Of a DNA stretch of 64,000 nt, positions 1-64,000 are shown piece after piece. Source of the stretch: Halorientalis sp. LT38 (GTDB lineage: Archaea; Halobacteriota; Halobacteria; Halobacteriales; Haloarculaceae). The translations under genes were made by a program, and so were the position numbers. The first letter of the stretch is position 1. Every line of letters begins with the position of its first letter. The stretch covers positions 1,860,001 through 1,924,000 of the forward strand of contig NZ_JAYEZN010000001.1 in assembly GCF_037031225.1 (NCBI RefSeq), given 5' to 3'. Under the pieces are notes generated by a model. It saw only the letters and a list, made by a program, of their open reading frames with translations, was not told the origin of the DNA and searched no databases.

Positions 1-1
1 C

Positions 2-1867
2 CACGTCACGCGGTACGACCCGCGGGAGTACCTGCTGCTGGATCGGGTCGCGCTGGATAGTCTGGAGCTGTTCGACCGGCGGGCCATCCACGGCCGCGCC
101 GCGGCGACGGTCGTCGAGGTGCTCGACGAGACCGCCTGCGCGCTGGGGAGCCGCGAGTTGAAGGACTGGCTCCGGCGGCCCCTGATCGAGCGCGGCCGGA
201 TCGAGGCCCGCCACGACGCCGTCGGCGAACTCGCCGCGGACGTCCGGACCCGCGAGCGCCTCCACGAGCAATTGCGGGACGTCTACGACGTCGAGCGACT
301 GATATCGAGAGTCTCCCGGGCGCGAGCGAACGCCCGCGACCTGCGCTCGCTGAAAGACACGCTGGACGTGGTCCCCGAGGTCGAGGCCGCGCTGGAGGGG
401 GCACAGTGTGACGCGCTCCGGGAGATCCGCGACGACCTCGACGATCTGGGAGAGATCCGAGACCTGATCGGCCGGGCCATCAGGGACGAACCGCCCATCG
501 AGGTCACAGAGGGCGGCGTGATCGCCGCGGGGTACGACGACCGGCTGGACGACCTCCGGGAGACCGAACGCGACGGGAAGGCGTGGATCGACTCGCTGGA
601 GGAAACGGAGCGAGAGCGAACCGGGATCGACTCGCTGAAGGTCGGGCACAACGCCGTCCACGGCTACTACATCGAGGTGACCAACCCGAACCTCGATGCG
701 GTGCCCGACGACTACACCCGACGGCAGACGCTGAAGAACGCAGAACGGTTCTACACGCCGGAGCTGAAGGCCCGCGAGGACGAGATCATCCAGGCCGAAC
801 AGCGCGCCGACGACCTGGAGTACGACCTGTTCCGCGAGGTCCGCGACACCGTCGCCGCCGAGTCCGAGCGCGTCCAGGCGCTCGCGGACACGCTCGCCAG
901 ACTGGACGTCCTCGTCTCCTTCGCCACCGTCGCCGCCGAGTACGACTACGCCCGGCCGACCATCGTCGACGAGCCGAAGCGAACCGCGATCGAGGGCGGT
1001 CGCCACCCCGTCGTCGAGCGCACCCAGTCCTCGTTCGTCCCGAACGACGCCGACCTGGACGCCGAGTCCTTTTTCGCCGTCATCACCGGCCCCAACATGA
1101 GCGGGAAGTCCACGTACATGCGCCAAGTGGCGCTGATCCAGTTGCTGGCCCAGGCCGGGAGCTTCGTGCCGGCGGCCGACGCCCGTCTCTCGCTGGTCGA
1201 CCGCGTGTTCACCCGCGTCGGCGCCAGCGACGACATCGCCGGCGGGAAGTCCACCTTCATGGTGGAGATGACCGAGCTCGCCGAGATCCTGGAGAACGCT
1301 ACCGACCGCTCGCTGATCTTACTGGACGAGGTGGGCCGGGGAACCAGCACCACCGACGGGCTGGCCATCGCACGCGCCGTCACCGAGCACGTCCACGACG
1401 AGATCGGCGCGCGCACCCTCTTCGCCACCCACCACCACGAACTGACTGCGACCGCTGAGGCGCTCCCCGCCGCGTTCAACTGCCACTTCTCGGCAGAACA
1501 GGACGGCCAGACCGTCAGCTTCGACCACGAGATCCGGCAGGGCCCGGCCGCAGCCTCCTACGGCGTCCAGGTCGCACGCGAGTCCGGCGTTCCCGACACG
1601 GTGGTGGATCGCTCCCGCGAGTTGCTCGACGCCCACGATCAGGAAAATAGTTCCTACGAAGGAGTTAATTCCCACGAAGGCAACAATACGCGCAACGGTC
1701 AGTCCACCGCAGCGGCGTCGAACGACGCGGAAACGGGGTCGGATGGCGACGCGTCCACCGACGAGAACGAACTCGCGACGATCATCCGCGAGCAGAATCT
1801 GGCGACGACGACGCCGATGGACGCGCTGGCGCTGCTCCAGGACCTCCAGGAACGGATCGAGGAGTAG
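2..1867 (+). CDS. mutS: DNA mismatch repair ATPase MutS (5' truncated by window)
   Basis: Mismatch-recognition ATPase of the MutS1 family. The frame is open from base 2, so about the first third (mismatch-binding and connector domains) lies outside the window. The visible 621 residues begin in the core/lever region ([14 protein letters not shown]). They contain the clamp, Walker [10 protein letters not shown] (nt 1088-1114), the signature loop with Walker [15 protein letters not shown] (about nt 1321-1362) and the ATHHHEL switch. The tail ends in a helix-turn-helix-like [16 protein letters not shown] segment, joined to the ATPase by a Ser/Asn-rich linker (about nt 1640-1770) of less biased composition. 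The Walker A form with Met-Ser is that of MutS1, not MutS2. The gene is followed by a convergent HAD gene 3 nt away. The family call is certain; the MutS1 subtype (haloarchaea often have two) cannot be decided. Confidence 0.97.
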
Positions 1868-1870
1868 TCC

Positions 1871-2566
1871 TCAGACCCCGAGGGCCTCGGCGACGTCGTG
1901 GAACGAGTCGACGGCGAGGTCGGGGTCGACCTCGGCGAACGACTCCCAGGGGCCGCCCTCCCGGTTCAGCCAGGCGCTCTGCGCGCCGGCGTGCATCGCG
2001 CCGAGCACGTCGAAGGCGGGGCCGGCGACGTGGCAGAGCTCGTCGATCGGCGTCCCGGTCCGGGCGGCGGCGTGGCGGTAGATCTCCGGGTGGGGCTTGA
2101 ACGTCCGGACCTCGTCCGCGCTGATCGTGTCGGCGATCAGGTCGCCGATTTCGGCGTGGTCGACCATGGAATCGAGCATCTCGGGGTTGCCGTTCGAGAC
2201 GACGTACACGTCGTAGCCGCCGTCGAGCAGGCGCTCGATGCCGTCGCGGACGTCGTCGTAGACGTTCAGGGTGTGGTACTCCGCGAGGATCTCCTCGCGT
2301 TCCTCGGCCGGGCAATCGACGCCGTGGGCCGCGAGCGCGTACTCGAGGGCGTCGCGGTTCATCTCGTAGAAGGGCTGGTAGTAGCCCACGAAGTTGCCGA
2401 CCATGGTGTACATGAGCGAGCGCGAGCGCCAGAGCTTCGAGACCGGTTCGGGGTCCTCCACGGCCTCGGCGAGGCGCTCCTCGACGGCGGACGGGTCCAC
2501 CAGCGTCCCGTAGGAGTCGACGGTGATCGTCGTGACGCGCTCGGGGTCGAAGGCGGAGTCGAGCAT
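1871..2566 (-). CDS. HAD superfamily hydrolase, haloacid dehalogenase type II-like
   Basis: A 231-residue HAD phosphatase/dehalogenase. Motif I is TVDSYGTLVD with nucleophile Asp17; motif II is VVSNGNPEML; the C-terminal GPAFDVLGAMHAGAQSAWLNR region is typical of the L-2-haloacid dehalogenase branch, as is the Tyr in motif I. The ATG at 2564-2566 is chosen because it lies 16 residues before motif I; the frame stays open far upstream only through GC-rich antisense sequence. It is cytosolic, with no signal peptide. The substrate is unknown: haloarchaeal genes of this type are often named dehalogenases without proof, and a phosphatase is equally possible. It lies between mutS and nucS, and its 5' end faces nucS with a 50 nt gap. 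Confidence 0.9.
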   Translation of the reverse strand: MLDSAFDPERVTTITVDSYGTLVDPSAVEERLAEAVEDPEPVSKLWRSRSLMYTMVGNFVGYYQPFYEMNRDALEYALAAHGVDCPAEEREEILAEYHTLNVYDDVRDGIERLLDGGYDVYVVSNGNPEMLDSMVDHAEIGDLIADTISADEVRTFKPHPEIYRHAAARTGTPIDELCHVAGPAFDVLGAMHAGAQSAWLNREGGPWESFAEVDPDLAVDSFHDVAEALGV

Positions 2567-2616
2567 GGTCGTGTGACCAACGGTCGGAACGAGCGTAAAA
2601 CGTGGGGGCGCCGATC

Positions 2617-3405
2617 TCACTCCTCGGGCTTCGGTTCCAGCGAGACGAACTCCATGCCTTGCTCGGCGAGCAGTCGCCGCGCCCGGTCGGTCACCGAGGG
2701 CGCGACGAGGATGCCCCTGATCTCCGCGTCGGCGTGGAGGTCGCGTTCGAGCGCGTCGACGTACCGGCCCAGTTGGCCAACCGCGTCGGGGCCCACCCGA
2801 CGTCGCTTGAGTTCCACGACTACCCGGCGACCCATCGCGTCCTCGCCGAAGACGTCCACGGCGCCCGCGGGCGTCTCTCGTTCCGTCGACAGCGGCGTGA
2901 ACCCGGACTCGACGAGGGCGGGCTCGTCGAGGACGCGCTCCCGGAGGTCTTCCTCGGTGCCTTCGAGGGAGAGATCCGTCTCGTCGGTCACGTCGTAGGC
3001 GGTGACCTGCAGGATCTCCTCGAACCGGACGAGCAGTTCCTCGGCGGGGGTCGCCCGCTCGCTGTGGAGTTCGAGGCGGCCGTCCGCGAGGCGGGCGGTC
3101 TGGTCGCAGCCGGGCGGTTGCCAGTTCACGGGCTGGTGGCCCGCTTCGGTGTGGACCAGCGTCGTCCCGTCGGGTTTGCAGACGACGAGTCGGTCGCCCG
3201 GCCCGAGGTGGCTCGACGCGCGGCCGTCGTACTCCACAGTACAGGTGCCGAACACCGAGACGAGGTCCGCGCGCTCGACGGCGGCGGCGACGGCCTCGCG
3301 TGCCTCCTCGGGCGTCGGACTCGCCAGAGCGGTGACGCCGTCCGCACGCGCCGCATCGTCGTCGCGCTCGACCGTTTCGGCCCCGTCGGCTCCCTGTTCG
3401 CTCAC
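2617..3405 (-). CDS. nucS: Endonuclease NucS/EndoMS
   Basis: A 262-residue NucS endonuclease. In the archaeal/actinobacterial family it cuts both strands at mismatches or cleaves branched DNA, partnering with PCNA. The N-terminal beta domain (residues about 35-150) carries the conserved VEYDGR and GHQPVNWQPPG segments. The C-terminal RecB-like nuclease domain holds the catalytic set Asp184 (in AGAVDVFG), Glu198 and Lys200 (in VVVELKRR), followed by VGQLGRYVD. All catalytic residues are present, so it should be active. Length is normal for the family. It has an acidic N-terminal extension of about 30 residues, as expected in halophiles. Its position about 750 nt from the mutS stop puts two different mismatch-repair activities side by side. 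Confidence 0.96.
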   Translation of the reverse strand: MSEQGADGAETVERDDDAARADGVTALASPTPEEAREAVAAAVERADLVSVFGTCTVEYDGRASSHLGPGDRLVVCKPDGTTLVHTEAGHQPVNWQPPGCDQTARLADGRLELHSERATPAEELLVRFEEILQVTAYDVTDETDLSLEGTEEDLRERVLDEPALVESGFTPLSTERETPAGAVDVFGEDAMGRRVVVELKRRRVGPDAVGQLGRYVDALERDLHADAEIRGILVAPSVTDRARRLLAEQGMEFVSLEPKPEE

Positions 3406-3456
3406 TGCCGACCCGTAGTCGCGTCCGGCGGATAAGCGCGTCGGGAACGGGGCCAG

Positions 3457-4011
3457 TCAGGGAGCCCATCCCTCTGGATCGGCGTCGGGGCCGAGGTGCA
3501 CGGTTCGATCCTCGGCGCGCCAGGCTCGGACTTCGCTCGCGAGGAGCGAGCGGCCCGCCGGAACGACGAGGCGATCGGCGCGGACTAGTGCCAGCACCGC
3601 GGCCTTGAGGCCGGCGACGCGGCCGCGGAGGAACTCGCCGTCGGGTTCCACGCGGCCGGGGTCGACGCCGACGAGCGCGCCGTCGCGGGGGCGGACCGCG
3701 TCGTGGCCCGGGAGCCCGAACCAGGCCACGAGATAGGTCGAGAGCGCCCCGTCGGCGTCGACGACGTAGCAGGCGTCGTAGGTCTGGTAGTCGAGATGGT
3801 CGGTCACGACGGCGGCGAAGGAACTGCCCGTCGCCACGGGCGTCGGGTCGATCCCGGCCCGTCGGGCGAGGGCGGCCACGTCGAGCCGGTCGCTCGGGGG
3901 CCTGTCCGCGAGGATCGACGCTAGCTGCCAGTCGTGTGCGCCCCAGTGGGCGTAGTGGAGGTCGTATCTGTCCGTCGCTCGTTCGACGGCCAGGAGTGCG
4001 CGCTGTCCCAC
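3457..4011 (-). CDS. Haloarchaeal conserved hypothetical protein (DUF6735-like)
   Basis: A 184-residue protein starting MGQRALLAVERATDRYDLHY followed by HWGAHDW. This opening resembles a haloarchaea-specific family (I recall DUF6735) whose members begin MGHRALVAYER and contain an HWG motif. No transmembrane segment, signal peptide or catalytic motif is evident. The middle reads YDACYVVDADGALSTYLVAWFGLP, suggesting a beta-rich core. It sits between thiI and nucS in the same orientation with gaps of about 40-50 nt, so it may be cotranscribed. Function is unknown and the family name is from memory. Confidence 0.75.
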   Translation of the reverse strand: MGQRALLAVERATDRYDLHYAHWGAHDWQLASILADRPPSDRLDVAALARRAGIDPTPVATGSSFAAVVTDHLDYQTYDACYVVDADGALSTYLVAWFGLPGHDAVRPRDGALVGVDPGRVEPDGEFLRGRVAGLKAAVLALVRADRLVVPAGRSLLASEVRAWRAEDRTVHLGPDADPEGWAP

Positions 4012-4053
4012 GTCTGTCTCGGGCGGGGCTGGTCCCGTCCCGGGACAAAAGGC

Positions 4054-5226
4054 TCAGGGCTCGACCAGGTCGAGCCGGTCGACGGCGTCCCGGGCCCGCT
4101 CGCGGAGGTCGTCGGGTTCGAGTTCGCGCAACCGGTCCAGCCGGGCGTTGGTCTCGGCCTGGGCCGGCGCGAACCGGTTACACCCGGCGGGGATCGTCGA
4201 GTCGTCGAAGGTCCCGATCTCTTTGGCCCGTTCCGTGATCTCGTTCTTGTCCGTGGTCACGAGCGGACGGAAGACCGGCAGGTCGGTGATCGGGTCCGTG
4301 ACGCTGAGGTTCTGGGCGGTCTGGCTGGACTTCTGGCCCACCGCCTCGCCGGTGACGATGCCGGCCGCCCCCGCGTCGAAGGCGACCTCCTCGGCCACCG
4401 CGAGACAGAACCGGCGGAAGGCCAGCATCCGGCCCTGTTCGATCGTCTCGGCCAGCAGGGAGACGGTCTCGCCCCCCGGTACCACCCGGAGGGGTTCGCG
4501 GTAGTTGGGCGCGTACTCGCCGAGGGTCCGGACGGTCTCGACGGCGCGGGCGCGGTGGTCCTGGCCGCCGTACTCCCCGAGGTCGACGTAGACGGGGAGC
4601 ACGGGACAGCCCTTCCGCATCATCTCGTAGGCCGCGACGGGAGAGTCGATCCCGCCGCTGACGAGGGCGACGACCGGCCGCTGACTCCCGAGCGGAAGCC
4701 CGCCCGGGCCGGCGATCGAATCCAGGTACAGGAAGGCCTCGTCCTCGCGGACCTCGACGCCGATCCGCAGGTCGGGGTCGTCGAGGTCGACCTCGGGTTC
4801 GAACTCGTCTTCGACGGCGTCCCAGATGGCCTGGCCGCCCTCGCGGCCGAGGTCCTCGCTGTCCATCGGGAAGGTGTCCCCGGCCCGGCGGGCGTCGACG
4901 GCGAAACTCCCGCCGTCGTAGTGTTCGAGTGCCGTCTCGACCATCGCGTCGATCACCGGCCCGGGTTCGGGCGGGAGCGAGCGGGCCGGACTGGTCGAAA
5001 CAGTCCCGAAGGCGTCGGCGGCGACGGCGGCCGCTCGCGCCGGCTCTTCGGTCCGCACGAGCGGTCTGGTCGGGTGGCGCTCGACGGTCCCCTCGACGTC
5101 CCGGTCGGCGAGCAGGGCTTCGAGGTTCTCGACGAGGCGCTCCTCCATCCCGCGGCGGACGCGGCTGCTCTTCGTGCTCATGTCCCCGTAGCGAACGACG
5201 ACGGTGTCCGCGCCCGGCGGCTCCAT
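4054..5226 (-). CDS. thiI: tRNA 4-thiouridine synthetase / sulfurtransferase ThiI
   Basis: A 390-residue archaeal-length ThiI, which uses ATP to activate U8 of tRNA for thiolation and may also serve thiamine thiazole synthesis. An N-terminal ferredoxin-like/THUMP region (residues about 1-170) precedes the PP-loop ATPase motif VVALVSGGIDSPVAAYEM. The family block GIVTGEAVGQKSSQTAQNL follows, then RPLVTTDKNEI and the C-terminal IPAGCNRF with a cysteine. There is no C-terminal rhodanese domain, which is normal for archaeal ThiI; the sulfur donor must be separate (sufS lies about 12 kb away). The ATG at 5224-5226 has a TATA-like box 24-29 nt upstream, consistent with a leaderless transcript. Confidence 0.96.
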   Translation of the reverse strand: MEPPGADTVVVRYGDMSTKSSRVRRGMEERLVENLEALLADRDVEGTVERHPTRPLVRTEEPARAAAVAADAFGTVSTSPARSLPPEPGPVIDAMVETALEHYDGGSFAVDARRAGDTFPMDSEDLGREGGQAIWDAVEDEFEPEVDLDDPDLRIGVEVREDEAFLYLDSIAGPGGLPLGSQRPVVALVSGGIDSPVAAYEMMRKGCPVLPVYVDLGEYGGQDHRARAVETVRTLGEYAPNYREPLRVVPGGETVSLLAETIEQGRMLAFRRFCLAVAEEVAFDAGAAGIVTGEAVGQKSSQTAQNLSVTDPITDLPVFRPLVTTDKNEITERAKEIGTFDDSTIPAGCNRFAPAQAETNARLDRLRELEPDDLRERARDAVDRLDLVEP

Positions 5227-5249
5227 ACCCCCAGGGAGAGCACAGGGGG

Positions 5250-5255
5250 TTAAAT
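5250..5255 (-). promoter_or_regulatory. TATA-like box of thiI
   Basis: The minus strand reads ATTTAA, 24-29 nt upstream of the thiI ATG. This is the spacing expected for an archaeal TATA box on a leaderless or near-leaderless mRNA. Confidence 0.5.
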
Positions 5256-5615
5256 CCCCTTTGTCGTGGCCGCCTGCCCGTCGCTCCGACAGGCGCCCGG
5301 CTCATCGCCGTGTCCACGACGCCGAGGACCCCGCCGGACACGAGGGGCCACGCGAGCGCCGCGAGCACCGCCCAGGTGCCCCCTCGCACATCGTGTGTTA
5401 CAACCCCCAACGCCCAAATCCTCCAAAATTCGGCCACGAACGGGCGCTATCGCCAGATCAAGGTTCCGTTCGGCGTGCGTCCCAATTGGTTGCTAGTTGC
5501 ATGCCGGTCGACCAGAAGTCGGCGATTCGTTCGTCACCGGACGGTCGATTCTTCCGTTCGGTACCGGGCCGGATAGTCCCGATATCTCTGGATAGAGAGC
5601 CTCCAGGCGGCAATA

Positions 5616-5643
5616 ACCAACTGGTTTGGCACCGATGATTTAG
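5616..5643 (+). promoter_or_regulatory. Putative bop promoter: UAS-like element plus TATA-like box
   Basis: The sequence ACCAACTGGTTTGG (5616-5629) resembles the upstream activator sequence described for the Halobacterium bop promoter (ACC, central ACTAG-like core, TT, any base, GG), though one base shorter. A TATA-like ATTTAG follows at 5638-5643, 29-34 nt before the bop ATG. The order and spacing (activator site about 15-20 nt upstream of the TATA box, very short leader) match the known bop promoter layout. The resemblance is from memory and by eye. Confidence 0.5.
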
Positions 5644-5671
5644 CGGTCGTCGCCGAAGAAAGAATTGTACT

Positions 5672-6403
5672 ATGGCACAACCAGGTCCGGAGAGCGTCTG
5701 GCTGTGGATCGGTACCGCACTGATGGCTCTGGGAACCTTGGCGTTCCTCGCGATGGGGTGGACGGAGGACGAGTCGAAGCAACAGGAGTTCTACATCATC
5801 ACCATCTTCGTCCCGGCCATCGCCGCGGTCTCGTACTTCTCGATGGCCACGGGGTTCGGACTGACGGAGGTCGTCGTCGACGGGGCGGTCCTCGACATCT
5901 ACTGGGCCCGCTACGCCGACTGGCTGTTCACGACCCCGCTGTTGTTGCTCGACCTGGCGCTTCTGGCCGGCGCCGATCGGAACACCATCTGGACGCTCGT
6001 CGGGCTCGACGTCGGGATGATCGTCACCGGCCTCGTCGCCGCGTTGACCACCGCCAGCCCGGGACTGCGGATCGCCTGGTGGGGCATCAGCACCGGCTTC
6101 TTCCTGGTCCTCCTGGTCGTGCTGGTCAGCCGCCTGACCGGGCAGGCGGCAAACCGGCCCGGTGACGTGGGCAACCTGTTCGGGACCCTCAGGAACGTGG
6201 TGATCGTGCTCTGGACGGCCTACCCGATCGTGTGGCTCGTCGGCACCGAGGGCCTCGGCCTCGTCCCGCTGTACTGGGAGACGGCCGCGTTCATGGTGCT
6301 CGACGTCTCCGCCAAGGTCGGCTTCGGTTTCATCCTGCTCCGGAGCCGGAGCGTCCTCGATCAGGCCACGGTCCGCGAACCGGAGGCCGTCGCGGCGGAC
6401 TGA
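5672..6403 (+). CDS. bop: Bacteriorhodopsin, light-driven proton pump
   Basis: A 243-residue seven-helix retinal protein of the plasma membrane. Retinal-binding Lys215 lies in DVSAKVGFG. All main proton-pathway residues of bacteriorhodopsin are present: Arg80, Asp83 (proton acceptor, equivalent to D85), Thr87, Asp94 (proton donor, D96), Glu193 and Glu203 (release group, E194/E204) and Asp211 (D212). The [16 protein letters not shown] block rules out halorhodopsin (which has Thr in place of the acceptor Asp) and sensory rhodopsins (which lack the donor Asp). Unlike the Halobacterium precursor it has almost no N-terminal leader before helix A. The downstream crtY and brp genes provide the retinal, so the region is a compact photoenergy cassette. 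Confidence 0.98.
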
Positions 6404-6491
6404 GCCCCGACCGACTGCGGGTTTTCGTCCCCGACACCGGCCCTTCGAACTCACACGAACGCCTAACCGTGCCGCCCCGGATACCCCCTGC

Positions 6492-6542
6492 ATGATTCGA
6501 TCCGGCGCCCAGGTCCCCGCGGAGGCGATCCCGGATGAGTGA
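6492..6542 (+). other. Short open frame overlapping the crtY start
   Basis: An ATG at 6492 opens a 16-codon frame whose TGA (6540-6542) overlaps the first codons of crtY in another frame. It could be a leader peptide giving translational coupling, or chance. There is no coding evidence beyond its position. Confidence 0.2.
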
Positions 6543-7299
6543 CGGCGTCGTCCTCGCCGCGCTCACCTACCTGGAGTTTCACCTCCTGTTCGTCCTGCCG
6601 CCACTGGTGGCGCTGTTGCTCGCCGCAGGCCCGGCGGAGCGACCCTACGCCGGCCCCCTCGGCGTCACGCTGCTCGCCGTCATCGCCGTCGTCTACACCA
6701 CGCCCTGGGACAACCACCTGATCGCCACCGGCGTCTGGAGCTACGGCGCGGGCGCGGTCAGTACCCGCCTCTGGCACGCGCCGATCGAGGAGTACCTCTT
6801 CTTCGTCCTCCAGCCGCTCCTGACTGGACTCTGGCTGGCGCGGCTCCCCACCGCGAGCGACCGCGAGTTCGGGATCGGCCTCGGACAGCGGGCCCTCGGA
6901 CTCCTCGGCGGGGGAGTCGTGGCAGCGCTCGGGCTCGCGTTCCTCGGCGAGTCGACCTACTACCTCGGGACCCTGCTGCTGTGGGCCAGTCCGGTCCTCG
7001 CCATCCAGTGGGCCTTCGGCTGGCCCGTCCTCTGGGAGCGCCGGCGCACGCTCGCGCTGGGCGTCGGGGTCCCCACCCTCTACCTCTGTGCCGCGGATCG
7101 GATCGCGATCGAACTCGGGATCTGGACCTTCGACGCGGCCTACATGACCGGCCTCTCACTGCTCGGCCTCCCGATCGAGGAGATCCTCTTCTTCGCGCTG
7201 ACGAACCTCTTCCTCGTCCAGGGCCTGCTCCTGTTCTGGTGGGTGACCGACCGCTGGGACCGCGTCCGAGCGCGCTGGGACCGCGAGGTCCCGGTCTGA
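6535..7299 (+). CDS. crtY: Lycopene beta-cyclase (CrtYcd-type, fused)
   Basis: A 254-residue integral membrane carotenoid cyclase of the bacterial CrtYc/CrtYd and fungal type, converting lycopene to beta-carotene. Two homologous halves are visible. The first has PWDNHLIATGVWSYG followed by PIEEYLFFVLQPLL; the second has GIWTFDAAYMTG followed by LPIEEILFFALTNLFL. The paired PxEE-LFF motifs are the family hallmark. About six or seven hydrophobic helices are present. ATG 6535 is the only good start, because an in-frame stop lies at 6493. It is followed 2 nt later by brp, so the two are surely cotranscribed, and beta-carotene made here is the substrate of the next enzyme. Confidence 0.95.
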   Translation: MSDGVVLAALTYLEFHLLFVLPPLVALLLAAGPAERPYAGPLGVTLLAVIAVVYTTPWDNHLIATGVWSYGAGAVSTRLWHAPIEEYLFFVLQPLLTGLWLARLPTASDREFGIGLGQRALGLLGGGVVAALGLAFLGESTYYLGTLLLWASPVLAIQWAFGWPVLWERRRTLALGVGVPTLYLCAADRIAIELGIWTFDAAYMTGLSLLGLPIEEILFFALTNLFLVQGLLLFWWVTDRWDRVRARWDREVPV

Positions 7300-7301
7300 C
7301 C

Positions 7302-8345
7302 GTGTCCCCCGCCAGTGGCACCCTCGACCTCGATCCCGCCGTCCGGGAGACCCTCGTTCGGGCCGTCCTCCGACCCTCGTGGATCGCCGTCGTCGCACTG
7401 ACCGTTCCCTTCGCCCTCGGCCTCTCGGTCCCGCCGATTCTCCAGTACGTCCCGCTGGCCGCGAGCGTCCTCGTGCTGGGCCTACCCCACGGCGCCGTCG
7501 ACCACCTCGCGCTCCCGCGCGTCCGTGGCGAGCGCCCGACCCTTCGCTCGATGAATCGCGTGTTCGTCCTCTACGGCGTCCTCGGGGCGGCCTACGCCGC
7601 CGTCTGGTTCCTGGCACCCGCGGTCGCGTTCGTCTCCTTCATCCTCCTGACGTGGGCGCACTGGGGCCAGGGCGACCTGTACTCGCTGCTCGCGTTCACC
7701 GACGCCGATTACCTCGACGGACGACCGATGCGGGCGCTCGCGGTCGTCGTCCGCGGCGGACTGCCGATGCTCGTCCCCCTGCTCGCCTTCCCGGAGTGGT
7801 ACCGCCGGGTCGCGACGGCGCTCGTCTCGCTGTTCGCCCCCGACTCGGTCGCCGGCCTCGCCGCGGTCTTCCGCCCCGAAACGCGACTCCTCCTCGGCGT
7901 CGCCTACGCCGCCGTCCTCATCGCCTATCTCGCGCTGGCAGTCGTCCGGACCGACGATCGACCCGCGTGGGCCGTCGACGCCGGCGAGGTCCTGTTGCTC
8001 GTGGCCTTCTTCGCGCTCGTCCCGCCGCTCCTGGCCGTCGGCGTCTACTTCTGCCTCTGGCACTCCGCTCGCCACGTCGCCAGACTGCTCACCGTGGAAC
8101 CGGGTTCCGCGTCCGCGCTCGCTCGGGGGCGCCTCCGGCCGGGAGTGGTCCAGTTCGCGAGAGACGCGACGCCTTTGACCATCGGCGCGCTCGCGCTGCT
8201 CGCCGGGTTCGCGCTGCTCGTCCCGAATCCCCCCGCGGACCTGCTCGGCTGGCTCGGGCTCTACCTCGTCCTGATCGCGGCGCTGACGCTCCCGCACGTC
8301 GTCGTGGTGACGGTCATGGACCGCGAGCAGTCGGTGCTGAGCTGA
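7302..8345 (+). CDS. brp: Brp/Blh family beta-carotene 15,15'-dioxygenase
   Basis: A 347-residue membrane enzyme that cleaves beta-carotene into two retinal molecules, the chromophore of bacteriorhodopsin. The metal-binding histidines of the family are seen in LPHGAVDHLAL, LTWAHWGQGDLY, CLWHSARHVAR and LPHVVVVTVMD. About eight to ten hydrophobic segments are spread along the length. The start is taken as GTG at 7302, two bases after the crtY stop; the frame is open further upstream only inside crtY, in another reading frame. The order bop, cyclase, dioxygenase shows a complete final branch from lycopene to holo-opsin. Confidence 0.95.
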   Translation: MSPASGTLDLDPAVRETLVRAVLRPSWIAVVALTVPFALGLSVPPILQYVPLAASVLVLGLPHGAVDHLALPRVRGERPTLRSMNRVFVLYGVLGAAYAAVWFLAPAVAFVSFILLTWAHWGQGDLYSLLAFTDADYLDGRPMRALAVVVRGGLPMLVPLLAFPEWYRRVATALVSLFAPDSVAGLAAVFRPETRLLLGVAYAAVLIAYLALAVVRTDDRPAWAVDAGEVLLLVAFFALVPPLLAVGVYFCLWHSARHVARLLTVEPGSASALARGRLRPGVVQFARDATPLTIGALALLAGFALLVPNPPADLLGWLGLYLVLIAALTLPHVVVVTVMDREQSVLS

Positions 8346-8367
8346 CCGGCGCTCCCCGGCTCGTGAC

Positions 8368-9666
8368 TCACTCCCGGCGGAGCCGTCCGGCGAGCCCGCC
8401 TGCGATGCCGGCGAGCGCCGCCAGGACGCCGAGTCCGGCCCCGGTTCGCGGTGTCGACGCAGTCGCCATCGCGTCCGTGGTGGCTTCGCCGGCCGTCTCC
8501 GCGCCGGAAGCCGCCGTCGTCGTCGGCGTTCCGGCTGGCGTGCTCGTGCCCGTCTCGACGTCCAGTTCGAAAGTCCCGACGACGCCCGCGTGGTCCGACG
8601 GCCACAGCTGATTCGTCTCCCCGTCGCTCCCGTACGCGATCCGGTCGTCCGGTCGGTGGCCCACGCGCTCGACCCCCGTCGGACGGAGGGGACCCCGGTA
8701 GAGCAGCCCGTCGATGCGCCGGTCCAGTCGCGACTCGCCGTTCCCGAGATCCGACGCCTGACAGCAGGTGAACCCACCGCCGTCGGGGTTGCGCTCGGCG
8801 TAGGCGTCCGTGAGTGAAACCGTCAGGCGGTCGTAGGCACCCGTCGATCCGCCCGGCCCGCTGTTGAAGTCGCCGCCGACGACGACGGGACCCTCCGCGG
8901 GTAGCGCCGCCACAAGCTCCTCGGCCTGCTCGGTGCGGACGTCCCCGTCGATCGACTCCAGATGCGTCGAGACGGCAGTGAAGGACGATCCCTCGATCGC
9001 CAGATCCGCCCGGCAGTATCCGCGCTGGAGGGAGAGGCCGCCTTCGACCCAGGGTAGCGGGAAGGAGAGAGCCGCCTCGAACCGGGCCGTCTCCGTCGCC
9101 TCGACCGCCACGCCGTCACGGACCAGCAGGACGTCCCGGTCCGTGAGCCGGACGTCGGGGCGTCCGTCGTCGGTCTCGGCCGGGAGCTCCACGTCCGTCG
9201 TGACCGTCGCCGCCGCTACCTCGTAGTCGAGCCCCCGGTCTTCGAGGGCCGCCTCGATCTCGGCGAGGACGTCGACGACGACGTTCTCGGCCGGTTCGGC
9301 CCCCTGGGTGCCGAAATCGCCCGGCCGCTGGGTGCGGAGGACCGCGGCCTCCTGCAGCGCGACGACGTCGGCGCCGGTGGCCGCGATCTCCGCCGCGACG
9401 GCGTCGGCCCGGGTGGCCACCCGGTCGGGATCCAGATCGGCGAGGAGGTCGCCGACGGCGGTCCGGAGCCCGTCGAGCGACAGGACCCCGAACAGCCCGG
9501 AGAGGTCGGCGCCGAGGTAGACGTTCCGCGTCAGCACGGTCGCCGCGGCTTCCTGAGTGGTGGCCGCCGCCGTCGTCGGCGCGACCGCAGCAGCCGTCGC
9601 ACCGGCGAGACCCCCCAGCACCGCCCGTCGGGACGGTGACGTGTCGGCGCCCGTCGAACGTGTCAT
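8368..9666 (-). CDS. Tat-exported endonuclease/exonuclease/phosphatase (EEP) family protein
   Basis: A 432-residue extracellular hydrolase. The N-terminus carries a twin-arginine signal (SPSRRAVLGGLAGATAAAVA). The mature part has EEP-fold motifs: ALQEAAVL (metal-binding Glu), STHLES, VVGGDFNSGPGG and the C-terminal SDHAGVVGTF. A Thr/Ala/Ser-rich stalk (residues about 370-405) leads to a single C-terminal hydrophobic segment ending in Arg residues, probably a membrane anchor resembling surface-sorting tails, though the usual Pro-Gly-Phe motif is not present. It could be a secreted DNase, a phosphodiesterase or a sphingomyelinase-like enzyme; the substrate is undetermined. It converges on brp with a 22 nt gap. 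Confidence 0.9.
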   Translation of the reverse strand: MTRSTGADTSPSRRAVLGGLAGATAAAVAPTTAAATTQEAAATVLTRNVYLGADLSGLFGVLSLDGLRTAVGDLLADLDPDRVATRADAVAAEIAATGADVVALQEAAVLRTQRPGDFGTQGAEPAENVVVDVLAEIEAALEDRGLDYEVAAATVTTDVELPAETDDGRPDVRLTDRDVLLVRDGVAVEATETARFEAALSFPLPWVEGGLSLQRGYCRADLAIEGSSFTAVSTHLESIDGDVRTEQAEELVAALPAEGPVVVGGDFNSGPGGSTGAYDRLTVSLTDAYAERNPDGGGFTCCQASDLGNGESRLDRRIDGLLYRGPLRPTGVERVGHRPDDRIAYGSDGETNQLWPSDHAGVVGTFELDVETGTSTPAGTPTTTAASGAETAGEATTDAMATASTPRTGAGLGVLAALAGIAGGLAGRLRRE

Positions 9667-9749
9667 CGCCGAACGGTTCCCGCCGGTGACACCTCAATGT
9701 ACGGGTCAGTGTGCGACCGTGCGGGGCGGCGTCTAGCGCCGCCGAAGAA

Positions 9750-10412
9750 TCAGATGTAGCCGAGCGCGTCCTCGATGCGGCCCAGTTCCGGGCCGGACGT
9801 GTCCTCGCCGACGACGTAGCCCGACTCGTTGGCCAGCAGGCCCGAGCCCACGAGCGGACCGCCGTAGTTGATCGTCCCGATGTCGGCGGGCACGTCCAGC
9901 AACTCCTCGAGGAAGTCCAGTTCCTCGTCGGTCGACTTCGGGTGACAGAGCACGCCCCGGTTGGTCGCGACCGCCGCGGTCCCCACCGTGCGGACGCCCG
10001 CCAGCGCGCCGCGTTCGACGGGCACGTCGAGTGCGTCCTCGACCGCCTGGACGGCCTCACGCGAGAGGTCCGGATGGACGTACGCGCCGGTGTCGTTGGC
10101 CAGGACGACGTTGCCGGCGGCGGTGATCCGCCCCGGCAGTTCGGCGACGGGCAGGTCGACGGCGTCCTCGATCTGGTCGCGTTCGCGCTGGGTGGCGCGG
10201 CCGCTGACCAGCAGGCCGTTCTCGTTCCCGGTCGCCAGCGCGCCGACGGTTCCCGAGCCCCCGACGGTGGTCGGCACGGCCGGCACCTCGAGTTCGTCGG
10301 CCAGCGCGTCGCGGAGGTCGTCCTCGACGTCGGGTCTGACGAGCACGCAGTCGTCGGTCGCTCTGGCGAAGACGCCGACGTACGCCGAACCAGCGAAGGC
10401 CGCGCGGAGCAA
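9750..10412 (-). CDS. eif6: Translation initiation factor aIF6
   Basis: A 220-residue ribosome anti-association factor that binds the large subunit near L14/L24e and blocks subunit joining. It shows the pentein repeat pattern, with conserved segments [41 protein letters not shown]-like [13 protein letters not shown] and [18 protein letters not shown]. The start appears to be TTG (10410-10412), 2 nt after the rpl31e stop, followed immediately by Leu-Arg-Ala-Ala-Phe; no ATG fits better. This tight spacing argues for coupled translation with rpl31e. Confidence 0.97.
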
Positions 10413-10414
10413 AG

Positions 10415-10690
10415 CTAGGCCGTCTCTGCTTCGACGACGGCCTCGCCCTCTTCCTCGAAGCGGGCGGCCCGAACGCGGAGCTTGCTCGGGGGGCGTTTCT
10501 GCCCGCGCTCCCAGACGTCCTCGTTGATCGAGGGGTCGAGTCGGACCTGGTCCGTCTCGACGCTGAAGTTCTTCGCGAGGTGCTCGCGGATCAGCGTCAT
10601 CGCCTTGCCGGCGCGCTCGTGGATCGGTTCCGCCTTCACGTCTCGGAGCGGGACGGTGACGACCCGCTCCTCGAAATCACTCGCGCTCAT
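10415..10690 (-). CDS. rpl31e: 50S ribosomal protein L31e
   Basis: A 91-residue large-subunit protein near the exit tunnel. Conserved sequence includes [32 protein letters not shown] and [20 protein letters not shown]. Its ATG overlaps the TAA of rpl39e by one base (TAATG), so the two are translationally coupled. Family length and motifs are normal. Confidence 0.98.
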
Positions 10691-10842
10691 TATTCGTCGG
10701 TGTCGCTGTTGCGCCAGCTACGGCGCTTGGGGTTGCGCTGGACGTCGCGGTCGGTCTTCAGCATGACCCACGCCGGAATTCGGGCGTTCTGGCGGTCCTT
10801 CTTGGCGAGGCGCTTTTTCTTGGCCTTCGACTTCTTACCCAT
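10690..10842 (-). CDS. rpl39e: 50S ribosomal protein L39e
   Basis: A 50-residue very basic protein beginning [20 protein letters not shown] and ending in [15 protein letters not shown], matching L39e over its full length. It is the first gene of the rpl39e-rpl31e-eif6 unit, which is widely conserved in archaea. The ATG at 10840-10842 is 26-32 nt downstream of a TATA-like box, so the mRNA is probably leaderless. Confidence 0.98.
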
Positions 10843-10867
10843 AGTGCCAGCCTCTACCCCGTCGGCG

Positions 10868-10874
10868 CTTAAAT
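10868..10874 (-). promoter_or_regulatory. TATA-like box of the rpl39e-rpl31e-eif6 operon
   Basis: The minus strand reads ATTTAAG, 26-32 nt upstream of the rpl39e ATG, the expected archaeal TATA position. Confidence 0.55.
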
Positions 10875-10904
10875 TTGTGTTCTTTCCGACCCACCTTTTT
10901 TCAC

Positions 10905-11008
10905 GGGGGCCTCGCGCTCGCCACAGGCGAGCGCTCGACCCCCGCCAAAAAATCTGGACCAAAAAAGGCCGAGCGCTCGCACCGGAAGACTCGCTTCGCT
11001 CGTCTTCC
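10905..11008 (-). terminator. Hairpin-rich terminator region after the ZIP transporter gene
   Basis: Read on the minus strand this shows GGAAGAC/GTCTTCC (arms 11002-11008 and 10984-10990, 11-nt loop), then the palindrome CGAGCGCTCG, then two runs of six T. Beyond these is a second perfect 9-bp stem GCGCTCGCC/GGCGAGCGC (10914-10934, loop of 3) flanked by GGGGG/CCCCC. Hairpin followed by T-runs fits termination before the ribosomal-protein promoter. Confidence 0.6.
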
Positions 11009-11093
11009 AAGCTCCCGTTCGCTTCGCTCACGAGAACTCCGCTCGCGCTCGGTACAATAACTTGACCGCAACCGCCGCCGCACCAAATTGCCT

Positions 11094-11906
11094 TCATCCA
11101 AGGAACGCCAGCGGCACCATCACCGCGAACCCGACGAGAAGGCCGGCGGCCAGTTCCCGGTAGCCCTTCCCCGGGAGCCCGCGCCCGCGGTCGACGGCCT
11201 CCGGGATGAACTCCGTGACGACGAGGAAGATCATCGCGCCGGCGGCGAACCCGAACCCGGCAGGCAGGAACTCCCGGGCGATCCGCACGAAGTAGAAGGC
11301 CAGCACTGCGCCGATGGGCTGGGGAAGGCTCGAGAACACCGCCCACCAGACCATCTTTGGCTCGGAGACGCCCATCGACCTGAGTGGGATGGAGATGGCC
11401 AGCCCCTCCGGGATGTTGTGGATCGAGATCGCGACGGTCATGAACACCGCCAGGAGCGGGACGACGAAGGGCCCGAACGCGAACCCGCCCGCGAGGTTCA
11501 ACTCGGCGAAGGACACGCCGACCGCGACCCCCTCCGGAAAGCTGTGGACCGTCAGAATGCCGAGGATCAGGACCAGTTTCTGGAAGTCCGCTTCCTCGTA
11601 CTCCTGCGGGTCGAAGTGGTGGTCCGAGATGAGCCGGTTCGCGACGAGGACGAGGACGACCCCCGCCGCGAGCCCGCCGGCCACCAACCAGTAATCGCCC
11701 GCCCCCTCGGCCTCCGAGAGGCCCTCGAGGATCAACCCGAACGTCGACGCCGAAACCATGATCCCCGACGCCAGCCCCCAGAGCACGACCTGCAGCCGGT
11801 CGCTCACCTCGTCGATGACGAAGAAGGGCAGCGCGCCCAGACCCGTGGCAAGCGCCGTCACCAGCCCCGCGACGAACACCAGCGTCAGATTCGCCAGCGT
11901 GCCCAT
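11094..11906 (-). CDS. ZIP family divalent metal transporter
   Basis: A 270-residue membrane protein importing zinc or a similar divalent metal. About eight hydrophobic helices are visible. The metal-binding helices contain [13 protein letters not shown] (TM4) and [12 protein letters not shown] (TM5), the ZIP signature with both His and Glu residues. A charged loop [12 protein letters not shown] lies between TM3 and TM4. It resembles bacterial ZupT and the archaeal GufA-like branch, so metal specificity is open. It is a single gene; downstream is a hairpin-rich terminator region, and 74 nt upstream is the 3' end of the phoD-like gene. Confidence 0.94.
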
Positions 11907-11980
11907 GATCCCGCTTGGGCGCTACGTGTCTTAAGAATTGTCACTAACCTGATTGTTTTTGGGCGACCTAGACGGGCCGA

Positions 11981-13708
11981 CTACAGTTCCTCCAGTTCCG
12001 TCTCGCCGTCGGGCGTCCGGTAGGTGGCGAGGACCTCCCGCTCGGCGTCGGCGGCGTCGACCTCCTTGTCGACCGCGTAGATCGTACAGGTCGCGTCCTC
12101 GCGCGTGAACTCGACGACGGCGTAGCCGTGCTGTTGCCAGTTGACGAACTCCAGGTGGTCGTTCTGGGACTCGACGAGCGACGCGACGAGTTCGTCGTCG
12201 ACCGCAGACGGGAGATCGGTCGAGTAGACGAGCTTGCGGCTGGTGACCGACGGCGTCATGAACTCGACGCCGACCCGGTCGTACCCCCATTGCCAGTCGA
12301 TCTGGCCGTACCCGTCCATGAGGTAGCCGGCCATCGACGCGTGCAGGTCGCCGGTCAGCGTCACGAAGTTGCGCGGGTCGGCCGCCGAGAGGAGTTGCAG
12401 CAGCTCCCAGCGCTCGTACTGGTAGCCGTCCCACGAGTCGAGAACCAGTTCGAGCGAGTACCAGTCCTCGCCGACGGTCAGCGGCATCGTCATCACCTCG
12501 TTGGCCCAGACCGTCCAGACCGCCTCCGAGCCGCGGATCCACTCCTCGAAGTACGACTTCTGCTCGCTCCCGAGCATCGTCCGGTCGGGCGCCTCCTCCT
12601 CGTCGCAGAACGTCAGGCGCTCCCCGTCACACGGCGGGCCGTCGCGGTAGAGGCGCTCGTCGGTGACCGAGAGGTCCACCAGGTCGCCGAACTGGAGGTC
12701 ACGCCACAGCTGTAACTGTTCGTGGATGTGCGACGCCGACGGGTCGTACGCCACTCTGGCCGGGACGTACTCGATCCAAGCCTGGATGCCGTCGGCGGTG
12801 ACCGTCGTGGCGAACTCGGGGTCGTCGCCCCGCTCCTTGTCGGGCAGCACGGGCGCGCCGGCCGCCGAGTCCCAGTAGCGGTCGTTACCGATCTCGTGGT
12901 CGTCCCAGCCGTGGATCACCGTGTGGTTCCGCAGTCCTTCCTGCAGGAGCGAGTCGCCCCGATACTGGCGGTAGAGATAGCGGAAATCAGCCAGCGTCTC
13001 CGCGAGATCGGCCCCGCTGGGCAGGGACAGCTCCCGCCCCTCCCGGATCCCCCGGAGCGACTGCACCCACTGGCCGTCGGCCGACTCGTAGATGAAATCG
13101 CCCAGGTGGACGACGAAGTCGACGTCCTCCTCGGCGACGTGGTGGTACGCGCCGTAGTAGCCGTTCTGGTAGTCCTGGCAGGTCAGGACCGCAACGGAGA
13201 CCTCGTCCGGGCTGGCGTCCGGTGCCGGGAGCGTCCGGCACCGCCCCGTCCGGGAGGCCGTCCCGTCGTAGACGAACCGGTAGTGGTACCGGGTGTCCGC
13301 GGCCAGTTCCCCGTCGAGGTCCACCCGGACCGTGTAGTCGTGGACCGGATCGAGCCGGTCGGGGGCGACCGTGCCCTCGTAGACCACGTTCTCGAAGGAC
13401 TCGTCGGTCGCCACCTGCACGCCCAGCGGTTCGTCGGCGACGTGCGCCGCTGGTGCGACTCGGGTCCAGAGGATCACCCCGCTCGGTGTCGGGCCGCCGC
13501 TGGCGATCGACTGCGGATACGTCGCCGCGGGATCGGCCTCGGCGTCCACGGCGAACACGCTCCGGTCGGTGACCGTCGACGCGCGCACCGCGCCGGCGAT
13601 CTCCCGCTCCGCGAGCGCCGTTGCCAGCCCCCCGGCGGCCGTCGTCGACCCCACGCGTTTCAGAAACCCGCGCCTGTCCGTCTCGTCTCTCCCCGCTCCC
13701 TCCCCCAT
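11981..13708 (-). CDS. phoD: PhoD-family alkaline phosphatase, Tat-exported
   Basis: A 575-residue secreted phosphatase/phosphodiesterase. The twin-arginine signal is TDRRGFLKRVGSTTAAGGLA near the N-terminus. A Fn3-like N-terminal domain (SGGPTPSGVILWTRV) precedes the metallophosphatase domain with LTCQDYQNGYY (Asp, metal), HLGDFIYE, HGWDDHEIGND and LTGDLHAS, all PhoD metal-binding motifs. The ATG at 13706-13708 is preferred over the in-frame GTG 21 nt upstream because the TATA box at 13749-13755 would place transcription start near 13725, downstream of that GTG. The enzyme likely releases phosphate from extracellular esters. Confidence 0.93.
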   Translation of the reverse strand: MGEGAGRDETDRRGFLKRVGSTTAAGGLATALAEREIAGAVRASTVTDRSVFAVDAEADPAATYPQSIASGGPTPSGVILWTRVAPAAHVADEPLGVQVATDESFENVVYEGTVAPDRLDPVHDYTVRVDLDGELAADTRYHYRFVYDGTASRTGRCRTLPAPDASPDEVSVAVLTCQDYQNGYYGAYHHVAEEDVDFVVHLGDFIYESADGQWVQSLRGIREGRELSLPSGADLAETLADFRYLYRQYRGDSLLQEGLRNHTVIHGWDDHEIGNDRYWDSAAGAPVLPDKERGDDPEFATTVTADGIQAWIEYVPARVAYDPSASHIHEQLQLWRDLQFGDLVDLSVTDERLYRDGPPCDGERLTFCDEEEAPDRTMLGSEQKSYFEEWIRGSEAVWTVWANEVMTMPLTVGEDWYSLELVLDSWDGYQYERWELLQLLSAADPRNFVTLTGDLHASMAGYLMDGYGQIDWQWGYDRVGVEFMTPSVTSRKLVYSTDLPSAVDDELVASLVESQNDHLEFVNWQQHGYAVVEFTREDATCTIYAVDKEVDAADAEREVLATYRTPDGETELEEL

Positions 13709-13748
13709 GGGAGCGCCTCGCACTCGCACCCCTTCGACCTATCACAGG

Positions 13749-13755
13749 ATATATA
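13749..13755 (-). promoter_or_regulatory. TATA box of the phoD-like gene
   Basis: ATATATA, a strong TATA-like match in an otherwise GC-rich region, 41-47 nt upstream of the chosen ATG. It predicts a leader of about 17 nt. Confidence 0.55.
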
Positions 13756-13818
13756 CGGGTGTTTTTACGTGTCCGTCTGCCGAGACGAATAGTCGAGCAG
13801 CCGGGCGGGCTCCGATCC

Positions 13819-14376
13819 TCAGAGCGCGAACCGGTCGATCGTCGAATACTCGGGTCCCGCCTCACCGAGGACGCTCTCGGTGAGGCGGACCTCCTCGACG
13901 CGCAGGCTCCCGGCGGTCGGATCGCGCTCGCGGACCGCCTCCTGGACCAGTTCCTTGCCGCCGGCGTGGTCCATCCGGGCGATGGTGGCATGCGGCGTGA
14001 ACTCGTGGTCGTCCGGCTCGAAGCCCAGGTCGACCAGCCGGGGTTCGACGGCCTCGTGCAGCCTGGTCAACTGCTCGCCTCCCGACTCGACGCCCAGCCA
14101 GACCACGCTGATGTAGTCCAGCGAGGGGAACACGCCGAGCCCGCCGAACTCGGCGGTGAAGGGGTCGACGCCGGCGTCGGCCACGGCGGCGTCCAGCGCG
14201 TCACTGACGGCGTCGACGCGGTCCGGATCGGTGTCGCCGAGGAAGAAGAGGGTGACGTGGGCCTGGTCCGGGTCGGTGACGCGGAGGCCGGACGCGTCCG
14301 ACAGCAGGTCCTGCACCGCCGCGACGGCGTCGCCGAGGCCGTCGAGGTCGACGCTGACGAACAGGCGCTTTCCCAT
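13819..14376 (-). CDS. thpR: RNA 2',3'-cyclic phosphodiesterase (LigT/ThpR)
   Basis: A 185-residue member of the 2H phosphoesterase family, hydrolysing 2',3'-cyclic phosphate ends of RNA. The start MGKRLFVSVDLD and the two catalytic tetrapeptides are present: HVTL (in QAHVTLFFLGD) and HATI (in EFTPHATIARM). Length is typical (about 180-190 residues). It is cytosolic and monocistronic: the TPR gene lies divergently on the 5' side and the phoD-like gene upstream of the 3' side in the same direction. Confidence 0.95.
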   Translation of the reverse strand: MGKRLFVSVDLDGLGDAVAAVQDLLSDASGLRVTDPDQAHVTLFFLGDTDPDRVDAVSDALDAAVADAGVDPFTAEFGGLGVFPSLDYISVVWLGVESGGEQLTRLHEAVEPRLVDLGFEPDDHEFTPHATIARMDHAGGKELVQEAVRERDPTAGSLRVEEVRLTESVLGEAGPEYSTIDRFAL

Positions 14377-14444
14377 GGTCGTGGTATCGCGGGCCGGCGC
14401 TTGAATCCACCGCCGAGCGCGCCGGGTCGGTCGGGGACGTAGCC

Positions 14445-14450
14445 CTTAAC
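14445..14450 (+). promoter_or_regulatory. TATA-like box of the TPR/DUF424 operon
   Basis: CTTAAC, 25-30 nt upstream of the ATG at 14475, fits a leaderless promoter. Confidence 0.45.
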
Positions 14451-14474
14451 CGCCTGCCCGTCCAATCCCGTGGT

Positions 14475-15230
14475 ATGACAGATAGAGAGCCCGACGACTA
14501 CGAGTTCTCGGAGGGGCAGGGGTTCTCGGACCCGTACGACGAGTTCGACCTCGACCCGCCGGAACTGGACGTCGACCCCGACCAGGTCGACCCCGTGGAC
14601 TCGCGGGCGCTCGCGGACATGCTCGACGAGCGCAACCTCGCGAGCGACCAGGTCGACGCCGAGAAACTGCTCGACGTGGCGCTGTCGTACATGCAGATCA
14701 ACCGCTTCGAGCAGGCCGCCGACGCCTTCGAGCGGGTCGCCCGCTATTCCGAGGACGAGCGCATCGAACAGGAGGCCTGGGTCAACAAGGGCGCGGCCCA
14801 CGCCGAACTCGAGGAGTACGACATGGCCATCGGCGCCTACAGGGAGGCCATCGACATCGACGATTCGAGCGAGCACGCCGCCACGGCCGAGACGAACCTG
14901 GCCTACTCGCTCTGGGAGTTCGGCCGCACCGAGGAGGCCCTGGAACACGCCGAGCGCGCCGTCGAGATCGACGAGCGCTTCGCCGAAGCCTGGTACAACC
15001 GCGGCTTCTTCCTCCTCGAACGGGGCCTCGCCGAGGACGCCCTGAACGCCTTCGACAACGCGATCCGACTGGGCCACCGCAACACCCGCATCCTCGAAGA
15101 GAAGGCCCGCGCCCTCGAGGAGATGGGCGAGTTCGACAGGGCAGAGGAGGTCGCCGAGGAGGCTGAGGCAATGCGCGAGGAGGCTGAATCCGACCTCGTC
15201 GAACAGCACCAAGAGCGGCAACTCGAATGA
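14475..15230 (+). CDS. Tetratricopeptide repeat protein
   Basis: A 251-residue soluble, very acidic protein. After a disordered Asp/Glu-rich N-terminus (residues about 1-55) there are four or five TPR units, visible as repeated A--F--- patterns: NRFEQAADAFERVARYS, EEYDMAIGAYREAIDID, GRTEEALEHAERAVEID, GLAEDALNAFDNAIRLG and GEFDRAEEVAEEAEAM. It is likely a scaffold for protein-protein contacts. Its stop overlaps the start of the DUF424 gene by 4 nt (ATGA), indicating a coupled pair. The specific partner is unknown. Confidence 0.93.
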   Translation: MTDREPDDYEFSEGQGFSDPYDEFDLDPPELDVDPDQVDPVDSRALADMLDERNLASDQVDAEKLLDVALSYMQINRFEQAADAFERVARYSEDERIEQEAWVNKGAAHAELEEYDMAIGAYREAIDIDDSSEHAATAETNLAYSLWEFGRTEEALEHAERAVEIDERFAEAWYNRGFFLLERGLAEDALNAFDNAIRLGHRNTRILEEKARALEEMGEFDRAEEVAEEAEAMREEAESDLVEQHQERQLE

Positions 15231-15517
15231 TCCTCAACGAACGCGACACCGAAGAGGGACTGCTCGTCTCGGTCTGTGACCCCGACGTGCTCGGGGAGAC
15301 CTTCGAGAACGGCGACGTCTCGCTCACCGTCGAGACGGACTTCTACGAGGGCGAGGAGGTCGACGAGGACGCGGTCGTCGACAGCCTCGCCCGCTGTGCG
15401 GTCGCGAACATCGTCGGCACCCACGCCGTCGAGGTGGCCATCGAACACGGCTTCGTCGAGGAGGGTAACGTCCTCGACCTGGGGGAGACGCGCCACGCCC
15501 AGCTGTTGCGGATGTAG
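15227..15517 (+). CDS. DUF424 family protein
   Basis: A 96-residue archaea-specific protein. The pattern LLVSVCDPDVLGETFENGDVSL, the FYEGEEVDEDAVVDSL segment and the NIVGTHAVEVAIEHG block correspond to DUF424, a family with broad archaeal conservation, which suggests a housekeeping role. It contains two cysteines but no clear catalytic site. It is translationally coupled to the TPR gene through a 4-nt overlap. The exact function is not known to me. Confidence 0.88.
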   Translation: MILNERDTEEGLLVSVCDPDVLGETFENGDVSLTVETDFYEGEEVDEDAVVDSLARCAVANIVGTHAVEVAIEHGFVEEGNVLDLGETRHAQLLRM

Positions 15518-15599
15518 CGCCCGCCTCGATCTCCGCCCACTTCCCGCCCCTCTCCGCTCCGGCTGAACGCTTTTGTACCCGCCGGGTCCTCCGACGGGC

Positions 15600-16694
15600 A
15601 TGCAGATCACCGGCGTCGACCAGTACCACCTCGAACACCAGGCCGAGGGGAGTTTCGAACCGACGTGGATCCCCGGCTACCCGCAGGGCACCCACGAAGT
15701 CGAACTGTTCGCCATAGAGACCGACACCGGCCACACCGGCTACGGCGCGATGCCGAGTTTCGCCGGCGGCATGGACTTCTCCGAGCCCCTCTCCTACTTC
15801 CTGCTCGGCGAGGATCCCCACGACGTCGAGGGGATCCTCCGGAAACTGGACAGCATCAACCTCGTCGGCCCGCGCCCGTGGGGCGTCGAGATCGCGATGT
15901 GGGACCTCATCGGCAAGGACGCCGGCAAACCGATCTACGAACTTCTGGGCGGGACGAGCAGTGAGATCCCGATCTACGCCTCGACGGGGGAAGTCAAGCC
16001 GGCCGACGAGCGCATCGACTACCTCGAGGACGTGCTCGAGGCGGGCGTCGGCGCCGTCAAACTCCGGGTCACCGAGCCGGGGCACATCGAGATCGTCCGG
16101 GAAGTACGGGAGGCCTACCCGGATCTGCCGCTGATGGTCGACGCGAACAAGGGCTGGGCCGTCCGGGTGATGGAACACGAGCGCCAGTGGTCGTTCCGCG
16201 AGGCCCTGGAGTTCGCCCGCGGACTGGAGGACCTCGGAAACGTCCGCTGGCTCGAAGAACCGCTCCCGCGGCACGACTACGAACAGTACGCCCGCCTCCG
16301 GGAGGCGGTGGACGTGCCGATCGCCGGCGGGGAGTTCAACGACGGGATCCACCACTTCCGGGAGTTCGTGAAACAGGGTTCACTGGACGTGCTGCAACCC
16401 GACGCCGCGCTGGCGACGGGGATCAAGCGCGCGAACGAGGTGGCCGCGATGGCCCGCCAGCACGGCCTGGAGTACGTGCCCCACACATGGACCAACGGAA
16501 TCGGATTCGTCGCCAACCTGCACGTCATGGCCGCCAACGACTCGCCGTGGTGCGAGTTCCCGATGGAGCCCCCGTGGACGCCCGACGTGCGCGACTTCCT
16601 GCTCACCGAGACCGTCGACCACGAGGACGGCGTCGTCACCCCACCGGAGGGGCCGGGGCTGGGCGTCGAGATCGACGAGTCGCTGCTGGAGTGA
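15600..16694 (+). CDS. Mandelate racemase/muconate lactonizing enzyme family protein
   Basis: A 364-residue enolase-superfamily enzyme. The capping domain (about 1-115) precedes a modified TIM barrel. The barrel has the metal ligands Asp in MVDANKGW, Glu in RWLEEPLP and Glu in IAGGEFN, a basic residue pair region AVKLRV, and a catalytic-type His in VPHTWTNGIG. Members abstract a proton alpha to a carboxylate and act as acid-sugar dehydratases, lactonizing enzymes or racemases. The start at ATG 15600 is supported by a TTTTGTA box 25-30 nt upstream. The neighbours give no substrate hint; a sugar-acid dehydratase is a guess only. Confidence 0.9.
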   Translation: MQITGVDQYHLEHQAEGSFEPTWIPGYPQGTHEVELFAIETDTGHTGYGAMPSFAGGMDFSEPLSYFLLGEDPHDVEGILRKLDSINLVGPRPWGVEIAMWDLIGKDAGKPIYELLGGTSSEIPIYASTGEVKPADERIDYLEDVLEAGVGAVKLRVTEPGHIEIVREVREAYPDLPLMVDANKGWAVRVMEHERQWSFREALEFARGLEDLGNVRWLEEPLPRHDYEQYARLREAVDVPIAGGEFNDGIHHFREFVKQGSLDVLQPDAALATGIKRANEVAAMARQHGLEYVPHTWTNGIGFVANLHVMAANDSPWCEFPMEPPWTPDVRDFLLTETVDHEDGVVTPPEGPGLGVEIDESLLE

Positions 16695-16787
16695 GCGCGG
16701 CGCGGCCGGCACACGGCACTCGTGACCGTGCCACAGGGGCGACGAGAAGCGTAAGTGAGAGGGGCCTCGGCGGGTTCTCCCGAGGCG

Positions 16788-17195
16788 ATGAGTGAGTTCG
16801 CCTTCACGACGAGGATCCCGATCCGCTATCGCGACATCGATCCCTGGGACCACGTCAACAACGCCGTCTTCGCGACGTATCTGGAGGAAGCGCGCAGCGA
16901 GTACCTCGATACGGCCTTCGACGAGGAACTCGGGACGCGCAACTTCGTGCTGGTCAACCTCGAACTCGACTACCACGCCCCCGTCACCTACGACGAAGCG
17001 GGTGTCGAGGTGGCCGTCCGGACCAGCGCCATCGGCGAGTCGAGCCTGACGCTGGCCTACGAGGTCCGGGACGGCGACACCGTCGCGGCGACGGGCGAGA
17101 CGACGATGGTCGCGATGGACGACGACGGGGCACCCAGGGCCGTTCCCGAGGAGTGGCGCGCGGCCATCGAGGCCTTCGAACCCGAACTCGCCTGA
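16788..17195 (+). CDS. Acyl-CoA thioesterase, 4HBT hotdog family
   Basis: A 135-residue single hotdog domain. The signature RYRDIDPWDHVNNAVFATYLEEAR contains the Asp (in WDHVNN) that is catalytic in 4-hydroxybenzoyl-CoA thioesterases of the YbgC type. Later blocks LDYHAPVTYDE and GETTMVAMDDDG fit the fold. The ATG at 16788 is chosen because homologs start just before the FTTRIPIRYRD strand. It probably hydrolyses short or medium acyl-CoA; the substrate is unspecified. It is cytosolic. Confidence 0.92.
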   Translation: MSEFAFTTRIPIRYRDIDPWDHVNNAVFATYLEEARSEYLDTAFDEELGTRNFVLVNLELDYHAPVTYDEAGVEVAVRTSAIGESSLTLAYEVRDGDTVAATGETTMVAMDDDGAPRAVPEEWRAAIEAFEPELA

Positions 17196-17297
17196 CTGCC
17201 GCGACCCCGTCCTCGCCGGGCGGACGTAACCGATCGCGGCTAGTTCTCGGCGACTGGACCGAAGGAGTGTTGGGTCCGGAACCCTTCCGTACCGACA

Positions 17298-18542
17298 ATG
17301 GGAACCCCTGAGTCAGCGCCGCTCGCCGTCGAACGCGTCCGGTCGGACTTCCCCATCCTGGAGCGGGAGTTCGACGGGACGCCGCTCGTCTATCTCGACA
17401 ACGCGGCGACGAGCCAGACGCCCGAACCGGTCGTCGACGCCATCGTCGACTACTACCACCGGTACAACGCGAACGTCCACCGCGGCCTCCACACGCTCTC
17501 ACAGGAGGCCTCGATCGCCTACGAGGACGCCCACGACCGCGTCGCCGAGTTCATCGGCGCCTCCGGCGGCCGCGAGGAGATCGTCTTCACGAAAAACGCC
17601 ACCGAGGCGATGAACACCGTCGCCTACGCCTGGGGCCTCGCGGAACTGGGGCCTGGCGACGAGGTCGTCCTCACGGAGATGGAACACCACGCCGCCCTCG
17701 TGACCTGGCAACAGATCGCGAAGAAGACCGGCGCGACGGTCCGGTACATCCGCGTCGACGAGGACGGCTACCTCGACATGGACCACGCTCGCGAACTCAT
17801 CGGCCCCGACACCGCGATGGTCAGCGTCGTCCACGTCTCCAACACCCTCGGTACCGTGAACCCCGTCTCGGAACTGGCCGATATCGCCCACGAAGAGGAC
17901 GCCCTCATCTTCGTCGACGGCGCGCAGTCAGTCCCGCACATGCCCGTCGACGTGGAAGAGATCGACGCCGACTTCTTCGCCTTCTCGGGCCACAAGATGT
18001 GCGGTCCCACGGGGATCGGCGTCCTCTACGGGAAAGAGCGCCTGCTCGAGGCGATGCAGCCGTACCACTACGGCGGCATGATGATCGAGAAGGTCACCTT
18101 CGAGGACTCGACCTGGCACGAACTCCCCTGGAAGTTCGAGGCCGGCACGCCCGTCATCGCCCAGGGGATCGCGCTCGCGGAAGCCTGCGACTACCTCGAC
18201 GACATCGGGATGGAGAACGTCGAGCGCCACGGCGAACAGCTGGCCGAGTACGCCCACGAACGGCTCCAGGAGTTCGAGGGCGTCCAGATCCTCGGCCCGC
18301 CGGGCGACGACCGCGGTGCGCTGGTCTCGTTCAACCTCGAGAACGTCCACGCCCACGACATCTCCGAGATCCTCAACGAGTACGGCGTCGCGGTCCGGGC
18401 CGGCGACCACTGCACCCAGCCCCTGCACGACAAGCTCGGCGTCCCCGCTTCCGCCAGAGGGTCGTTCTACATTTACAACACCGAGGAAGAGGTCGACGTG
18501 ATGATCGAGGCGCTCGAGGCGGCCCAGGACCTGTTCGCCTGA
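17298..18542 (+). CDS. sufS: Cysteine desulfurase SufS
   Basis: A 414-residue PLP-dependent class V enzyme that takes sulfur from cysteine for Fe-S clusters. Features seen are LDNAATSQTP, the THH-like EMEHHAAL, FVDGAQSVPHMPVD, the PLP lysine Lys233 in FSGHKMCGPTG, and catalytic Cys372 in RAGDHCTQPLH, followed by RGSFYIYNTEEEVD. Group II (SufS/CsdA) type is indicated by the short active-site loop. sufU, its likely acceptor, lies 1.6 kb downstream in the same direction, separated by three genes on the other strand. Confidence 0.97.
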   Translation: MGTPESAPLAVERVRSDFPILEREFDGTPLVYLDNAATSQTPEPVVDAIVDYYHRYNANVHRGLHTLSQEASIAYEDAHDRVAEFIGASGGREEIVFTKNATEAMNTVAYAWGLAELGPGDEVVLTEMEHHAALVTWQQIAKKTGATVRYIRVDEDGYLDMDHARELIGPDTAMVSVVHVSNTLGTVNPVSELADIAHEEDALIFVDGAQSVPHMPVDVEEIDADFFAFSGHKMCGPTGIGVLYGKERLLEAMQPYHYGGMMIEKVTFEDSTWHELPWKFEAGTPVIAQGIALAEACDYLDDIGMENVERHGEQLAEYAHERLQEFEGVQILGPPGDDRGALVSFNLENVHAHDISEILNEYGVAVRAGDHCTQPLHDKLGVPASARGSFYIYNTEEEVDVMIEALEAAQDLFA

Positions 18543-18637
18543 GCCAAGCATCCGCGCGAACGCAGTGAGCGCGGTTCGCCGTCAGAGCAAGGCTCTGACG
18601 AGCCCTCCTTCGTTCCCTGCGGTCACTCACGAGGACA

Positions 18638-18673
18638 CCGGACGCGAGCCGACGGCTCGCGTCCGGCCTTTTT
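18638..18673 (+). terminator. Strong intrinsic-type terminator after sufS
   Basis: A perfect 13-bp stem (18638-18650 pairs with 18654-18666, 3-nt loop GAC) is followed by CC and a run of five T (18669-18673). Other inverted repeats nearby are GTCAGAGC/GCTCTGAC around 18580-18599 and GGTGAC/GTCACC around 18696-18718. It lies between the convergent sufS and azlD genes. Confidence 0.75.
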
Positions 18674-18712
18674 CGCCCACGTTTTTCGACGAGAGGTGAC
18701 GAGCGGAGCGAG

Positions 18713-19072
18713 TCACCCGAGGAGAAAAAGGTGGGGCAGCACCAGGAATCGCAGAATCCAGAGCGCGCCCATCCCGACGGCCATCGTCGCGAGTACGTTC
18801 TCGGTACGCCAGGCGACGCCGGCCGCGAGAGCGCCCGCGAGGAGTTTGTCCACGGCGAGGTCGCCGGCGCCGGGCTGGATCGTGACGAACGCCGGGAGCA
18901 CCAGCCCCGCGAGGACGGCGGCGGGGACGTAGCGGAGCAGGCGGGCCACCCACGGCGGAATCTCGTCGAGGTAGCCGAAGAGGGCGATGAAGGAGAGCCG
19001 GATCCCGTAGGTCGCGAGGCCGATGACGACGATGACGATCCAGATCGCGGGATCGCCGTAGCTAGTGGCCAC
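18713..19072 (-). CDS. azlD: AzlD family branched-chain amino acid export subunit
   Basis: A 119-residue small membrane protein with about four hydrophobic helices. The sequence GLATYGIRLSFIALFGYL, then WVARLLRYVPAAVLAGLVLPAF, then AGALAAGVAWRTENVLATMAVGM matches AzlD. It overlaps the 3' end of azlC by 11 nt. AzlC and AzlD form a two-component exporter for branched-chain amino acids or analogues in bacteria; the substrate here is inferred. Confidence 0.92.
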   Translation of the reverse strand: MATSYGDPAIWIVIVVIGLATYGIRLSFIALFGYLDEIPPWVARLLRYVPAAVLAGLVLPAFVTIQPGAGDLAVDKLLAGALAAGVAWRTENVLATMAVGMGALWILRFLVLPHLFLLG

Positions 19073-19760
19073 GGCTCGCCTCCACGTCGAGGTATCGCTC
19101 GGAGACCACTCCGGCCGCGACGCCGAGGCTCGCGCCCACGAGCAACCCGAGGTTGAGCGGGAGGCCGGCGCCGAGGACGGCGACGGCGCCGCCGGTGATC
19201 CCGGCGAGGGTAGTCGGCCCGTCCTCCATCGTCGGGACGAGCAGCGCGAGAAAGACGAGCGGGACGGTGAACTCGAGGCCCCAGGCCGCCGGGACGCCGG
19301 TACCGAGCAGAACGCCGGCGACGGTCGCGATCTGCCAGACGAGCCAGATGGTGCCGCCGACGGCGAAGTAGTACGTCGCGCGGTCGACCGAACCTTCCGC
19401 GCGGTAGCCGGCGATCGTCACGGCGTAGGCCTGATCGGTCAGGAAGTACGCCAGACCGGCCTTCACGCGGCCGGCAAAGGAGCGGAAGTACGGGGCGATC
19501 GAGGCCGAGTACATCAACATTCGGAGGTTGATGACGACGGCGGTGACCACGACCACCGAGAGCGGTGCGTCGCGGCCGAGCAGGTCCAGCGCGGCGAGCT
19601 GTGACGCGCCGGCGAAGACGATGACCGACATCCCGACCGCCTGCGAGAGGTCGAGGCCGGCGTTCGCCGCGGCGATGCCCGCGACGATGGCGAACGGGAG
19701 GATGCCCAGCAGGATGGGCGTCGCGTCCCGGACGCCGCGGCGGAAGTCTGCGCGGTTCAT
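19062..19760 (-). CDS. azlC: AzlC family branched-chain amino acid permease
   Basis: A 232-residue membrane protein with about six or seven hydrophobic helices. The conserved features are the RRGVRDATPILLGILPFAIVAG opening, the FAGASQLAALDLL motif, the INLRMLMYSASIAPYF segment and the FLTDQAYAVTI block. ATG 19760 is preferred to a GTG two codons upstream. It forms an operon with azlD, overlapping it. The pair splits sufS from sufU. Confidence 0.93.
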   Translation of the reverse strand: MNRADFRRGVRDATPILLGILPFAIVAGIAAANAGLDLSQAVGMSVIVFAGASQLAALDLLGRDAPLSVVVVTAVVINLRMLMYSASIAPYFRSFAGRVKAGLAYFLTDQAYAVTIAGYRAEGSVDRATYYFAVGGTIWLVWQIATVAGVLLGTGVPAAWGLEFTVPLVFLALLVPTMEDGPTTLAGITGGAVAVLGAGLPLNLGLLVGASLGVAAGVVSERYLDVEASRGH

Positions 19761-19842
19761 AGCCACGGATCGGGAGCCTCTGGTTTACGAGTGGCTATCT
19801 GCTCGATGGGCGCGCTCGACGGACGCTCGGGTCGCCGGCGCG

Positions 19843-20046
19843 TCACTCGGTGGCCCCGTCTCCCCGCGAGGAGAGCGCCCACAGGAGGATCAACAGACCC
19901 TCGATCCGCGCGACGGTGTAGACCCAGGACCGGAGTTCGACGTCGCTGTCCGGGGTGACCGCGAGGTCCATCATCGCGTCGACGAATTTGCGGGGTGCGA
20001 GCAGTTCGAGGAGGCCGAACGCGGCCAGCAGGAGGCGGAGTGCCAT
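19843..20046 (-). CDS. Small membrane-associated hypothetical protein
   Basis: A 67-residue protein with two hydrophobic stretches: residues about 3-17 (LRLLLAAFGLLELLAP) and about 43-57 (YTVARIEGLLILLWAL), separated by a polar loop. The ATG at 20044-20046 is the natural start; the frame upstream has no hydrophobic character. No family is recognised. It lies between azlC and sufU. The coding call rests on regular codon usage and the membrane-like pattern. Confidence 0.65.
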   Translation of the reverse strand: MALRLLLAAFGLLELLAPRKFVDAMMDLAVTPDSDVELRSWVYTVARIEGLLILLWALSSRGDGATE

Positions 20047-20159
20047 ACTCGTTCTTGGAACTGCGCGGACATAACGATTCACCCGAAACGCGGGCATCCG
20101 CGGCCGAAACAGGTGACGCGGAACGCTTATCCGCCGGACGCGCCTACTTCGGGCCAACA

Positions 20160-20585
20160 ATGGTCGGCGGCTCCGATATGTACCGGCAGCAGATCCTCGA
20201 TCACTACAAGAGCCCGCGCAACTACGGTGAAATGGAGGATCCCACGTTCACGCACGTCGGCGAGAACCCGATGTGCGGCGACACCATCGAGATGCAGGTG
20301 CGCCTCGACGACGACGAAGAGGAGATCGAGTACGTCGCCTTCCAGGGCGACGGCTGCGCCATCTCCCAGGCCTCGGCGTCGATGCTCTCCGAGAAGCTCC
20401 AGGGGACGACGATCGAGGAACTCCACGAGATGGACCGCGACGACGTCGTCGACATGCTCGGCGTCGACATCTCCCCGATGCGCATCAAATGTGCCGTGCT
20501 GGCCGAGAAGGTGGCCCAGGACGGCGCCGACATCTACTTCGGCGAACTGGACGTCGACAAGACGACGACCGAAGACGACGAGTAG
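20160..20585 (+). CDS. sufU: Fe-S cluster assembly protein SufU/IscU-like
   Basis: A 141-residue U-type protein acting as sulfur acceptor or scaffold partner of SufS. The ligand set is complete: NPMCGDTIEM (Cys and Asp), FQGDGCAISQASASML (Cys) and MRIKCAVLAEKV (Cys). The start MVGGSDMYRQQILDHYKSP agrees with haloarchaeal homologs, and a CTTATC box lies 29-34 nt upstream. An acidic C-terminal tail is typical for halophiles. Confidence 0.95.
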   Translation: MVGGSDMYRQQILDHYKSPRNYGEMEDPTFTHVGENPMCGDTIEMQVRLDDDEEEIEYVAFQGDGCAISQASASMLSEKLQGTTIEELHEMDRDDVVDMLGVDISPMRIKCAVLAEKVAQDGADIYFGELDVDKTTTEDDE

Positions 20586-20609
20586 CCGGGCGAGTGCGGG
20601 TTTTCCGGA

Positions 20610-21647
20610 TCAGTCCCGACAGGGATAGCGGATGGTGACGGCGGTGCCGTTCTCGTCGTTCTCGGTGACGGCGACGTGGCCGCCGACGCGCTCGACGGCC
20701 AGGCGGACCATCCAGAGGCCGAGGCCGGTGCCGTGGACGAGTGGGGTAGTCTCGTCGTCGCGTAGCGCCAGCAGTTCGCTCTCGGGGATCGGGGGGCCGT
20801 CGTCGGTGACGGTGAGTTTGACCCAGGGTTCGTCCGGAGGGACGCCGACGGTGACGACCACCTCGGGGTCCTCGGCCTCGGCGTGGCGGATGGCGTTGCT
20901 GCAGAGTTCCGTCAGCGCGAGTTCGACTTCGGGGCGGATCGTGGCGACCCCTTCGGAGGGGCGCAGGACGTGGACGCGGGCGGCGGGGTAGCGCTGGTTG
21001 AGGTCGGCCTCGACGCGTTCGAGGACGGTGGCCAGGTCGGCGGGTCGCCACCCCTGCTCGGGGGAGAGGACCTGGCGGATGCGCTGGACCTTCTCGACGA
21101 GGCGATCCCAGCGCTCGGCGATCTCGCGGACCTTCTGGGCCGAGTCGCGCTCGCTCTCGTCCATCGCGTCGGCGAGCAGGCGGGCGTGGCTGAGCACGAC
21201 CGTCATGTCGTTGCGGAGGTTGTGCCGGAGCAGGCGATTGAGGACGGTCGCCTGCCGGCGGCGCTGCTCGCGCATCGTGATGTCGACGAACAGGATGCGG
21301 GCGCCAACGATGGCGTCGTCGGCGTCCGTACGCGGGACCGCGCGGACGAGGGTGTGGACGACCGTGCCGTCGGCACAGACGAGTTTGCGCCGGCGGGTGA
21401 CGGTCTCGTCGTCGGGGGCGGCCAGGCTGTCGCAGCCGTCCATCGCCGCCGCCGACTCGGGTGTGTAGACGTCGGCCAGCGGGCGCCCGAGCAACGCCTC
21501 CCGGTCGTAGCCCAGCGTCTCGACGAACCGCTCGTTACAGGTGTCGAGGACCGCCTGCCCGTCCTCCTTCCGCGTGTGGACGTACATCACTGGCAGGTCC
21601 TCCAGCAAGCACTGCCACTCCCCCGCGTCGTCGGCCCCCTGTGACAT
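20610..21647 (-). CDS. PAS-domain sensor histidine kinase
   Basis: A 345-residue cytosolic kinase. A PAS domain (residues about 10-125, with CNERFVETLGYDREALLGRPL) is followed by a dimerisation/phosphoacceptor helix with the haloarchaeal H-box RLLRHNLRNDMTVV and an HATPase domain: ELCSNAIRHA (N box), VTDDGPPIP (G1) and GTGLGLWMVRLAVE (G2). There is no transmembrane segment, so an internal signal is expected. The ATG at 21645-21647 is used instead of an upstream extension of low-complexity sequence. No response regulator is adjacent, so it is an orphan kinase. Confidence 0.92.
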   Translation of the reverse strand: MSQGADDAGEWQCLLEDLPVMYVHTRKEDGQAVLDTCNERFVETLGYDREALLGRPLADVYTPESAAAMDGCDSLAAPDDETVTRRRKLVCADGTVVHTLVRAVPRTDADDAIVGARILFVDITMREQRRRQATVLNRLLRHNLRNDMTVVLSHARLLADAMDESERDSAQKVREIAERWDRLVEKVQRIRQVLSPEQGWRPADLATVLERVEADLNQRYPAARVHVLRPSEGVATIRPEVELALTELCSNAIRHAEAEDPEVVVTVGVPPDEPWVKLTVTDDGPPIPESELLALRDDETTPLVHGTGLGLWMVRLAVERVGGHVAVTENDENGTAVTIRYPCRD

Positions 21648-21825
21648 CGTCACAGGTTGTTTTCGAGTACTATTATTTGAAACCACCGCGGATTTCGGGC
21701 CTCGTGAACCCCCCAATCGGGCGATTCCTGTTACTTCAGGATCACGATCGGCGGGCGGGCCGCGCGAGCCGTCCGGGGAGTCGAAACCGCCCCACTTTTG
21801 CGCCGGCGAGCCGTCGTGGCCGGTA

Positions 21826-23148
21826 ATGGCGACTCTCGACCTCGAACTCGGCGGTCCGCAGACGGTCCCCGAGGCGGCCGACGACGGCGTCTGGCTGACC
21901 TGTATCGAATGCGGCGAGACGTTCGCGCCCTTCGACGACGTCCGCTACACCTGCGACGACTGCGACGGGTTGCTGGAGGCCCGCTACGCCGACGCGCCGA
22001 CCTTCGACGACTTCGAGGGCCGTGGCGTCTGGCGCTACAGTTCCGCGCTGCCGTTCGAGGAGGGCGTGACGCTCCCCGAGGGCGACACGCCGCTGCACTA
22101 CGTCCCCGACCTGGAAGACGACATCGGTGTCCGCAACCTCCGGATCAAACACGAGGGGATGAACCCCACCGGCTCGTTCAAGGACCGCGGGATGACGGTG
22201 GGCGTCCGCGTCGCCGAGGAGGTCGGCGTCGACCGGCTCGCCTGCGCCTCGACGGGCAACACGAGCGCGGCGCTGGCCGCCTACGGCGCCCGGGCCAACC
22301 TCGAAACCCTCGTCCTCCTCCCCGCCGGCAAGGTCGCCGCCGGGAAGGTCGCGCAGGCCAGTTTGCACGGCGCCCGCATCCTCGAGGTCGACGGCAACTT
22401 CGACTCCTGTCTCGACATCGTGCAGGACCTGGCGAGCCGCGGGGAGGCCTACCTCCTGAACTCGCTGAACCCCTTCCGCCTGGAGGGCCAGAAGACGATC
22501 GGCTTCGAGATCCTCGAGCGGTTCTACGAGGACGAGGGCCGCTTCCCCGACCGGATCGTCCTCCCGGTCGGCAACGCGGGCAACACCGCGGCGCTGTACA
22601 AGGCCTTCCGCGAACTCGTCCGGAGCGGCGAACTCGCGCCGGGCGACGTCCCCAAACTCACGGGCGTCCAGGCCGAGGGCGCCGCGCCCATGGTCGAGGC
22701 CATCGAGAAGGGCTGGGAAGACACCGAGCGCTGGGAGGACGTCGAGACCCGCGCGACCGCGATCCGCATCGGGAACCCCGTCAACGCCCCGAAGGCGCTG
22801 CCCGGGATCCGCAACACGAACGGAACCGCAGTGGCCGTCTCCGACGAGCGGATCACCGAGGCCCAGCGCGACCTGGCCGAAGAGGGCGTCGGCGTCGAAC
22901 CCGCCTCGGCCGCCTCGGTCGCTGGCCTCCGAAAGCTCCGCGAGGCCGGCGAGATCGACGCCGGCGAGGACGTCGTCTGCCTGACGACCGGCCACCTCCT
23001 CAAGGACCCCGACGCCGCCGCCGAGGCCGGCGCGGACCCCGAACCCGTCCCCAACGACACGGACAAAGTGCTCGATCACCTCGCGGGCAAGCCCGTGAGC
23101 ACCGACGGCCGCGGCCTGCTCCGGAAGGTGCTGGGCGCGGTCCGGTAA
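21826..23148 (+). CDS. thrC: Threonine synthase
   Basis: A 440-residue PLP enzyme converting O-phosphohomoserine to threonine. The N-terminal zinc-ribbon-like part has CIECGETF and CDDCDGL. The PLP lysine is Lys119 in NPTGSFKDRGM, with STGNTSAALAAYGA and the phosphate-binding PVGNAGNTAALYKAF loop. ATG 21826 with a TTTTG box about 30 nt upstream gives the expected length. It belongs to the aspartate-family amino-acid set in this window along with metX and metY. Confidence 0.96.
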   Translation: MATLDLELGGPQTVPEAADDGVWLTCIECGETFAPFDDVRYTCDDCDGLLEARYADAPTFDDFEGRGVWRYSSALPFEEGVTLPEGDTPLHYVPDLEDDIGVRNLRIKHEGMNPTGSFKDRGMTVGVRVAEEVGVDRLACASTGNTSAALAAYGARANLETLVLLPAGKVAAGKVAQASLHGARILEVDGNFDSCLDIVQDLASRGEAYLLNSLNPFRLEGQKTIGFEILERFYEDEGRFPDRIVLPVGNAGNTAALYKAFRELVRSGELAPGDVPKLTGVQAEGAAPMVEAIEKGWEDTERWEDVETRATAIRIGNPVNAPKALPGIRNTNGTAVAVSDERITEAQRDLAEEGVGVEPASAASVAGLRKLREAGEIDAGEDVVCLTTGHLLKDPDAAAEAGADPEPVPNDTDKVLDHLAGKPVSTDGRGLLRKVLGAVR

Positions 23149-23211
23149 CTGGTCCTGAGGTGGGGATCGCGTGCGCCGGCAGTGAGTAGCGACCGGGGTG
23201 CTCGGGGCCGT

Positions 23212-23964
23212 TCACCGATCCCGCTCCCGCTCCGTCGCAGGTGCCTCCAGATACGCCCTGCGGATCACGAGCACCGGGTCGATCGTTCGCTTGGCAATTC
23301 GCTCGGCCCGGTCCCGGAAGATGTACCGACGGATCGACGGCCGACTCTCCCCGATGACGAGCAGGTCGTGGTCGCCCGCCGCCGTGAGGATGGCATCGGT
23401 TGGCCGGTCCTCGACGACGACGCGCTCGATACGGTCGGGTTCGACGCCGTGTTCGACGAGCGTCGCCGCCGCGGTCTCCAGCGTGACGACCCCCCGTTCG
23501 CGGTTCTCCTCGTCCGTGACGACGTGGAACAGTGTCACGTCGATCGTCGTGCCTTCGAGGAACGCTGCGACGAGTCGCGCGATGTTGTCGAGGTTGACGT
23601 CCCCGCGTACCGCGACGAGAAGCGATTCGAGAACCGGCGCCGGGTTCAGTAGCAAGGTCCCGTCACAGTGGAGCGCGACGGCGGCGCGCTCGAACGTCTC
23701 GAATCGGTCGTGCGTGAACACCATTCGGGTCGTGACGTCACAGCCAGCGGCCTCGAACACGCCCCGGAGTTCGTCCAGTTCCGCGCGGACCTGCGGCCCG
23801 TAGTTCGTGCGCGCCTGTTCCGGCGACGTCTGATCCGGGATCTCGTGGTAGCCGAGGATCACGACCGGAAGCGATGCGATCGCGTGGATAATCGTCTCCG
23901 GGACTCCCTCCCCCTCGAGAACGTCGACCGGGACGAGTACTCGATGGTCGTCTCTCTCAGCCAT
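23212..23964 (-). CDS. UspA-type universal stress protein
   Basis: A 250-residue protein with two Usp-like halves. The N-terminal half starts HRVLVPVDVLEGEGVPETII and contains FTHDRFETFERAAVALHCDGTLLL. The C-terminal half has VTLFHVVTDEEN, VVVEDRPTDAILTAAGDHDLLVIGESRPS and DPVLVIRRAYLE. The second half retains a partial nucleotide-binding motif (GESRPSIRRYIF) and the first looks degenerate. It may act in stress signalling or transporter regulation; the function is not specific. Confidence 0.8.
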   Translation of the reverse strand: MAERDDHRVLVPVDVLEGEGVPETIIHAIASLPVVILGYHEIPDQTSPEQARTNYGPQVRAELDELRGVFEAAGCDVTTRMVFTHDRFETFERAAVALHCDGTLLLNPAPVLESLLVAVRGDVNLDNIARLVAAFLEGTTIDVTLFHVVTDEENRERGVVTLETAAATLVEHGVEPDRIERVVVEDRPTDAILTAAGDHDLLVIGESRPSIRRYIFRDRAERIAKRTIDPVLVIRRAYLEAPATERERDR

Positions 23965-24280
23965 CAGTGAGCCGAGCTATACCTTCAGTTCGGCGACTGA
24001 TAAGGGTATTTCTGGATCACAGCACAGTTGGTTACGAGACGGAGTCCAGTAAGCGAGCGATACGCGCCCCTGCAGTCGGCAACCGATCTGTGGCAGCCAC
24101 CGGAGAGGATCCAGTTCCCGCTGGGCCGACAGTCGTCGGGACGACGCTCGGCAACCGGTCCGGAGAACCGTCACGGCTCCGCGCCCGAATAACCACCCGA
24201 CTGCGCGGCGTCGGCCGACCGTGTGCCGAGCGTCTGACTGATACTTTTGTGACTCGGTGACACAGCTTCGAACCCGTCAG
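23965..24280. other. Intergenic region, no clear gene
   Basis: About 316 nt between the divergent UspA-like and coiled-coil genes. A 97-codon open frame (23967-24260, plus) has no recognisable domain and is probably not coding. A TATA-like ATACTTTTG near 24241 may serve the downstream gene, and CTTATCAG near 23999 (minus) the UspA-like gene. Confidence 0.5.
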
Positions 24281-24655
24281 ATGACTTCCGACACGACACG
24301 CGCCGTCCCCGGGGGGGCGGCGGACGAGCGGGCCGAGGACGGTTCACCCGCCGCGCCGACGCAACTCGGTGTGTCGCGCCCGGCCGCCGGCCGGTTCCCG
24401 CGCGCCGACACCGCCCGCCTGCGGGCGACCGAACGCGAGATACTCAGAGCCCGCGTCGCACTGCTCGAACGGCGAATCGCCCGCAAAGAGCGGGAACTGG
24501 ACGCGGTGATCGATCGCTACGAGGAACTCCTCGCCGCCGAGGAGCCACACACGCACCTCGACGACGGTGCCGTCGAGATCGAGTTCGAGAGCGACGCGGA
24601 GCCGTCGCGCGGACTCGGCCAGCGGGTCCGCGACCGGCTGTCGCAACTGTTCTGA
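24281..24655 (+). CDS. Hypothetical protein with a coiled-coil segment
   Basis: A 124-residue protein. The N-terminal half (about 1-50) is low-complexity Ala/Pro/Asp-rich. Residues about 50-85 form a charged heptad-like helix (REILRARVALLERRIARK then ERELDAVIDRYEELL), and the C-terminus RGLGQRVRDRLSQLF could be an amphipathic helix. An in-frame GTG at 24257 would add 8 residues; the ATG is preferred because of the TATA-like box at about 24241. No family is recognised. Its end is 20 nt from the convergent serA. Confidence 0.65.
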   Translation: MTSDTTRAVPGGAADERAEDGSPAAPTQLGVSRPAAGRFPRADTARLRATEREILRARVALLERRIARKERELDAVIDRYEELLAAEEPHTHLDDGAVEIEFESDAEPSRGLGQRVRDRLSQLF

Positions 24656-24675
24656 AAACGTTCGTTTTCGGCCCG

Positions 24676-26277
24676 CTACTCTTCGTCTTCGGCCTGTCCG
24701 TTGAGGCTGATGTAGCTGACGTCGATGATCCGGTCGTCGTCGAGGATCGCGTCGAACACCTCGTCGCTCGGCGGGTCGTCGAGGTTGTAGACCGAGAGGG
24801 CCTCGCCGCCGATGGTCTCGCGGGCGTTGAACATCGCGGCGATGTTGACGTCGTGGTCGCCCAGCGTCGAGCCGATGAAGCCGATGACGCCGGGGACGTC
24901 CTCGTTGCGCGCGACGAGCATGTGGCCGTGCGGGATGGCGTCGACCCGGTAGCCGTCGATGCGGACGATGCGCGGGTCGCCGCCGGCGAACTGGGTGCCG
25001 CAGACGCTGACTTCGTTCTCGCCGTTGCTGACGGTGACGGTCACGAGACTCTGGAAGTCCGCAGAGGAACGGCTCTTGGTCTCGGTCACGTCGATGCCGC
25101 GCTCCTCGGCGATCCGCGGGGCGTTGACGGCGTTGACCTGCCACTCGAGGGGCTCGAAACAGCCCTTGAGCGCGCTGGCGGTCACCAGGTCCAGTTCCTC
25201 GTCGGCGATGTCACCCTCGTAGGAGATCTTGACGTCCTCGACGCGGTCGTCGAACAGCTGGACGGCGATCTTCCCGGCGGTCTCGGCCAGGTCGATGTAC
25301 GGCCGGACGCGGGGGAACGCCGACTCGTCCATCGACGGGGCGTTCAGCGCGTTCATGACCGGCTCGCCGCGGAAGGCGGCGATGACCTGGTCGGCCGTCG
25401 CGGTCGCGACGTTCTCCTGGGCGGCCTCCGTGCTCGCGCCGAGGTGGGGCGTGACGATGACGTCCTCGACGTCGAGCAGCGGGTTGTCCGGGTCGATCGG
25501 CTCCTCGGCGAAGACGTCGATGGCCGCGCCGGCGAGGATGCCGTCCTCGACGGCCTCGGCCAGCGCGGGCTCGTCGATGATCCCGCCGCGGGCGCAGTTG
25601 ACGACGTAGCCGCCCTCGAGCTGGGCCAGCTGTTCCTCGCCGATCATGTTCTCCGTCTCCGGCGTCAGGGGCGTGTGGATCGTGATGAGGTCGGCGCGGT
25701 CGAGACACGAATCGAGGTCCGCGGCGAGGTCGGCGCCGAGCTGGTCGGCCCGCTCCTCGGAGATGTAGGGGTCGAAAGCGACGAGGTTCATCCCGAGGCT
25801 CCCCAGGCGCTTCGCGACCTCCTGGCCGACGCGGCCGAGGCCGACGATACCGAGGGTCTTGCCGTTGAGTTCGGTGCCGAGGAACTCGCCTTTGGCCCAC
25901 TCGCCGCCACGGAGGCGGGCGTGAGCCTGCGGGATCGAGCGAGCGGTGGCGAACGTCATCGCGACGGTGTGTTCGGCCGCCGCCCGGACGTTCCCCTCCG
26001 GCGCGTTGGCCACGATGACGCCGTGGTCCGTGGCGGCGTCGATGTCGATGTTGTCGACGCCGATGCCGGCGCGACCGACGATGACGAGGTCGGTCGCGGC
26101 CTCGAAGACGGCCTCGGTGACTTCGGTCCCCGAGCGAACGATCAGGGCGTTCGCGTCGGCGACGGCGTCGAGCAGTGCCTCCCCCTCCACGTCGTAGGCG
26201 GTCTCCACGTCGTGGCCCGCCGCGCGGAGTCGCTGAAGCCCCGCGTCCGCGATCGGGTCCGTGACGAGTACCTTCAT
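24676..26277 (-). CDS. serA: D-3-phosphoglycerate dehydrogenase
   Basis: A 533-residue type 1 (long) PGDH, first enzyme of serine synthesis. The substrate and NAD domains show IVGRAGIGVDNIDI, GIVGLGRVGQEVAKRLG (nucleotide binding), VNCARGGIIDEPAL (Arg) and TPHLGASTEAAQ (His). An intervening ASB domain (about residues 320-450) and a C-terminal ACT domain (PGVIGFIGSTLGDHDVNIA) allow serine feedback. The ATG at 26275-26277 starts directly at MKVLVTDPI. serB lies 1.4 kb away, so two of three serine-pathway genes are local. Confidence 0.97.
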   Translation of the reverse strand: MKVLVTDPIADAGLQRLRAAGHDVETAYDVEGEALLDAVADANALIVRSGTEVTEAVFEAATDLVIVGRAGIGVDNIDIDAATDHGVIVANAPEGNVRAAAEHTVAMTFATARSIPQAHARLRGGEWAKGEFLGTELNGKTLGIVGLGRVGQEVAKRLGSLGMNLVAFDPYISEERADQLGADLAADLDSCLDRADLITIHTPLTPETENMIGEEQLAQLEGGYVVNCARGGIIDEPALAEAVEDGILAGAAIDVFAEEPIDPDNPLLDVEDVIVTPHLGASTEAAQENVATATADQVIAAFRGEPVMNALNAPSMDESAFPRVRPYIDLAETAGKIAVQLFDDRVEDVKISYEGDIADEELDLVTASALKGCFEPLEWQVNAVNAPRIAEERGIDVTETKSRSSADFQSLVTVTVSNGENEVSVCGTQFAGGDPRIVRIDGYRVDAIPHGHMLVARNEDVPGVIGFIGSTLGDHDVNIAAMFNARETIGGEALSVYNLDDPPSDEVFDAILDDDRIIDVSYISLNGQAEDEE

Positions 26278-26432
26278 GATCGACCCATCCCGGGCTGCCG
26301 GCATAACGCTTTCTTCATGGACTCGCGGGGAATCGGGAGCGAGCGCCCGCCTCGCGTGTGATCCTGCCTCACGCAGCCGCCGAGGCCGACCGCTCGCGCC
26401 GGTGTGGGGATCGAGTCGCGGGGAGAGCCTTG

Positions 26433-26438
26433 ATATAT
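26433..26438 (+). promoter_or_regulatory. TATA box for the GTG-started RecA-like gene
   Basis: ATATAT, 22-27 nt upstream of GTG 26460. It supports a leaderless transcript beginning at or near that GTG. Confidence 0.55.
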
Positions 26439-26459
26439 GGGGCCTGCCTGTTGCGTCGT

Positions 26460-27158
26460 GTGAGCGACGGGACGGGGACGCCCCTCGATCCGACGGCGCT
26501 GTCCACCGGCGAGAGCGTGCTGATCGCCGGGCCGGCCATGACCGGCAAGCGACGGCTCCTGTTCGATCTCGTGGGCTCGAGCCCGGACAAGGCCGCCATC
26601 CTGATCTCGACGAAACGTGACGGTGCGCAGTTCCAGAGGAGCTTCCTGGATAGTCACGCGGCCGACCCGAGTGAGGCCACGGACAGACCGAGCGGTGACG
26701 ATGGAGCCGCGAGCAGCGGGGCCGACGGCTGGTCGGTCCGGACCGTCGACTGCGTCTCCCGGAGCCGGGGGTTCGGGCAGCACCGGGACACCGATACCGT
26801 GCGCTACGTCTCCAGCGCGGGCGACCTCACCGGCGTCGGGATCGCCGCCTCGGGGTTCATGCGGGAGTTCTACCACGCCGACCGCGAGGCCCGCGTCGGC
26901 CTGCACTCACTGTCGACGATGCTGATGTACGCGGACCTCCGCCGTGTCTACCAGTTCGTCCACGTCCTGACCGGCCGCATCGACTCCTCCGGATTCGTGG
27001 GCGCGTTCACCCTCGATACCACGACCAGAAATTCGGAGTCACTGGACGTGTTGACCCAGGTGTTCGACGCGCTGGTCGAAGTGCGCGACGAGGGGGACGG
27101 ACCGGAGCTCAAGGTTCGCGGCGGCGAGTTCGGCCCCCGGCAGTGGACCGAGTTCTGA
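26460..27158 (+). CDS. RecA-superfamily ATPase-like haloarchaeal protein (DUF7504-like)
   Basis: A 232-residue protein with an N-terminal P-loop-like motif ESVLIAGPAMTGKRRLLFDLV; the canonical Gly-Lys-Ser/Thr end is replaced by Gly-Lys-Arg. KaiC/RecA-like strand order follows: AAILISTKRDG, GVGIAASGFMREF, HSLSTMLMYADLRRVYQFVHVLTG (Walker B region with no clear acidic pair), then GFVGAFTLD. Such degenerate KaiC-like proteins are common beside haloarchaeal signalling genes. GTG 26460 is chosen because a TATA box lies at 26433-26438. A regulatory rather than recombination role is inferred. Confidence 0.75.
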   Translation: MSDGTGTPLDPTALSTGESVLIAGPAMTGKRRLLFDLVGSSPDKAAILISTKRDGAQFQRSFLDSHAADPSEATDRPSGDDGAASSGADGWSVRTVDCVSRSRGFGQHRDTDTVRYVSSAGDLTGVGIAASGFMREFYHADREARVGLHSLSTMLMYADLRRVYQFVHVLTGRIDSSGFVGAFTLDTTTRNSESLDVLTQVFDALVEVRDEGDGPELKVRGGEFGPRQWTEF

Positions 27159-27162
27159 TCGG

Positions 27163-27603
27163 TTACTCGTCGACGTGTTCGTGGACCAGATCGACCAGCG
27201 GCGCTTCGGTCCGGTCGAAGGTGAACACGAGCCCCGACCACTCCCGGTAGGGGAAGTGGGCCACGAGGACGTTGTCGTAGAACCGCATCGTGGCGTCGAG
27301 CGTGCCGAAGTCGAACAGGGCGCCCTCCTGTGGTGGGTCGCCGAGGCCCTTCATCACGAGGGCCTCGGCGCGCTCCTCGCGTTCGGGGATCGAGAGGGCC
27401 GCTGCCACGTCCTCGCGGAGAAAGAGCACCTCGTAGTCGTCGGCGGTGTACCGTATGGCCGAGCGGAGCGAGGCGTCGGACTCCGCCCGCAGGTCGTCGA
27501 TGAGGACCCGAACGTCGTCGTCCACGTCGTCGAGGTCCGCCTCGTCGATCTCCGCGATTTCGTCCGACGGAGCGTCGAGGTCGTCGGGCGGCGCGTCGGT
27601 CAT
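27163..27603 (-). CDS. Haloarchaeal conserved hypothetical protein
   Basis: A 146-residue acidic protein. An Asp/Glu-rich N-terminus (about 1-35) is followed by a mixed alpha/beta part with SAIRYTADDYEVLFLREDV and DATMRFYDNVLVAHFPYREWSGLVFTFDR. This beta-strand-rich ending resembles a haloarchaeal family I cannot name confidently. No signal peptide or membrane segment. It converges on the RecA-like gene with 4 nt between stops and is divergent from serB. Confidence 0.75.
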   Translation of the reverse strand: MTDAPPDDLDAPSDEIAEIDEADLDDVDDDVRVLIDDLRAESDASLRSAIRYTADDYEVLFLREDVAAALSIPEREERAEALVMKGLGDPPQEGALFDFGTLDATMRFYDNVLVAHFPYREWSGLVFTFDRTEAPLVDLVHEHVDE

Positions 27604-27710
27604 GGGACCACGTGGTCGCGGGCGGACATAAGCCCAGGGGGCGACTCGGAGCCACGGTGGCGCCGCCCGGAATCACCCCTTTTGAAGCCCCCGCCCTCGA
27701 ACAGGGAGGT

Positions 27711-28346
27711 ATGACACTCGTCGCCTTCGACTTCGACGGGACGCTCTCGGACTCCGAGATGACCGTGCTGCTGGGCGAGCAGTGCGGGGTGGCCGACCAG
27801 ATGGAAGCGATCACGGCACAGGCGATGAACGACGAGATCGGCTACGCCGAGAGCCTGCGGGGTCGGTGTGAGCTCCTCGAAGGCCTCTCTCAGGAGAAAG
27901 CCGAGGCCGCCTTCGACCAGGTCGTCCTCCGGGAGGACGCCGCGCTGGTCATCGAGGCCCTCAACGAGGCCGGCGTCCACACGGCGATCCTCACCGGTGG
28001 GTTCGAGCGCGGCGTCGAGCGCGCGCTGGAGAAGGCCGACGTGACGGTCGACTCCATCGTCGCCAACCGACTCCCGATGGATGGGGGTGAACTCACGGGC
28101 GAGGTCGAAGGGCCGCTCATCGAGGGGACCAAGGACGACGCGCTCGAGGACCTGGCCGGGACGGTCGGCGTCGAGATGGCCGACACCGTCGCGATCGGGG
28201 ACGGCGCGAACGACCTGCCGATGCTCGAGGTCGCGGGGCTCTCGGTCGGCTTCGACCCGAAACCGGCCGTCGAGCCGGCCTGTGACACCATCGTCCTCTC
28301 GATGGCCGAGCTCCACGGGCTGCTGGAAGCCGAAGGGGTTCTCTAG
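27711..28346 (+). CDS. serB: Phosphoserine phosphatase SerB
   Basis: A 211-residue HAD phosphatase for the last step of serine synthesis. Motif I is VAFDFDGTLSD (nucleophile Asp7, acid Asp9), motif II is TAILTGGFERGVE (the Ser/Thr plus Gly-Gly-Phe pattern typical of SerB), and motif IV is AIGDGANDLPML. The cap contains FGIGYAES-like EIGYAESLRGRCELLEGLS, with Glu and Arg used for phosphoserine. ATG 27711 is preceded by a TTTTG box at about -28 and is the first codon of the conserved core. Confidence 0.94.
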   Translation: MTLVAFDFDGTLSDSEMTVLLGEQCGVADQMEAITAQAMNDEIGYAESLRGRCELLEGLSQEKAEAAFDQVVLREDAALVIEALNEAGVHTAILTGGFERGVERALEKADVTVDSIVANRLPMDGGELTGEVEGPLIEGTKDDALEDLAGTVGVEMADTVAIGDGANDLPMLEVAGLSVGFDPKPAVEPACDTIVLSMAELHGLLEAEGVL

Positions 28347-28482
28347 CGCTCGCAGCCGTCGACGGAGTGGGAGCGCGGCACTGCGTTTGCGACCATCCTT
28401 CCCCACCGCCCGGGGCTTGAATTTACGACATATCAGGCGGAGGTCTTTTATGTAGGGGCCGTATACACGAACTGTCTTGAGT

Positions 28483-29196
28483 GTGAGTCTGTTTCCCACG
28501 CGACAGTGGCTCGACGCATACCGGCGCGAGATCAACGAGAGCGCCGCGTTCGACGACGTCGGTGTCGGCTGGGGTGTGGGTTCGAACGGAGACGTGCTGA
28601 TCGTGGTCGAGGATCTGCCGCTTTCGGAGACGCGGATCGGTGACCTGCCGCCACTGGTGTTCGAGGGCGTCCCGGAGAAAGTCCGGAACGACATCGACGA
28701 CGTGACGCTCGACGAGGCACCCGACCTGATTGACGACGGGGTCCGTGAGCACTTCCCGCCGGTGTCCCAGGACCTGCTGAACCAGCTCGAACACTGCGTC
28801 GTCGACGGGAACATCTACTGTTACATCGGGCTGGAGAACGGCAAGTGTCCGAACGTCGAAATCCTCGACGGGCCCGACGAGCGCGAGGTGAACGCGGTGC
28901 TGGAAGCGTCGTGGGACGTCTGGCAGGCGATCATCGACGGGCGACCGGCCACCTCCGCGGTGCTGGGCGGTGACCTGTCCGTGGACACCGACGGGCCGCT
29001 GGGCCCACAGACGCTGACGATGCTGCAGTTGCTCGGCGACGTGGCGGCCGACGTGGAGACGGCCTTCCTCTTCGAGCAGTCGCGGCGGTCGATGCCCGAC
29101 CTCGTGCTGGACGAGGCCGTCCGGCAACCCGCCGCGTTCCAGAAACTGGCCTACCGGCAGGCCGCACTCACCAGCAGGCTGTTCAGCGTGTTTTAG
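28483..29196 (+). CDS. SCP2 sterol-binding-like conserved haloarchaeal protein
   Basis: A 237-residue soluble protein. The opening SLFPTRQWLDAYRREINESAAF and later VGWGVGSNGDVLIVVE resemble haloarchaeal proteins annotated as SCP2/sterol-carrier-like, and VLGGDLSVDTDGPLGPQTLTMLQLLG could be the lipid-fold C-terminal part. GTG 28483 is chosen over TTG 28477 because GTG is the more usual alternative start; a CTTTTATG box near 28444-28451 allows either as leaderless. The family assignment is tentative. Confidence 0.6.
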   Translation: MSLFPTRQWLDAYRREINESAAFDDVGVGWGVGSNGDVLIVVEDLPLSETRIGDLPPLVFEGVPEKVRNDIDDVTLDEAPDLIDDGVREHFPPVSQDLLNQLEHCVVDGNIYCYIGLENGKCPNVEILDGPDEREVNAVLEASWDVWQAIIDGRPATSAVLGGDLSVDTDGPLGPQTLTMLQLLGDVAADVETAFLFEQSRRSMPDLVLDEAVRQPAAFQKLAYRQAALTSRLFSVF

Positions 29197-29332
29197 TGAC
29201 GCAGTCGCGCCCGACTCACGGGCGGTAGAGACGCCGACTCACTGCCCGACGGTTGCGGCTTTTTCGCCGATTTCTGGCCGTCAACCCCCCGAGAGCGCAA
29301 CGTACACACGGTCGAGTGAACTACGGCACTCA

Positions 29333-30001
29333 GTGGCCCTTATCGCACACGTCAGAATCGGGAACCAGCCGGGGATGGAGGTGCTCCGGGCGGTTCCCGA
29401 GATGCGAGTCCGACTGGAGGACATGCGGCCGATGCCCGACGGCGACTGGCGAGTGCTCTACTGGGCCGAGGGCGACGATTTCGACCGGTACGAGACGGCC
29501 ATAGCAGCGGACCCGACGATCGCGGCGTACCGGTGTCTCAGCGACCTCGGCGACCGCCGCCTCTATCGGATCACGTTCGGCTCGGCGCTCGACAGACCGA
29601 TCCTCCACGAGGTCACGATGGCACACGACATCACCATCGTCGAAGCGACGATGACGGCCGAACGGCTCCGATTCTGGGCGCGCTACCCCTCTCGCGAGGC
29701 CTTCGACGCGATGCGAACCGCCTGCCGGGAGGCGGCGATGCCGTTCGAAGTCACCCGACTGTTCGAGGAGCGAGAGACCGCCGGCGACGGCGGTCCCGTG
29801 GGCCGCTACGGGGTCACCGGGCCCCAGCGCGAGGCGCTTCTGCGCGCGCTCGAGGCCGGCTACTTCGCGGTTCCCCGCGAGACGACGCTCGAAGACGTCG
29901 CCCAGGGGCTCGACGTTTCGACGTCCGCCCTCTCGGCCCGCCTCCGACGAGGCCAGTCTGGGCTCATCTCCAACACGCTCGCGAGCGACGAGAGTATTTA
30001 A
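29333..30001 (+). CDS. Bat-like helix-turn-helix transcriptional regulator
   Basis: A 222-residue protein of the bacterio-opsin-activator HTH group. The N-terminal part (about 1-155) resembles the sensory half of such regulators (PDGDWRVLYWAEGDDFDRYE). The C-terminal region contains YGVTGPQREALLRALEAGYF then VPRETTLEDVAQGLDVSTSALSARLRRG, the HTH-10 DNA-binding module typical of Bat relatives. The start is GTG 29333. With the HalOD1 gene 54 nt downstream in the same direction it may form an operon. Whether it acts on bop 23 kb away is unknown. Confidence 0.88.
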   Translation: MALIAHVRIGNQPGMEVLRAVPEMRVRLEDMRPMPDGDWRVLYWAEGDDFDRYETAIAADPTIAAYRCLSDLGDRRLYRITFGSALDRPILHEVTMAHDITIVEATMTAERLRFWARYPSREAFDAMRTACREAAMPFEVTRLFEERETAGDGGPVGRYGVTGPQREALLRALEAGYFAVPRETTLEDVAQGLDVSTSALSARLRRGQSGLISNTLASDESI

Positions 30002-30055
30002 AACACGGACGGGTGAACGCGAGCGACTACCCGCTCGCCCGGTATAGGGCAGACA

Positions 30056-30352
30056 ATGAGTTCGTCAGACCACCTGTCCACGACGCGGTTCGGTGCGGAG
30101 AGCGACCGGAACCGGCCGCCCTCGGAAGCCGTCGTCGAAGCGGTCGCGGCCGTCGCCGGCAGACCGCCCACCGACACCGACGCGGCCCGTGCCCCCCTGG
30201 AACCGCTGTTCGACGCCATCGACCCCGACGCGCTGGACAGGCTGTTCGATTCAGCCGGCGCCGGCGGGCGCCCCTGTGACAGCGTCTCCTTCGTCTACAG
30301 CGGCTACGAGGTCACGGTCACCCGGGACGGTCGGGTCGCCGTCTCGGCCTGA
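30056..30352 (+). CDS. HalOD1 output domain protein
   Basis: A 98-residue single-domain protein. The region PLFDAIDPDALDRLFDSAG then VSFVYSGYEVTVTRDGRVAV matches the haloarchaeal HalOD1 output domain. The family usually lies at the end of signalling proteins or stands alone, and its role is unclear. ATG 30056 is unambiguous. TATTTAAAA at the end of the preceding gene (about 29994-30004) could be its own promoter with a leader of about 30 nt. Confidence 0.88.
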   Translation: MSSSDHLSTTRFGAESDRNRPPSEAVVEAVAAVAGRPPTDTDAARAPLEPLFDAIDPDALDRLFDSAGAGGRPCDSVSFVYSGYEVTVTRDGRVAVSA

Positions 30353-30404
30353 ATCAGGTCGACTGCGCGATGGCCTGGTCGAGGGCGAATCGAGGGCTGT
30401 GATT

Positions 30405-30668
30405 TCAGAGAAGGTCTTCGATCCAGACACACCACGAGTCGAAATCGTCCGCCCCGCACTGTTCCGCGATCGACCGAAGCGTCCCCGTCTCGATCTCACC
30501 GTGTATCGGAACGGTCACGTTTCGAACGTCGCCCGTCTCGGGGTGGACGTAGCGTAGTTTGAGATGACTCCCGGTCCGATCGACAGGCGCGAAGCCCATC
30601 TCTGTGATGGCTTTCGCCACCTCTCGACCAGTGAAGGTCCGCCGCGTCACGTCTCGGAGTCGAACCAC
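30405..30668 (-). CDS. hicA: HicA-type mRNA interferase toxin
   Basis: An 87-residue dsRBD-like toxin. The HicA signature is FTGREVAKAITEMGFAPVDR followed by GSHLKLRY, in which the His of GSH is the catalytic residue, then a beta strand RNVTVPIHGEIETGTLRSIAEQ. The start is GTG 30668, 22 nt inside the end of the upstream hicB gene, so the pair is translationally coupled. It should cleave mRNA when not bound by HicB. Toxicity in this organism is inferred. Confidence 0.88.
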   Translation of the reverse strand: MVRLRDVTRRTFTGREVAKAITEMGFAPVDRTGSHLKLRYVHPETGDVRNVTVPIHGEIETGTLRSIAEQCGADDFDSWCVWIEDLL

Positions 30669-30931
30669 GGCGCGTCCGGCTCCTGGGGCTCATCGGGGAC
30701 GGAATCCGGATCGATCCCGAGTGCTTCGAGATCCTCGTCGGTGACTGGCCGGCCCGCGTCACCCTCGTGGAGTGCGATCGCCTCGTCGAGCATCTCGAGT
30801 GCCTCCCCCCGACTGTCGCCCTGGCTGGCAATGCCCGTCTCGATATCTCTCGCGATCCACGCGTCGTCCTCTCGCCAGAGATGCACCTCGTCGGTCCGGG
30901 ACTCGTCATCCGGCCGAGTCGAACTCGCCAT
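30647..30931 (-). CDS. hicB: HicB-type antitoxin
   Basis: A 94-residue HicB-like protein. The partial RNase-H-like fold is seen in DEVHLWREDDAWIARDIETGIASQGDSRGEALEML, and the rest is an acidic C-terminus ending in PEQPDAPWF-like residues. The ATG at 30929-30931 is selected because the region upstream has no HicB features. The antitoxin-first order with overlap is common for archaeal hicBA. No ribbon-helix-helix DNA-binding tail is obvious, so autoregulation is uncertain. Confidence 0.82.
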   Translation of the reverse strand: MASSTRPDDESRTDEVHLWREDDAWIARDIETGIASQGDSRGEALEMLDEAIALHEGDAGRPVTDEDLEALGIDPDSVPDEPQEPDAPWFDSET

Positions 30932-30997
30932 TACGAGAACGTTGGTCGATTTACCAGAAAAGTGTTCGGACGAGCGGCCGCGAAAGCCGAATTCCAC

Positions 30998-32290
30998 CTA
31001 CGTGGACTGCGCGATCGCCTGATCCAGGTCGGCCTTGAGATCCTCGACGCCTTCCAGCCCGACCGAGAGGCGGACCATGTCGTCGGTGACCCCGGCGGCC
31101 GCCTGTTCCTCCTCGGTGAGCTGCTGGTGGGTCGTACTGGCGGGGTGGATGATCAGCGTCTTCGCGTCGCCGACGTTGGCCAGCAGGCTGGCGATCTCCG
31201 TCGACTCGACGGTGCCGCGGGCGGCCTCGTAGCCGGCCTCCAGCCCGAAGGTGATCATGCCGCCGTAGCCGCCGTCGAGATACTTCGAGGCGTTGTCGTG
31301 GGTCTCGTGGTCTTCGAGGCCGGGGTAGGTGACCCAGGAGACCTCCGGGTGGTCCTGCAGGAACTCCGCGACGGCCATCGCGTTCTCGCAGTGGGCGCTC
31401 ATGCGCTGGGGCAGCGTCTCGACGCCCTGGAGGGTCTGCCAGGCGTCGAAGGGCGACTGCTGGTTGCCCAGGTCGCGGAGGCCGCGGGCGATGGCGGTGT
31501 AGGTGAACGCCTGCTCGCCCATCGCCTCGGCGAAGTTGACGCCGTGATAGGCGGGGTTGTCCTTGGCGATCTCGGGATAGTCGTCGGCGTGGGCGCTCCA
31601 GTCGAAGTTGCCCCCGTCGACGACGACCCCGCCGACGGTCGTCCCGTGGCCGTGGATCCACTTCGTCGTCGAGTTCCAGACGAGGTTCGCGCCGTGTTCG
31701 ATCGGGTTACAGAGATAGGGCGTCGCGAACGTGTTGTCCATGAACAGCGGGATGCCGTGATCGTCGGCGATCTCGGCCAGTCGCTCGATGTCGGGCGTCA
31801 CGAGCGACGGGTTGCCGATGGTCTCGCAGTGGAGGTACTTCGTGTCCTCGTCGATGGCCTCCTCGTAGGCCTCGTAGTCGAGCGTGTCGACGAAGCGGGC
31901 CTCGACGCCCTTCCTGGGGAGCGTGTGGCTGTAGTAGGTGTAGGTCCCGCCGTACAGCGAGGAGGCGGTGACGATGTTGTCGCCGGGCCCCGCCAGCACG
32001 AAGTCGGTCAGATTGAGCGCCCCCATGCCCGACGCCGTCGCGACCGCACCGACGCCGCCCTCCAGCGCGGCGATGCGGCGCTGGAGCATGTCGACCGTCG
32101 GGTTCATCAGCCGCGAGTAGATGAACCCCTCCTTCGCCAGCGCGAACTGGTCCGCCGCGTCCTCGGCGTCCTCGAAGACGTACGACGTGGTCTGATAGAT
32201 CGGCGGTGCCCGCGCCCCGGTCGCCGGGTCCGGCTCTTCCTGGCCGACGTGTAGCGCCTGGGTCTCCTTGGTGTCGTCCTCGTCCGTCAT
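30998..32290 (-). CDS. metY: O-acetylhomoserine sulfhydrylase (paralog 1)
   Basis: A 430-residue PLP enzyme of the Cys/Met metabolism family, making homocysteine from O-acetylhomoserine and sulfide. Key parts are [64 protein letters not shown] and the PLP lysine in [16 protein letters not shown]. The ATG at 32288-32290 is preferred to a GTG 18 nt upstream, with a CTATTTTT box (minus) about 28-34 nt further up. It is similar over the full length to the metY next to metX at 40-41.7 kb. It stands alone here, near hicAB. Confidence 0.94.
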   Translation of the reverse strand: MTDEDDTKETQALHVGQEEPDPATGARAPPIYQTTSYVFEDAEDAADQFALAKEGFIYSRLMNPTVDMLQRRIAALEGGVGAVATASGMGALNLTDFVLAGPGDNIVTASSLYGGTYTYYSHTLPRKGVEARFVDTLDYEAYEEAIDEDTKYLHCETIGNPSLVTPDIERLAEIADDHGIPLFMDNTFATPYLCNPIEHGANLVWNSTTKWIHGHGTTVGGVVVDGGNFDWSAHADDYPEIAKDNPAYHGVNFAEAMGEQAFTYTAIARGLRDLGNQQSPFDAWQTLQGVETLPQRMSAHCENAMAVAEFLQDHPEVSWVTYPGLEDHETHDNASKYLDGGYGGMITFGLEAGYEAARGTVESTEIASLLANVGDAKTLIIHPASTTHQQLTEEEQAAAGVTDDMVRLSVGLEGVEDLKADLDQAIAQST

Positions 32291-32574
32291 GTCTAAGTTG
32301 GGGTTCACGCGCCCACGAAAAATAGCTGTCTACTCGCTGATGACAGTTGCCGAATGCGTTCGCCGCCGAAACGACCCCGGGCGCAGATCACTTTCTCGTC
32401 CGCCGGTGCAAGGGCGGGACGAGCGCGGGAGGGTGGGCCGGCTTCGACCACCGAGTCTGCCGCCGGATTCCCCCTCGATCTTTCCGAGTTCGTTGCGAGA
32501 TTCCCCCGGCTTGGGCCCCAGATAACCCACAGACGGCGGAAGGCTTACCGGCGTCAGTGGCCTCCCATCTCGGA

Positions 32575-35500
32575 ATGAGTTCGACGCCGTATCCGGACCC
32601 GCAATTGCGGAGCTGTCGCCGTCAGCAGGAGACCCTCGCCGAGCTGGGGCGGCGATCGCTCGGCGATAGCGACGCGGAGGCGGTCCTCGGTGAGGGCATC
32701 GCGGCCGTCGCCGAGGCACTGGACGCGGCGGCCGCGGGCGCGTTCGCGCTCCGGGCGGGCGACGACGAGGCGGCCTACAGGCAGGGCATCGGGTGGACCG
32801 AGGGGATCGAATCGCAGTCGCTCCCGACCGGCCCGGAGTCGCTCGCGGGCCGCGCACTGGCGGCCGGGGAAGCGGTCGCCGACGACCTCGACGCCGGGTC
32901 GCCGGTCCCGGAGCCCGAGGAGACGACGGACCGCGACGGTGGGAGTGCGCTCTGCGTTCCCGTCGGGCAGCCAGAGGCACCGTGGGGCGTCCTCCTGGTC
33001 CGGACACCGCGCCGGCGGGAGTTCTCGGCCGGCGACGAGGCCTTCGCGGAGACCGCGGGGGCGCTGCTGGCGTCGACCCTCGAGACCGATCGGACGCGAC
33101 ACGAACTGGCGGCCGAGCGCGAACTCCGGACCGAGATCGCGGCGGCCTGTCCCGTCGGGATCCTCGTCTTCGGAGCGGACGGGAAGACGCAGTTCGTCAA
33201 CGAGCGCGCCGAGGCGCTCCTCGGGCGGAGCAACGACGCGCTCACCGACCTGACCTACGACGACTCCTGCTGGGACGCGGTCGACGGCGACGGCAACCCG
33301 ATCACGGGGGCCGCGCTTCCCTTCGAGCGAGTCGCGGCCGGTGAGACCGTCGCCGGGGAGGAACTGGGCGTCCGTCGGCCCGACGGTGATCGGGTCTGGC
33401 TCTCGGTCCACGGCCTGCCGCTGTCGACGGAGACGGGCGGCGGCGCGGTCTTCGCCGTGTCGGACGTCACCGAGCGCAGGCAGCTCCGTAGCGAGTTCGA
33501 ACAGATCTACGGTCGCATCTCCGACGCCTTCTTCGCCCTCGACAGGGAGTGGCAGTTCACGCACCTCAACGAGCGCGCCCACGAGCTGATCAACCCCGAC
33601 GGGGAGGAGCTGGTGGGGTGCGACATCTGGGACCGGTTCCCCGAGGCGGTCGGGCGGAAGTTCAAAGACGAGTACGAGCGGGCCATGCGCGAACAGGAGA
33701 CGGTCTCCTTCGAGGAGTACTACCCGGCGCCGCTCGACGCCTGGTTCGAGGTGCGGGGGTACCCCTCCGAGACCGGCCTGTCGGTGTACTTCCGGGACGT
33801 CACCGAGCGCAAGGCGCGCGAGCGACGGATCGAGGAGTCCGAACGCCGCTATCGAACGCTCTCGGAGTCGTTCCCGAACGGCATCGTGACGCTGTTCGAC
33901 CGCGACATGAAGTACACGCTGGCGGACGGCCAGGCGTTCGCCGACCTCCCCGTCGACCCCGAGGACGTGGAAGGCAGTTCGGTCCGGGAGGCGTGGGACG
34001 AGGAGACGGCCGACGCGCTCGAATCGATGTACCGGACAGCGCTGGCCGGCGAGGAGAGTTCGACGGAGGTCCCCTACGCCGGTCGGGAGTGGGTGGTCCG
34101 CGCCGTCCCGATCACCGGCGACGACGGCGTCCTCGGCGGCATGACCATCGCCCAGGACATCACCGAGCGCAAGGAGCGCGAGCGCGACCTCGAGCGCTAC
34201 CGGGCCATCGTCGAGGCGGTCAACGACGGGGTCTACGTCGTCGACGACGAGGGGCGGTTCACGGCTGTCAACGAGACCTATGCGACGATGCTGGGATACG
34301 ACCGCGAGGAACTCGTCGGAACCCTGGCCTCGCGGGTCGTCGACGAGGACGTCATCGAACGCGTCGAGCGACTGCAGGCCGACACCGAGGCCGGGCGCGT
34401 CGACAGGCCCTCGATCGAGGCCGAAGTCCAGGCGAAGGACGGCCGGACCGTCCCCACGGAGGCGACCATCGCGCCGCTGCACGGCGACGAAGACGACGAC
34501 TGGCACCGGGTCGGCGTCGTCCGCGACATCACCGAGCGCAAAGCGCGCGAGCGCCGGATCGAGGAGTCAGAACGCCGCTACCGGACCCTGGTCGAGAACT
34601 TCCCCGACGGCGCGGTGGGCCTGTTCGACGAGAACCTCGAGTACACGGCGGTCGGCGGACAGTTCCTCGACGAGGTCGGCGTCGACCCGGCCGAACGGGT
34701 CGGAAGCAGCGTCTACGAGATCTACCCCGAGGCGCTCGTCGAGACGGTCAGGCCCCACTTCGAGGCCGCAATAGCGGGCGAGGCCAGCACCTTCGCGGTC
34801 GACTACTACGGGCGACACCTGTCCGCGCACACGCTGCCCGTCGAGGACGCCGACGGGGCTGTCCTGGCGGGCATGCTCGTCGTCCAGGACGTGACCGAGC
34901 GCGAGGAGCGCCAGCGCAAGCTCCAGCAGCGCGCCCGCCAACAACGGGTCGTCGCCGAACTCGGCGAGTCCGCGCTCGAAGCCGACGACCTCGACGCGCT
35001 CATGCGGGAGGCCACCGAGCGCGTGGCGTCGGTGCTCGGCAACGAGTACTGCAAGGTGCTCGAACTCGACCCGGACCGGCGGGACCTGCTCCTTCGCCAG
35101 GGCGTGGGCTGGCGAGAGGGTATCGTCGGCGAGGCGACCGTCGACGTCGACGAGAACTCCCAGGCCGGCTACACGCTGCTCTCCACGGAGCCGGTCGTCG
35201 TCGACGACCTCGCGGCCGAGACGCGCTTTTCCGGCCCGGCGCTGCTCACCTCCCACGGCGTCCTGAGCGGCATCAGCACGATCGTCGGGTCGGTCGACGA
35301 GCCGTGGGGCATCCTCGGGACCCACGACACCGAGCGCCGCGAGTTCTCCGCGGAGGACGTCAGCTTCGTCCAGAGCGTCGCCAACGTCCTCGCCGAGGCC
35401 ATCGAGCGCCACCGGTACCAGCGGGAACTGGAGGAACTGGTCGCCGACCTCCGGGAGTCCAACGAGCGACTCGAACAGTTCGCCTACGCCGCCTCCCACG

Positions 35501-36171
35501 ACCTGCAGGAGCCGCTGCGGATGGTGTCGAGTTACCTCCGGCTTCTGGAGTCCCGGTACGGCGATCAGTTCGACGCTGACGCCGAGGAGTTCCTCGCGTT
35601 CGCCGTCGACGGCGCCGACCGGATGCGGGGGATGATCGACGGCCTGCTCAAGTACTCCCGGGTCGACACCCGTGGCGACCCGCTCGAACCGGTCGCGCTG
35701 GACGACGTCCTCGCGGACGTTCGCGACAGTCTCGCGGTCCGGATCGACGAGACGGGGACGGAGATCACCGCCGAGTCGCTCCCCCGCGTCGTCGGCGACG
35801 TCGGCCAGCTCCGGCAGGTGTTCCAGAACCTGCTGGCAAACGCCATCGAGTACACCGACGACGGGCCACCCCGGATCCACGTCAGCGCCGAGCCGGCGGC
35901 GGATCCCACCGGCGGCCGCGACGGGCGCAACCGGTGGCGGATCTCGGTCAGCGACGAGGGGATCGGGATCGACCCCGGCGACGCCGAGCGGGTCTTCGAG
36001 GTGTTCCAGCGCCTCCACACGAACGACGAGCACGAGGGCGGGGGCATCGGGCTGGCGCTCTGTAAACGGATCGTCGAGCGCCACGGCGGCGACATCTGGG
36101 TCGAGACCGACGACGAGGCGGGAACGACCGTCTCGCTGACGCTCCCGGCGGCGGGTGATGGCGATGCCTGA
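32575..36171 (+). CDS. Multi-sensor histidine kinase (GAF-5xPAS-GAF-HisKA-HATPase)
   Basis: A 1198-residue soluble kinase. Order: GAF (about 18-170), five PAS domains (starting near 180, 305, 425, 540 and 665), second GAF (about 790-935), HisKA with His975 in [15 protein letters not shown], then HATPase with [12 protein letters not shown] (N box), [11 protein letters not shown] (G1) and [18 protein letters not shown] (G2). Linkers [16 protein letters not shown] repeat after several PAS domains. No membrane segment is present. ATG 32575 has a CTTACC box at about -28. Its stop overlaps the start of the response regulator, so signal transfer to that protein is likely. Some PAS domains may bind flavin or haem, but ligand residues were not established. 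Confidence 0.94.
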
Positions 36172-36631
36172 GGCCGGCAGCGGAGGCGAGCCCGGCGATC
36201 CGGCCGACATCCTGCTCGTCGAGGACAACCCGGGCGACGTCCGGCTGACCCGCGAGGCGTTCACCGAGGGCGGCATCTCGAACACGCTCCACGTCGTCAC
36301 CGACGGGGTCGAGGCCATGGCCTTCCTCGAACAGCGGGGCGAGTACGCCGACGCGCCGCGGCCGGACGTCGTCCTCCTCGACCTGAACCTGCCGCGGAAG
36401 AACGGCGACGAGGTGCTCGCGGAGATGCGCGCCGACGAGGACCTGCAGTACCTGCCGGTGATCGTCCTGACGAGCTCCGAGGCCGAAGAGGACATCGTCG
36501 AGTCCTACGAGCTACAGGCCAACGCCTACCTGACCAAGCCGGTCGATCCCGAGCAGTTCATCGAGACGGTCCGGACCTTCAAATCCTTCTGGCTGTCGGT
36601 GGTGCGACTCCCGCCGGGGGGGAGAGACTGA
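36158..36631 (+). CDS. Single-domain response regulator (Rcp1-like)
   Basis: A 157-residue receiver domain. The acidic pair is in [18 protein letters not shown], phosphoacceptor Asp75 in [16 protein letters not shown], Thr/Ser in [11 protein letters not shown] and Lys in [13 protein letters not shown]. The [12 protein letters not shown] and LPRKNG wording is typical of the Rcp1/CheY-like group paired with phytochrome-type kinases. It overlaps the kinase stop by 14 nt (start ATG 36158, or ATG 36164). It likely takes phosphate from the kinase and relays it. Confidence 0.94.
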
Positions 36632-38352
36632 TGTCCGGGCCCGACACCCTCGACGTCCTCCTGATCGAGGACAACCCCGGCGACGCGCGGCTGATCGAGG
36701 AGATGCTCAGGGAGGCCGCCGACCTGCTCCAGCGGGTCGACGTCGGCGGCTCGGCGGACCGGGAGCCGAAACTACACCACGTCGACACCCTCGCCGCCGG
36801 CCTCGAACGCCTCGAGGAAGACGCGTTCGGCGCGATCCTGCTGGACCTGAACCTGCCCGACAGTACGGGGCTGGACACGCTCGCGGCCCTCGCCGAGGGG
36901 ATCACGTGGACCCCGATCGTCGTGCTGACCGGGGTCCGCGACGAGTCGGTCGGGATCGAGGCGATCCAGCGCGGCGCCCAGGACTACCTCATCAAAGGCG
37001 AGGTGACCAGCGATTTGCTCGTGCGGTCGCTCAGACACGCCGTCGAGCGGGCCCGCCAGGAGCGCGAGCGCGAGAAGCGCCGCGAGCAACTGGCCGCCCT
37101 GAACCGCCTCAACGAGATCAGCCAGGACGTCACCCACACCGTCATCACGACCGCGACTCGCGACGACCTCGAACGGGCCGTCTGCGAGCGACTCGCGGCC
37201 TCGGACGCCTACCGCTTCGCCTGGATCGGCGAGATCGACCGCGGGAGCGACCGGCTCGTCCCGCGGGCGGCCGCCGGCGTCGAGGCCGACTACCTCGAGG
37301 ACGTGTCCGTCCCGGTCACCGACACGGGCGACCTCTCGCCGCCGGGGGCGACGAGCGTCCGGACCCACGAGGTGGCGGTCGTCCAGAACGTGCAGACCGA
37401 TCCCGACATCGAGCCCTGGCGCGCGGCGGCCGAAGAACGGGGCTACCGCTCGATCGCGGCCGTCCCCATCGTCCACGAGGACGTCCTCTACGGCGTGCTC
37501 GGCGTCTACGCCGCGGCCCCGAACGCCTTCTCGGAACCCGAGCGGGAGATCCTCGGCCGGCTCGGGGAGGTCATCGGCCACGCCATCGCCGCCATCGAGC
37601 GGAAGGCCGCGCTCGTGAGCGACGAGGTCCTCGAACTCGAGTTCCGGGCCGACGGCGCCTTCGAACCGCTCGTCGCGCTCGCGGCCGAGGCGGACCGGTC
37701 GGTCGACGCGAACTCACTGATCCGGGTCGCGGACTCGTTCGTGGCCTACGGCCGCGTCACGGGGATCTCGGAGACGGCGTTCCGCGGGGCGGCCGACGCG
37801 GCGGCCGAGATCGACGAGGTCCGGATCCTCGGGGCGGCCGAGGACGGCTTCAGATTCGAGTTGCGCATGGACGCCGTCCCGCAGGTGATCGACGCCGTCG
37901 GCACCCACGGCGGCGCCGTGACGAGCGCGCGGATTGCCGACGGCGAACTCCGGTTCCTCGTCGAGTTCCCGCCCGGGCGGGACAAACGCCGACTGATCGA
38001 CCTGGTCGAGGACCACTGCCCCGCGGCGACCCCGCGGGCCCAGCGGACAGTGACACGCACGGATCGGGCCGACCTCACCGCACGGTCGGTGTTCCGGGAC
38101 GAACTCACCGAGAAACAGCGGACGGCGGTCGAGACGGCCTACTTCGCGGGCTTTTTCGACTGGCCCCGGGAGAGCACGGGCCAGGAGGTCGCCGACCGCC
38201 TCGGCGTCGCGCCCGCGACCTTCACCCAGCACCTCCGGGCCGCCGAGCGGGCGCTGTTCGAGGCACTGTTCGAGGCCGAGCAGGGTGGCGAGCACGGCGA
38301 CGGCGAACGGGACGGCAAGCGCGAGGAGCCCAGCGACGTGGACGCGGCCTGA
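36631..38352 (+). CDS. Receiver-GAF-Bat transcriptional regulator
   Basis: A 573-residue regulator. The N-terminal receiver has VLLIEDNPGDARL, phosphoacceptor Asp72 in LLDLNLPDSTGLD and Lys in DYLIKGEV. A coiled linker (RQEREREKRREQLAALNRL) leads to a GAF domain (about 150-320), then a bacterio-opsin-activator-type domain (about 330-490) and the HTH-10 DNA-binding end with LTEKQRTAVETAYFAGFFDWP then TGQEVADRLGVAPATFTQHL. Start and stop of the two regulator genes overlap as TGATG. This is the likely output of the kinase relay. Target genes are unknown. Confidence 0.93.
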   Translation: MSGPDTLDVLLIEDNPGDARLIEEMLREAADLLQRVDVGGSADREPKLHHVDTLAAGLERLEEDAFGAILLDLNLPDSTGLDTLAALAEGITWTPIVVLTGVRDESVGIEAIQRGAQDYLIKGEVTSDLLVRSLRHAVERARQEREREKRREQLAALNRLNEISQDVTHTVITTATRDDLERAVCERLAASDAYRFAWIGEIDRGSDRLVPRAAAGVEADYLEDVSVPVTDTGDLSPPGATSVRTHEVAVVQNVQTDPDIEPWRAAAEERGYRSIAAVPIVHEDVLYGVLGVYAAAPNAFSEPEREILGRLGEVIGHAIAAIERKAALVSDEVLELEFRADGAFEPLVALAAEADRSVDANSLIRVADSFVAYGRVTGISETAFRGAADAAAEIDEVRILGAAEDGFRFELRMDAVPQVIDAVGTHGGAVTSARIADGELRFLVEFPPGRDKRRLIDLVEDHCPAATPRAQRTVTRTDRADLTARSVFRDELTEKQRTAVETAYFAGFFDWPRESTGQEVADRLGVAPATFTQHLRAAERALFEALFEAEQGGEHGDGERDGKREEPSDVDAA

Positions 38353-38486
38353 TCCCGTCGCTTCCCGAATGGTTGCGGCTATCGGTCGGTTCCCTGCGTC
38401 GTCACAGCGGTCTGGCCGCCGGTTGCGTCGGGTTAACGATTTTGGGCCGTCCGTACTTCCCCCCGCGGCCTGTAGGAGAAGATGAA

Positions 38487-39107
38487 ATGAGCACAGTCGC
38501 AGACCCGCTCGGGACACTGGTCCGTACCGGGCAGATGGCCGCGCTTACGGGACACCGTCGCCGACGAATCGTCCGGGTCCTCCGGGCCCGATCAACACCG
38601 ATCGCCGAGCGTCGCCTCGCCGTTCGCGTCGCCGCAGCGGAGCGAGGCGCGTCGGTCGATGCCGTCCCAGCAGCCGCCGCCGAGGACGTCGGGTTGGCGC
38701 TCCGGCACGTCCACCTCCCGGCGCTCACCGACGCCGGACTCGTCGAGCGCACCGAGGGCGGCGTGGTCGCCGCCGAGGCCCTGCGGTCGAACCCCTGGAT
38801 CGGGCAGCTCGTCGACGCCGACTCCGAGAACTGGGACGCCGTCCTCTCCAGCCTGGCGGACGGCCAGCGACAGACGGTCCTCGCGATCCTCGAAGATCGG
38901 GACGACGCGACGTCGGTCGAGGCGCTCGCGCGCGTCACGGCCGCACGGGACGAGGACTCGTCGCCGGACGCCGTCCGCGCCGCGCTCCACCACCGTCACC
39001 TGCCGGCACTCGCGGCCGCCGACCTGATCGGCTACGACGCCGCCGACGGCACCGTCACCTACCGCGGTCACCCCGACCTGCCGCCGCTGGCGGCGCTGGA
39101 GGGGTAA
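38487..39107 (+). CDS. Duplicated winged-helix protein (DUF7344-like)
   Basis: A 206-residue protein made of two similar halves, each with an ERxxxVxxLLxx-type helix pair and a conserved HLPAL motif: ALRHVHLPALTDAGLVERTEGG in the first and ALHHRHLPALAAADLIGYDAADGT in the second. This pattern is that of haloarchaeal DUF7344 winged-helix domains, suggesting DNA binding by a fused dimer. ATG 38487 follows a GGAG stretch. It lies 134 nt after the Bat-type regulator, same strand, so it may be part of or controlled by that operon. Confidence 0.82.
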   Translation: MSTVADPLGTLVRTGQMAALTGHRRRRIVRVLRARSTPIAERRLAVRVAAAERGASVDAVPAAAAEDVGLALRHVHLPALTDAGLVERTEGGVVAAEALRSNPWIGQLVDADSENWDAVLSSLADGQRQTVLAILEDRDDATSVEALARVTAARDEDSSPDAVRAALHHRHLPALAAADLIGYDAADGTVTYRGHPDLPPLAALEG

Positions 39108-39158
39108 TCCGAACGATTTCTCGGTCGCTTCAGCCGCCGAGCGACGGCAGCCCGCTGG

Positions 39159-40364
39159 TCAGGAGAACAGGCTCGTGTGGACGGGCGCGAACTGGCTCTC
39201 GCCGTCGTCGCCCTCGACGGTGTCGGTGACGGCTTTCCCGTCGACGCCGGCTTCGAGAAAGTCCGAGAGCGGCGGGCCGACCTTCTCGGGTTCGACGAGG
39301 AAGGCGTCGTGGCCGTGGTCGGACTCGACGACGTGGTGGGCGACGGGCCCGCCGACCTCGCGGAAGGCCTCGGCGACCCGTTCGGCCTGCTCGGTCGTGA
39401 AGTGCCAGTCGCCGGTGAAGGACATGACGAGCGCTTCGCCGTCGAAGGCACTGAGCGCGTCGGCGTCGTCCTCGAACCCGGCGGCGAGGTCGTAGTTGTC
39501 CATCGAACGCGTCAGGTAGAGATACGAGTTCGGGTCGAACCGCTCGACGAACTTCTCGGCCTGGTAGTCCAGATACGACTCGACGTCCCGGTAGGGGAAG
39601 AACGTGCCCGCGGGATCGACCGGGAAGGTCCGCATGGCGTCGCGGCCCGCCGCGCGGCGGCCGAACTTCTGCTCCATCGAGGCCTTCGAGAGGTACATGA
39701 TGTGGCCTATTTGCCGCGCCAAAGCCAACCCGTCCGTCGGCTTGGCGTCGGTCCCGTAGTACTCGCCGCCCTGCCAGTCGTTATCGGTGGTGATGGCCCG
39801 GCGGGCGACGGCGTCGAGCGCGAGACACTGCGGGTCGAGGCGGGCGGCCGCGGCGATGGGGACCACGCGCTCGACGTGGTCGGGGTGGCGCTTGGCCCAG
39901 TCCAGGGCGTTCATGCCGCCGACGCTCCCGCCGACGACGGCGTGGAGGGCGGGGATCCCGAGTTCGTCGAGCAGGCGGCGCTGGGCCTCGGTCCAGTCGC
40001 CGACGGTGACGGCGGGGAAGTCGGTGCCGTAGGGCTCGCCGGTCTCGGGGTTCTCGCTGGCCGGGCCGGTCGTCCCGTAGCAGGAGCCGGGGACGTTGGC
40101 GCAGACGACGTAGTACTCGGTGGTGTCGACGGCCTTGCCGGGGCCGACGATGTCGTCCCACCAGGCGCGGGCCTGGCCGCTGGTGTCCTGCCCCGTCCTG
40201 TGACCGGCGACGTGTGCGCTCCCGGTCAGGGCGTGACAGACCAGGACCGCGTTATCGCCCGTGAACTCGCCGTAGGCCTCGTAGGCGACCTCGAGGTCGG
40301 GGATCGACTCCCCGCACTCGAACTCGAACTCGCCGACCGACACCGTGTCTCGTTCGACCTCCAT
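39159..40364 (-). CDS. metX: Homoserine O-acetyltransferase MetX
   Basis: A 401-residue alpha/beta hydrolase-fold enzyme making O-acetylhomoserine for methionine synthesis. Features: [13 protein letters not shown], the oxyanion region [12 protein letters not shown], nucleophile Ser in [15 protein letters not shown], catalytic Asp in SFTGDWHF and His in [12 protein letters not shown]. Its ATG is 1 nt after the metY stop at 40366, so the pair is a tight operon feeding product straight to the next enzyme. Length is standard. Confidence 0.96.
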
Positions 40365-40365
40365 G

Positions 40366-41658
40366 TTATGTGGCCGTCCCGATAGCTTGGTCGAGGTCCG
40401 CCTTGATATCTTCGACGTCCTCGATCCCGATCGAGAGACGCAGGAGATCGGGCGTGACGCCGCTGGCGCGCTGTTCCGCCTCGGTCAACTGCGCGTGGGT
40501 CGTGCTCGCGGGGTGGACCACCAGCGTCTTCGCGTCGCCGACGTTCGCCAGGAACTGGCCGAGTTCGACGGCCTCGCAGACGGTCCGGCCGGCCTCGTAG
40601 CCGCCCTCCAGGCCGAAGGCGATCATGCCACCGTAACCGCCCGAGAGGTACTCGGCGGCGTTCTCGTGGGTCTCGTGGCACTCCAGTCCGGGGTAGGTGA
40701 CCCAGGAGACCTCGGGGTGATCGGACAGGTACTCCGCGACGGCCATCGCGTTCTCGCAGTGGCGCTCCATCCGGAGGGAAAACGTCTCCGAACCCTGGAG
40801 GGTCTGCCAGGCGTCGAAGGGCTTCTGGCCGTCGCCGAGCACTCGCAGCGCGCGGTAGCGGGCGGCGGCGGCGAACGCGCGGTCGCCGAAGCGCTCGCTG
40901 AAGTTCGTCCCGTTGAAGGCAGGATTGGGCGCGCCGATCTCGGGGTACTTCTCGGGGAACTCACCCCAGGGGAAGGAGCCGCCGTCGACGAGGACGCCGC
41001 CGACGGTGGTCCCCGAGCCGTGGATCCACTTCGTCGTCGACTCCCAGACGATGTCGGCGCCGTGATCGAGCGGATTGCAGAGCGCGGGCGTCCCGAAGGT
41101 GTTGTCGACGAACAGCGGGACGTCGTTGTCCTCGCAGACCGCGGCCAGTTCCTCGAAATCCGGCGTCACGAGCGAGGGGTTGCCGATGGTCTCACAGTGG
41201 ACGTAGGCGGTCGATTCGTCGATGGCGTCGTCGTAGGCGGCGTAGTCCAGCGTGTCGACGAAGCGGGCCTCGACCCCGCGACGGCGGGCGTTGTGTGAGA
41301 GATAGGTGTGGGTCCCGCCGTAGATGGACGAGGCCGAGACGACGTTGTCGCCGGCGTCCGCGAGGACGCTCGTGGCCGCGTCGAGTGCAGCCATGCCGGC
41401 CCCGGTGGCGACGGCGTCGACGCCGTTCTCGAGCGAGGCGAGGCGCTCCTCCAGCATCCGGACCGTCGGGTTGTGAAATCGCGAGTAGATGTTCCCGTCG
41501 CCCTCGAGCGCGAAGAGGTCCGCCGCGTGGTCGGCGTCCTCGAAGACGTACGACGTGGTCTGGTAGATCGGCGGTGCGCGCGCCCCAGTCGCCGGATCGG
41601 GCTCGTCCTGGCCGGCGTGGACGCAGCGCGTCCCGAAGCGTCGCGAATCGTTGGTCAT
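40366..41658 (-). CDS. metY: O-acetylhomoserine sulfhydrylase (paralog 2)
   Basis: A 430-residue PLP enzyme using the product of MetX. Conserved blocks: [59 protein letters not shown] and the lysine in [16 protein letters not shown]. Same length as the paralog at 31-32.3 kb and alike along the whole sequence, but with distinct stretches such as [18 protein letters not shown]. The ATG at 41656-41658 has a TATA-like box 28-34 nt upstream. It is the first gene of the metY-metX operon. Confidence 0.96.
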
Positions 41659-41685
41659 GTATCACACTCATATATCTGCACACAT

Positions 41686-41692
41686 CTATAAC
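41686..41692 (-). promoter_or_regulatory. TATA-like box of the metY-metX operon
   Basis: The minus strand reads GTTATAG, 28-34 nt upstream of the metY ATG. It is the leaderless-promoter spacing seen before many genes in this window. Confidence 0.5.
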
Positions 41693-41714
41693 CGAGAGTT
41701 ACGGCAATATTTCT

Positions 41715-41735
41715 GTGCGTGTGCATGACACGCAC
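41715..41735. repeat. Perfect 8-bp inverted repeat upstream of metY-metX
   Basis: GTGCGTGT and ACACGCAC separated by GCATG. It lies 57-77 nt upstream of metY, just beyond its TATA-like box. It could be an operator for a methionine-pathway regulator or a hairpin ending transcription of the small secreted-protein gene; no T-run follows on the minus strand, which favours the operator reading. Confidence 0.45.
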
Positions 41736-41804
41736 GCCATCGCGATCGACCGGCTGGCCGACTCGGAACCCAGGGAACGGGAGTCTCGGCCGCCGGTGCG
41801 ATAG

Positions 41805-42152
41805 TCAGGAGGAGGCGTTCGTCGGAGTCGCGGTCCCGCCGGGCGTCACGGAGCCGTTCACGGTGCCGTTCGGGGCGGTCTCGTTGCCGCAGGGCTCCTC
41901 CTCGAGAATCTCGTCGATGGCGAGCTGGGCGAGTTTCTCGCCGGTGAGGACGAACCCGTCGTCTTCGCTCAGGTTCTTCTTGGAGTCCTCGTAGTCGGAT
42001 GCGTTCGTGCGGTTCTCGAGGCGGTCCGTCGACAGGTTCTCCGTCTTGTTCACGTTTTCACAGTCGCTCGCGGTCACGCCGGAGGCGACCGCGACGCCGG
42101 CGCCGGCCGTGACGACGAACAGGGCGAGCAAGAGTGTGCGTTTTCGGACCAT
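41805..42152 (-). CDS. Small secreted hypothetical protein
   Basis: A 115-residue protein with a Sec-type signal (MVRKRTLLLALFVVTAGAGV, then AVASG). The mature part is hydrophilic, Asn/Thr/Glu-rich, with two cysteines (SDCENVN and EEEPCGNET) and several N-glycosylation-type sequons (NKT, NLS, NRT, NAS and others). The C-terminus TPGGTATPTNASS is Thr/Pro-rich. No family is recognised. It is probably surface-exposed and glycosylated. Confidence 0.78.
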   Translation of the reverse strand: MVRKRTLLLALFVVTAGAGVAVASGVTASDCENVNKTENLSTDRLENRTNASDYEDSKKNLSEDDGFVLTGEKLAQLAIDEILEEEPCGNETAPNGTVNGSVTPGGTATPTNASS

Positions 42153-42297
42153 CGGTTTCGGGGACGCGCCCGCACGGTGCCGGGCGGTTTCGTCTCTCGT
42201 TTCTCGTGTCTCCTATTTTGAATTTACGGTCAGAAAGGCCAGTGGAAAGAAAGGAGAAGATTGACTTCACGGGAGCGAAAGTCTCAGTGCAGTCGCG

Positions 42298-43032
42298 ATG
42301 TCCGCCGATCTACCTGTCGATTCGAGTGACGATCCACGGTTGCACACAGATCACGTCCGTCGCCTCCCGGGCGAGGCGGCCGGCGACGTCACGCTCGCCG
42401 GCGTCGTCCACGACCACCCCGCGAGCCGATACCGCGTCGGCGAACTCGTCGCCGCGGTCGAGCCCGACGTACTCGCCGTCGAGGTCGCCCCGCTCGCGCT
42501 CCCCCTGTTCGAGGGGTACGCCACCGACGACCGGTCACCGCCGGCCTTCGGCGGCGAGGTCAGCGCCGCCATCGCCGCCGCCGAGGACGCCCGCGTCGTC
42601 GGTATCGACGGCGTCGACGGGACCTTCCTCCGGACGCTCGCTCGCAAAATCGAAGCCGAACGGCCCGCGCCGTCGACGCTCGCGACCGTTGCCTCGAGCG
42701 TGGCCAGCGTCCTCCGCCGCGCCGCGATCTGTCGACTCGGCGCGACCGTCGCCTCGACGACCGGCTTCCGTCTCGAGGTCGACGACCCCGTCGTCCACGA
42801 GACGACGCTCTCGGATCCGCCGGCGACCCAGGCCGACGACGAACGGTCACAGCTCTCGCGGAGCCTGACGCTGCTGCGGTGTGCCGACCCGCCCGAGCCG
42901 ATCCGCCTGCGCGACGACGTGCGGGACGAGTGCATGGCCAGCCGCCTCGACGACCTGCGGACCGAGGGCGACGTCGTCGCCGTGGTGGGTCGCGGTCACC
43001 TCGACCCGCTGGCCGAACGCCTCGCGGAGTGA
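42298..43032 (+). CDS. TraB/GumN-like domain protein
   Basis: A 244-residue protein. The N-terminal strand-loop VTLAGVVHDHPASRYRVGELVAAVEPDVLAVEVAPLA has the His and Glu arrangement of TraB-type (pheromone shutdown/Tiki-like) proteins, and the C-terminal VVAVVGRGHLDPLAERLAE supplies the matching GxxH motif. A middle hydrophobic/helical part follows. TraB relatives are thought to be metalloproteases or related; here the family is only suggested by motif pattern. Cytosolic, no signal peptide. The start ATG 42298 is the first in frame. Confidence 0.7.
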   Translation: MSADLPVDSSDDPRLHTDHVRRLPGEAAGDVTLAGVVHDHPASRYRVGELVAAVEPDVLAVEVAPLALPLFEGYATDDRSPPAFGGEVSAAIAAAEDARVVGIDGVDGTFLRTLARKIEAERPAPSTLATVASSVASVLRRAAICRLGATVASTTGFRLEVDDPVVHETTLSDPPATQADDERSQLSRSLTLLRCADPPEPIRLRDDVRDECMASRLDDLRTEGDVVAVVGRGHLDPLAERLAE

Positions 43033-43113
43033 AGGGGCGCGCCCGACGCGGCGGCGGTATCAAAACTACCATGCCCTCCCGCCCGAACGGTACTCTCAAC
43101 GGAAGTGGATTCG

Positions 43114-44226
43114 GTGCCCAAGAAACAGGAATACAGAGACGACTACCCGAACAAGACGCTGTACATCCCCGGGCCGACTGAGGTCCGCGAGGACGTCATC
43201 GAGGAGATGGCCCAGCCGATGTTCGGTCACCGCATGGACCGCATGACCGACCTCTACACGACCATCGTCGAGGACACCAAGGAGTTCCTCGGCACCGACA
43301 ACGATGTCATCATTCTCACGGGGTCGGGGACCGAGTTCTGGGAGGCGTCGACGCTCAATCTCGTCGACGAGAACATCCTCGTCCCGACCTGTGGCAGCTT
43401 CAGCGAGCGCCACGCCAACGTGGCCGAGCGACTGGGCAAGGACGTCGACCGACTCGAGTACGACTGGGGGCAGGCCATCAAGCCTGAAGACATCCGCGCG
43501 GAACTCGAATCCAGCGACAAACACTACGACGTGGTCGCGACGGTGATGAACGAGTCCTCCACTGGCATCCGCAACCCCATCGAGGAGATCGGCGACGTCG
43601 TCGCCGAGTACCCGGACACGTACTTCGTCGTCGACGCCGTCTCCGCACTCGGCGGCGACTACGTCGACATCGACGAGCACGACATCGACGTCATCTTCAC
43701 GTCCACCCAGAAGGCGTTCGCCATGCCGCCCGGCCTCGCCGTCTGTGTCGTCAGCGACGACGCCTACGACCGCGAACTCGACAAGGATTCGGCGTCGTGG
43801 TACGGCGGCTTCCAGCGCTGTCTCGACTACTACGACCGGAAGGGCCAGACCCACTCCACGCCCGCGATCCCGATCATGCTGGCCTACCGCAAGCAGATGA
43901 AGCACATGCTCGAGGAGACCCACCGGCAACGGGACGAGCGCCACCGCGAGATGGCCGAGTACACCCGCGAGTGGGCCCGCGAGCACTTCGAGATGTTCCC
44001 CGAGGACGGCTACGAGTCCCAGACCGTCGCCTGCATCGAGAACACGCAGGGCATCGACGTCGCCGAGACCATCGAGACCGTCTCCGAGGAGTACGACATG
44101 GTCTTCTCGAACGGCTACGGCTCCCAGCTCGGCGAGACGACCTTCCGCATCGGCCACATGGGCGAACACGACGTCGAGAGCATCAAAGAGCTCACCGACG
44201 CCATCGAAGACGTGGCCGGGCTCTGA
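43114..44226 (+). CDS. Class V aminotransferase (alanine-glyoxylate / serine-pyruvate type)
   Basis: A 370-residue PLP aminotransferase. Seen: TLYIPGPTEVREDVIEEM, GHRMDRMTDLY, ILTGSGTEFWEAS, FVVDAVSALGGDYVDIDE, the PLP lysine in FTSTQKAFAMPPG and the C-terminal FRIGHMGEHDVESIKEL. GTG 43114 is selected because homologs open with a short KK-EYRDDYP; GTG 43105 would add three residues. The enzyme may interconvert alanine/glyoxylate or serine/pyruvate. A role as the missing phosphoserine aminotransferase is possible since serA and serB are in the window, but this is inference. Confidence 0.93.
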   Translation: MPKKQEYRDDYPNKTLYIPGPTEVREDVIEEMAQPMFGHRMDRMTDLYTTIVEDTKEFLGTDNDVIILTGSGTEFWEASTLNLVDENILVPTCGSFSERHANVAERLGKDVDRLEYDWGQAIKPEDIRAELESSDKHYDVVATVMNESSTGIRNPIEEIGDVVAEYPDTYFVVDAVSALGGDYVDIDEHDIDVIFTSTQKAFAMPPGLAVCVVSDDAYDRELDKDSASWYGGFQRCLDYYDRKGQTHSTPAIPIMLAYRKQMKHMLEETHRQRDERHREMAEYTREWAREHFEMFPEDGYESQTVACIENTQGIDVAETIETVSEEYDMVFSNGYGSQLGETTFRIGHMGEHDVESIKELTDAIEDVAGL

Positions 44227-46365
<2,139 letters not shown>

Positions 46366-46401
46366 CCCAAGTGACTTTTTCGGCGGTCGCGTTCCGGGGG
46401 T

Positions 46402-47010
46402 ATGTCCTCCCGATTCGACGTTCCGGGGAACGTCTCCAGACGCGACCTCCTCGCGGCAGGCGCGGGCGGTCTGGTGACCCTCGGCGTGACCAGCGCCTTC
46501 GGCGCGAGAGGTGCCCTCGGTCGACCGGCGGTGCGGCTGACCGGCGGCCACGCGTACGTCCATCCGGCGGCCGACAGGGCCATCGAGAACGGGCTCCAGC
46601 CCGACGGCGACGACGACGCGTACGTCACAGTGGTCGCCGACGAGGCGCCAGCCGTCGCCGGACCTGATCTCGACCCGAACGTCCGAGAGCGGCTCGAAAC
46701 CGCCGAGACCGACGAGGAAGGCGGCGTGTTCCACGCGGTCATCCAGACGCGTTCGACCCCCGAATCGGCGTACTACCTCACTCCCGCGGGCCTCGGCGAC
46801 CCGTACTGGCGCGGACGGGACACGCTGGTGTTTCCGGTCGCCGTCGAGTCGTGGGGCTCACTCGACGACATCGACGACGGGGCCGAAGGGGAGCGACTCC
46901 GGTCGGCCGACGAACTGGTGACCACGTCAATCTGGAGCGTGACCCCCTCGCTGCGAACCTTGCCGAGTACCGTCGATCTGGCACAGGTCCACCGGGAGCG
47001 CGTCGAGTGA
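46402..47010 (+). CDS. Tat-signal hypothetical protein
   Basis: A 202-residue protein with a twin-arginine signal NVSRRDLLAAGAGGLVTLGV. The mature part is acidic and beta-rich (AYVTVVADEAPAV, HAVIQTRSTPESAYYLTP, DTLVFPVAVESWGSLDD) and ends SLRTLPSTVDLAQVHRERVE. It has no recognisable domain. Tat export suggests it folds before secretion. It follows ligA by 36 nt. Confidence 0.78.
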   Translation: MSSRFDVPGNVSRRDLLAAGAGGLVTLGVTSAFGARGALGRPAVRLTGGHAYVHPAADRAIENGLQPDGDDDAYVTVVADEAPAVAGPDLDPNVRERLETAETDEEGGVFHAVIQTRSTPESAYYLTPAGLGDPYWRGRDTLVFPVAVESWGSLDDIDDGAEGERLRSADELVTTSIWSVTPSLRTLPSTVDLAQVHRERVE

Positions 47011-47106
47011 CCGCTCGCGGCCCGCGCCGGACGACCGAAACGGGCCGTGTACTGGGATGCCCCGGATCACTGCTGGCTTTATGCCGTTTGCGTCCGTATT
47101 TGAGGC

Positions 47107-47478
47107 ATGGTCCTCCAGAACGGCGGGTTCGAGGGGCTGATCGCGCTCGGGATGGTCTTCGTCGTGTTCGGGCTCGGACTGGCGCTCGTGCTCGGCATCG
47201 CGTACATGGACCACCGCAAGGAGATGCGCCTGATCGAAGAAGGCGCCTACGCGGAGGCGGCCGAAGACAGTCGCGCGTGGATCCTGGCGGTCGGGCTCCT
47301 GCTCGTTGCGATCGGACTTGGCAACGCCGTCGAGACGTACCTCGCCACCGGCGGCGTCGACGGGATCACGGCCGTCTTCGTCGGGGTCGCCGCGCTCGCC
47401 TACTACGCCATCAAGCGCCGACAGGGACTGTCCGGTGGGGAGACCGAGGGGGCCCAAGACGACGAGACGCGCGCCTGA
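47107..47478 (+). CDS. Small membrane protein, DUF6249-like
   Basis: A 123-residue protein with three hydrophobic segments: about 9-32 (LIALGMVFVVFGLGLALVLG), 58-75 (AWILAVGLLLVAIGLG) and 84-101 (DGITAVFVGVAALAYYAI). Between the first and second is the charged MDHRKEMRLIEEGAYAE loop, a pattern seen in DUF6249-type proteins. The function is unknown. Confidence 0.75.
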   Translation: MVLQNGGFEGLIALGMVFVVFGLGLALVLGIAYMDHRKEMRLIEEGAYAEAAEDSRAWILAVGLLLVAIGLGNAVETYLATGGVDGITAVFVGVAALAYYAIKRRQGLSGGETEGAQDDETRA

Positions 47479-47500
47479 TCGGCTGCGGTCGCGGCTCCGA

Positions 47501-47761
47501 TCAGACCTCGTCGTCGGGGTCGTGGCGCTCGGCCATCCGCTGGGCCTCGGTCGCGTACCGCTCGCGGTCCTCTGGGTCCACGGTTTCGAGGCGGTCGGGA
47601 TCGACCTCGTCGGCGGCCGTGATCTTCGAATCGAACAGCATCCGCGTCGAGCGCTGCTGGAAGACCGCCCGCTCGCCGTCGCGGGTGGCGTACACCAGCG
47701 TCACCATGTCCTCGTGTTCGTACTCGCGCTCGACGAGCCAGACTTCGACCGCGTCGGCCAT
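47501..47761 (-). CDS. Small hypothetical protein, tandem paralog B
   Basis: An 86-residue acidic protein opening MADAVEVWLVEREYEHEDM. It shares with the next gene upstream the pattern VWLVEREY, LVYATRDGER, ITAADEVDPDRLE and ERYATEAQRMAERHDP. Its ATG overlaps the stop of that gene by one base (TGATG). No catalytic motif is seen. It is probably a haloarchaeal family of beta-strand plus helix. Confidence 0.8.
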   Translation of the reverse strand: MADAVEVWLVEREYEHEDMVTLVYATRDGERAVFQQRSTRMLFDSKITAADEVDPDRLETVDPEDRERYATEAQRMAERHDPDDEV

Positions 47762-48027
47762 CAGATCGCGTCCCCCGGGTCGTTGTTCGCCGCGACCCGG
47801 TCGGCCTCCGCGGCGTAGCGCTCCCGCAGGTCGGGGTCCTCGACCGACTCCAGCCGATCGGGGTCGGCCTCCTTGGCGGCGGTGACGTTATTCCCCCGGA
47901 GCATGTTCGAAGAGCGGTTGCTCTGCAGGTAGCGCTCGCCGTCGCGGGTGGCATAGACCAGCGTCAGCAGTCCCTTGTCGCTGTACTCGCGCTCGACGAG
48001 CCAGACCCGTTCGGTCGCCTCGGCCAT
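47761..48027 (-). CDS. Small hypothetical protein, tandem paralog A
   Basis: An 88-residue acidic protein opening MAEATERVWLVEREYSDKG with the same layout as its downstream neighbour: VWLVEREY, LTLVYATRDGER, NVTAAKEADPDRLE and YAAEADRVAANNDPGD. The two genes arose by tandem duplication and are translationally coupled. Function unknown. The ATG at 48025-48027 is the clear start. Confidence 0.8.
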   Translation of the reverse strand: MAEATERVWLVEREYSDKGLLTLVYATRDGERYLQSNRSSNMLRGNNVTAAKEADPDRLESVEDPDLRERYAAEADRVAANNDPGDAI

Positions 48028-48130
48028 GGGCGGCCTTCGACGGCTGGCGGTTTGTATCCACCCATCCGCGGCGACTCCGCGGCCGAGTCGCGCGCCAGAT
48101 TCATGTGACCGCACCGCAAACCGGGGTCCG

Positions 48131-48916
48131 ATGGCGCGCTGGGGCGAGCGGGCGAGCGAACGACTCCGGGACGGCGAACGCGTCGAGACGACCGTCCCCG
48201 TCGGCGACAGCGGCGTCGTCGTGACGAGCCAGCGCGTGTTCGCGTTCACGCCCGAGGGCGAGGGCCCGAACTTCCGGGCGGTCGAACGCCCCAACGTCGA
48301 GAACGTCAGTGCCGGGACGACCAGTACCCCGGACTGGCTCGGATACGTGGGCAAGGCCGGCCTGGCGGGCCTGGTCGGCGTCGCGCTCGGGCTGACGGTC
48401 GACTTCGAGGAGTTCGTCGACCTCGGGACGATCGACGCGCAGGGGGCCGGCCGGCTCGGGATGGGCGGGATGCTCGGCCTGCTACAGCGGCTCTCCGCGA
48501 TGCTCGGGATGGTCGACCAGGTGCTGCTCGTCGGCGGCCTGTTGAGTCTGGCGCTGGCCCTCGGCGCGCTCGGGATGTACGTCGAGAGCCGGACGAAGAC
48601 GCTCCAGGTCGCCGTCGCCGGCGATGCGGACCTCCACGTCCCGGCGACGGACCGCAAAGACGCCGTGGCGCAGTTGCGCCGGGCGCTCGTCGGTGACGCG
48701 GACGTCGATCCGGCCATCGACGCGGCGACCTCGACCGACGCGGCCCGGACCCCGGACGACCCAGGACCGGCGCCGGAGGCGGGGCCCGCAATTACGGACG
48801 TGACCGACGAGTCGGCCGACCGCGGGACCCTCGGGACGGTCCTCGACTCCCTGCGAGTCGACGACGACTCGGGTGGTGACGAGGCCGCGTCGGAGCCCCC
48901 GGACGAGCAGCCGTAA
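48131..48916 (+). CDS. Membrane protein with N-terminal PH-like domain
   Basis: A 261-residue protein. The N-terminal [18 protein letters not shown] then [24 protein letters not shown] reads like a bacterial PH-type domain. Two hydrophobic segments follow (about 74-93 and 130-158, [20 protein letters not shown]). The C-terminal tail is disordered and Asp/Ala/Pro-rich. Function unknown. Its stop is 35 nt before uvrC. Confidence 0.72.
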
Positions 48917-48950
48917 CCGACATACGCCGCGGGTACGTACAGCGGGCGAG

Positions 48951-50708
48951 ATGGACCCGAGCGAGGTCCGCGAGCGCGCGAGCGACCTGCCCGCCGAGCC
49001 GGGCTGTTACCAGTTCCTCTCGGCGTCGGGGGCCGTGCTGTACGTCGGAAAGGCCGTCGACCTGCGGGCCCGGGTGCGCTCCTACGCTGACCCGCGCGGC
49101 GAGCGCATCCGCCGGATGGTCGAGCGGTCGGCCGACGTCGAGGTGGCCGTCACCGACACCGAGACGCAGGCCCTGTTGCTGGAAGCGAACCTCATCAAGC
49201 GCCACCAGCCCCGCTACAACGTTCGGCTGAAGGACGACAAGTCCTACCCGCTGGTGCAGTTGACCGCCCACGAGGTCCCCCGGATCGAGATCACGCGCGA
49301 CCCCGACGACGACGCGACGGTGTACGGCCCCTTCACCGACAAGGGCCGCGTCGAGACGGTCGTGAAGGCCCTGCGGGAGACCTACGGCCTCCGGGGCTGT
49401 TCGGACCACAAGTACAGCGGCCGGGATCGCCCCTGTCTGGACTACGAGGTCGGCATCTGCACCGCCCCCTGCACCGGCGAGATAAGCGTGGACGACTACG
49501 CCGCCGACGTCGCGAGCGTCCGCCGGTTCTTCGAGGGGGAGACGGGCGTGCTGGCCGATCCCCTCAGTACCGAGATGGACCGGGCCGCCGGGAACGCGGA
49601 GTTCGAGCGCGCCGCCAATCTCCGGGACCGACTGCGGGCCGTCGAGGCGTTCCACGGCGAGGGCGGCGAGGCGGTCAGCACCGGCGATGCTGGCGGCGAG
49701 CGGGCGGTGGACGTGCTCGGCGCGAGCGTCGAGGGCGAGACCGCCACCGTCGCGCGCCTGCACGCCGCGGACGGGCAACTCGTCGAGCGCGAGCGCCACA
49801 CGCTGAAGGCCCCGGAGGGCGAGGGGTCTGACACCCGCATCGGCGCCGTGCTCGCCGCCTTCGTCTCGCAGTACTACGCCGAGCGCGACCTGCCGGACGC
49901 CATCCTCTGCTCCGAACGGCCCGAGGACGACGAACTGGCCGACTGGCTCGCCGCCGAGGGCGTCGACGTCCGGGTACCCGGCGCGGGCCGGGAGGCCAAA
50001 CTCGTGGACCTGGCGCTGAAGAACGCCCGCCGGGGCGTCGGCGCGCGCGGCGACGAGGGTCGGGCACTCGCCACCGCGCTCGGCCTCGACGACCCCGTCC
50101 GCCGGATCGAGGGGTTCGACGTGAGCCACGCCCAGGGTCGTGCCGTCGTAGGCAGCAACGTCACCTTCGTCGACGGGAGCGCCGAGAAGAGCGACTACCG
50201 CCGGCGGAAGCTCGACGAGCGCAACGACGACTACGCGAACATGCGCGCGCTGGTGCGCTGGCGGGCCGAGCGCGCCATGGAGGGGCGCGACGACCGTCCG
50301 GACCCGGACCTGCTCCTGATCGACGGCGGCGACGGCCAGCTGGGCGCGGCGCAGGACGCGCTGGCGGAGACCGGCTGGGACGTGCCAGTCGTCGCCCTCG
50401 CGAAGGACCGGGAACTGATCGTGTCGCCCTCCGACACGCACGACTGGGACGACGACGCACCCCACCTCCACCTCTGTCAGCGAGTGCGCGACGAAGCCCA
50501 CCGCTTCGCCGTCCAGTACCACCAGTCGCTCCGGGACGAAGTGTCGACGGCGCTGGACGACGTCCCGGGCGTCGGCCCCCAGACCCGGCGGCGGCTGCTG
50601 CGCCGGTTCGGGAGCGTCGAAACCGTTCGCGAGGCCGACCCCGACCAGCTCCGGCAGGTCGAGGGAGTCGGCGAGAAGACCGCCGAGACCATCGCCTCGC
50701 GGCTGTGA
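48951..50708 (+). CDS. uvrC: Excinuclease ABC subunit UvrC
   Basis: A 585-residue nuclease of nucleotide excision repair. The N-terminal GIY-YIG domain has [19 protein letters not shown] and [15 protein letters not shown] cysteine cluster lies in [15 protein letters not shown]. The UVR domain is [14 protein letters not shown]. The C-terminal RNase H-like endonuclease domain has [12 protein letters not shown] and [14 protein letters not shown], and two helix-hairpin-helix motifs ([30 protein letters not shown]) close the protein. It incises on both sides of lesions with UvrB, whose gene is 4.8 kb away on the other strand. Confidence 0.97.
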
Positions 50709-50916
50709 GCGAGGCCCAGTGGACGACCGCGACTCCGTGAGGGGAGCCGGACGGCTTCGGATCCGACGGACGCGTTTTTTCCGACCTGTCGCGCCGAAAA
50801 TTTCAAGGAGCAGGACGTTTAGATACGAACGAACATGGGGGAGGGGATCGAACAGCGCGAGCGGTGCCGCCCGTGTGCCGCTCGGAGACGACACGGGACC
50901 GCGATCGGTCGACCGG

Positions 50917-52461
50917 ATGGGGGGGCCGGCGATGGGTGAGCGCGACGGCGCCGACCGACGAGTCGCCAGCGGCCTCGCCGTCCTTGCAGCCGTCGCGGTG
51001 CTGGGCGCGGGCCTGGCAGTCGGCGGCGTGCTCCTCTCGGGACCGGGTGCCGCCGGGGCGGCCGCGCTGTCGGGCGACGCGGTCGACGACGATTCCGATC
51101 CAGTGGCGCCCGGCTGTCCGTCCGCCGACGCGCTCCGCCAGGAGGTCTACGACGAACTCGAGAACCGCTCCGTCGAGGACGTGCGGGCCGAGATCCCCGA
51201 GGAGGCCGTCGTGTGTCTCCCCGACGACGTGCGGGACGTGCTCGACTTCGAGTCGAACGAGAGTTCGGGCGACGGGGAAACCGAGACGGCGACCGACGAG
51301 ACGACGACCGAAGACGGCGACGACTGTCCGCCGGCCGACGAGATCCGCTCGGAGGTCGAGGAGGCCCTGGCCTTTGCCCCGGCGTCGGCTGTCAGGGCGG
51401 AGATCCCCGACGAGTACGAGAACTGCCTCCCGGACGACGTGCGCGCGGATCTGAACATGGACGGGGCCTCGACGGACACGCCGACCGCGACGCCCACGGC
51501 CACGGACACCGCGACGGCGAGCGACGCGGCGGCGGAGACGGAGACGGCCGGCGGGATCGACTGCCCGCCGGCCGACCGGATCCGGGAGGAAGTCGACAGG
51601 GCGCTCGAACGCATGCCCGCCGCGCAGTTCCGGTCGATGGTGACCGAAGAACAGATCGAGTGCTTCCCGCCGGACGTCCGCGAGCGACTCGGGTTCGCGC
51701 AGGACGGGTCGACGAGCGAGTCCGAGAGCGAGTCGGCCGGCGCGGCGGGCGCTGACCGCGAGTCCAGATCTGGAGCCGACGCGGACTCGGACGCACAGGC
51801 CGCCGAACAGGGGGCCGACGAGCGCGACTCGGACGGCGACGGCGTCGTCGACTCGCGGGACTACGCGCCGCACAACGCGAGCGTCCAGTACGAGGACTCG
51901 GACGGCGACGGGGTGCCGGACAGGTACGACTACGCGCCCCGCGACCCGGACGTCCAGGAGAAAGGCGACGTGCAGGACGCCGCGGCGGGCGGTGACGACG
52001 ACGACGGCCTCCCGGTCGCCGCCGGCTCGGCGCTGCTGCTCGTGCTCGCCGCCGGGGTCGGCGCGACCGTCTACCGACGCTACGGCGGCGGGTCGGGCGG
52101 CCCCGGCGGGGAGAACCTTCCCGCACCGGCGTCGGGGTCCCCGCCGGTATCCGGAACCGGGCAGGTGCCGGGCGCAGCCGCGGCGGGTGGCGACCCCCGG
52201 GGACCGGACTACGACGTGTTCGGCGAGAGCGCGTTCGACGCCCGCGAGGAGTTCACCTTCGACGCCCACGACGCCGACGACGGCTTCGTCTTCGACAACG
52301 AGCCCGCGACGGACGAGGACGTGATCACCCTCGAGAGCGACGACTCGCTCGGCGACGAGGCGGCCGACGCCGGCTTCGTCTTCGACGGCGGCGCGGGCAC
52401 GGAACTGGAGGACGCCGGCGACTCGACCGGCGACTCGGCCGGCGAACCGGCCGACGACTGA
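50917..52461 (+). CDS. Surface protein with three cysteine repeats, TSP3-like repeats and a C-terminal membrane anchor
   Basis: A 514-residue protein. Residues about 15-50 form an N-terminal hydrophobic signal/anchor. Three repeats of about 44 residues follow at 67-110, 137-180 and 216-260. Each begins with Cys-Pro-(Ser/Pro)-Ala-Asp and has a second Cys exactly 33 residues later (67/100, 137/170, 216/249) in Cys-Leu/Phe-Pro-x-Asp-Val-Arg. They are joined by Thr/Asp-rich linkers. Two calcium-type DSDGDGVxD repeats lie at about 304-345. A transmembrane helix (about 365-387) precedes an acidic tail with a repeated FVFD motif. ATG 50917 is chosen (50932 also possible). No known family covers the cysteine repeat to my knowledge. 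Confidence 0.78.
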   Translation: MGGPAMGERDGADRRVASGLAVLAAVAVLGAGLAVGGVLLSGPGAAGAAALSGDAVDDDSDPVAPGCPSADALRQEVYDELENRSVEDVRAEIPEEAVVCLPDDVRDVLDFESNESSGDGETETATDETTTEDGDDCPPADEIRSEVEEALAFAPASAVRAEIPDEYENCLPDDVRADLNMDGASTDTPTATPTATDTATASDAAAETETAGGIDCPPADRIREEVDRALERMPAAQFRSMVTEEQIECFPPDVRERLGFAQDGSTSESESESAGAAGADRESRSGADADSDAQAAEQGADERDSDGDGVVDSRDYAPHNASVQYEDSDGDGVPDRYDYAPRDPDVQEKGDVQDAAAGGDDDDGLPVAAGSALLLVLAAGVGATVYRRYGGGSGGPGGENLPAPASGSPPVSGTGQVPGAAAAGGDPRGPDYDVFGESAFDAREEFTFDAHDADDGFVFDNEPATDEDVITLESDDSLGDEAADAGFVFDGGAGTELEDAGDSTGDSAGEPADD

Positions 52462-52586
52462 GCGGGACTCGGCTCCCCGATCGGCCCGCCGACGGTTGAA
52501 TCGTGACCCGCCGCCGAAGACCAGGGTCCGTCGTCCGTCTCGGCGGGACGACGGTCGGGCGATGGCGGAGGGACCGATGCGCCGGC

Positions 52587-53159
52587 TCAGTCGCCCTCGA
52601 CGAGGAACAGCGCACCGAGTGCCACGGCCTGTCCGGTGAGCACGAGTTCGAGCGTCGGGCGGGGCGGCAGGGCGCCGAGCGTGACCAATGCCAGCAGCAG
52701 GACGGCCGCCACCGCGAGACCGCCGTGGTAGAGCCGCGACTTGGCCCACCCGTCGCCGCCCGACGCGAGATCGCCCGCGGCGAGCGAGAGGTACGGCTCC
52801 AGTTCCCACCCGCGACGGGTCAGCGAGACCGTCTTCACCTGTTCGTCGTACTCGAGGACGCCGACGGAGTCCATCTTCGGGAGGTGGGACTGATAGAGGC
52901 CGACGTAGACCCGTTTCCGCTCGTTCGACGTGATGTCCGAGACGGTCGTGTCCGCCTCCAGGGCGGCCACGTGTTCGGCTAACTCACCGAGAGTGACGTC
53001 GTCCCCTTCGTCACCGACGTCGTACAGGTACGCGAGGACGCGTCGTCGCCGACCGTTGCGGAGGACCTCGAAGGCGTCGTCGGCCGAAAGTCCCTCCGAG
53101 ACAACGTCCGGCCCGCCCCGACCACCGCCAGCCTGCCTTTCGGCCAACAGTCCTGTCAT
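52587..53159 (-). CDS. DUF7344-type winged-helix protein with two membrane helices
   Basis: A 190-residue protein. Residues about 20-120 form the winged-helix domain (SADDAFEVLRNGRRRRVLAYL, LGELAEHVAALE, then RKRVYVGLYQSHLPKMDSVGVLEYD), the HLPKM motif being the family mark. Two hydrophobic helices end the protein (about 148-165 and 172-186). A membrane-tethered transcription regulator is likely. CTTAAG at 53193-53198 may be its TATA box. It is divergent from the SPFH gene. Confidence 0.85.
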   Translation of the reverse strand: MTGLLAERQAGGGRGGPDVVSEGLSADDAFEVLRNGRRRRVLAYLYDVGDEGDDVTLGELAEHVAALEADTTVSDITSNERKRVYVGLYQSHLPKMDSVGVLEYDEQVKTVSLTRRGWELEPYLSLAAGDLASGGDGWAKSRLYHGGLAVAAVLLLALVTLGALPPRPTLELVLTGQAVALGALFLVEGD

Positions 53160-53408
53160 GGCTTAGATGGAGTATGACACGGCGAGTCCCCTCTTAAGTC
53201 GCTCGTCGGTTTTCGGTGGGTTTTTGCACGATAGTACGCGGAAGCGAGTCGCTAACGACGCTGCCGATCGAACCGCTGCCGAAATCACGCGTGATAACTG
53301 GAGGAGCGGTCGGCGGATCGGGGACCGGTCCGGGCGGCAGCGGAGGGGCGGTGCGTCGGCGAGACGGGCACCCGACAGCTGTTGGCCGACGTCCATCGGT
53401 TCACTAAC

Positions 53409-53414
53409 AATTAA
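53409..53414 (+). promoter_or_regulatory. TATA-like box of the SPFH gene
   Basis: AATTAA, 25-30 nt upstream of the ATG at 53439, supports that start over the in-frame GTG at 53418. Confidence 0.5.
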
Positions 53415-53438
53415 GGAGTGACCAGCCGAAATCGACCC

Positions 53439-54581
53439 ATGGCCGGCCAAGACCGGAAGAGCCTCGCCTACGAGCTCGGCCGCGCGAGCGCCCGCTCCGG
53501 GTCGGCGGGGTCGCCGCGGGGGCTCGCTGCGATGCTGTCGGGCTTTGCGCTCGTGCTCTTTTTCCTCGGCGTCGTCTCCGGCCTGGAACTGGTCGGCATC
53601 CTGTTCCTGGCCATCGTGATCGTCGCGGTCGACAGCGCGGTCGTCGTGGTCCAGGCCACGGAGAAACGCGTGCTGACGGTGCTGGGCAGCTACCGGAAGA
53701 CGCTCGAACCGGGGCTCAACGTCGTGCCGCCGTTCGTCTCGCGGACCCACGCCTTCGACATGCGCACGCAGACGCTGGACGTGCCCCAGCAGGAGGCGAT
53801 CACGCGGGACAACTCCCCGGTCACCGCCGACGCCGTCATCTACGTGAAGGTCATGGACGCGAAGAAGGCCTACCTCGAAGTCGAGGACTACACCAACGCC
53901 GTCTCCAACCTCGCCCAGACGACGTTGCGGGCCGTCCTGGGCGACATGGAACTGGACGAGACGCTCAGCAAGCGCGGCCAGATCAACGCCGCCATCCGCC
54001 GGGAACTGGACGCCCCGACCGACGAGTGGGGCGTCCGCGTCGAGTCCGTCGAGGTCCGGGAGGTCAAACCCTCCATCGACGTGCAGGACGCGATGGAACA
54101 GCAGACCGCCGCCGAGCGCCGCCGGCGCGCCATGATCCTCGAAGCCCAGGGGGAACGCCGCTCGGCCATCGAGCGCGCGCAGGGGGACAAACAGTCGAAC
54201 GTCATCCGCGCGCAGGGCGAGAAACAGAGCCAGATCCTCGAAGCGCAGGGCGACGCGGTCTCCACAGTATTGCGAGCGCGGTCCGCGGAGTCGATGGGCG
54301 AACGCGCCGTCATCGACCGCGGGCTGGAGACCCTCGAGAACATCGGCCGGGGCGAGTCCACGACCTTCGTCCTGCCGCAGGAACTCTCCTCGCTGGTCGG
54401 CCGCTACGGGAAACACCTCACCGGCAGCGACGTCCGGGCGGACGGCCAGTCGCTGCAGAGCCTCGACTTCGACGACGAGACGCGCGAACTCCTCGGTCTG
54501 GACGACGTCGAGTCGACGCTCGAAACCCTCGATACGGACGTCGAGCGACCCCCCGAAGTGGCCGCTAACGGAGAGGACTGA
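53439..54581 (+). CDS. SPFH/Band 7 stomatin-like protein
   Basis: A 380-residue membrane-organising protein. The N-terminal region has two hydrophobic segments (about 28-48 and 52-68). The Band 7 domain (about 70-220) includes VVQATEKRVLTVLGSYRKTL, GLNVVPPFVSRTHAFDMRTQ, TLDVPQQEAITRDN and VKVMDAKKAYLEVEDY. A long Ala/Glu/Arg helix follows (MEQQTAAERRRRAMILEAQG and onward, repeated QG[DE]KQS motifs), then PQELSSLVGRYGKHL. Such proteins form oligomers at membranes and often pair with NfeD proteases; no nfeD is adjacent here. Confidence 0.94.
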   Translation: MAGQDRKSLAYELGRASARSGSAGSPRGLAAMLSGFALVLFFLGVVSGLELVGILFLAIVIVAVDSAVVVVQATEKRVLTVLGSYRKTLEPGLNVVPPFVSRTHAFDMRTQTLDVPQQEAITRDNSPVTADAVIYVKVMDAKKAYLEVEDYTNAVSNLAQTTLRAVLGDMELDETLSKRGQINAAIRRELDAPTDEWGVRVESVEVREVKPSIDVQDAMEQQTAAERRRRAMILEAQGERRSAIERAQGDKQSNVIRAQGEKQSQILEAQGDAVSTVLRARSAESMGERAVIDRGLETLENIGRGESTTFVLPQELSSLVGRYGKHLTGSDVRADGQSLQSLDFDDETRELLGLDDVESTLETLDTDVERPPEVAANGED

Positions 54582-54667
54582 CCGAACGTCCACGGATCTC
54601 GTTTCTGGCCCACCGTCCGTTCGGGATCACAACTATTGAGCGGGCGGGCGACGATTCGCCAGCCAGG

Positions 54668-55464
54668 ATGCCAGCGCTCTCGAGGCTCACCGTCTATCCC
54701 GTCAAGTCCCTCGACGGACTCGACCGCGACGCCGCGACCGTCGGCGCACGGGGCGCGCTCGACCGCGATCGCGAGTACGCCATGTTCGATGCCGACGGCG
54801 AGTACGTCAACGGGAAGGCCACCGCACGGGTCCACCGCCTCCGGTCGGCGTTCCACCCCGCGACTCACGAACTGACCCTGTGGCGCCACGGCGAGGCGGA
54901 GCGCCACGCCTTCCACCTGCGCGAGGAAGCCGGCCGGGCGGCCTGCGGCGAGTGGCTGACGGACTTCTTCGGCGAACCCGTCACCGTCGAGCGCGACGAC
55001 GCGGGCGGCTATCCGGACGACCAGGAACTGCACGGGCCGACGGTCATCAGCACCGGGACCGTGCGGGAGGTGGCCGACTGGTTCGACCTGCCGCCCGAGA
55101 ACGTCCGGCGGCGGCTACGGGCCTGCATCGAGATCGACAGTACCGAACCGTTCTGGGAGGATCGGCTGTTCGCCGACCACGGGGAGGTGGTCGAGTTCTC
55201 GATCGGCGACTGCACCCTCTACGGCGTCAACCCGTGCCAGCGCTGCGTCGTCCCGACGCGGGACCCCGACACGGGCGAGGCGATCGAGGACTTCCGCGAG
55301 CGGTTCGTCGAGAAGCGCGAGGCGACCCTGCCGGCGTGGACGCCCTCGGACCGGTTCGATCACCCCTATAGGCTCATGCTGAACACCGTCGTGCCGGAGG
55401 ACTCGTGGCATACGGAGATCGCGGTCGGGGACGCCGTCGAGATCGAGGGCGTCCGGCCGGAACC

Positions 55465-55468
<4 letters not shown>
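54668..55468 (+). CDS. MOSC domain protein (MOSC_N plus MOSC)
   Basis: A 266-residue protein. The MOSC N-terminal beta-barrel is [22 protein letters not shown] then [18 protein letters not shown]. The MOSC domain has [11 protein letters not shown] and the conserved cysteine in [18 protein letters not shown]. Members bind molybdenum cofactor sulfur and can reduce N-hydroxylated compounds (YcbX/mARC-like). It converges on uvrB with stop codons overlapping by 4 bases (CTAG shared on opposite strands). Confidence 0.93.
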
Positions 55469-57528
<2,060 letters not shown>

Positions 57529-57596
57529 TGGCCAGAGTCAGGGGCCGGAGGAACTTCAGACGCTCGCCTCGCCGGTCGGTAGCGGTTTACTGCCGA

Positions 57597-57608
57597 GCGA
57601 ATATTCGC
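57597..57608. repeat. Perfect 12-bp palindrome upstream of uvrB
   Basis: GCGAATATTCGC, 69-80 nt upstream of the uvrB ATG. It may be a regulator site or chance. Confidence 0.35.
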
Positions 57609-57751
57609 CACCTTGGTTAGACGATTCGCGTTTCAGTTAACTTGCTGTGCCCCCGAGGTGCTGGCGGTCCTCCGATCCTGACTCTCCCGGCGAGCGACCC
57701 GTCGGGCCTCCCCGCCCGAAACCTAACTGACTGGCCGTCGAAGCGCGAATC

Positions 57752-58027
57752 ATGCAGGTGTACTGCACCGACGGCACGGTCTTTCGCTGCCGGAGCTTCG
57801 AGGTCGCCGAGTACGGCGTGCACCTCTACGGCACGCCGCCCGACGCGGACGAGGAGCGCTACGCCGGCGACCCCGAACAGGTCGGCTTCGTTCCCCACGA
57901 CCGGCTGTGGTACGTCCTCCCCGAGGGCGTGATATCGGCGGCGATCCAGCCGGCACAGCCACAGCCTGCCGCCGCGCCGGAGACGCAGCCACAGCGCCCG
58001 CAGCCGCCGACCGCCCGGAACCGGTGA
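57752..58027 (+). CDS. Small hypothetical protein with Pro/Gln-rich tail
   Basis: A 91-residue protein. The N-terminal two thirds read YCTDGTVFRCRSFEVAEYG, VHLYGTPPDADEERYA and GFVPHDRLWYVLPEGV, a beta-rich pattern repeated in some haloarchaeal small proteins. The last 25 residues are Pro/Gln/Ala repeats (QPAQPQPAAAPETQPQ). No known domain. It lies 55 nt before the HEAT-repeat gene and may share its transcript. Confidence 0.75.
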   Translation: MQVYCTDGTVFRCRSFEVAEYGVHLYGTPPDADEERYAGDPEQVGFVPHDRLWYVLPEGVISAAIQPAQPQPAAAPETQPQRPQPPTARNR

Positions 58028-58082
58028 ATCAGGGGCGGAAACGGAGCCAGCGGTTTTTGAGGTGGCGTCCGTTCCACGGGGC

Positions 58083-58835
58083 ATGGACGCCGCCCTCCCC
58101 GCCCGGGTCGAGGAGATCGAACCCGGGACGGTCCACCGCCGGCCCCGACGCAGCCGCCACGTCAGGCTGCGGCCGCTCGACTCGGGACCCCTCGTCGTCT
58201 ACGATCCGCGGACGGTGGTGACTCCCGACGCGGTGGGGACCGACCGCGAGGTGGAACTCTCGGCGGTTGTGCCCTCTGTCGAGTCCTGTCCGGCCGACGA
58301 GAGAGGCATCGAGCCCGGCCCCGACGGCGAGACGGTGACGCTCACGGGCGTCGCCGTCGGGTTCGAGACGGACGGGACCGAAGGACTGCTCGACGTCGGC
58401 GCGGGGACGATCCGGTTCGACACGGCTGCCGTCGACCGCCGACTCGCGGTCGGCGACCGCCTGTGTCTGGCGGATCCGGTCGTCCACGTCACCGGGATGT
58501 CACCGGCGGGGCAGTCCATGGAGGGGTATCTGGCGCAACTGGACGGCGCGGACCCGGCAGCGCGCCGGGAGGCGGCGATGCACCTCGGCCACCGCGCCAG
58601 CGAGCGGGCGGTCGACCGGCTGGTCGCCCGGTTCCGGGACGAGGGCGAAGCCGACGTCCGCCGGGCGGTCGTGACGGCGCTCGGTCGCCTCGCGGTGACG
58701 GCCCGCCGGCCGGACGAGCGGCCGGATCCGCGAATTCGGTCGACGCTCGAGGCCGCGACGGGCGACGAGTCCGGGACGGTCAGGGACGCCGCCGACGAGT
58801 GGCTCGACCGGGTCGCCGCCTACTGGTTCCCCTGA
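58083..58835 (+). CDS. HEAT-repeat protein
   Basis: A 250-residue soluble protein. The N-terminal half (about 1-145) is beta-rich with strand patterns ETVTLTGVAVGFETDG and GAGTIRFDTAAVD. The C-terminal half has HEAT-like helices: LDGADPAARREAAMHLGHRA, FRDEGEADVRRAVVTALGRLA and GDESGTVRDAADEWLDRVAA. ATG 58083 follows a TTTTTG box at about -28. The last 16 nt overlap the convergent MFS gene. Probably a protein-interaction role. Confidence 0.85.
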   Translation: MDAALPARVEEIEPGTVHRRPRRSRHVRLRPLDSGPLVVYDPRTVVTPDAVGTDREVELSAVVPSVESCPADERGIEPGPDGETVTLTGVAVGFETDGTEGLLDVGAGTIRFDTAAVDRRLAVGDRLCLADPVVHVTGMSPAGQSMEGYLAQLDGADPAARREAAMHLGHRASERAVDRLVARFRDEGEADVRRAVVTALGRLAVTARRPDERPDPRIRSTLEAATGDESGTVRDAADEWLDRVAAYWFP

Positions 58836-60100
58836 GCGGTCCGGTAGAGTGCGAACGTGGCGAGCAGGGCGATGACGCTGGCGGCCGTCGCGAGCACGAA
58901 CGCGACCCGGTAGCCCGTCGTCGAGTACACCTGCGCGCCGCCGATGGTTTCGCCGGTCAGGTAGGCGTCGAGGATCAGCCCCATCAGCGTCGGGAACAGC
59001 GCCGCGCCGAGGAAGGCGAGCGTGTTGACCGCGCCGGTCGCGACGCCGCTGGCGCCGCTGACGTGGCTCTCCTTGACGATCGTGTAGCCCAGCGCGTACC
59101 CGCCCGCGAGGAAGCCGGTGGCGAAGAAGGCCGCCCCGACGACCGGCAGCGGCGGCTTTCCGGTCACGGCCAGCAGCCCGAACGTGGCGGCGTAGGCCAG
59201 CTGGGAGAGCACTAACAGCCCCAGCCGACCTTCGGTCCGGTCGGAGAGCCAGCCGATCAGGGGCGGCCCGACCAGCATGCCGGCGCTCCCCAGCAGGGTG
59301 TACGTCGACGCGGTCGTGACCGAGACGCCGTAGGTCTGGACGACGTAGGGCACGCCCCACAGCCCGAAGACGGTGAGGTTGAGGCCGGTCCCGCAGAACA
59401 TCACCAGCCCGACCAGCCAGGTCTCGCGCTCCCGGAGGACGGCGAGGGTGTTGTCCACGACGGCCGACAGCGACGGATTCTCGGCCTTCGGCACGCCGTC
59501 GATCTCCGGCAGGCCGGCCCCGGCCGGCGAATCCCGCACGAACACGAAGGCCAGCCCCGCCAGCGCGAAGCCGCCGATCCCGAGCCCGAAGAGCGTCGTC
59601 CGCCAGTCGGTGGCCGCGACCAGGATGGCAAGCGGCGTCGTCGCGAGGATCCCGCCGAAGCCGGCGGCGGCGATGGTCAGCCCGCTCATGCGGGCGAACT
59701 CGGTGGGTCGGAACCAGTTGGCACAGAAGCGCAGCGTGGCGATGAAGATGAGGCTCGCGCCCAGGCCGATCAGCGCGCGAGCGATGAAGGCGATGGCGTA
59801 GGAGTCCGCGACCCCCAGGGCCAGCGCCCCGACGCTCATGCCCGCCGTCCCGAGGGTCACGACGCGGCGGCTCCCGATCCGGTCGGCGATGACGCCCGCC
59901 GGCAGTTGCATCGCCGCGTAGATGTAGAAGAAGGAGGCGTGCAGCGTCCCCAGTTCCGCCCCGGTCGTGTCGAACGCGACCGTCAACTGTTCGGCGAGCA
60001 CGGCCGTCGAGAGCCGGTGGACGCTGACGAGGGCAAAGGCCGCCGCGAGCGCGGTCCACGCGATCCAGCGCCGCTTCGTCGGATCCGACCAGATACGCAC
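58820..60100 (-). CDS. Major facilitator superfamily transporter
   Basis: A 426-residue membrane transporter with about twelve helices. Motif A is in AGVIADRIGSRRVVTLG (helices 2-3), and its second-half copy is IGWLSDRTEGRLGLLVLS. Other features: RALIGLGASLIFIATLRF, then central loop VFVRDSPAGAGLPEIDG. GTG 60100 is chosen because a CTTAAC box lies 25-30 nt upstream; another GTG at 60151 would add 17 less hydrophobic residues. Resembles the nitrate/nitrite and hexose-phosphate-like branches only weakly, so substrate is unknown. Confidence 0.9.
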   Translation of the reverse strand: MRIWSDPTKRRWIAWTALAAAFALVSVHRLSTAVLAEQLTVAFDTTGAELGTLHASFFYIYAAMQLPAGVIADRIGSRRVVTLGTAGMSVGALALGVADSYAIAFIARALIGLGASLIFIATLRFCANWFRPTEFARMSGLTIAAAGFGGILATTPLAILVAATDWRTTLFGLGIGGFALAGLAFVFVRDSPAGAGLPEIDGVPKAENPSLSAVVDNTLAVLRERETWLVGLVMFCGTGLNLTVFGLWGVPYVVQTYGVSVTTASTYTLLGSAGMLVGPPLIGWLSDRTEGRLGLLVLSQLAYAATFGLLAVTGKPPLPVVGAAFFATGFLAGGYALGYTIVKESHVSGASGVATGAVNTLAFLGAALFPTLMGLILDAYLTGETIGGAQVYSTTGYRVAFVLATAASVIALLATFALYRTAQGNQ

Positions 60101-60246
60101 ACTCCCCGGTGGAACCGGCAGGCTGTTAAGCGTTCGTAGTCCGGCAGCCACCAGCGTTCGGCCCGGGGCCGTGTAGTTGGAACAATGTTTGCGATTGTCA
60201 CACAGAGATCAGGTGCGGCAGGCACCGCGGCGACGCGACGGCTGGC

Positions 60247-60870
60247 TCAGCAGACCGGCTTCGGGTTGACGCCGAGGTCCTCGAGCGTGTCGAAGTAGTC
60301 GTCGTAGGCGGCCTGGACGGCCCCGACGGCGGCCTCGTGGGCCAGGTCCGCGTCGTCCTCGGAGTCACAGACCGCGGCCACGGCGTCGGCCGCGTCGTCG
60401 ACGACCGACTCGACGGCGTCGCGCACGTCACGGAACGTGCTGGCGGTCTGCGGTGCGGCCTGCCCGACGAAGAAGCCGACCGCCTGGGAGACCTTGTTCT
60501 CGACGACCAGCGCCCAGCCGACGACGCCGCCGACGCGTTCGGGTTCGGTGTCCAGGCCCTGGAGGAACTCCGTCAGGGGCGCCGGTGCGCCGGCCTCGTG
60601 GTCGCCGAGTTCACCGGCCACAGTGCCGTACTGCTCGCCGGCCAGGTCGGCGACGCTGGCGAAGAGGTCGCCGGCGGCCCCGTCGGCCTCGTCGGTCCAG
60701 GACTCGAAGGTCGACGCCGCGTGGTGGAAGGTGTCCGCGATGGCCGTCAGGACGGGCCCTTCCTCCATCTCGCCGCCGGTGTCGGCGTACAGCGACTTCG
60801 ACGAACCGAGGCGGGAGAGTTCGGTCTGCTGTTCCTGGCGGACGCCGTCGAGGAAGTCCTCGGGATTCAT
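60247..60870 (-). CDS. All-helical conserved hypothetical protein
   Basis: A 207-residue acidic protein. Opening MNPEDFLDGVRQEQQTELSR, then TAIADTFHHAASTFESW, LADLAGEQYGTV and VVGWALVVENKVSQAVGFFV; helices dominate, reminiscent of a four-helix ferritin-like bundle but without a clear metal-binding pattern. The C-terminus ends NPKPVC with a terminal cysteine. Conserved in haloarchaea to my recollection. Function unknown. Confidence 0.75.
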   Translation of the reverse strand: MNPEDFLDGVRQEQQTELSRLGSSKSLYADTGGEMEEGPVLTAIADTFHHAASTFESWTDEADGAAGDLFASVADLAGEQYGTVAGELGDHEAGAPAPLTEFLQGLDTEPERVGGVVGWALVVENKVSQAVGFFVGQAAPQTASTFRDVRDAVESVVDDAADAVAAVCDSEDDADLAHEAAVGAVQAAYDDYFDTLEDLGVNPKPVC

Positions 60871-60970
60871 GCCCGGCGATTCGGCCGGCGGGCGCTTGTA
60901 AGCATCGACACGGGGAGCCGGTACGCCGTCCAGAAGTTTCACTTCGGCGTCGGAAGTAGTCCCAGGGGAG

Positions 60971-62224
60971 ATGGCCGTTCCACCCGTCGAGTCGCTGCCG
61001 ACGCTCGTCCTCCGGCTGGGGATCGCCTTCGGTGTCGGGGCCCTGATCGGCCTGGAGCGCGAGCACAGCGAGTCGGGCGGCACGTTCGCCGGCAGTCGCA
61101 CCTTCCCCCTGTTCGCCCTCTACGGGGCGCTCGTCGGCGCGTTCTATCCGGACGCCCTCCCGGTCGCCGTCGCCGCCATCGCCCTGCCCCTGACCGTCGC
61201 CTACGGAGCCAGGGTGTGGATCGAGCGGGACATCGGGCTCACCACGCTGACGGCGGCGTTGCTGACGGTCCTGCTGGGCGCGCTGGCCACCCACTCCCAG
61301 CAGGGTGCCGTCGTCACCATCATCGTCGGCGGGGTGGTCACCGCCCTGCTCTCGGCGAAAGGGGACCTCCACCGGCTCGCGGACCGCATGGACGACGCCG
61401 AGCAGCGCGCCATCGTGAAGTTCGTCCTCGTCGTGTTCGTCGTCCTGCCGGTCCTCCCGAATCGGGAACTGGACGCGCTGTTCGGCCTCAACCCCCGGTT
61501 CGTCTGGCTGATGGTCGTGTTCGTCACCGGCCTCAGTTTCGTCGCGTACGTCCTGAGTCGCGTCGTCGGGACCGAACGGGGCATCGCCCTCACCGGCATC
61601 CTCGGCGGGTTCGTCTCCTCGACGGCGACGACGGTCTCGATGGCCGAACAGACCCGGCAGTCGCCCGACCTGTACCAGCTGTGTGCCTTCTCGACGGTCG
61701 TCGCCGCCGTCGTGATGTTCCCGCGGGCGCTCGTCGAGGTCGCGGTCGTCAACCCCGCGCTCCTGCCGTCCGTGGCCGTCCCGCTGGGCGCGATGACGGC
61801 CGTCGGCGCGGTCGTCGCCGCCGTCGTCTACTGGCGGTCGGCCGTCGAGACGACCGTCGACGCTGACATCGAGAACCCGTTCCAGTTGCGGACGGCACTC
61901 TTCTTCGGGGCCCTGTTCGGTGCCGTCCTCTTGCTCTCGGACTACGCGAACGCCTGGCTGGGGGCCTCGGGGATCTACGCGGCGGCGTTCGTCTCCGGGC
62001 TCGCCGACGTGGACGCGATGACGATCACGCTGAGCAAACTCGCCGCCGAGGGCGCGGTCGAACCCGGGGTCGCCACCACTGGCATCGTCATCGCCGCCAC
62101 AGCCAACACGCTCGTCAAAGCCGGCCTGGCGTGGGTCATCGGGACGCGACAGCTCGGTGAACTCGTCACCGCCGTCCTCGGCGTCGTCGCCGCTGTCGGC
62201 CTCGGCATCGCGCTGCTCCTCTGA
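60971..62224 (+). CDS. MgtC/SapB-DUF4010 family membrane protein
   Basis: A 417-residue protein with about eleven hydrophobic helices. The N-terminal MgtC part has LGIAFGVGALIGLEREHSES and SRTFPLFALYGALVG. The C-terminal DUF4010 part includes GERGIALTG-like VGTERGIALTGILGGFVSSTATTVSMAEQ. A role in ion or metal homeostasis is suggested for bacterial relatives. Start ATG 60971 fits, with 100 nt to the divergent helical-protein gene. Confidence 0.92.
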   Translation: MAVPPVESLPTLVLRLGIAFGVGALIGLEREHSESGGTFAGSRTFPLFALYGALVGAFYPDALPVAVAAIALPLTVAYGARVWIERDIGLTTLTAALLTVLLGALATHSQQGAVVTIIVGGVVTALLSAKGDLHRLADRMDDAEQRAIVKFVLVVFVVLPVLPNRELDALFGLNPRFVWLMVVFVTGLSFVAYVLSRVVGTERGIALTGILGGFVSSTATTVSMAEQTRQSPDLYQLCAFSTVVAAVVMFPRALVEVAVVNPALLPSVAVPLGAMTAVGAVVAAVVYWRSAVETTVDADIENPFQLRTALFFGALFGAVLLLSDYANAWLGASGIYAAAFVSGLADVDAMTITLSKLAAEGAVEPGVATTGIVIAATANTLVKAGLAWVIGTRQLGELVTAVLGVVAAVGLGIALLL

Positions 62225-62297
62225 ACCTGCTCGAAAAATCCGCGTTCGTCGCGGGACGAGACGGCGAAACCGCCTCGGACGACGGTCTGCGCTACCC

Positions 62298-63155
62298 TCA
62301 GTCGCCCTTCTCGATGGGCGCACCGACCAGGTTGCCCCACTCGGTCCAGGACCCGTCGTAGTTGATGGTGTCCTCGTACCCGAGCAGTTCGTGGAGCGCG
62401 AACCACGCCACGGAGGAGCGCTCGCCGATGCGGCAGTAGGCGACCGTGGTGCCCCCGCCGTCGATGTCCTCGTCGGCGTAGAGCTCGCGGATCTCGTCGG
62501 CGGACTTGAAGGTGCCGTCGTCGTTCGTGACGGCGGCCCACGAGATGTTCTTCGCGCCGGGGATGTGGCCGCCGCGCTGGGCGGTCTCCTGGAGGCCCGG
62601 GGGCGCGAGGATCTCGCCGGAGAACTCCTCGGGCGAGCGGACGTCCACGAGCGGCAGGCCGCGCTCGATGGCGTTCTCGACGTCCTCGCGGTAGGCGCGG
62701 ATGGACTCGCGCGGGCCGGCGGCCTCGTAGTCCTGCGCGGAGAAGTCGGCGGGCTCGTCGGAGAGCGGGTAGTCGTTCTCGACCCAGTAGTCGCGGCCGC
62801 CGTCCATCAGGCGCACGTCGTCGTGGCCGTAGTACTTGAACTGCCAGTAGGTGTAGGCCGCAAACCAGTTGGAGTTGTCGCCGTAGAGGACGACCGTCGA
62901 GTCCTCGGTGATGCCGGCCTCGCCCATCGTCTGCTCGAAGTCCTCCTTCGAGAGGATGTCGCGGGTCGTCTGGTCCTGGAGGTCCGTCTCCCAGTTGAAG
63001 CCGATCGCGCCGGGCGCGTGGCCCTCCTCGTCGTAGAGCTCCGTGTCCACGTCCACTTCGGCCAGCCGATACTCCGGATCGTCGCTCTGGAAGTCGTCCA
63101 GATGGTCCTCGACCCAGTCCGCAGAGACGAGAACGTCTTTGGCGTAGTCGCTCAT
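62298..63155 (-). CDS. tssA: Sulfurtransferase with tandem rhodanese domains
   Basis: A 285-residue thiosulfate or 3-mercaptopyruvate sulfurtransferase. The N-terminal rhodanese domain (about 1-140) has RLAEVDVDTELYDEEGHAPG and VVLYGDNSNWFAAYTYW, where Asp replaces the active Cys, so it is structural. The C-terminal domain has PLVDVRSPEEFSG, HIPGAKNISW and the active Cys in VAYCRIGERSSVAWF, with the CRIGER loop. Divergent from another rhodanese gene 265 nt away. Confidence 0.94.
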   Translation of the reverse strand: MSDYAKDVLVSADWVEDHLDDFQSDDPEYRLAEVDVDTELYDEEGHAPGAIGFNWETDLQDQTTRDILSKEDFEQTMGEAGITEDSTVVLYGDNSNWFAAYTYWQFKYYGHDDVRLMDGGRDYWVENDYPLSDEPADFSAQDYEAAGPRESIRAYREDVENAIERGLPLVDVRSPEEFSGEILAPPGLQETAQRGGHIPGAKNISWAAVTNDDGTFKSADEIRELYADEDIDGGGTTVAYCRIGERSSVAWFALHELLGYEDTINYDGSWTEWGNLVGAPIEKGD

Positions 63156-63420
63156 ATGCGTCCATCCATACGTCCACGACTCATATAGTCCTGCACGTCA
63201 CGGCACGTTCCGCCACTCCTCCCCCCTGGCGGCAGTATTTACCCCTTTGGCGGCCACGGACGGTGCGGCCGGATCACACGTCGCGGGACGCGCAGCGCGG
63301 CCGACAGCCCACCGCCCGCATCGGCGACCGACCGACCCGTGAGAGTGTCGGTCAGTGTTGCCTCTATCTGAGAGAGAGCGAGAGAGAAGGCTTGAAACGG
63401 CCGCTCGCGTATCTGGGAGT

Positions 63421-64000
63421 ATGCACGAGGTAGTGGTTCCGGCGGCGTGGGTGGCCGACCGACGCGACGAGATCGTCCTCGTCGACGTCCGCGACGCCTG
63501 GGAGTTCGACGGCATCGGCCACGTCCCCGGCGCAGTGAACGTCCCGTTCGACTCCTTCCGGGCCGGCGACGACGCGGCCGGAAGCGCGGACGCCGACGAC
63601 GCCGGGAACGGAGCGAGCGGCGAGACCGGGATGCTCCCCGGCGGCGACGTCTTCGCCGCCCTCATGGGCGAGGCGGGCATCTCCCGCGAGGACCGCGTCG
63701 TCGCCTACGACGACCACCACGGCGTCTTCGCCGCGCGGTTGCTCCTGACCGCCGAACTGTACGGGCACGACCCCGACAGACTCCACCTGCTGGACGGGGA
63801 CTTCTCGTCCTGGCAACGCGAACGCGAGACCACGAGCGACGCCACGGCCGTCGAGCCGGCGACCTACGAGACGGAGAGTCCTGGTGAGATCGAGACGCCG
63901 CTTGTCGGCGCCGACGCGGTGGCGGCCGCCGCCGACGACCCAGAAGCCGTCGTCGTCGACACCCGCGAGGACTGGGAGTTCGAGGAGGGCCACGTCCCCG
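63421..64000 (+). CDS. Second rhodanese-domain sulfurtransferase (3' cut by window end)
   Basis: The visible 193 residues open MHEVVVPAAWVADRRDEIVL and contain the first rhodanese domain with LVDVRDAWEFDGIGHVPGAV and VVAYDDHHGVFAARLLL, where the active Cys position is Asp (inactive domain). A second domain begins VVVDTREDWEFEEGHVP and is cut at base 64000; the active Cys, if present, would be beyond. It is divergent from tssA. An Asp/Ala/Gly-rich insert (about residues 46-68) is unusual. Confidence 0.9.
   Translation, partial: MHEVVVPAAWVADRRDEIVLVDVRDAWEFDGIGHVPGAVNVPFDSFRAGDDAAGSADADDAGNGASGETGMLPGGDVFAALMGEAGISREDRVVAYDDHHGVFAARLLLTAELYGHDPDRLHLLDGDFSSWQRERETTSDATAVEPATYETESPGEIETPLVGADAVAAAADDPEAVVVDTREDWEFEEGHVP

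Follow-up and report, generated by a model that had tools for sequence, protein, structure and literature searches.

In the 64,000-nt window (the whole stretch of Halorientalis sp. LT38 DNA analyzed here), a gene for a predicted membrane-anchored surface protein was found between uvrC and an SPFH gene, the location it has in Halorientalis (Table 1). The ortholog N-termini favored the second of two in-frame ATG codons, which suggested that translation starts there; residues are numbered below in the 514-aa form. The codon-position GC of the gene was 0.78/0.53/0.91, and when changes among the orthologs were counted, synonymous ones outnumbered nonsynonymous ones in the repeat units. This indicated a real coding gene.

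Table 1. Features of the surface-protein gene, its surroundings and the same-locus gene of a relative
Feature	Position	Strand	Remarks and basis
Candidate TATA-like promoter element	50816..50830	+	GTTTAGATAC in window, GATATAA in relatives; judged by eye
Conserved leader hairpin	50858..50884	+	CGAGCGG...CCGCTCG; 11 pairs
Whole gene	50932..52461	+	509 aa from ortholog-supported ATG; 514 aa from ATG at 50917
N-terminal hydrophobic segment	50959..51030	+	Signal peptide or anchor; hydropathy
Cys-pair unit 1	51115..51249	+	Sequence, AlphaFold2, ortholog alignment
Cys-pair unit 2	51325..51459	+	Matches ortholog unit 3; may be a fusion of 2 and 3
Cys-pair unit 3	51562..51696	+	Ortholog unit 4
Two thrombospondin-3-like repeats	51826..51957	+	DSDGDGV..DYAP; membrane-proximal
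Transmembrane segment	52009..52074	+	Followed by RRY; hydropathy, orthologs
Acidic tail	52210..52458	+	DVFGESAFD / EFTFD / GFVFDN / DEDVITL / GFVFDGG / GEPADD
DUF7344 gene	52587-53159	-	PF24035, E 5e-28; separates surface gene from SPFH gene in window
SPFH (Band_7) gene	53418-54581	+	Near uvrC
Same-locus protein in G001	L025:2695-4464

The only cysteines of the protein were 67/100, 137/170, and 216/249, and all three pairs were spaced exactly 33 residues apart, an outcome expected about five times per million when six cysteines are placed at random. The first-pass annotation had described these three Cys-paired repeats with a length of ~44 residues; the pairs were recovered as described, and the conserved unit was corrected to about 45 residues. 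Identity between any two of the three units was 19–23 of 46 residues, a level not seen in any of 20,000 shuffles. The units start with CPSAD, CPPAD, and CPPAD and end with CLPDDVR, CLPDDVR, and CFPPDVR, respectively. The two calcium-type repeats, the transmembrane helix, and the FVFD-type tail that had also been claimed were all present, the membrane topology being a prediction. The repeats (DSDGDGV at residues 304 and 327) carry the calcium-ligand pattern DxDxDGxxD as DSDGDGVVD and DSDGDGVPD. The Pfam search gave no match to thrombospondin type 3 (PF02412) in the window protein, and in an ortholog this family stayed below threshold (13.8 bits vs. the gathering score of 25). The second hydrophobic segment spans residues 363–386, and the tail motifs FTFD, FVFD, and FVFD lie at 446, 457, and 487.

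Hydropathy and composition revealed an N-terminal export segment, an acidic outer part and a C-terminal membrane segment, the features by which haloarchaeal anchored surface proteins are recognized. Both hydrophobic segments had basic residues on the expected cytoplasmic side, and all six cysteines were located between them. In six orthologs, 3–11 N-glycosylation sequons were found in the outer part and 0–2 in the tail. An archaeal lipoprotein was rejected; the first cysteine (67) is well beyond the hydrophobic segment and in the context VAPGC, which is no lipobox. An anchored surface protein with repeats is a familiar kind of object in haloarchaea. The thrombospondin-3-like module recurs in unrelated haloarchaeal proteins, and several of those with a membrane-proximal DSDGDGVPDSxDYAPxDPxVQ carry it just before a C-terminal membrane segment. 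However, none was seen with a Cys-pair unit or an FVFD tail, and where there is such a segment, the protein stops only a few residues later. Haloarchaeal proteins are generally cysteine-poor, and a strictly conserved surface bead with one cysteine pair per unit is therefore unusual.

Searches of Pfam, NCBIfam, PHROGs, PADLOC, and PDB sequences, including profile searches, matched no family to the unit, in line with the initial impression that it belonged to no known one. The unit is thus, by its sequence, a domain undescribed in the libraries searched. The short helical units of DEK_C (PF08766) and UBM (PF14377), families described as intracellular, have a helix pattern vaguely like that of the unit, and each matched one of 19 members (E 0.02 and 0.14, respectively). 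DEK_C was rejected, since the best of seven units tested scored 14.2 bits against a gathering score of 24.8. Defense-system and phage readings were also rejected; no relative was present in plasmid and phage records, and nothing was found on such a protein in the openly accessible literature.

AlphaFold2, run with 19 unit sequences, predicted a compact four-helix bead (helices 4–17, 20–26, 29–32, and 37–42) with a mean pLDDT of 91.9, in agreement with the helical unit proposed at the outset. The three units recurred as separate confident beads in the full-length model, in which most of the remaining residues scored <50 and the linkers and the tail were predicted to be disordered. Foldseek against PDB and BFVD found nothing convincing for the unit, a 46-residue query for which such a search is weak and a new fold unproven.

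Orthologs were detected in G002, G003, G005, G007, and H. pallida (L027), with 54–59% overall identity and four units each. Together with the window protein and a single-unit relative in G001, seven proteins provided 24 units. Both cysteines, whose conservation had been put forward as a test of the repeat, were retained in all 24, as were P2, R8, L15, R24, P36, D38, and L43 around them (C1 and C34 in unit numbering). Each unit is probably closed by one disulfide. With a single cysteine pair in each unit, bonds to another unit or another molecule are also conceivable, so that the cysteines might hold an inter-unit metal or polymerize the protein; we consider this very improbable, since the 24 units contained no conserved histidine or extra cysteine and the unit was predicted as a self-contained bead.

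In the unit tree, the sequences grouped by position and not by species, with mixed node supports, as expected for 45-residue sequences. That suggested the units were already distinct before the species split. Unit 3 of the window protein paired with ortholog unit 4. Unit 2 grouped with ortholog unit 3, although its first half resembled ortholog unit 2. This pattern fits the loss of one unit from the window protein by recombination. The pN/pS values from six sequences, obtained by a simple counting method, were 0.37, 0.59, and 0.34 for the units (the value of unit 2 is affected by uncertain orthology). The calcium repeats gave 0.27 and the tail 0.44, compared with 0.75 in the juxtamembrane stretch and 0.51–1.17 in the linkers, the last linker being the highest. 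The units and the tail thus appear constrained and the last linker unconstrained. These data also bear on whether the beads bind anything. They could be passive spacers forming an S-layer-penetrating stalk, with the function residing in the tail or in partners: the linkers are of low complexity, the number of units varies (three, four or one), and the tail is conserved about as well as the units. However, drift or homogenization would be expected of units that served purely as spacers, whereas the units here are conserved by position across species and retain charged residues (R8, R24, and D38) besides hydrophobic ones. We therefore regard passive spacers as unlikely, although they are the strongest competitor of a binding role.

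The unit profile matched only Halorientalis among 146 genomes of the family Haloarculaceae, 392 of the order, and 295 of the phylum (overlapping samples). Weak matches outside the genus in the 392 genomes (E 6e-4 to 1e-2) were treated as chance; four of the best were two ABC1-kinase-like proteins and two short frames without a Cys pair. Within the genus, neither the protein nor the repeat profile found a match in G004 or G006. In the family sample, the tail profile was likewise restricted to the genus. Three weak matches elsewhere were discarded: one fell within a 2-oxoacid oxidoreductase-like protein, and the other two were in apparently non-coding frames.

The best available clue to function came from the congener G001. 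Its protein at the same locus opens with a signal segment and a CBM35 (PF18099, E 4.5e-11). A long Thr/Glu (TETETE) linker then leads to a single Cys unit, in which both cysteines are kept, and to one calcium repeat; the chain ends right after a membrane segment. The Pfam search found no CBM35 in the window protein, and the domain occurred in one relative only; it links the locus and the Cys unit to the CBM35 surface proteins, and its place beside the unit favors a surface-binding role. The first-pass annotation had suggested surface adhesion or sensing linked to the inside by the tail. The adhesion-like setting gained support from this CBM35, but the tail did not hold as an obligatory part: the multi-unit orthologs keep it with high conservation, but the G001 variant lacks it. 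This indicated that the tail is optional across the genus and not obligatory for a role at the surface.

In G002, G003, and G005, the surface gene directly preceded the SPFH gene, with both on one strand; the gaps in these genomes and in G001 were too short for the DUF7344 gene. In G004, uvrC and SPFH were adjacent with nothing between them, and they were also adjacent with gaps of 50–163 bp in genomes of other families (G049, G053, and G054), an adjacency that recurred in several families of the order. The simplest reading is that an older uvrC-SPFH pair received the surface gene by insertion; secondary loss in G004 is possible. In other genera, other genes were seen between uvrC and SPFH, for example, in G030 (L054), a cluster encoding secreted proteins that resemble one another. 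The upstream position on the same strand, together with tail motifs invariant in six orthologs, might point to a receptor-like sensor, in which the outer units sense the state of the envelope or a redox state, which the FVFD tail would relay to an inside partner, perhaps SPFH. We consider such a sensor rather improbable, given the uvrC-SPFH pairs without a surface gene, the tail-less variant in G001, and the DUF7344 gene between the two in the window.

Taken as a whole, the computed architecture, conservation, predicted fold, locus, and genus restriction are best explained by a Halorientalis membrane-anchored, multivalent surface protein for adhesion or recognition, to which we assign a probability of roughly 0.55. 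The N-terminal hydrophobic segment would direct export. Outside the cell, flexible acidic Thr/Ser-rich linkers would string together three or four helical beads that fold independently and are each probably held closed by a single disulfide, and the calcium-dependent thrombospondin-3-like repeats would raise them off the membrane. The transmembrane segment would lead into an acidic, probably disordered cytoplasmic tail, whose F-x-F-D motifs may recruit a partner inside. The most likely job of such a protein would be multivalent binding to an extracellular glycan, a protein or a neighboring surface. A bolder version takes the unit as a disulfide-stapled mini-domain that is new and arose independently, serving haloarchaeal surface proteins as an exchangeable binding module; in most species the F-x-F-D tail would couple it to the interior, making an archaeal adhesion receptor with a partner inside. 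We think this doubtful. We judged the membrane-anchored adhesin or recognition protein, with its new genus-restricted mini-domain, to be real and undescribed, and of modest weight for now. The unit defines a small domain family amenable to production and testing, and a partner of the conserved tail could reveal a haloarchaeal link from the surface to the interior.

Upstream of the gene, the candidate TATA-like element sits within a conserved leader block. The leader hairpin had 96% of its cells paired and two two-sided changes in an alignment of only five ortholog sequences, and it could act as a regulatory element of the 5′ UTR.
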